A stretch of DNA of 38,657 bases, taken from contig JANQHJ010000152.1 in the NCBI GenBank assembly GCA_028282745.1, positions 1 through 38,657 of the forward strand. Direction: 5' to 3'. A model generated the notes under the pieces. That model had not been told where the DNA came from. It made no database searches and was given only the letters and a program-made list of their open reading frames with translations. Made by a program: the position numbers and the translations under genes. Of the stretch, positions 1 to 38,657 are shown piece by piece; the first letter of the stretch is position 1; each line of letters opens with the position of its first letter. Source of the stretch: Sedimentisphaerales bacterium (GTDB taxonomy: Bacteria; Planctomycetota; Phycisphaerae; Sedimentisphaerales; Anaerobacaceae).

Positions 1-1
1 G

Positions 2-1060
2 ACCGACAGGCAACTCTTTAAAGAGAAATTACATTTTATGTTTGTCCGGCCGTTCAAGCTTTACTTCAGTACTTCACTGCGAGAGCAATGGATGCGTAAT
101 ATGGTTGAAGAAGGAAAGAAGAAACACATACTTACCGATGAGGATGCAAATACAATCCTATCACAGTTAAAAGAAAAATACATACAGCGGTATCTGATAA
201 GTCTTGTTGTTCACTTGATGACTTTGCCGCTGACCCAGATCGTTTCTTTTATAGTAGCTGCGGTTTATTATAAAAAGACCGGCGATGAAATCGGAGCCGG
301 CGGTATTCTTGTGCTATTCCAGATAATACCAGTTTCACCCGGTTCAATTGCAAGAGGTTCGTATGCTGTTGGGATAGCGATCTATGATCGAAGTTTCAAG
401 AATTACAATATCGCGGTCTTTTTAAGCTTCTTCAAATACATCGGTTATCTTGGCTTTCCGATCCAGATGACGAACCACTATCCGGCAATAGCCAGATTTA
501 TGGCAAGTCACTGGGCAACGGAGGCAGTGCATATTGTGCCCGTATTCGGTGAGCGCGGCGCGCTTTTGGAGCATTGGGTATTTTGCCTGTTCTATAACTG
601 GCCTTTGACCATCCGCAGGCGAATGGCAAGGAGAGCAGAACTTCGAACAGCTAAGCCTTCGAGATACTGGCAGGTAGTTCCAATTGCTTTGTTAGCCGGT
701 GCGGTATTCGCATCGATAGACTGGTTCTATGCAAATACCCAAGAAACACTGCCGACCATGAAGAACATCTGGTACGCAATTTTACTAATACCAATACTGT
801 GCGGAGCAGCTGTTACACTATTTGGGCGCGGAACGGTTTTGTGGAAACGATTTATTTCGGCTACCATTGCCGGGTTGCTAACTGGTGGTTTGTATTCAAC
901 TGCTTCATACTTTATAGCGAAACATTTCGAGGTCGGATTAGAGCCGCTCAAGACGTGGCCGTTCAGACTGTTTTTCTTCGCGGTGTTTGCCTGTATTGGG
1001 GCGATCATTACCGAATTGAAAATGCCCGATCCCGGTCTGAAAAATAAAGCTAAACTCTAA
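2..1060 (+). CDS. Polytopic membrane protein, 5'-truncated by the window edge
   Basis: The frame is open to the first base, so the gene probably starts outside the window. The first ATG, at 38, has only a distant purine run before it and is preceded in frame by ordinary codons. About seven or eight hydrophobic segments are visible. The first follows a charged, helical N-terminal part carrying WMRNMVEEG and LTDEDANTIL. A conserved-looking block (FFKYIGYLGFPIQM, HWATEAVHIVPVFGE, FYNWPLTIRRRMARR) sits between segments. I recall similar membrane regions forming the C-terminus of larger planctomycete proteins, some with an N-terminal lipopolysaccharide-kinase-like domain, but nothing here proves it. 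Function unknown. The gene ends just before a palindromic repeat and is not linked to the next gene. Confidence 0.7.
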   Translation, partial: TDRQLFKEKLHFMFVRPFKLYFSTSLREQWMRNMVEEGKKKHILTDEDANTILSQLKEKYIQRYLISLVVHLMTLPLTQIVSFIVAAVYYKKTGDEIGAGGILVLFQIIPVSPGSIARGSYAVGIAIYDRSFKNYNIAVFLSFFKYIGYLGFPIQMTNHYPAIARFMASHWATEAVHIVPVFGERGALLEHWVFCLFYNWPLTIRRRMARRAELRTAKPSRYWQVVPIALLAGAVFASIDWFYANTQETLPTMKNIWYAILLIPILCGAAVTLFGRGTVLWKRFISATIAGLLTGGLYSTASYFIAKHFEVGLEPLKTWPFRLFFFAVFACIGAIITELKMPDPGLKNKAKL

Positions 1061-1078
1061 AAATTGAATAAGCTTATC

Positions 1079-1165
1079 ATTGTCATTGCGAGCAAAGCGA
1101 AGCAATCTTGCTCTTTAGAACAGGAATTAAGATTGCCGCGTCGCTGCGCTCCTCGCAATGACAAT
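1079..1165. repeat. 87-bp palindromic dispersed-type repeat (CATTGCGAG family)
   Basis: The ends are perfect 14-base inverted repeats: ATTGTCATTGCGAG at 1079-1092 and its complement at 1152-1165. A second inner pair, GCAATCTT at 1102-1109 and AAGATTGC at 1129-1136, gives a long imperfect hairpin. Elements with GTCATTGCGAGC termini are widely dispersed in intergenic DNA of many bacteria and resemble REP or MITE units. It lies immediately downstream of the membrane-protein stop codon and has no T-run, so it is more likely a repeat than a terminator. Confidence 0.8.
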
Positions 1166-1285
1166 TTTTAGAGGTGCCTAAAAAGTTAATTTCTAATCAA
1201 ATCTTAGCAAAATAGCCCTTGCCAAATTGCCCAGATTACATAAAAATACTCGTAGTTTAGTATTAATTTGGAGATGTGTGCTGAA

Positions 1286-2044
1286 ATGTCAAACGGGCTC
1301 GTTTCACTTTGCGATGACTTTTATCTTGATCTGTGTGTGAACACCCAGCTTGATCTACCCACAGGCAGGGATACCGTTCTGTCATTTTTTGAGCGTATGC
1401 AAAAAAAGTATCCGACGATGGGTAATCTAATCAGGCGAAGCGAAAACGAATACTGCCTTCAGGAAGATCAGAGTTCCGGCTGTTATCGATGGGTAGCTAT
1501 GGAGACGGACAGGCTGGGTTCGGGGATGGTCAATCCGCTGCAATTCGTCGATGCCTATGAGCAGCATAAGTTAGTTATCGAGCTTGCTCCTTACATGCTT
1601 AGTCTAAGTCATCTCGATATAGGTTCACTTGATCTGACATTCGCTATGGATTTCGAATGCCCGGATAATCACGATGATGTTATATCCGAGGCGGTTTTCA
1701 GCACGAGTGCTTTTTCGACTTTGATGGAATTGCCGAATGTCAAGCCGATCGGCATATCCCCGGTGGCGGTGCTGAGCCTTTCGGAGGATAACTATACGCA
1801 GGCTCGCATCAGTATCGAATCGAAGACGAGCGTTTATGACCCGCGTAAGGCCAAGGAAGCTACGGATCAGGCGATAAGTTTATCGCTTACCGTCAGGCAA
1901 TATCCCCACGCCGATGCAAAGTTCGATCCGCTGGCGTCGTTCGATAATCAGTGCCGGGTAGCGGAGGAATTGATGAGTGAAAAAATAGTGCCTAATTTTG
2001 TCAGGCCTTTGTTGAATGTTATCGCTCAAAGAAGACTTGGATAA
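1286..2044 (+). CDS. Conserved hypothetical protein, planctomycete type (252 aa)
   Basis: A soluble acidic protein with no signal peptide or membrane segment and no domain I can name. It begins MSNGLVSLCDDFY and carries the phrases FFERMQKKYPTM, RWVAMETDR, FDPLASFDNQCRVAEEL and VPNFVRPL. From memory this N-terminus matches a family found in many Planctomycetes, which is why I prefer the ATG at 1286. In-frame alternatives are ATG 1274 and TTG 1268. The purine-rich GGAG at 1270-1273 lies 12 bases before ATG 1286 but is too close to ATG 1274. A weak promoter-like TTGCCA at 1219-1224 lies upstream. The gene stands alone between a repeat and two hairpins. Function unknown. Confidence 0.75.
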   Translation: MSNGLVSLCDDFYLDLCVNTQLDLPTGRDTVLSFFERMQKKYPTMGNLIRRSENEYCLQEDQSSGCYRWVAMETDRLGSGMVNPLQFVDAYEQHKLVIELAPYMLSLSHLDIGSLDLTFAMDFECPDNHDDVISEAVFSTSAFSTLMELPNVKPIGISPVAVLSLSEDNYTQARISIESKTSVYDPRKAKEATDQAISLSLTVRQYPHADAKFDPLASFDNQCRVAEELMSEKIVPNFVRPLLNVIAQRRLG

Positions 2045-2060
2045 TTAATAGTATATAACT

Positions 2061-2083
2061 CAAACTGACCATAGATCAGTTTG
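2061..2083. repeat. Short inverted repeat after the 252-aa gene
   Basis: CAAACTGA at 2061-2068 pairs perfectly with TCAGTTTG at 2076-2083 around a 7-base loop, 17 bases after the stop codon. The following bases are A-rich rather than T-rich. It could stabilise the mRNA 3' end, but it is not a clear terminator on the + strand. Confidence 0.4.
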
Positions 2084-2121
2084 AAAATTAAAAAATCAAA
2101 GTGTAAAGTGCAAAATTGAGG

Positions 2122-2160
2122 AGTCCGCCAAAGGCGGACTGCTGATTTTATTTTTGTTTT
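2122..2160 (+). terminator. GC-rich hairpin followed by a T-rich tract, possible terminator
   Basis: AGTCCGCC at 2122-2129 and GGCGGACT at 2133-2140 form a perfect 8-bp GC-rich stem with an AAA loop. A T-rich stretch (2145-2160) begins four bases after the stem, not directly at it. That gap weakens the terminator call. A dispersed palindrome is the alternative. Confidence 0.45.
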
Positions 2161-2250
2161 AGCGTTGTATAACATTATGTGAAAAAACTAGTTATATCAA
2201 AAATAATTGATAGAACGGTCAGTTCGAGACTCTAAACCGAAAGGATTCTA

Positions 2251-2712
2251 ATGGCTATCGAAGCTCCGTATAGTAAGTACAGAAGACAAAACTGCGTAAT
2301 TATCGCCTTGATTCTGGTAATTCTTTCCGGCTGGTGTGCCTATGATGGTTATATGAATGACAAGTGGATCGAAGAGCACACAAATGAAGACGGCGGCCCC
2401 CAGCCGTATTTGACTTTCAACCGGCAGTGTCCTTTCTATGCTATCCCGGCGGCTGTGCTGGTGATGGGGTTCTGGTTTGTTGTACGCAATAAAAAGATAA
2501 TCGGTGATGAAAATGAGCTTATTATCAGTGAAAATGAAAAAATTCCTTATGATTCGATAGAAAAAATCGACAAGACGCATTTCGATTCCAAGGGATATTT
2601 CACAATAACTTATAAAGATTCTCAGGGCACTGAGGTAGATAAAACCATCAGCTATAAGGCTTATGACGGCTTGAAGGGGCTTTTGGAGCATATAGTCGAA
2701 AAAATCAGTTGA
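2251..2712 (+). CDS. Small membrane protein with PH-like C-terminal half (153 aa)
   Basis: The ATG follows AAAGGA with about 6-base spacing, a good ribosome site. A hydrophobic helix near residues 15-33 and another near 68-84 bracket a hydrophilic, probably external loop of about 35 residues. The remaining 65 residues are a cytoplasmic beta-rich stretch (DENELIISENEKIPYDSIEKI, then SKGYFTITYKD) of the style seen in bacterial PH-like membrane proteins. That fold is inferred from pattern only and no function follows. The gene is monocistronic, closed by a strong hairpin 34 bases after the stop and before purA. Confidence 0.75.
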   Translation: MAIEAPYSKYRRQNCVIIALILVILSGWCAYDGYMNDKWIEEHTNEDGGPQPYLTFNRQCPFYAIPAAVLVMGFWFVVRNKKIIGDENELIISENEKIPYDSIEKIDKTHFDSKGYFTITYKDSQGTEVDKTISYKAYDGLKGLLEHIVEKIS

Positions 2713-2745
2713 AATTAGCCCGGTAAAAACTAAAATTGTCTGACC

Positions 2746-2792
2746 AACCGCAATAGACTCGATCAAGCAGCTATTGCGGTTTATCTTTGTTA
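2746..2792 (+). terminator. Hairpin terminator between the small membrane protein and purA
   Basis: AACCGCAATAG at 2746-2756 pairs perfectly with CTATTGCGGTT at 2771-2781, giving an 11-bp stem with a 14-base loop and a T-rich tail (TTATCTTTGTT). It lies 34 bases past the upstream stop codon and 39 bases before purA. It could end the first transcript or attenuate read-through into purA. Confidence 0.55.
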
Positions 2793-2819
2793 GAAAAACT
2801 TTTTTAAAAAGGTACCAAA

Positions 2820-4100
2820 ATGAATACTTGTGTTGTTGGATTGCAATGGGGCGACGAAGGAAAGGGCAAAATCGTCGATATCCTGGCGGAAGAAGCCCAG
2901 ATCGTTGTCAGATACGCAGGCGGCGCCAATGCCGGACATACTGTTGTTGTCGGCGATGAGAAATTCGCACTTCATTTGCTGCCGAGCGGCTCGGTCAGGC
3001 AGGACGCTATCTGCGTGATAGCCAACGGTGTCGTGCTGGACCCCGAATGTGTGATTGGTGAGATTGAATCGATCGCCGAAAGAGGTATCAGCCTTGCCGG
3101 TAGATTGTTTATCAGCCAGAATGCACATTTAGTGCTCGATTACCACAAGGCTGAGGATCAGCATCGCGAAAACGCGCTCGGTAAAAATAAGATCGGTACA
3201 ACAATCAGGGGAATCGGGCCGTGCTACGCTGATAAGATCGGAAGAAGCTATGCTGTTAGGGTAGCCGATCTGTGCGATCTTGACACGCTAAAAGAAAAGC
3301 TCGGTAAAAACATCGATTACAAAAACAAGCTTTTCTCAGCACTATATCAGGCCGAGCCAATGTCAGTCGATAATATCTATGAAAAATGCAAGCTGTTCGC
3401 CAAGAAGCTTGCCCCTTATATTTCGGATACGACTGAGCTTCTGCATAGTTCGATAGATGAAGGTAAATCGATACTCTTCGAGGGCGCTCAGGGAACACTG
3501 CTCGATCTGGACCACGGCACGTTCCCGTTCGTAACAAGTTCGAACGCCAGTTCGCTCGGTATGAGTGCCGGCTGTGGTGTTCCGGCAAGGCTGGTCGATA
3601 AATTCATCGGCGTTGTTAAAGCCTATACTACGAGAGTTGGTCAGGGGCCATTCCCATCCGAACAAGATAACGAGATCGGTGATTATATCCGCGAGAAAGG
3701 TCATGAATATGGCACAACAACGGGACGTCCGAGGCGATGCGGATGGTTCGACGCGGTGGCTGTGAATTATTCTGTAACTATCGGGGGGATAGATCAGATA
3801 GCCCTGTTGCACCTTGATACTATTTCGAGCATGGAAGAGCTGAAAGTCTGTAAGGCTTATGAAATCGACGGTAAGGTTACTTCTTTCTTCCCGTCAGACG
3901 CAGGGACGCTTGCGAAAGTAAAGTGTGTTTATGAGACGGTGCCCGGCTGGGATGAGGACATAACAGGGGTAGAAACCTATGCGGAACTACCAGAGAACGC
4001 CCGTAAGTATGTGAATCTCGTCGAAAAGCTGACCGGAACGCCGGTATCAATGGTGGGCGTTGGGCCTAAACGTAAGCAAACTATTATTCGGTCGCGATAA
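2820..4100 (+). CDS. purA: Adenylosuccinate synthase
   Basis: Catalyses GTP-dependent joining of IMP and aspartate to adenylosuccinate, the first committed step to AMP, in the cytoplasm. The N-terminal nucleotide loop GDEGKGK is at residues 11-17, with catalytic Asp12 and His40 (NAGHTVV). The IMP-binding GTTIRGIGPCYADK and the loop TTTGRPRRCGWFD are intact, as is the C-terminal GVGPKRKQTI. Length 426 aa is normal for the family. ATG 2820 follows AAGGT with correct spacing. It heads a dense + strand cluster: uppS begins 5 bases after its stop. No promoter was recognised in the short gap behind the upstream hairpin. Confidence 0.98.
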   Translation: MNTCVVGLQWGDEGKGKIVDILAEEAQIVVRYAGGANAGHTVVVGDEKFALHLLPSGSVRQDAICVIANGVVLDPECVIGEIESIAERGISLAGRLFISQNAHLVLDYHKAEDQHRENALGKNKIGTTIRGIGPCYADKIGRSYAVRVADLCDLDTLKEKLGKNIDYKNKLFSALYQAEPMSVDNIYEKCKLFAKKLAPYISDTTELLHSSIDEGKSILFEGAQGTLLDLDHGTFPFVTSSNASSLGMSAGCGVPARLVDKFIGVVKAYTTRVGQGPFPSEQDNEIGDYIREKGHEYGTTTGRPRRCGWFDAVAVNYSVTIGGIDQIALLHLDTISSMEELKVCKAYEIDGKVTSFFPSDAGTLAKVKCVYETVPGWDEDITGVETYAELPENARKYVNLVEKLTGTPVSMVGVGPKRKQTIIRSR

Positions 4101-4105
4101 ATTAA

Positions 4106-4888
4106 TTGGCTTCTTTCGAAGAAAAACGGATTAAAACAGCAGAACGGCTTGGAATCGGGCCTGAGCAGATCCCCCGTCACATTGCCATTATCATGGACGG
4201 TAACGGTCGATGGGCACAGGAGAAAGGTAAGCCTCGCTTTCAGGGGCACAGGCAAGGCGGAAAAACCGTCGAGAACATCGCTGTGCATTGTGTTGAGCTT
4301 GGTATTGAAGCATTGACACTGTACTCGTTCAGCGTCGAGAACTGGAAGCGTCCGCAAGCTGAAGTTGACGGGCTGATGCATCTCTATACACGTTATCTTG
4401 TCGCAATCCGGCCAATGCTCGAAAGGAATAATGTAAGGCTGCTGCATGTCGGAACGCTGGACAATCTACCGGATAAGCTTATAAAAGAATTGAGTAAAAC
4501 TATGGAGCTGACCGGCAAAAACACCGGTATGAAGCTGGCGTTGGCACTTAACTACGGCGGCAGGGATGAAATTACCAACGCAGTCAAGCAGATCGCAGAA
4601 GAATATAAAGACGGAAGTATCAATCTCGATGAGATCGACCACAACTGCATAAGCAATCATTTATATACCAAAGAGCTAAAAGATCCCGATCTGCTTATCA
4701 GGACGGCTAACGAACTACGGGTCAGTAATTTTCTTTTATGGCAGATATCGTATTCCGAGTTTTATGTCACCGAAACATACTGGCCGGACTTCTCCGAAGA
4801 AAAACTTGAGCAGGCGATAGTTACTTACTCAAGCAGAGTAAGACGATTCGGTAAGACTAACGAACAACTCAAAGAAAAAACAAATTAG
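4106..4888 (+). CDS. uppS: Isoprenyl transferase (undecaprenyl diphosphate synthase)
   Basis: Cis-prenyltransferase that extends farnesyl diphosphate with isopentenyl diphosphate to make the C55 carrier lipid for cell-wall and surface-polymer synthesis. IMDGNGRWA carries the catalytic Asp31, followed by GHRQGG, and the substrate-binding block RTANELRVSNFLLWQ keeps both arginines. The more usual reading is RTSGE.R, so the small residues between them differ. Length 260 aa is normal. The start is TTG, 5 bases after the purA stop, with no ribosome site; translation probably re-initiates after purA. The next ATG lies inside the active-site motif, so a later start is excluded. Confidence 0.96.
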   Translation: MASFEEKRIKTAERLGIGPEQIPRHIAIIMDGNGRWAQEKGKPRFQGHRQGGKTVENIAVHCVELGIEALTLYSFSVENWKRPQAEVDGLMHLYTRYLVAIRPMLERNNVRLLHVGTLDNLPDKLIKELSKTMELTGKNTGMKLALALNYGGRDEITNAVKQIAEEYKDGSINLDEIDHNCISNHLYTKELKDPDLLIRTANELRVSNFLLWQISYSEFYVTETYWPDFSEEKLEQAIVTYSSRVRRFGKTNEQLKEKTN

Positions 4889-4905
4889 TTAATAATCGAG
4901 TAGAT

Positions 4906-5766
4906 ATGCTCAAATACAGACTGATATTTGGAATCTTAATGGTAGTGTTGCTTGTGGGGATATTGTTTTTCGACGCATGGCTTGACGGCTCAATCAGAGA
5001 TTCTATCGAAAACAAACCCGTACAATCAACTTTGTTTTATGTTCTCGTTGCCCTACTTGTGAGCTTGGGGCAGATAGAAATATCAACCCTTGCCTCCAAT
5101 AAAGGCGTTAATATTTTTAAACCATTTGCGATGATCGCTTCAATCCTTTTAGCCGGTACATGGTACTGGCCGCAATTACTGAACAGGATAGATCCGGGAA
5201 TGTATCTGGGTCTTATGATCTCATTGTGCATCGGCTTGCTGTTCGTAATTCAATACCTGAAGTTCGGCACAACCGGTATAATGACAAATTGCGGGGCAAA
5301 TTTTTTCAGCATTTGTTATCTTGGCGTCCTGGCGTCATTTACAGTCGCTATCCGAATCCACTTCGGGCTCTATACATTATTCATGTTCGTTTTCACCATA
5401 AAGTGCTGTGATATAGGCGCTTACGCAGTCGGGTCGCTATGGGGAAAACGCAAATTTTCACCTAATATCAGTCCTAAAAAGACATGGGAAGGTATGGCCG
5501 GCGGAATAGTTTTATCGTTGATAGTCGCGATTCTATTCGCCGTGATTTTTGGTATAATGCCATGGTACTGGGCAATCGTATTTGCGAGCGTTTTTGCCTT
5601 TGTCGGGCAACTCGGTGATCTCGCTGAATCGCTGATCAAACGTGATGCCGAGCAGAAAGATTCGGCAGCTGTTGTGCCCGGATTCGGTGGGATACTCGAT
5701 TTAATCGATTCGCCGATAATGGCAGCGCCTTTTGCGTACTTTTTTTTCAGGCTTATTTGTTCGTAG
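4906..5766 (+). CDS. cdsA: Phosphatidate cytidylyltransferase
   Basis: Membrane enzyme converting phosphatidic acid and CTP to CDP-diacylglycerol, the precursor of bacterial phospholipids. The protein is almost wholly hydrophobic, with roughly eight membrane segments. The family signature lies near the C-terminus: KRDAEQKDS followed by VPGFGGILDLIDS. The usual form ends G(G)xxDRxDS, so here Leu takes the place of the common Arg. ISPKKTWEGMAGG, also typical, is present at about residue 186. It follows uppS by 17 bases, a common pairing in bacteria, but the usual downstream dxr and rseP genes are absent here. Confidence 0.94.
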   Translation: MLKYRLIFGILMVVLLVGILFFDAWLDGSIRDSIENKPVQSTLFYVLVALLVSLGQIEISTLASNKGVNIFKPFAMIASILLAGTWYWPQLLNRIDPGMYLGLMISLCIGLLFVIQYLKFGTTGIMTNCGANFFSICYLGVLASFTVAIRIHFGLYTLFMFVFTIKCCDIGAYAVGSLWGKRKFSPNISPKKTWEGMAGGIVLSLIVAILFAVIFGIMPWYWAIVFASVFAFVGQLGDLAESLIKRDAEQKDSAAVVPGFGGILDLIDSPIMAAPFAYFFFRLICS

Positions 5767-5779
5767 TTAGAGGCTTATT

Positions 5780-6727
5780 TTGGAAGTAACGATACAATTA
5801 GAGCCTATACATAACCAGGTCGAGCTTTTCGGCCCGGCTGATGCGCATCTTCGCCTTCTGCGAAAAAGCTTCGGAGTCCAGATAACGGCACGCAATGAAA
5901 ATCTGCATATCAAAGGTCAGGCCGAAAATGTAAATGCCGCGGCGGAGGCGCTGGACAAGATGCAAAAGCATCTTATCCGCCACGGCAGCATAGACAAGAA
6001 AGATGTAGAGTTATTCATCGAACACCGCATAAGCGACGGTGACAAAAAGACCAGTGAGGCTCTGACCGTTTACGCACAGAAAAAAGTCATCGAACCATCT
6101 ACCGCCGGGCAGCTAAAGTATATAGAGACAATGCTTAATAATGATGTGACTTTTTGTATAGGCCCGGCTGGGACAGGGAAAACCTATCTGGCTGTGTCCG
6201 TAGCTGTTTCTATGCTGAAAAAGAAACAAATACGAAGGATAATCCTGGCCCGCCCTGCTGTTGAAGCGGGTGAAAAACTCGGGTTCTTACCCGGCGACCT
6301 GCAGGCCAAGGTAAATCCTTATCTAAGGCCCCTTTTCGACGCCCTGGGCGACATGATGGACTTTACACAGGTCAGGAAATTCACCGAACTGGATATTATA
6401 GAAATTATCCCACTTGCTTTTATGCGTGGGCGTACACTGAATGATTCTGTTATAATATGCGACGAGGCCCAGAATACTTCGCCGTTACAGATGCTTATGG
6501 TGCTGACAAGGCTGGGGCTGGGCTCAAAAATGATAATTACAGGTGACATAACACAAGTTGACCTTGCCAAGGGGCAAAAAAGCGGGATGGTCGAGGCTAT
6601 TGAAAAACTAAGGAACATTAAAGGTATCGGGTACGTAGAACTTGACCAGCAGGATATTGTAAGACATAAGCTTGTACAAAAGATCGTTCAGGCATACGAT
6701 CCGAGAAATAATACGAATAGCGAATAA
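5780..6727 (+). CDS. phoH: PhoH-family ATPase (PhoH/YbeZ)
   Basis: Cytoplasmic P-loop NTPase, usually encoded beside YbeY and implicated in RNA handling. Residues 1-75 resemble a small KH-like nucleic-acid-binding region. The Walker A motif GPAGTGKT begins at residue 128, the Walker B-like ICDEAQNTS lies near 231 and MIITGDITQVDL near 254. The TTG start at 5780 has AGAGG eight bases upstream, and the cdsA stop is 13 bases before it. The order phoH, HD-hydrolase, ybeY, CBS/CorC protein is conserved in many bacteria and supports shared expression. Confidence 0.95.
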   Translation: MEVTIQLEPIHNQVELFGPADAHLRLLRKSFGVQITARNENLHIKGQAENVNAAAEALDKMQKHLIRHGSIDKKDVELFIEHRISDGDKKTSEALTVYAQKKVIEPSTAGQLKYIETMLNNDVTFCIGPAGTGKTYLAVSVAVSMLKKKQIRRIILARPAVEAGEKLGFLPGDLQAKVNPYLRPLFDALGDMMDFTQVRKFTELDIIEIIPLAFMRGRTLNDSVIICDEAQNTSPLQMLMVLTRLGLGSKMIITGDITQVDLAKGQKSGMVEAIEKLRNIKGIGYVELDQQDIVRHKLVQKIVQAYDPRNNTNSE

Positions 6728-6732
6728 TAATT

Positions 6733-8235
6733 ATGCGTTTTTTCTGGCTAAAAAAATTAAATCCGAGGCGTTCTCAGGTTAGAAAATCTATCGCGGCCGA
6801 ACGGGCAGCGAGGAGAAAACGTTTTCTGAGCCCGGACGTGGTCAACTCATCATTATTATGGCTACTATTCGTATCTTTGGCTATTGTGATTATCGCCGTA
6901 GGATTAGGATCGAAAATACAGGCCCTGGCAACGGCATTTGTAGTAACTGCGGTTTCATTAGCGGCGGCCCTATATATCCACCATTATCAGCGGCGAGTAA
7001 TCAAAAATCACGCGCGCGCAATCGCCCTGTTGATACTGTTTTTATTTTTGCTGCTTATTACCAAAATAGGCTCGAATGCGCATCTTGCCTTCGCCACAGG
7101 CACAGCGGCCATTGTAGCGATCATTATGGTAATAGCATATAATCAGCGATTCGCCATCGGAATAAGCACTTTTTATTGCCTGCTGGCGGCTTGTGCGGTT
7201 GGTCAGGAATATCAATTCCGGGCTCTTGTAACAATGTGCGCTGCATCTTATACCTGCTGCATGTCACTTAAAGAGATCCGTACCCGAGATAAATTATTAC
7301 AGGTTGGTATAATCGGGGCCTTTGTGGTTTTCGTCGTATCGTTAGCTATGAACTTTTTGCCCCCTGAGCCCGATTACCTGAAGGCCTTAGGCGAAGCCGG
7401 GCTGCAGGGATTATCTCTGCCGGTAATCTGCATTATCATACAGGGATTACTGCCCTATATTGAAAAAGCATTTCGAATCGCCACCAGTATGACGCTGCTG
7501 GACTACAGCGACGCGAATCAGCCTTTGCTTAAACGTTTGGCAATGGAGGCACCGGGGACTTTTAGTCATTGCCTTATGGTAGGGTCCATAGCAGAGGCAG
7601 CCGCTGAATCGATCGGCAGGAATGGTTTGCTCTGTCGAGTCGGAGCTTATTACCATGATATCGGTAAGATCGCCAAACCGAACTACTTCGTCGAAAACCA
7701 GGTCGGAAGCAATAGTAAACATGATGATCTTTCGCCGGCGATGAGCCAGCTTATAATTGCCGGCCATGTCAAAGATGGTAAAGAAATCGCAAAAGAGTAT
7801 AAGCTGCCGTCAATTATCAGGCAGTTCATTGAAACGCACCACGGCACTACACTCATTGAATATTTCTATAATGAGGCCGTCAAAAAGAGCAATGACAAAC
7901 AACAGCCACCGCCTTCGGAAACGGAATTCCGGTACGAAGGGCCGAGGCCAAGTACGAAAGAAGCAGCTATTGTTATGTTAGCTGATGCCATTGAGTCAGC
8001 GGTCAGGGCGTTGCAGGATATAACGCCAGCGAGAATCGAGGCGGTAGTAAAAAATGTAGCGGCTAAAAGATTGCAGGACGGCCAGTTCGATAACTGTGAT
8101 ATGACCTTCAGAGAGTTAGCACAGGTCGAAGCCAGTATGGTGAAAACTTTAAGCGCTCATTATCACGGTAGAATTGCTTATCCTGAAAAGGTGGATGAGC
8201 CGCCGAAAACAGAAGAATCCGCGGAGCAGAAATAA
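6733..8235 (+). CDS. pgpH: PgpH-like membrane HD hydrolase, short form
   Basis: The family includes c-di-AMP phosphodiesterases of the YqfF/PgpH type. About seven membrane segments (residues 40-245) lead into a cytoplasmic HD domain. Metal-binding residues are visible in order: His in FSHCLMV, the HD pair H308-D309 in YYHDIGK, His in AGHVKDG, the pair in ETHHGT and Asp in MLADAIES. Full-length relatives of about 700 aa have a large extracellular domain before the membrane part. Here only some 35 basic residues precede it, so that sensory domain is missing. ATG 6733 is 5 bases past phoH. The C-terminus is charged and probably disordered. Activity on c-di-AMP is inferred from family only. Confidence 0.92.
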   Translation: MRFFWLKKLNPRRSQVRKSIAAERAARRKRFLSPDVVNSSLLWLLFVSLAIVIIAVGLGSKIQALATAFVVTAVSLAAALYIHHYQRRVIKNHARAIALLILFLFLLLITKIGSNAHLAFATGTAAIVAIIMVIAYNQRFAIGISTFYCLLAACAVGQEYQFRALVTMCAASYTCCMSLKEIRTRDKLLQVGIIGAFVVFVVSLAMNFLPPEPDYLKALGEAGLQGLSLPVICIIIQGLLPYIEKAFRIATSMTLLDYSDANQPLLKRLAMEAPGTFSHCLMVGSIAEAAAESIGRNGLLCRVGAYYHDIGKIAKPNYFVENQVGSNSKHDDLSPAMSQLIIAGHVKDGKEIAKEYKLPSIIRQFIETHHGTTLIEYFYNEAVKKSNDKQQPPPSETEFRYEGPRPSTKEAAIVMLADAIESAVRALQDITPARIEAVVKNVAAKRLQDGQFDNCDMTFRELAQVEASMVKTLSAHYHGRIAYPEKVDEPPKTEESAEQK

Positions 8236-8257
8236 CAGCAGTAAATAAAGTAATAAA

Positions 8258-8743
8258 ATGGACGACGACTTACCCGACCAACATATTAATATTCAAATCT
8301 CCGACACCTGCGGACAGTGCCCCCTTGAAAGCGATCAGATCAAAAATATTGTCAGTACCATTAGCGGGCTCTTTAATCTTTGCAACGTTACGATCAGCAT
8401 TGTGGCTGTCAATAATTCCCAGATGCAAAAGCTGAACACCGAGTTCTTAAAAAGTGAAAAAATAACCGACGTTTTGAGTTTTGACCTTTCGGATAACGAT
8501 GACCCTTTGAAATGTTATGAAATAATTGTCAATTCTGAACTCGCCACGCAGGAGGCAGAGAAAAGAAATCATACACCACAGGCCGAGCTTGCTCTTTATA
8601 TCACACATGGGCTACTGCACCAGCTCGGTTATGACGATCAGGATCAGGGCTTAGCTATGGAGATGCACAAAAAAGAAGCGGAAATTTTAAACCAACTTGG
8701 TTTTGATTTTATATATAATGAACAGGATTTCGTGAAAGGATAA
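8258..8743 (+). CDS. ybeY: Endoribonuclease YbeY (variant metal site)
   Basis: Single-strand RNA endonuclease involved in 16S rRNA 3'-end maturation and ribosome quality control. The LNxEF motif (LNTEF) and TDVLSFD are present. The catalytic block reads HGLLHQLGYDD at residues 117-127, where the family norm is HGxLHLxGYDH: two metal ligands H117 and H121 are kept but the third His is Asp127. Asp can also bind zinc, so activity may remain. Length 161 aa is normal. It follows the HD hydrolase by 22 bases and precedes the CorC-like gene by 3 bases. Confidence 0.94.
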   Translation: MDDDLPDQHINIQISDTCGQCPLESDQIKNIVSTISGLFNLCNVTISIVAVNNSQMQKLNTEFLKSEKITDVLSFDLSDNDDPLKCYEIIVNSELATQEAEKRNHTPQAELALYITHGLLHQLGYDDQDQGLAMEMHKKEAEILNQLGFDFIYNEQDFVKG

Positions 8744-8746
8744 CAG

Positions 8747-10033
8747 GTGACTTATATCGGATGGTCATTGATAGCGGTTTTTCTCATGGCGGCGGGAGTA
8801 CTTTTCTTTTCTGTCAACGCTATTGCCCTGCGCACTTTTTCGTCGGCAAAACTATATGAGGCCTTCAAGTCAAATTCCGGGCAATTCAAAGCCGACAAGC
8901 TAATAGAAAACAGCGAAAAACTTACACTTACCTGTTCGCTCTATGTGCTGATACTCAATATCTGTATTGCACTTGCATTGTTATCAATTATGGTCAAGAT
9001 CAAAGATACTCCCCTGGTATTTATCGATTATCTCATAATATTCGCCATCACTTTGGCTATATTTTCAATAGCCTCGCTTGGCATTCCGCACGCATGGGCA
9101 AAATATTCAGGCGAAAAGATACTCGCAAAGACCTACATATTTTTAAATATTTTTGCCGGGCCGGTCTGGCCGATGCTTTGCGTGTTCAGGATATATGACA
9201 AGCTTGTTAAAAGGTTAGCCGGCATACAGGAAGTGACCGCTGAGCAGGAGCAGGAAGAAAAGGAAGAGGAATTTCTTACCGACCTCGAGCAGCAAAGAAT
9301 AGACGGCGTTGTCGATGCCGAAGAGCAGGAGATGATAGAAAATGTGCTGGAGCTGACAGATACGACTGCCAGTGAAATCCTGACTCCACGAACCGACGTA
9401 ATAGCTATCGAAGCAGGAACTAAGCTCAATACAATAATCGAAACTATTACCTTGGCTGGGCACTCACGCTATCCTGTCTATGAAGAAAACGTCGATAAGA
9501 TAATCGGGCTGGTCTATGCAAAAGATCTGATCGCCGAGATCGGCAAGGATCCGACGCAATTCAAACTGTCCGACAAAATGCGAGAGGCTTACTTCGTTCC
9601 TGAAACGAAACCACTGCGACAACTGCTGCATGAGTTCCAGAACCAGAAACAGCATATAGCTGTTGTGCTGGACGAATTCGGCGGGACAGCGGGAATCGTA
9701 ACTCTTGAAGATATACTCGAAGAACTCGTCGGCGAGATAGCAGATGAATACGAAAAGCCCGAAGACGAGCCGATAGTCGAAATCAGTAAAGATACTATCG
9801 AGGTCGATGCGAGAACTTATATCGATGACCTTAATGACAAATATGAGCTGGGCCTACCCGAAGAGGAAGACTATGACACCGTAGGAGGGTTTGTATTTTC
9901 GCACCTGGGATATATTCCAAAAATATCAGAACAGTTTGACTATGAAAACCTGAAGTTCACCATAACTAAGGCTGAACCGAGAAAGATTGTCCGTATTAAA
10001 ATCGTAAGATCGCTGCCGCAGGAAAATGATTAA
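8747..10033 (+). CDS. CNNM/CBS/CorC-family membrane protein
   Basis: Hemolysin-C or CorC-type protein of the CNNM family, associated with magnesium or cobalt transport; substrate not provable here. Residues 1-160 are a DUF21-type membrane domain with four hydrophobic segments. An acidic linker (EQEQEEKEEEF) follows. Two CBS motifs lie near 205-335, including LTPRTDVIAIE and HIAVVLDEFGGTAGIVTLED. A CorC/HlyC C-terminal domain (residues 345-428) has YDTVGGFVFSHLGYIP. The GTG start at 8747 has AAAGGA six bases upstream, inside the end of ybeY. Its stop overlaps recO by 8 bases. Confidence 0.93.
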   Translation: MTYIGWSLIAVFLMAAGVLFFSVNAIALRTFSSAKLYEAFKSNSGQFKADKLIENSEKLTLTCSLYVLILNICIALALLSIMVKIKDTPLVFIDYLIIFAITLAIFSIASLGIPHAWAKYSGEKILAKTYIFLNIFAGPVWPMLCVFRIYDKLVKRLAGIQEVTAEQEQEEKEEEFLTDLEQQRIDGVVDAEEQEMIENVLELTDTTASEILTPRTDVIAIEAGTKLNTIIETITLAGHSRYPVYEENVDKIIGLVYAKDLIAEIGKDPTQFKLSDKMREAYFVPETKPLRQLLHEFQNQKQHIAVVLDEFGGTAGIVTLEDILEELVGEIADEYEKPEDEPIVEISKDTIEVDARTYIDDLNDKYELGLPEEEDYDTVGGFVFSHLGYIPKISEQFDYENLKFTITKAEPRKIVRIKIVRSLPQEND

Positions 10034-10766
10034 AAAAGACCAGGCTGTTTGCATTCGAACCGTTGACTACTCCGAAACTTCGCAGATAGTCACACTCTTT
10101 ACTAAAGACACAGGTAAGCTGACAGCTATAGCCAAAGGTTCAAAACGCACTAAATCTGCATTCGATGGCCCTATTGAAATTTTATCACGAGGCAAAATAG
10201 TCTATGTTGGTTCGAATAAAGAGGCCATGGCAACACTGACAGAATTTCAACAGCAGCTGCCTTTTCGGTTTCCATCACGAAATCTTTATACACTGAACTG
10301 CTCATTGTTAGCTGCTGAGTTGCTGAATAATTTGACCGATGACTATGATCCACATCCATTGCTTTTCGAAGCTTTTATTCAATTTCTCGAACACCTCGAC
10401 GAATCCGAAGATACGCTCGCTCTTTTGATCCTGTTCGAATTCAGCCTTCTAAAGGAGATCGGCCTGATTCCCGTTTTCGACCATTGCCCTAACTGCAAAA
10501 CAAGATACGAGCGACGAGCAACCAGCGGCAGCTATTATTTTTCGAGCGAGGTAAACGGGCTTATCTGTAGAGACTGTGAAGGCAGCTTTCCAGACAAGAT
10601 CACCGTGTCACAATCAGCCGCAAACGCACTGTTTGATCTTAAGTCACTTATCAAAGCCGATGAAAAGACTTTAAATGAAGTCGAAAAGCTACTGATATAC
10701 CACTTTACAAATATAACTCACAAAAAGCCTAAAATGGCTAAATATGTGTTGCAGGACAACAGTTGA
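10026..10766 (+). CDS. recO: DNA repair protein RecO
   Basis: Recombination mediator that helps RecA load on SSB-coated DNA in the RecFOR pathway. The N-terminal OB-fold region shows the typical VDYSETSQIVTLFTKDTGKLTAIAKG pattern in residues 13-38. A four-cysteine zinc site is complete: C154, C157, C181 and C184. Length 246 aa is normal. ATG 10026 lies inside the end of the preceding gene (8-base overlap) behind AGGA, so the two are translationally coupled. It is the last gene of the purA-to-recO run; a separate promoter follows 18 bases after its stop. Confidence 0.95.
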   Translation: MIKKDQAVCIRTVDYSETSQIVTLFTKDTGKLTAIAKGSKRTKSAFDGPIEILSRGKIVYVGSNKEAMATLTEFQQQLPFRFPSRNLYTLNCSLLAAELLNNLTDDYDPHPLLFEAFIQFLEHLDESEDTLALLILFEFSLLKEIGLIPVFDHCPNCKTRYERRATSGSYYFSSEVNGLICRDCEGSFPDKITVSQSAANALFDLKSLIKADEKTLNEVEKLLIYHFTNITHKKPKMAKYVLQDNS

Positions 10767-10783
10767 ACCGAGAAATTTAAGAT

Positions 10784-10813
10784 TTGAACTGTTTTCCGCT
10801 AAACGGGTATAAT
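10784..10813 (+). promoter_or_regulatory. Sigma70-type promoter for the korAB operon
   Basis: TTGAAC at 10784-10789, an 18-base spacer, and a perfect TATAAT at 10808-10813. Transcription would start near 10820, giving a leader of about 37 bases with AGGAG before ATG 10857. Confidence 0.65.
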
Positions 10814-10856
10814 AAATAGCACCAAAAATCGGCAGTGCTATATTCAGGAGAAAAAG

Positions 10857-12560
10857 ATGAAATCTTCTTCCAAGGACGATTATTCTATCGTGCTGTGCGG
10901 CCAGGCTGGGCAGGGTATCCAGACCGTAGAGTCACTTCTAATGAAAATATTCAAATCGGCAGGGCTAAATATCTATGCCACGAAAGAATATATGTCCCGT
11001 GTACGAGGCGGTTTGAATTCTACGCAGATAAGAGTAAGCTCAAAACAGGTGAGGGCATTTGTAAAAAGAACAGACCTGTTAGTAGCGCTCGATGATGGAG
11101 CAATCCGGCACTTAAAAAAGAGAATCGGTAAAGATACCATTGTTCTGATTGATGAGAAAACAGCACTTCAAAGCCAGAACCTGGTAAAAGCTCCAATATC
11201 CGAATTGGCATCTAAGACAGGCGGAAAAATTTACGCTAATTCTGTAGCTGTCGGTATCATTTGTGGATTGTTCGAGATAGAGCAAAAACTTATCGAAGAG
11301 CAACTGATAAGCTTCTTTGCTAAAAAAGACGCAGACATAATAAGTAAAAACATTGAGGCTCAAAAATCAGGCTATGAGTTCGGAGAATCGCTTGTCCAGT
11401 CTGGTACTATTACTATGCCTCAATTTGAGCCTTGTGATCTTTCGGATGATATTGTAATCAATGGGGCACAGGCTGTGTCGCTCGGTGCTATTGCGGGAGG
11501 CTGTAACTTCATATCGTCATACCCGATGTCACCTTCGACAGGTGTACTGGTTTTCCTTTCCAAACATTCCGAGCAGTTCGGCATCGTAGCAGAGCAGGCT
11601 GAGGATGAGATAGCAGCTATCAATATGGCTATCGGTGCCTGGTATGCCGGTGCGAGAGCAATGGCTACGACATCGGGCGGCGGGTTCGCTTTAATGACGG
11701 AGGGAATAAGCTTAGCGGGTATGCTCGAAACCCCAATTGTGGTTCATATCGCACAGAGGCCCGGCCCGGCAACGGGACTGCCAACGAGAACCGAACAGGG
11801 AGATCTGGAATTGGCACTTTATGGAGGGCATGGCGAATTTCCGAGGATAATTCTCGCACCAGGTTCACTCGAACAGGCTTACGAGTTATCAGCGAAAGCA
11901 TTTAACCTCGCCGATAAATTTCAGGTACCGGTAATTATTCTTACCGACCAGTATTTTGTCGATTCGAACTACAATATTCCAGAGCTGAATGCTGACGGAA
12001 TAAAAATAGAAAGAGCTATCGTAGAAACGAAACCTGATTATAAACGTTATGAACTTACTAAGGATGGTATCAGCCCGCGCGGGATACCCGGCTTTGGTAA
12101 AGGGCTGGTCACGGCTGACAGTGATGAGCACGACGAAGAAGGGCATATTACCGAAGACCTTGATTTGCGTGTTGAAATGGTCAATAAGAGACTTGCAAAA
12201 CTAACTGACATAATTGCTGCCGCAGAGAAGCCTGAACTTTGGCCGAGCGATAATTTTGAAAATCTTGTTGTATGCTGGGGCTCGACTTACCATGTAGTTA
12301 AAGAGGCATTGGAAAATCTCGACCGCAGTGACACAACAATGCTTCATATCGCACAGGTATATCCGCTGCATGAGAGTATAAAAACAACACTGCAAAAGGC
12401 TAAAAAAGTTGCAATCATTGAAAGCAACGCTACAGGTCAACTCGCTAAATTAATTAAGCTCACCACCAGCTTTGAAATTGAGCATAAGATATTGAATTAC
12501 TCCGGCCTGGGTTTTTCAGTTGAACAAATTACAGATGCCATCAATGATTGGCTAAAATAA
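10857..12560 (+). CDS. korA: 2-oxoacid:acceptor oxidoreductase, fused gamma-alpha subunit
   Basis: Part of a ferredoxin-dependent enzyme that oxidatively decarboxylates a 2-oxoacid to acyl-CoA, central to anaerobic carbon metabolism. Residues 1-175 form the gamma domain ([28 protein letters not shown]). Residues 195-567 form the alpha domain, with [26 protein letters not shown] and [17 protein letters not shown]. The gamma-alpha fusion and the separate beta subunit match the 2-oxoglutarate (KorAB) group, but the substrate cannot be fixed by sequence alone. No ferredoxin-like delta subunit is nearby. ATG 10857 follows AGGAG; korB starts 13 bases after its stop. Confidence 0.93.
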
Positions 12561-12573
12561 AAGGAAGCGATAA

Positions 12574-13434
12574 ATGGACTCTGAAAAATACAATATGGGC
12601 GACATCGATATAGCGTGGTGCCCGGGCTGTGGTGACTTCGGAATATTAACAGTGCTGAAAGAGGCCCTGTCCGAGCTTGGAATAGCACCTGAGGAACTGG
12701 TCATGGTTTCAGGCATCGGCCAGGCTGCGAAGATCCCACACTATTTAAAATGCAACTTTTTTAACGGACTACACGGCAGGGCCCTGCCGGCAGCGACTGC
12801 TATTAAAGCTTCGAATAAGACACTGACCGTAATAGCTGAGTCCGGTGACGGTGATATGTACGGAGAAGGTGGGAACCATTTTATACACACTATCCGAAGA
12901 AATCCTAATATAGCAAACTTCGTTCATAATAATATGGTTTACGGCCTGACAAAAGGCCAGGCGTCGCCGACGAGTCGCAGAGGGTTTGTAACACCGGTAC
13001 AGGTAGCTGGAGTAATCCTCGAACCGTTTAATCCACTGGCGGTTGCTATTTCATTAGAAGCTTCGTTCGTCGCACGGGCATTCATCGGTGACAAAGAGCA
13101 GACCAAAGAGCTTATGAAAAAAGCCATCGTCCATAAAGGCTACGCCCTATTGGATATATTTCAACCATGTGTATCATTCAATAAAATTAACAATCACAAA
13201 TGGTTTAAAGAAAACACTTACTACATCGACGAATCGCATAATCCTTATGATAGGAACGCAGCATTTGCTTTAGCCTGTGAAACTGAGAAACTGCCGTTGG
13301 GCTTGTTCTATCTAAACGAAGAGAAGGAACCATTCGAGGATTGTATAACCGCTTATAAATTGTATGATAAGCCTTTATATAAACACCAGATCGATACTAA
13401 GAAGCTACAAGGTTTGATCAATGGCTTCTATTAA
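12574..13434 (+). CDS. korB: 2-oxoacid:acceptor oxidoreductase, beta (TPP-binding) subunit
   Basis: Catalytic partner of the preceding gene. It binds thiamine diphosphate and one iron-sulfur cluster. WCPGCGDFG at residues 15-23 holds two cluster cysteines (C16, C19), and a later Cys in FQPCVSFN is also conserved. The TPP/Mg motif is [13 protein letters not shown] near residue 91. Length 286 aa is normal for the two-subunit form. ATG 12574 follows AAGGA at good spacing. The operon ends here, with the next gene convergent across a 33-base AT-rich gap. Confidence 0.94.
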
Positions 13435-13467
13435 TTGCACAAACTATCAAAAAAATTAAAAATCAAT

Positions 13468-15306
13468 CTATTCCAAGTGTCGCTTACGAGAAGACAAGAG
13501 AATAACGTCACGTAAACCTTGTTCATCCTTCGCAGCCATCCATTTTTTCCCGAACATCGGCTCCTGGACAATATGGGCAATCGCCGATAGCGCTCGAAGA
13601 TGAAAATTGCGTTTGTCTTTTGTTCCCGCGAGAATAAAAACAGTTGTTACATTATTATACTTACTTGAAAATTCTATTCCTTTTTTCGCCCGAACAAGAA
13701 AGATGTCAAATCCTTCCCTGCCTTGAATAATTATATGGGGTATTGCCAAGTCAGGATTTAAGACCGTGCTGCTTTGGGCCTCTCTTTTAACGAGCATATC
13801 ATACATTACCGATTCTTTTACATCAAACCGTCCAGCCATTTTTTGTGATGTTGCTTTGAAAAACTCTTCAAGAGAAATGTGCTTATCTATATCAATTACA
13901 ATACATTTTTCTATAAAACGATCAAACTCATCTAATACAATTTCATCTCTTTCCCTGATGATCCCTTTCAATTCGGTTTCAAGTCTCCCGGTGACCAATT
14001 CTTTTGCCGTTATTTTTTCAAGCAGATGCAGCAATGCGGATTCTTTTTCAACACTCTTTCTTCCATAAAACCAATAGAATAAGAATCCTAAAAAAACAAT
14101 TATTGTTGTAATAACAAAGGCTTCTTCTCCCATTTCCAGAAGGACAAATGAAAATCCGATTATTGTCACTAATTGAAGCCAGGGATAAAACGGGGCCTTA
14201 AAAACGGGACGGTAATTCTGCAGGCCGCTCTGTCTGAGAATTATTATAGATATACTTGCCAAAATATAGCCGAGCACAAATACAATAGAAGCTACTTCCG
14301 CTAAAATATAAATATCCAGAAAAACAGCGGTCAAAATTACACCGGCTGTAATAAATATGGCGATATAAGGTGTTTTATATTTTTTGCCGACCCTGGAAAC
14401 TGCAGGCGGCAATAATTCATCTTTGCCCACTGCTAAAAGATATCTGCTGGCTGTCATGATACCGGCATTTGCAGTTGTGATAAATGCGAGTGCCGCTGCA
14501 ATACTGATCAGGATAAACCCGGTTTTGCCCCAAAAAACTTGGGCTGCATCCGAGATCGGAGTAAGTGAATTGTCAAGCTCTTCGGCTCCGAGTACCCCGC
14601 TGGCAACAAATATCATTAAGGTATAGAGCAGCACCATTAAAAAGATAGCGATTATCATTCCCCTAGGAATTGTTCTACCCGGATCTTTGATTTCACCGGC
14701 AATACTCGCAACCTGTATCAAACCCCCGTATGAAACAAACACAAATCCCGCAGTCGAAAAGACAGATTTCATTCCATAGGGAGCAAACGGTTCGAAATAT
14801 TGTATTTTAATCTGCCCGAACCCCTTAGCTATGAAAGCTATCATCAGGCCAAGTAAGGCTATGACTAAAATCACCTGAAAACCAGCAGCCTCTTTTGTAC
14901 CTCGAAGGTTGACAAGCATAAATATAATACACAATATCGCGGCAATAACATGCCAATTTAAAGGAATAAAGGGAGCCGCAAGCATTGCCATACCTATCAG
15001 GGCAAATGCGCTTTTAAGAGACAAACTAAACCAGCTTAGCAAGCCGGCAATAGTTCCCGCCGCAGGGCCTAATCCCCTGGAAATATAAAAGTAATCCCCG
15101 CCGGCCATTGGCATTGCAGTAGTAAGCTCAGCGATGCTTAAAAGTCCCATTGCAGCAAGGATTCCGGCAAGAAAATAAGAAAATACTACCGCCGGCCCCG
15201 CTTTGGCGTGAGCCAGACCCGGCAAAATAAAAATTCCAGAGCTTATCATCGCACCTGATGCGATGCAGAAGACATGAATGAGGCCGAGTTCTCTTTTGAG
15301 TTTCAT
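13468..15306 (-). CDS. APC-family permease with C-terminal PTS EIIA-type domain
   Basis: Residues 1-415 are a 12-segment amino acid/polyamine permease: GAMISSGIFILPGLA in the first helix, then AELTTAMPMAGGDYFYI and YGGLIQVASIAGEIKDPGRT. Residues 415-465 are a charged linker. Residues 468-612 look like a fructose/mannitol-type EIIA domain, with the phospho-acceptor motif LAIPH placing His at 524 and a following LAGTKDKRNFHLRALSAIA. No EIIB or EIIC is nearby, so the domain more likely regulates transport than moves sugar; this is inference. No ribosome site is visible before ATG 15306. It lies 61 bases downstream of ruvB on the same strand, so it may share that transcript. Substrate unknown. 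Confidence 0.9.
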   Translation of the reverse strand: MKLKRELGLIHVFCIASGAMISSGIFILPGLAHAKAGPAVVFSYFLAGILAAMGLLSIAELTTAMPMAGGDYFYISRGLGPAAGTIAGLLSWFSLSLKSAFALIGMAMLAAPFIPLNWHVIAAILCIIFMLVNLRGTKEAAGFQVILVIALLGLMIAFIAKGFGQIKIQYFEPFAPYGMKSVFSTAGFVFVSYGGLIQVASIAGEIKDPGRTIPRGMIIAIFLMVLLYTLMIFVASGVLGAEELDNSLTPISDAAQVFWGKTGFILISIAAALAFITTANAGIMTASRYLLAVGKDELLPPAVSRVGKKYKTPYIAIFITAGVILTAVFLDIYILAEVASIVFVLGYILASISIIILRQSGLQNYRPVFKAPFYPWLQLVTIIGFSFVLLEMGEEAFVITTIIVFLGFLFYWFYGRKSVEKESALLHLLEKITAKELVTGRLETELKGIIRERDEIVLDEFDRFIEKCIVIDIDKHISLEEFFKATSQKMAGRFDVKESVMYDMLVKREAQSSTVLNPDLAIPHIIIQGREGFDIFLVRAKKGIEFSSKYNNVTTVFILAGTKDKRNFHLRALSAIAHIVQEPMFGKKWMAAKDEQGLRDVILLSSRKRHLE

Positions 15307-15367
15307 AATAATACTAAGTTATAGATTTTAAGAAACAGGCGTTAAAACCAAATCATTTTAGAGATCA

Positions 15368-16408
15368 TTATTTGTCAAACAATGATCTATCTGTCCGGTC
15401 TTTTAGCGTTTTAACTTTTAATCCAAGATGCTTGCTGCCAGCCTGAGTAATTTCCCTGCCGCGTTTCGTACGCCGTACGAAACCTATCTGCAGCAAATAA
15501 GGCTCGACCACATCTTCGAGCGTATCCTTTTCCTCGCCGAGTGTAGCAGCCAATGCTTCGATACCAGCCGGGCCTCCGTCATAAACTTCGGCAAGTGATC
15601 GCAGGAACGAACGGTCCAACTCATCCAGGCCAAGAATGTCAATTCTCTCCATTTTTAAAGCATTGTCAACTATCTCACCGCTTAGCCCACCGGAGCCTTT
15701 TACCTGCGCGTAATCGCGAACACGTTTTAACAATCTATTCGCTATACGCGGTGTACCCCTGCTACGAGCAGCAATCAATTCAAGAGTTCCATCATCACAT
15801 TTTAGATCAAGCAGTCCGGCTGATCTTTGCAGAATCTGTGTCAGCTGTTTCTCGTTGTAGTACTCGAGATGATACAACATTCCGAACCGGCTGCGAAGCG
15901 GTGCACTCAAAAGCCCGGCCCTTGTCGTTGCTCCAACCAATGTAAATCTTTTTAGTGGAAAGTTAATCGTCTTAGCGTGCATTCCGCTATCAACGGTAAA
16001 ATCAACTTTGAAATCTTCCATCGCAGGATAAATAAATTCCTCAACAGCGGTGCTTAGCCGATGCACCTCATCAATGAACAGTACATCACCTTCACCAATA
16101 TTAGTGAGTAAGCCCATTACATCGCCCTGCTTCACCAGAGCGGGCCCGGAAGAGCACCGGAGATTTGTGCCCATCTCGTTAGCCACGATGTGAGCCAAGG
16201 TAGTTTTGCCCAAACCGGGCGGGCCATAAAACAATATATGCTCCAAAGGCTCGCCTCGCTGCTTAGCGGCTGTGATGGCTATAGAGAGTTTCTCTCTAAC
16301 ATTTTCCTGACCGATGAGTTCAGAAATAGATTGCGGCCTCATCGAAAGCGCAAAACTCTCTTCAGCTTCATTTCGCTTGTTGCCAGATATAACACGATCT
16401 ATAGCCAT
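15368..16408 (-). CDS. ruvB: Holliday junction branch-migration ATPase RuvB
   Basis: Hexameric motor that drives branch migration with RuvA during recombinational repair. Walker A GPPGLGKTTLA is near residue 65 and Walker B FIDEVHRL near 114. The sensor and arginine-finger stretch GATTRAGLLSAPLRSRFG and the C-terminal winged-helix region (VEPYLLQIGFVRRTKRGR) are complete. Length 346 aa is normal. Its ATG lies 2 bases after the ruvA stop. Confidence 0.98.
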   Translation of the reverse strand: MAIDRVISGNKRNEAEESFALSMRPQSISELIGQENVREKLSIAITAAKQRGEPLEHILFYGPPGLGKTTLAHIVANEMGTNLRCSSGPALVKQGDVMGLLTNIGEGDVLFIDEVHRLSTAVEEFIYPAMEDFKVDFTVDSGMHAKTINFPLKRFTLVGATTRAGLLSAPLRSRFGMLYHLEYYNEKQLTQILQRSAGLLDLKCDDGTLELIAARSRGTPRIANRLLKRVRDYAQVKGSGGLSGEIVDNALKMERIDILGLDELDRSFLRSLAEVYDGGPAGIEALAATLGEEKDTLEDVVEPYLLQIGFVRRTKRGREITQAGSKHLGLKVKTLKDRTDRSLFDK

Positions 16409-16410
16409 TA

Positions 16411-17040
16411 TTAAATTTCTGCTCCCTGTTTGAGCCTATAAATAATCGGAACCAGCTCCTCAGCTGTTTTCACATCAGGATGTTTGCTACATGCCATCTC
16501 AATAAGTTCGAGGGCTTCGTTTCTTTTCTCACCCCAGGCAATTAATATTTCAAGAGCCTCGGCCTGGAAAGGTTTATATACGGCCTGCTTTTTGGCTTCC
16601 ATGCCGGCGCCAACCGCAAAGTCCTGCAGCTTACCTTGCAGTTCGGCAATTATCTGCTGTGCCATTCTTTTGCCGATAGCAGGTAGTACCGTCAACATTT
16701 TATCATCGCCATTCTCTATAGCAGCAGCTATTGTGGCTATCGGCATATTAAGAGCCTTTAGGCCTTTCTTAATTCCGATGCCTTTAACGCCGACAAATCT
16801 GGTAAAAAAGTCTCGCTCGGAGTCATTTAAAAATCCAACTATCCTCGGAATCAGATTTCCTCCGCCAGGTGTGCCCTCATAATATTCCATAGTGCACAAA
16901 ATTATATCGCTATCTATTTTTTCAGACAGAGCAGAAATGCAATAACCACCCAGCATCACTTCGTAAGCTATATCACCGACCTGCACCAATGCGCTGCCAC
17001 TGTCAAGCTTAACGAGTTTTCCTTCAATCCTTGCTATCAC
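16411..17040 (-). CDS. ruvA: Holliday junction DNA-binding protein RuvA
   Basis: Binds four-way junctions and recruits RuvB. The N-terminal OB domain is MIARIEGKLVKLDSGSALVQ. The helix-hairpin-helix DNA-binding parts are FTRFVGVKGIGIKKGLKAL and TVLPAIGKRMAQQIIAELQ. A flexible linker leads to a C-terminal RuvB-contact domain. Length 209 aa is normal. The start is GTG at 17040 and no ribosome site precedes it. Immediately upstream lies one arm of the inverted repeat that bounds a small inserted gene, so the original leader may have been replaced. Confidence 0.96.
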   Translation of the reverse strand: MIARIEGKLVKLDSGSALVQVGDIAYEVMLGGYCISALSEKIDSDIILCTMEYYEGTPGGGNLIPRIVGFLNDSERDFFTRFVGVKGIGIKKGLKALNMPIATIAAAIENGDDKMLTVLPAIGKRMAQQIIAELQGKLQDFAVGAGMEAKKQAVYKPFQAEALEILIAWGEKRNEALELIEMACSKHPDVKTAEELVPIIYRLKQGAEI

Positions 17041-17066
17041 TTTTAGTCGTTAGCCATTAGTTAATA

Positions 17067-17092
17067 GTGAATAGTCATTAGTAAATAACTTA
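17067..17092 (+). repeat. Left arm of imperfect inverted repeat around the inserted gene
   Basis: This 26-base AT-rich stretch matches the reverse complement of 17489-17514 at 21 of 26 positions. The shared core is AATAGTCA, one variable base, TAGT, one variable base, AATA. It sits 26 bases before the ruvA GTG and 12 bases beyond the stop codon of the four-helix-bundle gene. Confidence 0.7.
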
Positions 17093-17104
17093 CCAGTTCG
17101 AACG

Positions 17105-17476
17105 TCAAAGCTTTTTTATCAAAGCCATTATCATTTTACTGATTTCATCAGCTTCGGTCGACAATTTATTCAATGTGTTTTCATCGATATATTTTAGTCT
17201 TGCGGCTATAATCAGCTGTGTTATTAGTTCCGCACAACTTCCAAGTGACACATGAAGAAACTGTCTATATTCTTTATTATATCTTCTCCCAAAACCTTCG
17301 GCTATATTTGATGGTATCGAAATCGCAGCTCTTCTTATTTGAGAAGTTAAACAATATCTTTCTTCATCCGGGAATAGCTTTGTTAGTTTGTAAATAGACT
17401 CTGTTAAATTGATACCTCTTTGCCAAATCTCAAGATCTTTAAAACTCTGAATCCTTTCCGGCCTATTAGAAGTCAT
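17105..17476 (-). CDS. Four-helix bundle protein, S23/23S rRNA intervening-sequence type
   Basis: A 123-aa helical protein with the hallmarks of the S23 family: FKDLEIWQRGINLTESIYKL, FPDEERYCLTSQIRRAAISI, PSNIAEGFGR and LHVSLGSCAELITQL. The family is named for genes inside 23S rRNA intervening sequences but most copies, as here, are free-standing, and their function is not established. ATG 17476 has AAGGA eight bases upstream; a TTG one codon earlier is also possible. The gene separates ruvC from ruvA, which are normally adjacent, and is bracketed by imperfect inverted repeats. That suggests it arrived as a small mobile cassette. Confidence 0.88.
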   Translation of the reverse strand: MTSNRPERIQSFKDLEIWQRGINLTESIYKLTKLFPDEERYCLTSQIRRAAISIPSNIAEGFGRRYNKEYRQFLHVSLGSCAELITQLIIAARLKYIDENTLNKLSTEADEISKMIMALIKKL

Positions 17477-17488
17477 CAAAGTTATCCT

Positions 17489-17514
17489 TAAACTATTAAC
17501 TACTGACTATTAAC
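17489..17514 (-). repeat. Right arm of imperfect inverted repeat around the inserted gene
   Basis: Reverse complement matches 17067-17092 at 21 of 26 positions. The arm covers the ruvC stop codon at 17510-17512, so the last ruvC bases and the repeat are shared. A related TTAACTATTCACT tail extends the arm into the ruvC coding end. Confidence 0.7.
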
Positions 17515-17989
17515 TATTCACTGCTGTAGTATTACTACAGCACAGCGCTGCAGCTATCGCGTCGGCCACATCGGGCGGTTGTGGTATTTCAGTCAGGCCC
17601 ATCACAACCTGTATCGTTTTTTGCACCTGTTCCTTAGATGCCCGGCCGTTACCGGTAAGCGATTTTTTTATCTTAGTTGCACTATAGCTTCTGACCTCAA
17701 TATCAGCAGCGGCACATTTTTGAAGTATAACACCCCGAGCATGGCCCATCAATATCGCGGTATTAGGATGAGCATAATGAGAGTATAACTGCTCTATCAC
17801 AACTACCTCAGGTGAGAACTTTTCGAGTATCGCTTCGAAGTCGGCAGCTATCTGGTTTAGACGCTGCTCGATAGGTAGTTTATCGTTACTGGCAACTGTC
17901 CCAGCTTCGACGAGTTCCTCGCCGCCATCGCAGTCCAAGACCGCATAGCCGCAAACACCCAGCCCAGGATCAACTCCTAAGATCCTCAT
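17510..17989 (-). CDS. ruvC: Holliday junction resolvase RuvC
   Basis: Endonuclease that cuts Holliday junctions symmetrically. The four acidic catalytic residues are visible: D7 (GVDPGLG), E66 (VVIEQLYS), D140 and D143 (PPDVADAIAAAL). Length 159 aa is slightly short. The final residues after CCS are encoded next to and within the inverted repeat of the downstream insertion, so the natural C-terminus may have been altered without touching the active site. ATG 17989 overlaps the cysS stop by 4 bases (ATGA) behind GGAGA, so translation is coupled to cysS. Confidence 0.96.
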   Translation of the reverse strand: MRILGVDPGLGVCGYAVLDCDGGEELVEAGTVASNDKLPIEQRLNQIAADFEAILEKFSPEVVVIEQLYSHYAHPNTAILMGHARGVILQKCAAADIEVRSYSATKIKKSLTGNGRASKEQVQKTIQVVMGLTEIPQPPDVADAIAAALCCSNTTAVNS

Positions 17990-19461
17990 TTTCTTCTCCA
18001 GGTAGTCCCATCCTTCGAATCTTCCAGCAGCACGTCTAATGTATCAAGCTTGTCTCTTATCCCGTCGGCGGCGGCAAAATCTCTTGCTGCACGCGCCGCA
18101 GCACGTTGTTCAATAAGCATATTGACCAGCTCGTCAAGCAGATGTTCATCACCGGTTACAGCGGCATACTGGTTCTTAACAATACCCAGTACATCCCCAC
18201 CGAGCTTATTGAACATATCTTCAACAGCAGTCAAGGATGCAGCATTTGTATTTTTTTCTTCGAGTAGTTTATTGCTTAGCCTTACCAACTCGAACATCAC
18301 CGACAGAGCAATCGATGTATTCAAATCGTCGTTCATTCCATCTTCGAATTTGTTTTTAAGCTCATCAAGCTGATCAGCTAATTCCCTGTTAATCTCACCT
18401 TCGGAGGCGTCAGGAATTCTTTTTCGAAGGGCTTGCACAGCTTGGCTTATTTTTTCGTAACCGCTTTGGGCAGCGAACAGTGCAGCATCTGAAAAATCGA
18501 GCGGGCTTCTGTAATGACTGTTAAGTATTAACTGTCTTACCGCCAACGGATCATAGGCACGTGTGAGTCTTTCATGGGCGCCGCTAAAAGCCTGCTTTAG
18601 CATTATGAAATTGCCAAGGCTCTTGCCCATCTTTTGCCCGTCAACTGTCACCATATTATTATGCAGCCAGTATTTGACCGGCTCTTTGCCGGTAGCCGCT
18701 TTGGCTTGAGCTATTTCGCACTCATGATGCGGGAACTGGTTCTCCAGGCCGCCGCCGTGAATATCAAAAGTCTCACCGAGATACTTCGCACCCATTACCG
18801 AGCATTCAAGATGCCAGCCGGGATAGCCCATCCCCCACGGGCTCGGCCATTGCATGATATGATTGGGCTCGGCTTTTTTCCAGAGAGCAAAATCGGCGGG
18901 ATTCTTTTTATCCTCCGAGACCTCAACACGGGCACCGGCCATCATTTCATCGATGTTCCTGCCGGAAAGCTTGCCGTACTCTTGAAATTTCGAAACGTCG
19001 AAATATACCGAGCCGTTAGCTTCATAGGCATAGCCGTTTTCCAAGAGCTTTTTTACCATCTCTATCTGCTCGGTAATATGTCCACTTGCGCGAGGGCTGA
19101 TATCGGGTCGCTTGCAATTGAGCTTGTCCATATCATCGAAATAGCTGTGCGTATAATACTCGGCTATAGCCATCGGATGTTTCTTTTCCAGGGCGGCTTG
19201 CTTGCTAATCTTATCCTCGCCTTCATCGGCATCGTCAGTAAGATGCCCGACGTCTGTAATGTTCTGGACATATGTTACGCTATAGCCAAGGTATCTCAGG
19301 TACCGTACGAAAATATCGAAGCTGACGTAGCTCTTGGCATGGCCGAGATGAGCATGGCCGTAAACGGTAGGACCACAAATATAGATACCTACCCTGCCTT
19401 TTTCAAGCGGTACGAATTCCTCTTTGCGTCTTGATAAACTATTATAAAGCTCTAATCCCAC
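17986..19461 (-). CDS. cysS: Cysteinyl-tRNA synthetase
   Basis: Class I synthetase that charges tRNA-Cys. The zinc and HIGH region is ICGPTVYGHAHLGHAKS (residues 28-44, HLGH for HIGH). LECSVMGAKYLG and FPHHECEIAQ supply further zinc ligands. The KMSKS loop reads KMGKSLGN. Length 491 aa is normal and the C-terminal anticodon-binding part is complete. The start is GTG at 19461, preceded by GGAAAG; the gap after the ispF stop is 38 bases. The last bases overlap ruvC by an ATGA. Confidence 0.97.
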   Translation of the reverse strand: MGLELYNSLSRRKEEFVPLEKGRVGIYICGPTVYGHAHLGHAKSYVSFDIFVRYLRYLGYSVTYVQNITDVGHLTDDADEGEDKISKQAALEKKHPMAIAEYYTHSYFDDMDKLNCKRPDISPRASGHITEQIEMVKKLLENGYAYEANGSVYFDVSKFQEYGKLSGRNIDEMMAGARVEVSEDKKNPADFALWKKAEPNHIMQWPSPWGMGYPGWHLECSVMGAKYLGETFDIHGGGLENQFPHHECEIAQAKAATGKEPVKYWLHNNMVTVDGQKMGKSLGNFIMLKQAFSGAHERLTRAYDPLAVRQLILNSHYRSPLDFSDAALFAAQSGYEKISQAVQALRKRIPDASEGEINRELADQLDELKNKFEDGMNDDLNTSIALSVMFELVRLSNKLLEEKNTNAASLTAVEDMFNKLGGDVLGIVKNQYAAVTGDEHLLDELVNMLIEQRAAARAARDFAAADGIRDKLDTLDVLLEDSKDGTTWRRK

Positions 19462-19499
19462 TTTTCAATCTTTCCGAAAAATTAACACTAAGTCACTGC

Positions 19500-20012
19500 C
19501 TACAAAGACCTCCTGAATTTCTTTTTCAACAACGTTGTCGCTGTCGCAGCTATGGCTTCGCCCCTTCCGATCGCGCCGAAGCCTTCGTTCGTTTTGGCTT
19601 TGACGTTGACAGCGTTAAAGTCGATTCCCAAAAGACTCGCGATACATCTTTTCATCTGCCCTTTGACCGGCCCAAGATTCGGCGCTTCTGCGTGAATTAT
19701 CAAGTCAACATTAGCTATTTCCCAGTCCCTGGCGTCGAGTCTTTCCTTTACATTCTGCAAAAGTCCTTTACTGTCGGCATCTTTAAACTGCGGATCGGTA
19801 TCGGGAAACAGCTGGCCGATATCACCCATTCCAGATGCACCGAGCAGGGCATCGATAACGGCATGCAGTGCGACGTCGCCATCGCTGTGGCCTTTGAGGC
19901 CCAGCCCGTAAGGGACATACACTCCGCCAAGCATAAGCTTTCTACCTTCTATCAGCTCATGGATGTCGGTGCCGATGCCGCTTCGGTATTCTGGTTTAGG
20001 TCTTTCTATCAC
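19500..20012 (-). CDS. ispF: 2-C-methyl-D-erythritol 2,4-cyclodiphosphate synthase
   Basis: MEP-pathway enzyme making the cyclic diphosphate precursor of isoprenoids, which ultimately feeds UppS. The zinc site GTDIHEL (residues 14-20) and LKGHSDGDVALHAVIDALLG are intact, as are IGQLFPDTDPQFK and KTNEGFGAIGRGE. Length 170 aa is normal with a short basic tail. The GTG start overlaps the hisB stop (GTGA, 4 bases), so translation is coupled to hisB. No ispD is adjacent, although ispD-ispF pairing is common. Confidence 0.97.
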   Translation of the reverse strand: MIERPKPEYRSGIGTDIHELIEGRKLMLGGVYVPYGLGLKGHSDGDVALHAVIDALLGASGMGDIGQLFPDTDPQFKDADSKGLLQNVKERLDARDWEIANVDLIIHAEAPNLGPVKGQMKRCIASLLGIDFNAVNVKAKTNEGFGAIGRGEAIAATATTLLKKKFRRSL

Positions 20013-20593
20013 AGTACACCCTTCGTACTCGGGACATCGCCGCCAGTTATTTTTACTGCTGCTCCCAGCGACTGGCCGAGCGATTTAAAAATGCCCTCAG
20101 CTATATGGTGGCTATTCGTTCCATAAGGCACGGTAATATGCAGATTCAATTTGCCGTTATTGGCAAAGCTGCATAGCATTTCTTCGATACACTCGACATC
20201 AAAGTCACCAATCTTCTCTGTACCGTACTCGACGTTATAAACGAATTTAGCCCTGCCGGACAGATCAACACTGACATTGGCCAAAGCCTCTTCCATGGGA
20301 ACGGAGGTACTGCCGTATCTAGCGATGCCTTTTTTATCGCCAAGAGCCTCATCGAGCGCCTGGCCGAGACATATCGCGATGTCCTCGACGGTGTGATGGG
20401 CATCGATATGCAGATCGCCTGTAGCTTTTACGACAAGGTCGATCTTGCTGTGCTTGCTCAGATGGGTCAGCATGTGGTCAACGAAACCAACGCCGGTATC
20501 TATCTCGTATTGGCCGATGCCGTCAAGATTAAGCTCTACCAGAACATCAGTCTCATTAGTTTTTCTCTCTATTCTTGCATTTCTGTTTGCCAT
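20009..20593 (-). CDS. hisB: Imidazoleglycerol-phosphate dehydratase
   Basis: Manganese-dependent dehydratase of histidine synthesis. Duplicated metal-binding motifs are present: DHMLTHLSKHSKIDL with DAHHTVEDIAICLGQAL, and ECIEEMLCSF with SHHIAEGIFKSLGQSL. Length 194 aa shows it is the monofunctional form without a phosphatase domain. ATG 20593 follows AGGGAT. It lies 4 bases after hisC and overlaps ispF, so hisCB and ispF form one unit. The remaining his genes are not in the window. Confidence 0.97.
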   Translation of the reverse strand: MANRNARIERKTNETDVLVELNLDGIGQYEIDTGVGFVDHMLTHLSKHSKIDLVVKATGDLHIDAHHTVEDIAICLGQALDEALGDKKGIARYGSTSVPMEEALANVSVDLSGRAKFVYNVEYGTEKIGDFDVECIEEMLCSFANNGKLNLHITVPYGTNSHHIAEGIFKSLGQSLGAAVKITGGDVPSTKGVL

Positions 20594-20597
20594 ATCG

Positions 20598-21650
20598 CTA
20601 TCCCTGTTTAGCTAATATTTTCTGCAGTTCTGCCAGTAGTTTATCGTTCTGCTCTTTAGTTCCTATTGTAATACGCAGCTTATCTTTGAGCCCAGCCGCG
20701 TTGAAATATCTTACATAAATATCCTTGTCGGCAAGTTTACCATAAATATCATCAGCCTGACAGTTTTTACACCCAGCCAATATAAAGTTGCTGCTACTGC
20801 TTTGAACGGCAAAATTCAAGTCTTGCAGGGCCTTGGTAACTCTTGCACGCTCTTTTTTAATCTTCTCAACGTTAGTTTTGAAATACCCCTGATCCTTTAT
20901 CGCCGCTGTCGCAGCTGCTATTGAAACTACGTCAACCGGATAGGAATCCAGTACTTTGCTCAGGCCGTCGATAAGGCTCGCCTGGGCAATGCCGTAACCG
21001 AACCGCATCCCGGCAAGTGAATAGCCCTTGCTCATCGAGCGAAGAATTATCAGGTTATCGAATTTCTCAACGAGCCTTGCGCAATTATCTTCTGCGAAAT
21101 CCGCATAAGCCTCGTCAACCAATAACACACCTTTCAATTCATTGGCTAATGAAGCTATCTCATCGATGTTTATAAAACTTCCGCTCGGAGCGTTTGGGTT
21201 ACATAGTATCGTCAGCGGTGCGCCCGCCGAAATAAGCTTAGCCGGTAAATTAAATTCATTATCGAAAGGTACTTCAATTACAGCACATCCTTGCATTTTA
21301 GCCAGCACCGGATAAAGGGTATAGGTTGGTACCGGATACGCCAGCGGTCTGTCCTTATCGCAGAAAGATATTATAGCTGTCTTGAGCAAATCGTCGCCGC
21401 CGTTGCAGCAAACGATATTTTCCGGGGCAACACCGTTGACCTGGGCGGCGACCTCTCGAAAGGCCCTGCCGGTTGGGTCAGGGTATCGCCGGAGGTTTTC
21501 CGGCTCAATTTGAGCGATAGCCTTGCAGACCATCGAAGACGGCTGATAGGGATTCTCATTAGTATTGAGTTTGACCACATCCTGGTTTTCAGGCTGAAAA
21601 CCAGGTACATAGCCCGACATCTGCTCTATATTGTCACGAAAATAAGACAT
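20598..21650 (-). CDS. hisC: Histidinol-phosphate aminotransferase
   Basis: Fold-type I PLP enzyme that transaminates imidazole-acetol phosphate in histidine synthesis. The N-terminal VVKLNTNENPYQPS is characteristic of HisC. Further PLP contacts are CNGGDDLL, LCNPNAPSG and VDEAYADFAEDN. The lysine of RSMSKGYSLAGMRFGYG forms the internal aldimine. Length 350 aa is normal. ATG 21650 has GGAG eight bases upstream. It is the first gene of the hisC-to-ruvB run, with a TATAAT box 31 bases before it. Confidence 0.96.
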   Translation of the reverse strand: MSYFRDNIEQMSGYVPGFQPENQDVVKLNTNENPYQPSSMVCKAIAQIEPENLRRYPDPTGRAFREVAAQVNGVAPENIVCCNGGDDLLKTAIISFCDKDRPLAYPVPTYTLYPVLAKMQGCAVIEVPFDNEFNLPAKLISAGAPLTILCNPNAPSGSFINIDEIASLANELKGVLLVDEAYADFAEDNCARLVEKFDNLIILRSMSKGYSLAGMRFGYGIAQASLIDGLSKVLDSYPVDVVSIAAATAAIKDQGYFKTNVEKIKKERARVTKALQDLNFAVQSSSSNFILAGCKNCQADDIYGKLADKDIYVRYFNAAGLKDKLRITIGTKEQNDKLLAELQKILAKQG

Positions 21651-21680
21651 TAAACTGCTCCAAAACTTCTTTATGCAGAG

Positions 21681-21709
21681 ATTATACGCGATTTAACAAA
21701 AAACGCAAA
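21681..21709 (-). promoter_or_regulatory. Promoter of the hisC-hisB-ispF-cysS-ruv operon
   Basis: On the - strand a perfect TATAAT lies at 21681-21686 with TTTGCG or TTGCGT 16-17 bases upstream. The -35 match is weak but the -10 is consensus. The leader to the hisC ATG would be about 25 bases. Confidence 0.55.
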
Positions 21710-21760
21710 ATTGATTCATAAAACCCAAACAATACTTTGATTTTATGATAAAATTCTGAA

Positions 21761-23140
21761 ATGAGACGAAAAACACTAAAAAATCAGTCATTTTTGTTCG
21801 CTTTAGCTCTATTTAGCTGCTTTTACAGCTTTCTTTGGGCTAAAAGTGATAAATCTGCTTTAAATCGGACACCGAAAAATATCATTATCATGATATCAGA
21901 CGGCTGCGGCTATAACCACGTTGACGCTGCCAGCTTATACCAATACGGCCAGACCGGCATCCAGCCTTATGAGAGATTCCCGATCAAATGCGGTATGACC
22001 ACATATCCCGCAACCAGATCATACGACCCGTTCAAGGCCTGGACGGATTTCAATAATGTCAAAACCAACTGGACCGATTCAGCGGCAGCCGGTACCGCTA
22101 TAAGCTGTGGAGTGAAAACCTATAACGGCGCGATCGGGTTAGGCCCCGACAAAAAGCCGCTCGGACATATGATCGATCATTGCGAAGACCTCGGCAAATC
22201 TACCGGGCTGGTAACGAGTGTTCAAATCAGTCACGCAACCCCGGCTGCCTTTGCAGCACATAGCAAAGAGAGAAAATACTACGAAAAAATCGCAAAACAA
22301 ATGATATTCGAGAGTTCTGTTGATGTCATAATGGGCTGCGGCCATCCGCTTTATGATGAGGACGGTAAGAAAAGAAAGAAAGTAAGCGGCAAAGACTACG
22401 ATTATATTGGCGGTAAATCAACATTCAAGGCATTGAAAGCAGGTACTGCAGGCGGCGATGCTGACTCTGATGGGATCAACGATCCCTGGAAGCTCATAGA
22501 AACACGAGATGAATTCCAAAAACTTTCCTCAGGTGAGACTCCAAAAAGGCTATTAGGTCTCGTACAAATAAAAGAGACTCTTCAACAAAAACGCAGCGGT
22601 GACGACAAAGCTGCTCCTTATATTGTACCGCTTATTAAGACCGTACCAACGCTTGTCGAAATGACAAACGGAGCCCTTAATATCCTTGATAACGACAAGG
22701 ACGGCTTCTTTTTAATGATAGAAGGCGGAGCTGTGGACTGGGCCGGTCATGACAATCAGTCGGGCAGGATGATCGAGGAGCAGATAGACTTTAATAAGAC
22801 TGTCGAGGCTGTTATCAAATGGATTGAAAATAACGGCAGCTGGGACGAAACCTTACTCATCGTTACTTCTGACCATGAATGCGGTTACCTGACAGGCCCA
22901 AACTCCGGCCAAAAGACAACAGGCCCTGTCTGGAATCCTCTTAAAAATAACGGTAAGAATAATATGCCGGGTATCGAATGGCATAGTGATGAACACACTA
23001 ATTCGCTCGTGCCGTTCTACGCAAAGGGGCAAGGGGCGAGATTATTTAAAGAATTTATGACCAAGCACGACATCATCAAAGGCCCTTACATTGACAATAC
23101 CGATATCGCCAAGGTCATTTTCAGGCTCTTAGCTGAATAA
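21761..23140 (+). CDS. Alkaline phosphatase, exported
   Basis: Phosphomonoesterase of the PhoA-type metal-dependent superfamily that releases phosphate outside the cytoplasm. A signal peptide covers residues 1-27 (basic MRRK, then a hydrophobic core to FLWA). MISDGCG gives metal ligand Asp47, and TDSAAAGTAISCG gives the phosphorylated Ser107. GAVDWAGHDN, TSDHECGYLTG and WHSDEHTNSL supply the remaining metal-binding Asp and His residues. Length 459 aa is normal. ATG 21761 has no ribosome site; an in-frame TAA at 21749 excludes an earlier start. It is monocistronic, divergent from hisC and convergent with accD. A calcium-binding-like stretch DSDGINDPW is visible near residue 233. Confidence 0.93.
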   Translation: MRRKTLKNQSFLFALALFSCFYSFLWAKSDKSALNRTPKNIIIMISDGCGYNHVDAASLYQYGQTGIQPYERFPIKCGMTTYPATRSYDPFKAWTDFNNVKTNWTDSAAAGTAISCGVKTYNGAIGLGPDKKPLGHMIDHCEDLGKSTGLVTSVQISHATPAAFAAHSKERKYYEKIAKQMIFESSVDVIMGCGHPLYDEDGKKRKKVSGKDYDYIGGKSTFKALKAGTAGGDADSDGINDPWKLIETRDEFQKLSSGETPKRLLGLVQIKETLQQKRSGDDKAAPYIVPLIKTVPTLVEMTNGALNILDNDKDGFFLMIEGGAVDWAGHDNQSGRMIEEQIDFNKTVEAVIKWIENNGSWDETLLIVTSDHECGYLTGPNSGQKTTGPVWNPLKNNGKNNMPGIEWHSDEHTNSLVPFYAKGQGARLFKEFMTKHDIIKGPYIDNTDIAKVIFRLLAE

Positions 23141-23156
23141 CCTTCACGGGGTACAA

Positions 23157-24002
23157 TTATTTTCGGCAGTAATCTATCAGTCGTGCTATCTCGCTTCGCA
23201 TATCTTTGCGCTGGACTATCATATCCACAAAACCGTGCTCTACCATGAACTCAGCAGTCTGGAAACCCTCCGGCAGTTCGACCTTGATGGTCTCGGCGAT
23301 AACACGTCTGCCCGTAAAACCAATAAGTGCGCCCGGTTCGGCTATGGTAACATCACCCAGCATTGCGAAGCTCGCTGTTACTCCGCCGGTGGTAGGATCG
23401 GTGAGGACAGCCACATATAAACCTTTGGCCTCGTTCAGTTTCGCTATAGCAGCGCTCGTTTTAGCCATTTGCTGGACGGCGATAACGCTCTCGTGCATTC
23501 TCGCTCCACCGGAGCAAATGATAGCGACCAAAGGGAGTGATTCGGCTGCGGCTCGCTCGGCGGCAACGCAGAATTTCTCTCCGACCACAGCTCCCATCGA
23601 GCCCATCAGGAAATTAGGGTCCATAACAGCAAGTATAACACCCCGGCCCTTGATAAAGGCCTTTCCGATACGCATCGCTTCCTTAGCCCCGCTTTTTTTC
23701 TCTTCGCCTTCGAGCCTGTCCTTATATGTTGTGCCTCGAAACTCGAAATTCAATGGATCGTCGCTTCGAAGATCGACGAGTTCTTCTTCGAAAGTGCCCT
23801 CGTCCACGAGATATTTTATCCGCAAATCGGCTGGGATACGGAAATGATGATTGCACTGCAGGCAGACGTTCATATTCTTCTCGACGCTGCTGCGATATAT
23901 CATATGCTCACAACCCGGACAACGCATCCAGAGCCCCTCCGGCATATCCTTGCGAGGTTTTAAGCTATAACCGTCCCATGACGCTTTTTGTTTTTTACCC
24001 AT
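23157..24002 (-). CDS. accD: Acetyl-CoA carboxylase carboxyltransferase, beta subunit
   Basis: With AccA, transfers the carboxyl group from biotin to acetyl-CoA to form malonyl-CoA for fatty-acid synthesis. A four-cysteine zinc ribbon (C28, C31, C47, C50) leads the protein, then a crotonase-type core with ICSGGARMHESV, TDPTTGGVTASFAMLGDV and EPGALIGFTGRRVI. Length is 281 aa from ATG 24002, preceded by GGAG. A longer reading frame upstream to 24227 adds 75 residues unlike the family and would overlap the divergent gene, so I reject it. accA is not nearby. Confidence 0.96.
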   Translation of the reverse strand: MGKKQKASWDGYSLKPRKDMPEGLWMRCPGCEHMIYRSSVEKNMNVCLQCNHHFRIPADLRIKYLVDEGTFEEELVDLRSDDPLNFEFRGTTYKDRLEGEEKKSGAKEAMRIGKAFIKGRGVILAVMDPNFLMGSMGAVVGEKFCVAAERAAAESLPLVAIICSGGARMHESVIAVQQMAKTSAAIAKLNEAKGLYVAVLTDPTTGGVTASFAMLGDVTIAEPGALIGFTGRRVIAETIKVELPEGFQTAEFMVEHGFVDMIVQRKDMRSEIARLIDYCRK

Positions 24003-24037
24003 AATCACTCCAGCTAATTCAATTCCACCAGCCAGGG

Positions 24038-24046
24038 ATTGTACCA
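24038..24046 (-). promoter_or_regulatory. Extended -10 promoter candidate for accD
   Basis: On the - strand the sequence reads TGGTACAAT, an extended -10 (TGn plus TACAAT), 36 bases before the accD ATG. No good -35 is present at 16-18 bases, which is tolerable for extended -10 promoters. Confidence 0.4.
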
Positions 24047-24171
24047 GAAAATCCCGGCACAGGCCACAAAAATCATGGCACATCGATACTCCCCTGATGC
24101 TCAGATACTTGTCTTCGGATGAGAAAAAGTATAGCTTATGCGTGATTATCTTAATAAATACAGGGAAAAAT

Positions 24172-24711
24172 ATGGCTGTAAGACTTTTATTAACCGGCTT
24201 TGAGTCGTTCAAAACCTTTAAAGTCAATCCCAGCTGGGAAGCCGCTAAATCGGTATCGCAAGCCTTTGCGGATGATGTTGGGGCTGCGCTTTTACCTGTC
24301 GATTATCTGTTCGCCAATAAGCTGCTCTATGAGGCTCTGGACAGATATCAGCCGCAAGACTGCATTTGCATGGGCCTGGCCAAGGGAGATTTTTTTCGCC
24401 TTGAAACAGTAGCCAGAAAGCCCAAACAATTCGCCAATCTTCCAGGCGAACAGCTTCTGAAGGGTAATTGGCCATGGGACCAGGCCGAGCAGGTTTTGAA
24501 AAACGCTGATGTACCGGTTAAACGCTCAACGGATACAGGTAAATTTGTCTGCGAGAGCACATATTGGTCGCTGCTGGATTATCGATCGAAAAATAATACC
24601 CCGCAAAATTGTATGTTTTTGCACGTCCCGGCCGTTAGCGAAGAATTTCCCGTAAATCGAACCACTGACGCGGTAAAAGCATTAGTCCGGGACTGGCTGA
24701 ATAACAAATAA
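24172..24711 (+). CDS. pcp: Pyroglutamyl-peptidase I (C15 family)
   Basis: Cytoplasmic cysteine peptidase that removes N-terminal pyroglutamate. TGFESFKTFKVNPSW matches the N-terminal TGFxxF...NPS signature. The catalytic triad is placed at E78 (RLETVARK), C127 (GKFVCESTYW) and H151 (FLHVP). Length 179 aa is shorter than the common 200-215, mainly in the middle, and the Glu motif is atypical, so specificity could differ. ATG 24172 follows AGGGA; longer upstream frames have no ribosome site and overlap accD's leader. Divergent from accD. Confidence 0.85.
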   Translation: MAVRLLLTGFESFKTFKVNPSWEAAKSVSQAFADDVGAALLPVDYLFANKLLYEALDRYQPQDCICMGLAKGDFFRLETVARKPKQFANLPGEQLLKGNWPWDQAEQVLKNADVPVKRSTDTGKFVCESTYWSLLDYRSKNNTPQNCMFLHVPAVSEEFPVNRTTDAVKALVRDWLNNK

Positions 24712-24820
24712 CAAATAATTGCAGCCCTTGAAATTACCATCGAAATAAGATAATTTGGCAACATCTATCGATAGTATAGAGAGGGCTAACCGCAGCTTAA
24801 ATTTTGGGGAAATACAACTT

Positions 24821-26440
24821 ATGAAAAACGCACGCAATAAATATATCCTTGGCTTATTTATAATGGTCTTTTTGGCAACAGGATCTTTAGCTATTACCCA
24901 GAAAGTTTTTAAAGACTTGCCTGCCGGATGGAAAGTGGAAAAAACTATCGATATACCAAAAGATCAGTTAATGGTTATAAGCAAAAAACTCGGCGCACGA
25001 GTGTACAAGCTTTCCAATACATATCTTACGGTCAATGGTCAGCCTCTCCAGGTTAATATTATGCATTGCAGGCGCAAAAAAAGTGCTGATAAAATATATC
25101 AGGCTATTCTCTCCGTACATAATGGTGACACCAATTTCGTCATACAAAAAGGTGTAACAGTCATCGAATTAACCAAATGTAATGACATGAGTATCATCAA
25201 AAAAGCAAATGAACTATTTAGTACGACTGGGAAATCCAAAAAAGAAAAATCCGAGATATTTAAACAACCGCTTCCAATCGGCTGGCAAATAAACGAAATC
25301 CAGGTATTAGATAAAAGCCAGACGGACATGATCGCAAACAAGCTTGGGGCAAATATAGAAAATTTGACAAACGTTATTTTAAATGCACATGGACAACACC
25401 TGCGAATAAATATTTTAGAGGCTCAAACACCACAGGATGCCGCTGTCATTTATAACTCGATCCTCAAAGTGCATAAAGGATTCAGACCCTCTGTTATCAA
25501 GCACGATAAAAAAGTTATCGAGATAAGTTGCGAAGATACCGCCTTAACAATTAAAGCCGGTTGGGAACTGGGGTTTCGGCGAAAACCCACCGCAGTGGAA
25601 TATGCCATAAAATTTGATGCTGCCCCTATAAAAGATTGCGATTTTATGGCGTGGAACAAAATGTTCAATTTATTTCTCGCTCTGAATAATAATCCCGTCA
25701 ACGAAGATGTAAAGTCACAAATAAATGAGCTGTCTAAAAAATTCAACTTCGACAAAGATATCCAGCTTCGCAATTGTGATAACTCAAAGCCAAAATACCA
25801 ATTCGATCCCATCCCAACCCAAAATGAGAACCTAAAAAACAATGAAATAATAAAATACTCATTTGACAAACTAAATCAAAAGTTTGGCATTAATTACACA
25901 TCAATAGAAGTAGGCATAAAAACTAATAAAAATGGATTCACTCCAAGCGACAGAAAAGTTTCTAACGAATTACTGGCCGCTACAGCTTTTTGGCCAGTCG
26001 ATGCCCCGAAGGTAAAGGCCCTGGCAAATAAAATTACAGAGGGATGCAACAGTAAGCAAGAAAAAGTTAAGGCTATACTAAAATGGCTAACTCCCGGAGC
26101 CAATATAAAATTCGGCGGACCTGTTACTGGCTCTCGGTACGGAGTTAAAAAAGTATTAGAACAGCGGTATGGACATTGCTGGGATTTTTCCGACTGCTTC
26201 GTAACGCTTTGCAGGGCCAGCGGCATACCCTGTCGACAATTAGCTGGCTGGCTTTATGGGCTAAGCGGCCATGTCTGGGCGGAGGTTCTATATGAAACAA
26301 AAGGATGGCAGCAAGTCGATCCAACTGGCGGAAATGGCCTTAAATGCGGTATCTACCATATCCCATACCTGGTTAGCGAGGATGGAAATATGAGCATATT
26401 ATATTTATCAATGCCGAAAATAGACATTGTAAAGCCTTGA
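24821..26440 (+). CDS. Exported transglutaminase-like protein with duplicated N-terminal domain
   Basis: A signal peptide or anchor is visible (MKNARNKYILGLFIMVFLATG). Two similar blocks follow: about 33-135 starting LPAGWKV and about 151-250 starting LPIGWQI. Both contain a K.LGA...L.N motif, a GQ.L.(V/I)NI strand, an (A/S)ILxVH motif and a basic (V/I)IQKG or VIKHD turn. The C-terminal third is a transglutaminase-like cysteine-protease fold with Cys453 (YGHCWDFSDC), His484 (GHVWAEVLY) and Asp500 (WQQVDPTGG), the full triad. It probably acts on peptides or proteins outside the cytoplasm; substrate unknown. ATG 24821 follows GGGGAAA. A start at 24755 is possible but would put 22 polar residues before the signal. 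Confidence 0.85.
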   Translation: MKNARNKYILGLFIMVFLATGSLAITQKVFKDLPAGWKVEKTIDIPKDQLMVISKKLGARVYKLSNTYLTVNGQPLQVNIMHCRRKKSADKIYQAILSVHNGDTNFVIQKGVTVIELTKCNDMSIIKKANELFSTTGKSKKEKSEIFKQPLPIGWQINEIQVLDKSQTDMIANKLGANIENLTNVILNAHGQHLRINILEAQTPQDAAVIYNSILKVHKGFRPSVIKHDKKVIEISCEDTALTIKAGWELGFRRKPTAVEYAIKFDAAPIKDCDFMAWNKMFNLFLALNNNPVNEDVKSQINELSKKFNFDKDIQLRNCDNSKPKYQFDPIPTQNENLKNNEIIKYSFDKLNQKFGINYTSIEVGIKTNKNGFTPSDRKVSNELLAATAFWPVDAPKVKALANKITEGCNSKQEKVKAILKWLTPGANIKFGGPVTGSRYGVKKVLEQRYGHCWDFSDCFVTLCRASGIPCRQLAGWLYGLSGHVWAEVLYETKGWQQVDPTGGNGLKCGIYHIPYLVSEDGNMSILYLSMPKIDIVKP

Positions 26441-26449
26441 TATTCAAGC

Positions 26450-26472
26450 CAAAATAATATAGCTTTATTTTG
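26450..26472. repeat. AT-rich hairpin between transglutaminase and rubredoxin genes
   Basis: CAAAATAA at 26450-26457 pairs with TTATTTTG at 26465-26472. It is weak for a terminator but lies 10 bases after the stop codon, so it may mark the end of the upstream transcript. Confidence 0.35.
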
Positions 26473-26527
26473 TCTGCTGAAGACATAGAACCAGTCAACA
26501 ACAATTGAATTTTTGAGGGATATACAG

Positions 26528-26689
26528 ATGAAGAAATATGAATGCGCAGCCTGCGGATATATTTACGATCCTGAAATCGGCGACCCTGACAGCGGCATTG
26601 AGCCCGGTACAGCTTTTGAGGATATTCCGGATGACTGGACCTGCCCGGATTGCGGTGTCGGCAAGGATGAGTTCGAACCTGTCTCTTAA
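26528..26689 (+). CDS. Rubredoxin (53 aa)
   Basis: Small one-iron electron carrier. Both iron-binding knuckles are intact: C6 and C9 (CAACGY) and C39 and C42 (CPDCGV), with the family's [22 protein letters not shown] and DDWTCPDC. Length is typical. ATG 26528 has GAGGG eight bases upstream. It leads a + strand redox group and probably passes electrons to the rubrerythrin encoded at 29711, which has no rubredoxin domain of its own. Confidence 0.97.
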
Positions 26690-26750
26690 TTTTATATTCT
26701 TAGTGATCAAACCAACAAATTATAAATGACATATCCCCAGGGGGATTGTT

Positions 26751-28160
26751 ATGCTATATGAATATGACGCGATAGTAATCGGCCTGGGGCCTGCCGGGAT
26801 GGCAGTCTCAATAATGGGCTCCGAGATGGGGCTAAAAATATGCGCCATCGAAATGCACCGCATCGGCGGTGAGTGCATGAACGTCGGCTGCATACCGAGT
26901 AAAAGCCTTCTCCGTATAGCCAAGTATCGAACCGCGCCCGACAAACTAAAAGGCATGGGGTTGTTGGAAGATATAGAGACGGTTATTGACCAGCCATTCA
27001 ACAAGATACAAAGCTATCTCGATTTCATTCGTGACAAAAAAACAATGAAGATGTTCGACAAGGTGCATCTTGTCTATCAGAAAGGCCCCGCCAAATTTGT
27101 TGACCCTCATACCGTCGAAGCAGACGGGAAAAAATATACAGCCAAACGAATATTCATCTGCGTCGGAACCCGTCCTGCTGTGCCGAATTTTGAGGGGCTT
27201 GATTCAATAGACTATCTGACGAACGAAAATATATTTGAGTTGGAAAAAATCCCCGACAGCTTGATCGTCGTTGGGGGTGGGGCTATAGCCTGCGAGATGG
27301 CACAGGCATTTTGTAGGTTGGGCTCGAAAGTCACTATCGTTATACGAGGCCCGCGACTAATGTGGCGCGAAGACAGTGACGCTACAGGTATCATAGAGAA
27401 AAAATTCGAAGACGAAGGCATAACTATCCTGCGTGAGCACAAACCGATCAGGTTCGAAAAAGACAGCGGCAATGTAGTGATGATCGCCGACAAGGGTCAA
27501 ACTGTAACCGCTGAAAAAGTGCTAATCGCGGCCGGGCGAAGATATGACTATTCAAAACTCGGGCTCGATAAAGCAAATGTTAAAACCGATCAACGAGGAG
27601 CTATAATCGTAGATAAAAAGCTGCGGACAAGTCAAAAACATATATTTGCGCCCGGCGACTGTAACGGTCATTTTTTACTCTCACACGCAGCTATGCACCA
27701 AGGTATGATAGCACTGATGAATTGCATGATGCCGGGGCCTTTTAAAATGAATTTTAAGAAATTTCCCGTCCCCTGGACAATTTTCACCGAACCGGCCTTT
27801 TCAAGAGTGGGTATGAATGAGAAAGACCTTACTGACAAAGGAGTTAAATATGAAATCGTACGGATCAATTACGGCGACTATGGAGCGGCTATAGCAGAAG
27901 GCGTGCCTGAGGGTTTCGTGAAAGTCTTTGCGAGCAAGGCCGGTCGAATTTACGGCGCCTATATAATCGGAGAAAATTCCGGCGAACTGATAAACGAATG
28001 GGCAATGGCTATACAGAACAAACTTCGAATGCACAAAATTATGATGCAGCAGCATTCGTTCCCAACGATGGGTTTTTTGACAAAACGGGCTTCGGAAACA
28101 TGGATGATGAACCGAATGAAATCGCCGTTGCTCAAAAAAATGTGCCGCTGGATGTATTAA
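26751..28160 (+). CDS. Pyridine nucleotide-disulfide oxidoreductase, class I (dihydrolipoamide dehydrogenase-like)
   Basis: FAD- and NAD(P)H-binding disulfide flavoenzyme. The FAD motif is VIGLGPAGMA (residues 9-18), the redox disulfide is C42-C47 in GGECMNVGCIPSKS, the NAD(P) fold begins LIVVGGGAIACEMAQ, and the second FAD motif is IFAPGDCNG. The C-terminal active site normally contains HPT with a Glu a few residues on. Here it reads HSFPTMGFL, so the usual catalytic His is Phe and an earlier His is kept. True lipoamide dehydrogenase activity is therefore doubtful; a rubredoxin, quinone or other thiol reductase is possible. ATG 26751 follows AGGGGG. The zwf gene starts 16 bases downstream. 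Confidence 0.88.
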   Translation: MLYEYDAIVIGLGPAGMAVSIMGSEMGLKICAIEMHRIGGECMNVGCIPSKSLLRIAKYRTAPDKLKGMGLLEDIETVIDQPFNKIQSYLDFIRDKKTMKMFDKVHLVYQKGPAKFVDPHTVEADGKKYTAKRIFICVGTRPAVPNFEGLDSIDYLTNENIFELEKIPDSLIVVGGGAIACEMAQAFCRLGSKVTIVIRGPRLMWREDSDATGIIEKKFEDEGITILREHKPIRFEKDSGNVVMIADKGQTVTAEKVLIAAGRRYDYSKLGLDKANVKTDQRGAIIVDKKLRTSQKHIFAPGDCNGHFLLSHAAMHQGMIALMNCMMPGPFKMNFKKFPVPWTIFTEPAFSRVGMNEKDLTDKGVKYEIVRINYGDYGAAIAEGVPEGFVKVFASKAGRIYGAYIIGENSGELINEWAMAIQNKLRMHKIMMQQHSFPTMGFLTKRASETWMMNRMKSPLLKKMCRWMY

Positions 28161-28176
28161 GTGAAGGGATATCTCA

Positions 28177-29691
28177 ATGCAGAAGATAGAGCCAAAAGTT
28201 ACTCAAATGGATATCGTCTGTGCTGAGATTCCTGCGTCACCAGTCGCCTTAGTAGTTTTTGGAGCTTCCGGTGATCTTACAAAGCGAAAACTTATCCCTG
28301 CTCTTTTCGAACTCTATCAGCGAGAATTACTGAGCGAAAATTTTTATGTCATTGGATGTGGAAGAAGGCAGCTCAGTGACAAGCAATTCCGAAAAGTCGT
28401 AACTGAGGCTATTGGCACCGAAGCCGATGAGTTTTCAAAGAAATTTCATTTCGAAACCGGCGGCTATGACGAACCGGATTTTTACAAACGACTGACAAAT
28501 CGATTAGAGCAATTGAATAAGCAATATTCAATTGATAATAATGTCATATTCTATCTTTCTGTACCGCCTGCTTTATACCCTGTAATAGCCGAACAACTGG
28601 GATCGGCTGGACTAACCTGTCCGAAGGATAATACCCAAAAAGAAAATGTACGCTTAATAATTGAAAAACCTTTCGGCAGGGATTTACAAAGTGCTGCTGA
28701 ATTGAACTCCATCATAACTAAATGCTTCGATGAATCCCAGATATACCGTATTGACCATTACCTCGGCAAAGAGACTGTGCAGAACATAATGATACTTCGG
28801 TTCGCCAACGCAATATACGAGCCGATCTGGAATCGTGACTACATCGATCACGTCCAGATAACCATCGCCGAATCAGTAGGCATCGAACATCGCGGCGGCT
28901 ATTACGATAAAAGCGGTGCACTTCGTGACATGTTCCAGAACCACATGCTGCAAATGCTCGCCCTGGTGGCTATGGAGCCACCTTCATCTTTTGAAGCTAA
29001 TTGTATCCGGGATGAAAAGGTGAAGCTTTTAAAATCGCTGAGACCTTTTGAGCCCTCTGATTTCATCAGGGCCCAATATACCAATGGCGTTATAGATGGC
29101 GAGAATGTCTCCAGCTACCTCGAAGAAGAAGGGGTAGCGCCGGATTCACAAACAGAAACGTACATTGCCACTAAGATATTGGTCGATAACTGGCGATGGC
29201 AGGATGTACCCTTTTACGTGCGTACAGGTAAACGGCTCGGCGCAAAGAACACAAATATAGCTATCACGTTTAAAAAAGTGCCACACTCGATGTTCGCTTC
29301 GTTCGGCCTTGATGAGCTACCAAGCAATATACTGGTACTTCAGATCCAGCCGCAGGAAGGAATAAGCTTTCAGTTCCAGGCGAAGCGGCCGGGCTCGAAA
29401 ATGTGTATGGGCACGCTCGATATGCACTTTCATTACAGTGAATTATTCGATGTTAAAATGCCAGAGGCATATTCACGATTGCTGCTTGATGCAATGACAG
29501 GCGATCAGACATTGTTTAATAGATACGACAGCTTAGAAACCGCATGGAAGCTGCTCGATCCGGTATTAGCAGACTGGCAAAATAATAATTCCACTCTTTA
29601 TAAATATCCTGCCGGGGCCGAAAGCTTCGCAGAGGCAGACAAACTAATCGAATCAGACGGCCGAAACTGGAGGGCCATAGCAAACCATTAA
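28177..29691 (+). CDS. zwf: Glucose-6-phosphate 1-dehydrogenase
   Basis: Oxidises glucose-6-phosphate to 6-phosphogluconolactone and yields NADPH. The nucleotide motif is FGASGDLTKRK (residues 28-38), the substrate-binding and catalytic motif RIDHYLGKE is near 191, and EKPFGRDLQSA near 163. Length 504 aa is normal. ATG 28177 follows GAAGGG, 16 bases after the flavoprotein gene, so the two are probably co-transcribed. The downstream lactonase and gluconate dehydrogenase genes are not adjacent, which hints that NADPH supply, not the pentose pathway as such, is the point of the grouping. Confidence 0.97.
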   Translation: MQKIEPKVTQMDIVCAEIPASPVALVVFGASGDLTKRKLIPALFELYQRELLSENFYVIGCGRRQLSDKQFRKVVTEAIGTEADEFSKKFHFETGGYDEPDFYKRLTNRLEQLNKQYSIDNNVIFYLSVPPALYPVIAEQLGSAGLTCPKDNTQKENVRLIIEKPFGRDLQSAAELNSIITKCFDESQIYRIDHYLGKETVQNIMILRFANAIYEPIWNRDYIDHVQITIAESVGIEHRGGYYDKSGALRDMFQNHMLQMLALVAMEPPSSFEANCIRDEKVKLLKSLRPFEPSDFIRAQYTNGVIDGENVSSYLEEEGVAPDSQTETYIATKILVDNWRWQDVPFYVRTGKRLGAKNTNIAITFKKVPHSMFASFGLDELPSNILVLQIQPQEGISFQFQAKRPGSKMCMGTLDMHFHYSELFDVKMPEAYSRLLLDAMTGDQTLFNRYDSLETAWKLLDPVLADWQNNNSTLYKYPAGAESFAEADKLIESDGRNWRAIANH

Positions 29692-29710
29692 TTTCCGAAA
29701 GGAGAATAAA

Positions 29711-30196
29711 ATGGATATCTTTGAATTCGCAAAAGAAAAAGAGGAGCAGGCTGAATTGCTTTACAGGGATCTTGCTCTCAAATCACCAGACGAAGGATTA
29801 CACAAAATTTTCTCAATGCTGGCAGACGAAGAGGAGAAACACTATGAAGTCATCGAAGCAATGCAGGCTCAGACAGACGTGGAAATCGCTCAGACTCCTA
29901 TCCTTGACAACGTAATAGGCATTTTCGAGAAGATCAGGGACAGCGGTAAAAAATTCAATTTCGACAAGAGCCAGATTAAACTCTATCAGCAGGCTGAAGA
30001 GATCGAGGCCCATGCCAGAGATTTTTATTATGAAAAAGCTCAGGAGGTTGAAAACCCAGCTCAGAAAGATATTTTTCTACAACTCGCCGAGCAGGAAAAG
30101 AATCACTATATGCTGATCGACAACCTGGTAGAATTCGTATCGAGACCAACTCAATGGTTAGAGAACGCCGAATTCTATCACCTTGAAGATTACTAA
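29711..30196 (+). CDS. Rubrerythrin-type ferritin-like protein without rubredoxin domain
   Basis: Diiron four-helix protein that reduces peroxide in anaerobes. Two halves each carry an E...Y helix and an ExxH motif: EEQAELLYRDLA with LADEEEKHYEVIE, then EIEAHARDFYYEKA with LAEQEKNHYMLIDN. The chain ends at AEFYHLEDY, where classical rubrerythrins would add a CxxC rubredoxin tail; at 161 aa that domain is absent. A free rubredoxin is encoded 3 kb upstream in the same group. ATG 29711 follows GAAAGGAG, 19 bases after zwf. Expression with zwf is likely. Confidence 0.92.
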   Translation: MDIFEFAKEKEEQAELLYRDLALKSPDEGLHKIFSMLADEEEKHYEVIEAMQAQTDVEIAQTPILDNVIGIFEKIRDSGKKFNFDKSQIKLYQQAEEIEAHARDFYYEKAQEVENPAQKDIFLQLAEQEKNHYMLIDNLVEFVSRPTQWLENAEFYHLEDY

Positions 30197-30219
30197 AACT
30201 ACTCCGCCTTCGACAACGT

Positions 30220-30501
30220 CTAATCTCTTTCTCGCTCGCGGCGGATTCTCTGATTAAGGTTCAGGGCGCTGCCCCTATAAGGGCCGTCTCGGTTCTCCAC
30301 GATTTCAGCACGACCTGTTTGCGGAGTAATTACATACATCGTACCGTCATGCCCCTCAACAACAGCATAGCCGTCATTCTCAACAGCTATCCCGAAATCT
30401 GCCTTGCCAGCGCCGCCCAGACTCTGGCCCATTACAAGCGTTACCAACACGCCAAGAAGGACACCTATAAAAAGCATTTTGTAATCGCCTTTAAGTTTCA
30501 T
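30220..30501 (-). CDS. Small anchored or exported hypothetical protein (93 aa)
   Basis: One hydrophobic segment (residues 9-25, LFIGVLLGVLVTLVMG) follows a short basic start, giving a signal anchor or signal peptide. The remaining 65 residues are soluble and end in an arginine-rich tail. The stretch GYAVVEGHDGTMYVITPQ suggests a short beta-structured part. ATG 30501 has AAGGA at good spacing, which supports a real gene. It is convergent with the rubrerythrin gene, 23 bases away. I do not recognise the family. Confidence 0.7.
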   Translation of the reverse strand: MKLKGDYKMLFIGVLLGVLVTLVMGQSLGGAGKADFGIAVENDGYAVVEGHDGTMYVITPQTGRAEIVENRDGPYRGSALNLNQRIRRERERD

Positions 30502-30620
30502 TGCTATTTCCTTTCAAAATTATGTCTTATTAGCTTCTAAGCCGTAGTCTATGCGCCTGGTCATTGATATTATTAAAAAAAACATCGCTGCCATAATTAA
30601 ATATCGTACATATAGATGTT

Positions 30621-30637
30621 TTTACAATACTTTTACA
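30621..30637 (+). promoter_or_regulatory. Pho-box-like direct repeat upstream of the response regulator
   Basis: TTTACA at 30621-30626 and TTTACA at 30632-30637 are separated by 5 bases, an 11-base period. This is the spacing used by PhoB/PhoP-class response regulators on TT(A/T)ACA-type repeats. A TATAAT at 30660-30665 lies downstream, before the regulator's ATG at 30690. Autoregulation is inferred. Confidence 0.5.
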
Positions 30638-30689
30638 TACCAGCCGGCTTTTTCTTGACTATAATATAATAGAAATATAAAGGTGCCTT

Positions 30690-31382
30690 ATGGAAGAAAA
30701 AATAAACATTCTGATCGTGGAAGACGAAGAAAATATCCGCAACGCCCTGCGTGATTTTCTCGAATTTCAGAATTTCGAAGTCACCATCGCAACAGACGGC
30801 CAACAGGCCCAGGACATTGTATCTAAGCGGCAATTCAACCTAATACTATTAGATCTTATGCTGCCCAAGGTCAGCGGAGAAGAGCTCTGTACCCAATGGC
30901 GGCAGCAAGGCCTGGTAACACCGATAATTATGCTAACTGCCAAAGGTCAGGAAAAAGACAAAATATCAGGCCTGAATATCGGTGCCGACGACTATATAAC
31001 AAAACCATTCTCCCTTGAAGAGCTGCTCGCAAGAATAAATGCCGTACTTCGGAGGACCGATCCTGCCAGAGCTGTCGGCCAGGTGTTTAAATTCGCCGAT
31101 CTCGAAGTTGACATCCCTGAGTTGAAAGTTACAAGAGATTCGACAGAAACAAAGATCAGCGCAAGAGAAGCTCAGCTCATTCAATACTTCGCAGCAAATC
31201 CAAACCGCATCATCCCAAGAGATGAACTCTACCAGAATGTCTGGAATGACACTATGACTGAGCTTGGAACAAGGACGATTGATATGCACATCGCAAAGCT
31301 TCGAAGCCGTATCGAAATAAATTCAGCTCAGCCACAGATCATCAAAACAGTCCGAGGCGCAGGCTACAAATATGAATGTTAA
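30690..31382 (+). CDS. OmpR/PhoB-family response regulator
   Basis: Receiver domain residues 4-118: acidic pocket E11-D12, phospho-acceptor D55 (LILLDLMLPK), T83 (IIMLTAKG) and K105 (DYITKPF) are all in place. The C-terminal winged helix (about 130-230) has SAREAQLIQYFAANPN and TRTIDMHIAKLRSRIE and ends with TVRGAGYKYEC, typical of OmpR/PhoB regulators. ATG 30690 follows AAGGTG. The sensor kinase gene begins 20 bases after its stop, so they form a cognate pair. The upstream repeat fits a regulator that binds its own promoter. Confidence 0.95.
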   Translation: MEEKINILIVEDEENIRNALRDFLEFQNFEVTIATDGQQAQDIVSKRQFNLILLDLMLPKVSGEELCTQWRQQGLVTPIIMLTAKGQEKDKISGLNIGADDYITKPFSLEELLARINAVLRRTDPARAVGQVFKFADLEVDIPELKVTRDSTETKISAREAQLIQYFAANPNRIIPRDELYQNVWNDTMTELGTRTIDMHIAKLRSRIEINSAQPQIIKTVRGAGYKYEC

Positions 31383-31402
31383 TTTAACTGGGCTCTTTGC
31401 TA

Positions 31403-33385
31403 ATGTATAAGCGATTGACCATTTTATCTATTGTGATTATCACTGCCATGTCAGGCTTGGCGTGGCTGGGTTATCATTCTATTCAAATCCGTGCCCAAGG
31501 TATGGAAGGGGCACGCATAGGAGAATTTGCCGAAGTCGCAGAGCAGATACGTCTTGATGTAAAAAGAAAATTCGACAGCTTCATCAAGGCAGAGATCAAT
31601 CGCCCTTACACTGACTATCAAAGCTTCTACGTCACCCAAAATCCGGACCCAAGAGTACAAACACCGCTATCAATAGTTGCCTCGCCGTTAAATTATAAAA
31701 TAGAAGAAGGCCTGGCATACGGGCATTTCCAGATCGAGCCGGACGGAAAGTTAATTACTCCTAATGATGAACCGGCTCGGCAGAAAAAAATTGCCAAATT
31801 AAATGATGATTTTGTCGCTATGGTAGGCGGCAACCGTTCTAACATTATTGATAATCTACTGCCGGCCCTTGATGGCAATGGCAGCTCACTTTTATCGAGC
31901 TCAGAAATAAGACTTAGACAGGAAACTCAAAGAAAAGAGCAAGAACAATCTCAGCAAAGAAGTTATCATAGCAAAAAGTCATTTTCAAAAAGCAACAGGC
32001 CTTATCAACAAAGAAAACAAGAGTTGCAAATTGAAAGCCTTAAAGAACAAATTGGCAATACACAGATGTTAAATATATCTCGTTCGGTAGTAAACACAAA
32101 CCGGGCTGTTACAGAAGGCAACATTGATGAGCAGGCTTTAAAACAATACCAATTTCAGCAAACTGCTGAACAGCCCGCTACAAAATCGCAAGGGAGCGAA
32201 ATTCCTCCGCAAAAAGATGTTCAAATGGGATTAGAAGATATTGTTCAGGTACGCATTGAGCCTTTTGTCTCAATGGTAGTAGGTGGTGGCGATATACAGA
32301 ATTCATTATTTGAAGGGCAAATCTTTTTGCTACGTCATGTTCAAATCGAACAGCAGCATTTCATGCAGGGATTCCAGCTCAATGAGGTTCAACTGCTATC
32401 TGAAATTAGAAACTCAGCCATGCTTCTAATGCGCGAGGGAATGGCATTTAATATATCAAAATATGAAAATGCAGATACTTCTTTTGCAGCAAGACTTGAA
32501 TTCGGCTTCGGATCTCTTGTTCTCAACCTAATAGAAACAGATCCTGCATGGATACAAAACCAGACTCGCCAGCTTGTCAACTGGTACTTGGCGATTATTG
32601 CTGTCGTCCTACTGGTTGTAAGCCTCGGCCTGGCGAGCTTATGGCAAAACACAAAACAGCAGTTAAAACTCGCACAGAAAAAAGATGATTTTATCTCCGC
32701 TGTTTCACACGAATTGCGAACGCCCCTTACATCAATAAGAATGTATTCTGAAATGCTCGAAAAGAACTGGATAAAATCAGAAGAAAAACGCTGCGAGTAC
32801 TACCAAAACATGCGCACCGAAAGCGAAAGGCTCAGCCGGCTTATCGAAAATGTGCTCGACTTTTCAAGAATACAGAGAGGCCGAAAGAAATATTCTTTCA
32901 CTGTTGGAGATATTAACCAGGCAATCAATGAAGTCATAGAAATGATGCGCCCTTATGCGTCCCGGCACGAATTCACCCTTAAAACAGATTTCGCTGATCT
33001 TCGCCAAACAGCCTTTGACCGAGACGCGATCAAGCAGATAACGGTCAATCTGATTGACAATGCTGTAAAGTATGCCCGCAAGACTAAAGATAAGACTATA
33101 ATCATCCGGTCACGCAGGACTGATGGTTTTATCCTGATAGAAGTCGAGGACCACGGCCCGGGTATTCCATTTACCCAGAGACATAAGGTTTTCGAGGAAT
33201 TCTATCGCACAGAAGCCGAATCTACTCGTGAAACCGCCGGAACAGGACTGGGCCTTGCGCTGGTGAAAAAATTTGCTCAGGCACATGAAGGCTTTGTAGA
33301 AATACTCTCCGCCAAACCGACCGGCGCCCTTTTCAGGGTAGGTTTAGCTATACAGTCTAAACATCAAATGCAAGGATCGGCATAA
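31403..33385 (+). CDS. Membrane sensor histidine kinase, long extracytoplasmic domain
   Basis: Partner of the regulator at 30690. An N-terminal membrane helix (residues 5-22) and a second near 394-414 enclose about 370 residues outside the cytoplasm. That region includes a Gln/Ser/Lys-rich low-complexity and coiled-coil stretch around 168-215. There is no recognisable HAMP domain: the second helix leads by a short linker to the dimerisation domain with His436 (AVSHELRTPLTS). The ATPase part has the N box (NLIDNAVKYAR), G boxes (DHGPGIP, GTGLGLALVKKF) and F box (EEFYR). Signal unknown. I prefer ATG 31403 over a TTG two codons earlier; neither has a strong ribosome site. Its end overlaps the convergent gene by 29 bases. 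Confidence 0.93.
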   Translation: MYKRLTILSIVIITAMSGLAWLGYHSIQIRAQGMEGARIGEFAEVAEQIRLDVKRKFDSFIKAEINRPYTDYQSFYVTQNPDPRVQTPLSIVASPLNYKIEEGLAYGHFQIEPDGKLITPNDEPARQKKIAKLNDDFVAMVGGNRSNIIDNLLPALDGNGSSLLSSSEIRLRQETQRKEQEQSQQRSYHSKKSFSKSNRPYQQRKQELQIESLKEQIGNTQMLNISRSVVNTNRAVTEGNIDEQALKQYQFQQTAEQPATKSQGSEIPPQKDVQMGLEDIVQVRIEPFVSMVVGGGDIQNSLFEGQIFLLRHVQIEQQHFMQGFQLNEVQLLSEIRNSAMLLMREGMAFNISKYENADTSFAARLEFGFGSLVLNLIETDPAWIQNQTRQLVNWYLAIIAVVLLVVSLGLASLWQNTKQQLKLAQKKDDFISAVSHELRTPLTSIRMYSEMLEKNWIKSEEKRCEYYQNMRTESERLSRLIENVLDFSRIQRGRKKYSFTVGDINQAINEVIEMMRPYASRHEFTLKTDFADLRQTAFDRDAIKQITVNLIDNAVKYARKTKDKTIIIRSRRTDGFILIEVEDHGPGIPFTQRHKVFEEFYRTEAESTRETAGTGLGLALVKKFAQAHEGFVEILSAKPTGALFRVGLAIQSKHQMQGSA

Positions 33386-34559
33386 AAATGATCGGAAGTA
33401 AAAACAATCCTATTCCAAACAGTGTATTACGCCCGAAATTCTTAGCCAAGCTAATGAATATCACAAAGTAGAATGGCGGGAACAAGCCTAACCAGCTGGG
33501 CTTATCAGCTATATTGGCCAGTACACAAATATTATAAATTGGAATAAGTGCCGCCCAGCCTTTTTGCTCAGCCCTTTCAAAAATCAGCCACAAACAAACT
33601 ACCTGTATAGCGATCAGCCCTAAAACTATCAACGTGATAATGCTCGTATATTGCGTGACAGCTGTGGCGACATTCCTGACTTCTTCGCGTTCCATGGCCT
33701 GTATAACATTATAGCTGTAAGAGCCGACGGCAAAACCACGCGCGCCAAAAACCTTCGATATTAACACCGAATCAATTGCTACTCCATTAACATCTTCTAC
33801 AAACAAAAACGTCATACACTGCGATTGCCTTCCAGCCTTTAAGCTGCTTCGAGAGATCATCAATTCCTTACCATCCCGCTTTTTGTTATAAGCTTCGCCA
33901 AATTCCAACTGCCCCGACTGTCCCATTTTTTCAGCAAATTTTTCCAGCTGTCCCTCTTGAAGCATTAGTTGGGATTGCCCTGAGAACATCTGGTTTACAT
34001 CATTAACATCGCGGGCAAACATAGAGCCGACAAATTGTTGGGCAACAGCTTCCAGAGGCTTCGTCCCACTTACACTTTGATCCTCAAAGTCCCTGACATC
34101 CCCAGCCGCTAAATATATCACCCATCCGATCAGCAAAATCAGAACAACACTTAATCCGCTTAACCCATAACCTACATATCTAAATACCGAGCCGCCGCCG
34201 CTATACTTCGGCTTCACTTGAGTATTGCCAAATCCTACATCCATCTTCTCTGAAAACACCGCAGCAACAGTTTTTTTAATTTCATCTTGTTTAACCGGAG
34301 TTGAATATTCTTCCGGATACGGTATCCGGATAGGATTTTTACATTTGGCACAGCGAATTTTTTTACCGGCGTATTGGGAATTGACACCGATTTTTTGATC
34401 GCAATTCGGGCAGTGAAACTTAATGATAACCGTATCATCAACCACTTGAGGCGGCACTGTTATTTCATACATGCACTGTGTGCACATTACCTTTTTACCT
34501 GCGAATTGCTCCGGAAATTCTAAACTCGCTCCGCATCGTTTACAGGCTACTTTTATCAT
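33357..34559 (-). CDS. Double zinc-ribbon membrane protein with DUF5684-like C-terminus
   Basis: Two MJ0042-style zinc ribbons come first: C6, C9, C26, C29 and C50, C53, C70, C73, each with a FAGKK or YAGKK turn. A single membrane helix lies near 130-150, then a soluble region of about 130 residues. The last 100 residues form several helices with GWAALIPIYNICVLANIADKP and FGIGLFLLPIIFMPIL, the pattern of DUF5684. ATG 34559 has GAGGG nine bases upstream; GTG 34565 would be too close to it. The ribbons probably serve protein or nucleic-acid contacts in the cytoplasm. Function unknown. It has its own candidate promoter and overlaps the kinase gene tail to tail. Confidence 0.85.
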   Translation of the reverse strand: MIKVACKRCGASLEFPEQFAGKKVMCTQCMYEITVPPQVVDDTVIIKFHCPNCDQKIGVNSQYAGKKIRCAKCKNPIRIPYPEEYSTPVKQDEIKKTVAAVFSEKMDVGFGNTQVKPKYSGGGSVFRYVGYGLSGLSVVLILLIGWVIYLAAGDVRDFEDQSVSGTKPLEAVAQQFVGSMFARDVNDVNQMFSGQSQLMLQEGQLEKFAEKMGQSGQLEFGEAYNKKRDGKELMISRSSLKAGRQSQCMTFLFVEDVNGVAIDSVLISKVFGARGFAVGSYSYNVIQAMEREEVRNVATAVTQYTSIITLIVLGLIAIQVVCLWLIFERAEQKGWAALIPIYNICVLANIADKPSWLGLFPPFYFVIFISLAKNFGRNTLFGIGLFLLPIIFMPILAFDV

Positions 34560-34608
34560 CAACACTTACCCTCAATTCACTTTTTATCTCCGCCATACTC
34601 CCCTGGTC

Positions 34609-34638
34609 ATTATACACCACGATCGCCCAGTCCACCAA
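34609..34638 (-). promoter_or_regulatory. Promoter of the zinc-ribbon membrane protein gene
   Basis: On the - strand TTGGTG, an 18-base spacer and a perfect TATAAT (34609-34614). Transcription would start about 45 bases before ATG 34559. This suggests the gene is not solely dependent on read-through from the ABC genes. Confidence 0.5.
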
Positions 34639-34687
34639 TCATTTCCAGCAGCTTTAATGGCCCACAGTGTGCTTCAAACCTGGAAAC

Positions 34688-35890
34688 TTAACTTTTGAAA
34701 ATATTTTTCTTCGAGCTTACTAAATCTGCTATAACCGTATCAGTTGACCTTGGTGGCTTTAAGTTCTTTTCGATTGCCCGCTTTCTATAAAGACGACCCG
34801 GTGCAGTTAATTGCCACTCCTTATATTTAGGAGGAAGCGCCATCGTTAAGAATAACACAACAAACAAAGTAAGTTCAAAACAGTAAATCCCCGGCAAATT
34901 AATTAATCGTAATATCTGTGGTGTTGCTATACCTGCTAAGATCACGCAAATTGGCATAATCAATACTTTGTCATAACGTGGAATTATCAACCTGAAAGTA
35001 AACAATCGCCCAAGAAGGCTGATAGGGGGCAGACACATAGAAACATACACCAATGTTCTAAATAACACTAAATAAAAAACTAACTTCATTAACAACCACC
35101 ATTCGTATAAACCACCGGCTGGCCATTTTATAACATGCACATACCATGTTATAATAAAACTGATAAGAAAAGCTTTTGTCACGCTCAATTCTAACTGGTT
35201 ATGATAAATAATGTATCTGAATGGCCAAGAACGACTTATAAGTATTTTACTTTGCTTTCTCAGCTCATTAACTGGATCGAGCTGCCACCATTTAGTGTTC
35301 CAGGGAAAATTCTCTAAACTAACTGCTGTTGACCAATAACAAAGACCATAAAGACCTAATAAAACAAAGACAGAGACTATTGGATTACGGAATGGATAAT
35401 ATGTAAATGATGCCAAAAATAATACGGCTAATGCAGTATGCCCTTGATTTTCATTCAAGGCTATCCATAACATTAGCACATATGCACACAGAAAAGCTAT
35501 TAGTGGAGCTATTACTAATTCCGGCACATTGACATAAGCAAGCATAGTAAGTATTGACAAAAAGAGTACATCAGTCTCGACCAGATGAATCGGCCCTAAT
35601 GGAAGTCTCTTTCTGTAATCCCATGGACTAAGGTTAAGCCAAAACCGGTACTTCCTGCTGTATGAAGGATGATAAAAAATAACACGATACAATCCATAAA
35701 GACCCGCATACACTCCTAATATACCTATTCGAAGACGAGACAATACAAGAGTGTCCTCATTAGGCTCAACTTTCAATATCCCAAAAATGAGCAAATCAAG
35801 TGAATATGTTAATAAATAAAATATCACAGCAATTACTATCCATTTAGCAGGAGGAAGTGCTAATTTTATATATTGCCATCTCTTTTTCAC
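34688..35890 (-). CDS. Putative ABC transporter membrane subunit (400 aa)
   Basis: A hydrophobic protein with roughly ten membrane segments and no binding-protein or ATPase motifs. The link to transport is its position: its start overlaps the stop of the ABC ATPase gene by 4 bases, and the pair resembles ABC-2-type exporters, in which a single ATPase gene is followed by a single large permease gene. Conserved-looking charged loops are FWLNLSPWDYRKRLPLGPI and the basic C-terminal GRLYRKRAIEKNLKPPRS. The substrate cannot be stated. Its codon use is more A/T-rich than comM's. Confidence 0.75.
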   Translation of the reverse strand: MKKRWQYIKLALPPAKWIVIAVIFYLLTYSLDLLIFGILKVEPNEDTLVLSRLRIGILGVYAGLYGLYRVIFYHPSYSRKYRFWLNLSPWDYRKRLPLGPIHLVETDVLFLSILTMLAYVNVPELVIAPLIAFLCAYVLMLWIALNENQGHTALAVLFLASFTYYPFRNPIVSVFVLLGLYGLCYWSTAVSLENFPWNTKWWQLDPVNELRKQSKILISRSWPFRYIIYHNQLELSVTKAFLISFIITWYVHVIKWPAGGLYEWWLLMKLVFYLVLFRTLVYVSMCLPPISLLGRLFTFRLIIPRYDKVLIMPICVILAGIATPQILRLINLPGIYCFELTLFVVLFLTMALPPKYKEWQLTAPGRLYRKRAIEKNLKPPRSTDTVIADLVSSKKNIFKS

Positions 35891-36666
35891 TTCACCCTCC
35901 CCTCCAAATACTCATCAATATTATTAAAAACTTCCGGATGTATGAGCTTTTCTAAAACCTCACCCAAGTCACCACTGCAACCGGTTCTTCTTCTAAGACC
36001 TTCTGCTGTATCAAATGCCAAAATCTCACCGTGTGCGACGATTGCTATGCGATGCGCTATCGGCTCGACCAGTCCAGGTACCGGTACCGCCATCATGACT
36101 GTAATATCTTTTCTATCTGCCAGATTTTTTAATACCCTGCTCAACGCCAGCAGCGCAGAAGAGTCCAAGCCGCCAGAGAAAGGTTCGTCCAGTATCATGA
36201 CCGATGCTTCCGTTATCAACGCCGAACAAATTCCGATTTTCTTCTTCTGACCTGTTGAATAAGAGCGAACTGGCGAATCTGCTTGTTCTTCCAAATCGAA
36301 AAGCTTTAATAATTGCTCACTATGATCCATCAGCCTTTCTTCTTCAACTTCATATAGCCTTCCTACAGCTAAAAGGAATTCCCTGCCCGTACTAAAGGGT
36401 GGCAGAAACGGATCATCCGGCAAATACACGGTTTTCTTCCGGATCGCAATTTCCTCTTTTACAGAGTTGCGACGTTTGAGCCCGTCTATCTCAACGTATC
36501 CTTTTATAGACGACATAACTCCGCCCACCACACCCAGCAAAGTGCTCTTACCCATCCCGTTAGGCCCCATTACCGCTACCAGTTCCCCGGTCTCTATCTT
36601 CAACGAAACATTTTTAAGGATAGGCTTAACACCGTAATGATGCCAAACATCAACTATATTGATCAT
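35887..36666 (-). CDS. ABC transporter ATP-binding protein with altered Q- and H-loops
   Basis: Cytoplasmic ATPase driving the membrane partner encoded next. Walker A GPNGMGKST (34-42), signature YSTGQKKK (136-143) and Walker B VMILDEP (156-162) are present. Two other catalytic elements differ. The Q-loop reads YLPDDPFL, with Asp84 where Gln is expected. The switch position reads MAVPVPG, with Pro195 in the place of the H-loop His, in register with the downstream HRIAIVAHGEI. The second change suggests slow or altered ATP hydrolysis. ATG 36666 has AAGGAG upstream, 60 bases after the comM stop. Confidence 0.92.
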   Translation of the reverse strand: MINIVDVWHHYGVKPILKNVSLKIETGELVAVMGPNGMGKSTLLGVVGGVMSSIKGYVEIDGLKRRNSVKEEIAIRKKTVYLPDDPFLPPFSTGREFLLAVGRLYEVEEERLMDHSEQLLKLFDLEEQADSPVRSYSTGQKKKIGICSALITEASVMILDEPFSGGLDSSALLALSRVLKNLADRKDITVMMAVPVPGLVEPIAHRIAIVAHGEILAFDTAEGLRRRTGCSGDLGEVLEKLIHPEVFNNIDEYLEGRVK

Positions 36667-36726
36667 TTGGATTACTCCTTATAAGGGTATCATTTATTAA
36701 TAAGGACGCCCCTCTTAACTATTTCT

Positions 36727-38256
36727 TCATAACTTTCTGTCGAGTTTTCGATAGCTTATCGCTTCGGCTATGTGTTCGGGCCGGATATGATCACAGTTTT
36801 CCAGATCAGCTATCGTTCGTGCGACTTTGCAAATCTTATCGTGGGCCCTTGCGCTTAGGCCGAACTCTATCATTGCCTGCTTGAGCATCATCTCCGATTG
36901 CTTGTCAAGCTCACAATATTTCTGCACCTGCTTATGCGTCATTACGGAATTGGTCATCACCTTGCCGTCACCAAACCGTTTGGCCTGAACAGCTCTTGCG
37001 TTAACCACACTTTCTCTTATGGAATCCGAGCTCTGTTGGCCGGTTTTGCTCCGCAATTTTCTAAATTCGACCGGCGGCACCTCGATATGAATATCTATCC
37101 TGTCCATCAACGGCCCAGAAATCTTGGACAAATATTTCTCGACCTGGTTTGGCGTACACTTACACCGCCTGTAGTCACTGCCGTAATAACCGCACGGGCA
37201 AGGATTACATGATGCTACCAGCATAAAATTAGCTGGATATTTATTTGTACGTTTTGTCCGCGATACAGTAACCGTTCCATCCTCTAAAGGTTGACGTATC
37301 ATCTCCAGCACATTTCTCGGAAACTCGGTGAACTCATCCAGAAACAATATCCCATGATGAGCCAGTGACAGCTCGCCCGGCCTGGCATCTGTGCCACCTC
37401 CTATAAGAGCGGGCCCGCTCGCCGTATGATGCGGTGTCCGCACGGGGCGAATTGCCATTAATGCCCTGTTTTTATCCAATAACCCAACTGAAGAATATAT
37501 CCGCGTTGTCTCCAGTGATTCAGCCAGATTCAAAGGTGGTAATATCGTCGCCAGCCGCTGAGCCAACATTGTCTTGCCGGCACCGGGCGGGCCTATCATT
37601 AATATATTATGTCCTCCAGCCGCCGCTACCGTCAGAGCCCGCTTGACGGATTCCTGGCCCTTGACCTCGGCAAAGTCAAAATCGTACCTGCTCTCGGCAT
37701 CGAATACGCCATTGATATCTAAGATAGTTGTCTCAAGCGGCAACCGCCCGGATAAAAATTCCACCGTCTGCGATAACGATCCCACACCATAAACCTCCAG
37801 CCCATCCACAACTGCAGCTTCTTTGGCATTATCGATCGGCACTATGATGCCTCGATATCCATTCGCCGCGGCTGTCATCGCCATACTAAGCACACCATTG
37901 ACGCTCCTCACCCGCCCATCCAGGGCAAGCTCGCCGACAATAACAAAATCTTTGGCAACCGTACTGCTGAATACGTTGTTACCTATCAGCATCCCAAGCG
38001 CGATCGGCAAATCGAAAGCCGGGCCTTCTTTCTTGATATCGGCAGGAGCAAGGTTGACCAGCGACTGTGTTTTGGGATAATTATAGCCGCAGTTAATAAT
38101 CGCGCTTTTAACCCGCTCAGTGCTCTCTTTGACCGCTGCGTCGGGCAGTCCAACGATTACCGATTTCTCGAATCCGCCCCGCGCGACATCAACTTCGACC
38201 TCACAGATTATCCCCTCGATACCAACAAGCGCAACACTATGCAATCGTGCCAACAT
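36727..38256 (-). CDS. comM: ComM/YifB-family Mg-chelatase-like AAA+ ATPase
   Basis: Family linked to branch migration during natural transformation and homologous recombination; its presence hints at DNA uptake or repair but does not prove competence. The N-terminal Lon-like domain begins MLARLHSVALVGIEG and includes GLPDAAVKESTERVK. Walker A is IGPPGAGKTMLAQRL, Walker B LFLDEFTEF, and the cysteine cluster SCNPCPCGYYG lies in the zinc-binding insert. The C-terminal part has SARAHDKICKVARTIADL. ATG 38256 has GAGG eight bases upstream; GTG 38262 is too close to it. Length 509 aa is normal. Confidence 0.95.
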   Translation of the reverse strand: MLARLHSVALVGIEGIICEVEVDVARGGFEKSVIVGLPDAAVKESTERVKSAIINCGYNYPKTQSLVNLAPADIKKEGPAFDLPIALGMLIGNNVFSSTVAKDFVIVGELALDGRVRSVNGVLSMAMTAAANGYRGIIVPIDNAKEAAVVDGLEVYGVGSLSQTVEFLSGRLPLETTILDINGVFDAESRYDFDFAEVKGQESVKRALTVAAAGGHNILMIGPPGAGKTMLAQRLATILPPLNLAESLETTRIYSSVGLLDKNRALMAIRPVRTPHHTASGPALIGGGTDARPGELSLAHHGILFLDEFTEFPRNVLEMIRQPLEDGTVTVSRTKRTNKYPANFMLVASCNPCPCGYYGSDYRRCKCTPNQVEKYLSKISGPLMDRIDIHIEVPPVEFRKLRSKTGQQSSDSIRESVVNARAVQAKRFGDGKVMTNSVMTHKQVQKYCELDKQSEMMLKQAMIEFGLSARAHDKICKVARTIADLENCDHIRPEHIAEAISYRKLDRKL

Positions 38257-38447
38257 AATCACTTCCTCATTCTGGGCCTGAAAAAACGCATTTTAGCCCT
38301 CAAATCGCCACCCCGCAAGCAATTTTCAAGATTAAATACTTCCAGAATCCACCACAAGGGTCAAACTTTCTTATCTACCTAAGCCCCAACAAACCAATGA
38401 CTTACATGAATAGCGCCAAAAATATGTTAAAATACGCAAAAAATCCC
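38257..38447. other. Intergenic region upstream of comM
   Basis: No reading frame with a ribosome site is visible here. Apart from a weak promoter for comM at 38290-38318, I see nothing recognisable. It separates comM from the divergent RNA transcription unit at 38448-38611. Confidence 0.5.
38290..38318 (-). promoter_or_regulatory. Weak promoter candidate for comM
   Basis: On the - strand TTGCGG, a 17-base spacer and TAAAAT (38290-38295), 34 bases before the comM ATG. Only half the -35 matches consensus. Confidence 0.35.
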
Positions 38448-38475
38448 TTGTCAGAAACGCTATCTCGTGTATAAT
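38448..38475 (+). promoter_or_regulatory. Sigma70-type promoter of the candidate small RNA
   Basis: TTGTCA at 38448-38453, a 16-base spacer and a perfect TATAAT at 38470-38475. Predicted transcription start is 38482-38483. Confidence 0.7.
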
Positions 38476-38481
38476 TGTAGT

Positions 38482-38611
38482 AGATTATGTTAATCTTTTC
38501 TTCTTTTTAAACTTGGTTCGGTAAGGCAGCTGCATAACAAATAACTTTGCAGTAAATACGATTTTTTGGTTGTCTTACAAAAGCTGGAATCCCATGATTC
38601 CAGCTTTTTTT
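38482..38611 (+). ncRNA. Candidate structured small RNA, about 130 nt
   Basis: A good promoter is followed by a perfect terminator with no meaningful reading frame between. A long-range helix is possible between GTAAGGC at 38521-38527 and GTCTTAC at 38572-38578 (seven pairs including one G-U), enclosing a small hairpin CTGCA/TGCAG (38530-38534, 38548-38552). The 5' 39 bases are pyrimidine-rich and unpaired. I do not recognise 6S RNA, a known riboswitch or a T-box. It could be a trans-acting sRNA, or a leader whose terminator controls the gene beginning near 38642. A decoy or leader for a short peptide is not excluded. Confidence 0.6.
38579..38611 (+). terminator. Intrinsic terminator
   Basis: AAGCTGGAATC at 38581-38591 pairs perfectly with GATTCCAGCTT at 38596-38606 around a CCAT loop. 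The stem can extend by two A-T pairs and runs into a seven-T tract at 38605-38611. Confidence 0.92.
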
Positions 38612-38641
38612 ATGTACACTAAATCCCAGGCGGATAAGTAA

Positions 38642-38657
38642 ATGAAGGAAAAGCTCG
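38642..38657 (+). CDS. Possible start of a downstream gene, cut by the window edge
   Basis: ATG 38642 opens MKEKL and runs off the edge. AGG lies about 11 bases upstream, a marginal ribosome site, and only five codons can be read. If real, the preceding terminator would lie in its leader. Confidence 0.25.

Follow-up and report, generated by a model that had tools for sequence, protein, structure and literature searches.

Near its right end, the window (the whole 38,657-nucleotide stretch analysed here) carries what, judging from sequence, is a previously undescribed free-standing small RNA (sRNA) gene conserved across one planctomycete order. We consider it a new RNA family within a known kind, the trans-encoded base-pairing sRNAs, and it very probably regulates a predicted target gene by base-pairing. 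Two conserved motifs that the fold leaves unpaired, UCUUUUCUUCUU (box 1) and CUUGGUUU (box 2), have their complements, AAACCAAG and AAGAAGAAAAGA, arranged in antiparallel order in the 5' UTR of a single unlinked gene. The reading that we prefer, with a probability of roughly 0.78, is a trans-encoded, Hfq-independent sRNA that pairs with the split site of this one mRNA, blocks initiation and represses the target. The promoter of its own, the covarying stem-loop, the terminator, the two exposed boxes, the complementary boxes in an unlinked mRNA and the compensatory changes between them were all observed in the genomes compared, while it is inferred, without expression or binding data, that the duplex forms in the cell, excludes the 30S subunit and represses the target.

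Layout and conservation of the sRNA gene

The window is the complete contig C127 of a 2.57-Mb assembly (genome G000) and ends 16 nt into an ORF that starts at 38642. A preliminary description of this DNA had listed a promoter, TTGTCA-16-TATAAT, followed by about 130 nt without a gene and a terminator with an 11-bp stem, and all three were recovered. The sigma70-type promoter (38448..38475, + strand; -35 TTGTCA at 38448-38453, a 16-nt spacer and -10 TATAAT at 38470-38475) agrees with the consensus at 11 of 12 positions and ranks best among 6 promoter-like sites in 36500-38657. Promoters scoring at least 9/12 were found in 88 of 93 homologue upstream regions compared with 23 of 288 random stretches; most have the form TTGCAA...TATAAT and usually lie 17-27 nt upstream of the first motif of the RNA. 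The small RNA of about 130 nt (38482..38611, + strand), whose 5' end is inferred from the promoter and 3' end from the terminator in the absence of expression data, is overlapped by no coding gene in the window and has a folding energy of -34.2 kcal/mol versus -20.9 +/- 3.3 for shuffled sequences (z -4.1; 0 of 200). Its intrinsic terminator (38579..38611, + strand) is a covarying helix with a conserved base of the AAAAGCUGG type, in which 38579-38591 pairs with 38596-38608 around a 4-nt loop, followed by a T-run to 38611; the stem comes to 13 bp when A-U pairs are counted. This is the only terminator-like site in the 2.1 kb of 36500-38657, and since shuffles of the region average 1.9 such sites, the terminator on its own is not significant. 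The left neighbour is a divergent comM/yifB gene (Mg-chelatase-like; 36727..38262, - strand; Pfam PF01078, 9e-92). A trans-encoded base-pairing sRNA should have its own promoter and its own terminator, and this RNA has both.

Box 1 is an unpaired pyrimidine tract (UCUUUUCUUCUUUUU, 38494..38508, + strand) that is near-invariant in the family, and box 2 (CUUGGUUC, 38512..38519, + strand) is likewise unpaired, with a near-invariant UUGG core; the mean unpaired probability is 0.84 for each, and outside the apical loop these are the most conserved unpaired parts of the sRNA. They are followed by the P1 stem, a covarying helix between GTAAGGCAGC (38521..38530, + strand) and GTTGTCTTAC (38569..38578, + strand), which encloses an apical loop (38531..38568, + strand) containing a AUAACUUUGCAGU-like sequence with the consensus UUAUAAGUUUGCnnUAUAUU in a 93-sequence alignment. 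This conserved loop motif may be a binding site for a protein or for another RNA. RNAalifold predicted P1 and the terminator only. The helix proposed earlier between 38521-38527 and 38572-38578 is present, extends to the full ten pairs of P1 and covaries strongly; the small hairpin described inside it (CTGCA/TGCAG) does exist in the window's genome, but is peculiar to it and not conserved.

In the 93-sequence alignment, 22 of 23 pairs were changed on both sides, with 346 covarying cells versus 91 in shuffled alignments; none of 500 shuffles reached 346, and slid pairings gave 63 at most. This alignment was fitted to the covariance model and hence leans towards the structure. An independent MAFFT alignment of eleven sequences gave 21 covarying cells in 13 pairs, versus 7.3. 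We regard conservation as the decisive evidence that the predicted unit is real.

When the window's own RNA served as the query, nucleotide search retrieved the terminator only, in one relative (G047:C166). The region upstream of comM in G040 (L023) carried a look-alike unit and was used as a query, giving clear homologues in about a dozen genomes, of which eleven sequences were aligned; with this better query from beside comM, G047:C166 proved to be a true homologue. At E <= 1, covariance model R1 detected the sRNA in 58 of the 89 genomes of the window's family, in nearly all of these as a single strong match. Genomes in five further families of the order were also matched, and in the window's own genome the match covers 38494-38611 (96.9 bits, E 6.7e-17). 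A second covariance model, R2, was derived from 93 sequences. Among 397 genomes of the class it had matches in 68, and among 392 of the phylum in 10, all of them within the window's order; the covariance models gave no sRNA match in the other sampled orders of the class or phylum. The E-values of these models are rough (short calibration). An exact-motif scan returned records of Planctomycetota, Phycisphaerae and Sedimentisphaerales, together with chance matches in other phyla. Overall, over half of the genomes sampled in the order carry the sRNA, almost always once per genome. Two copies were seen in G118, where the extra copy is degenerate, lies in tandem and lacks a proper terminator (L086:2779-2915), and in G030, where similar copies are on different contigs (L126/L127).

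No Rfam 15 family reached its gathering score over the sRNA in the window and 10 homologous loci, where the only families found were two tRNAs elsewhere, outside the sRNA. A weak covariance match to L20_leader (RF00558; 22.5 bits, gathering score 58.7) reflects a likeness due to the terminator. With no Rfam family, homologues across the order and none outside it in the genomes sampled, the earlier suggestion that this might be a new planctomycete RNA was borne out.

A split complementary site in an unlinked mRNA leader

The exact complement of box 1 was searched for in 36 genomes and 40 non-self sites were examined. Most were intragenic, and seven, in seven genomes, immediately preceded the start of genes of a single family; an eighth leader of this family was reached via another locus, for a total of eight genomes and five genera. 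In all eight leaders the complement of box 2, ACCA(A/G)G, is also present, placed as antiparallel pairing requires, and this sequence was not used in the search that found them. The two leader boxes flank a hairpin, GCAGAG...CUCUGC, and this arrangement is closely followed by a Shine-Dalgarno-like AAGGAAGG and the AUG. We infer that box 1 is the pairing region for AAGAAGAAAAGA-type sites, and box 2 that for GAACCAAG, in the target 5' UTR. The 12-mer complement of box 1 showed no clear genome-wide enrichment and only the context of its matches is informative; since box 1 pairs with any purine-rich leader and the enrichment is unclear, further targets remain possible. A purine-rich leader, AAGAAGAAAAG, precedes a prepilin gene in G015 (L231, G015:C1:415034), which is a possible second target.

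With leader model R3, about 55 genomes of the window's family gave matches, mainly to a single leader each; the window's own genome is among them (G000:C53:228-303, E 4.3e-8). Because R3 includes both boxes, their prevalence among its matches is biased and is not independent evidence. The leader hairpin covaries at 6 of 6 pairs (33 cells versus 5.9 shuffled). The sRNA and its target are unlinked, lying on C127 and C53 in G000 and, in single-contig genomes, at 2,363,916 versus 2,095,552 (G045) and 2,226,538 versus 1,920,953 (G011). Four genomes had a leader and no sRNA match (G001, G010, G035 and G004) and four had the sRNA and no leader match (G007, G013, G024 and G006); detection limits, stricter filters and incomplete assemblies could not be separated from absence in these cases. 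Far upstream in the G000 leader (L359, ~465-500, minus strand) and in the aligned leaders there is a short GC-rich hairpin of the UUCGCCnnnGGCG type, followed by GAGAAAGGAGG and, after that, by another conserved stretch, UUCCUGCC...CCGG...; this element had no Rfam match and might represent either an ORF within the leader or an additional cis-element.

In the mechanism that we propose, box 2 would form about 8-10 bp and box 1 10-15 bp with the leader, and the leader hairpin would be left as the third arm of a junction. The duplex would abut or overlap the Shine-Dalgarno region and exclude the 30S subunit, so that synthesis of a secreted cohesin-like/dockerin protein would be repressed when the sRNA is made. 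The leader box 1 site mostly ends a few nt before AAGGAAGG and the start codon, and the block of initiation is therefore only inferred; in the window's genome an alternative pairing register reaches further, to the Shine-Dalgarno region. There are no data on the sign of regulation. Pairing of the same two RNAs might instead activate or protect the target, by freeing the ribosome site, shielding the 5' region of the mRNA from RNase or refolding the long leader, and this possibility, which we find unlikely yet serious, would accommodate the fact that in most genomes box 1 stops just short of the Shine-Dalgarno sequence, the conservation and covariation of the mRNA hairpin between the boxes and the additional conserved sequence upstream in the leader. 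It sits less easily with a duplex within the usual 30S footprint and with the alternative register of the window's genome. In our judgement, repression is about twice as probable as activation or mRNA stabilisation.

Hfq (PF17209) was not detected in any of 60 relatives, G000 included, and five control genomes were positive. Pairing is thus presumably Hfq-free, and the order seems to be without Hfq altogether. Classification as an Hfq-dependent sRNA, which presupposes that Hfq is encoded, was rejected.

Co-evolution of the sRNA and leader boxes

The pairing of sRNA and leader was compared between own and swapped leaders in 43 genomes of 27 genera with both RNAs, with two weak leader matches (G017 and G023) omitted. 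The summed duplex energy was -30.3 kcal/mol for own and -26.9 kcal/mol for swapped leaders, and the difference was found both for box 2 (-13.9 versus -11.9 kcal/mol) and for box 1 (-16.4 versus -15.0 kcal/mol), with 0 of 5000 permutations in each of the three comparisons; a shuffled-leader control gave -4.9 kcal/mol for box 2 and -11.3 kcal/mol for box 1. When one genome per genus was used, in five draws, none of 2000 permutations reached the observed value in any draw, although such draws reduce and do not remove the non-independence of related genomes. The permutation result was weaker with badly registered boxes (7/10000; ~80/2000 with one genome per genus), and the final boxes are fixed model columns. 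The inclusion of the boxes in R3 does not bias this test, since R3 carries no information on the sRNA of each genome.

The compensatory changes can be followed base by base. The window's CUUGGUUC (...UUC) faces GAACCAAG (GAA) in its own leader, relatives have UUGGUUU with AAACCAA, and G040 has UCUUCUCUUC with GAAGAGAAGA. Within a single genus, GUCUUGG occurs with CCAGGAC (G005) and GUUUUGG with CCAGAAC (G107), and in five genera a change of CUUGG to UUUGG in the sRNA is accompanied by a change of CCAAG to CCAAA or CCAGA in the leader. The swaps extend to other families, with GGUUUUGGUAUC and GUACCAAAAUC in G074 of family f2 (UUGGUAU with GUACCAA) and CUUUUUCUUCUU and AAGAAGAAAAAG in G133 of family f7; the boxes have diverged in both families. 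The f2 and f7 genes concerned are homologous to the target, with E-values of 5e-82 (G074), 6e-45 (G130) and 5e-15 (G133). Unconstrained cofolding produced the two-box duplex around the leader hairpin in G000, G105, G050, G040, G107 and G014. In 13 genomes the own target ranked first to seventh against 250 unrelated start regions, 0-6 of which paired as well. Conserved complementarity to an mRNA start, maintained by compensatory change, is what is expected of a base-pairing sRNA.

It is also conceivable that the sRNA is a housekeeping RNA that binds protein, being either 6S-like or a protein sponge, and that its match to the UTR is secondary: it is nearly always single copy and order-wide and has a conserved apical loop, and 6S RNA is itself single-copy, order-wide and structured. 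We consider this improbable, since, apart from the apical loop, conservation of unpaired sequence is highest in the two boxes that co-evolve with the UTR and since 6S RNA, with a different size and fold, is a separate single locus in genomes carrying the sRNA. The 6S RNA model (RF00013) scored below its gathering score on the sRNA, and the true 6S RNA of the window's genome is at G000:C61:10202-10386. It is harder still to believe that the complementarity is a non-functional by-product of purine-rich leaders and a pyrimidine-rich RNA: this might be argued for box 1 alone, which is low-complexity and whose 12-mer complement is not clearly enriched, but box 2 is not low-complexity, was unused in finding the UTRs, has the right order and spacing and co-varies with its site.

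Genomic neighbours, target protein and significance

The sRNA adjoins comM in several families and many relatives. It is often found 350-480 nt upstream of queA (L072, L074, L098, L114, L123, L155, L156 and others), which looks like an old position retained across families. Other genomes of the window's family have it flanked by a cupin gene and a prepilin gene, and in the remaining genomes the neighbours are unrelated or on the opposite strand, with varying distances and strands; neighbour names were taken from sequence motifs, except for comM (Pfam). The identity of the 38642 ORF (MKEKL...) cannot be assigned from the window because the contig stops at 38657; it may encode a prepilin, which the RNA of relatives often precedes (MKKxxGFTLIELLVV). 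Of the two arrangements that the preliminary description had offered, a free-standing sRNA or an attenuator, the first stands, since the variation of the neighbours excludes a constant leader role for the next gene. That the RNA attenuates transcription of the gene at 38642, or is a leader of riboswitch type for it, as a terminator 30 nt before a same-strand ORF and the structured leader might suggest, is the least credible reading of all, given that homologues are followed, at differing distances, by queA, by prepilins, or by genes that are unrelated or on the opposite strand, with no constant gene or pathway downstream, that the terminator is retained in nearly all homologues with no conserved antiterminator partner seen (no dedicated search for exclusive folds was made), and that no Rfam riboswitch family matches.

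The target protein has a signal-peptide-like N-terminal sequence, and Dockerin_1 (Pfam) was found in 5 of 41 members, with two members above the curated cut-off. Single-sequence structure prediction was uninformative and an alignment was needed; among solved structures, cohesins were the best Foldseek matches to the alignment-based model (pLDDT 88.7; E 4e-4 to 1e-3, probability about 1), with low TM-scores because the chain aligns only in part. We call the target a putative secreted cohesin-like/dockerin protein, a name that describes its likeness and not its function. The G000 target gene is cut by a contig end (80 residues).

The RsaE/RoxS-type sRNAs of Gram-positive bacteria are Hfq-independent or Hfq-indifferent and have C/U-rich unpaired seeds that pair at mRNA starts and an intrinsic terminator. 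The planctomycete sRNA resembles them in its predicted Hfq-free pairing of C/U-rich seeds at an mRNA start and in its terminator, but no sequence or Rfam relation was found, and it differs in its pair of fixed boxes and in having, in each genome, a single predicted dedicated target that is conserved. In OxyS-fhlA and other two-site pairs, two separate pairing sites are present on one mRNA leader, as they are here; the planctomycete pair would instead form an antiparallel two-part duplex flanking a hairpin, with a third arm, rather than two loop-loop contacts, and would do so without Hfq. The predicted target is unusually well supported, and a pairing site split by a hairpin is uncommon. A limited search of the literature found no described Planctomycetota sRNA with a target.

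We propose, tentatively, that this is a dedicated co-evolving sRNA-mRNA pair, kept throughout an Hfq-less order, in which recognition needs a three-way junction of two short helices and a hairpin and which controls a cellulosome-like surface protein. If this is true, the three-way junction could give the specificity and stability that Hfq supplies elsewhere. The sRNAs of Hfq-less lineages are poorly understood. Here, sequence alone has yielded a new RNA family, its partner mRNA and their predicted contact bases, and evolution has supplied the compensatory mutants, so that the mechanism is directly testable. The window's order is known from polysaccharide-rich, anoxic habitats, and the cohesin-like/dockerin-like target points to the control of a polysaccharide-related surface protein.
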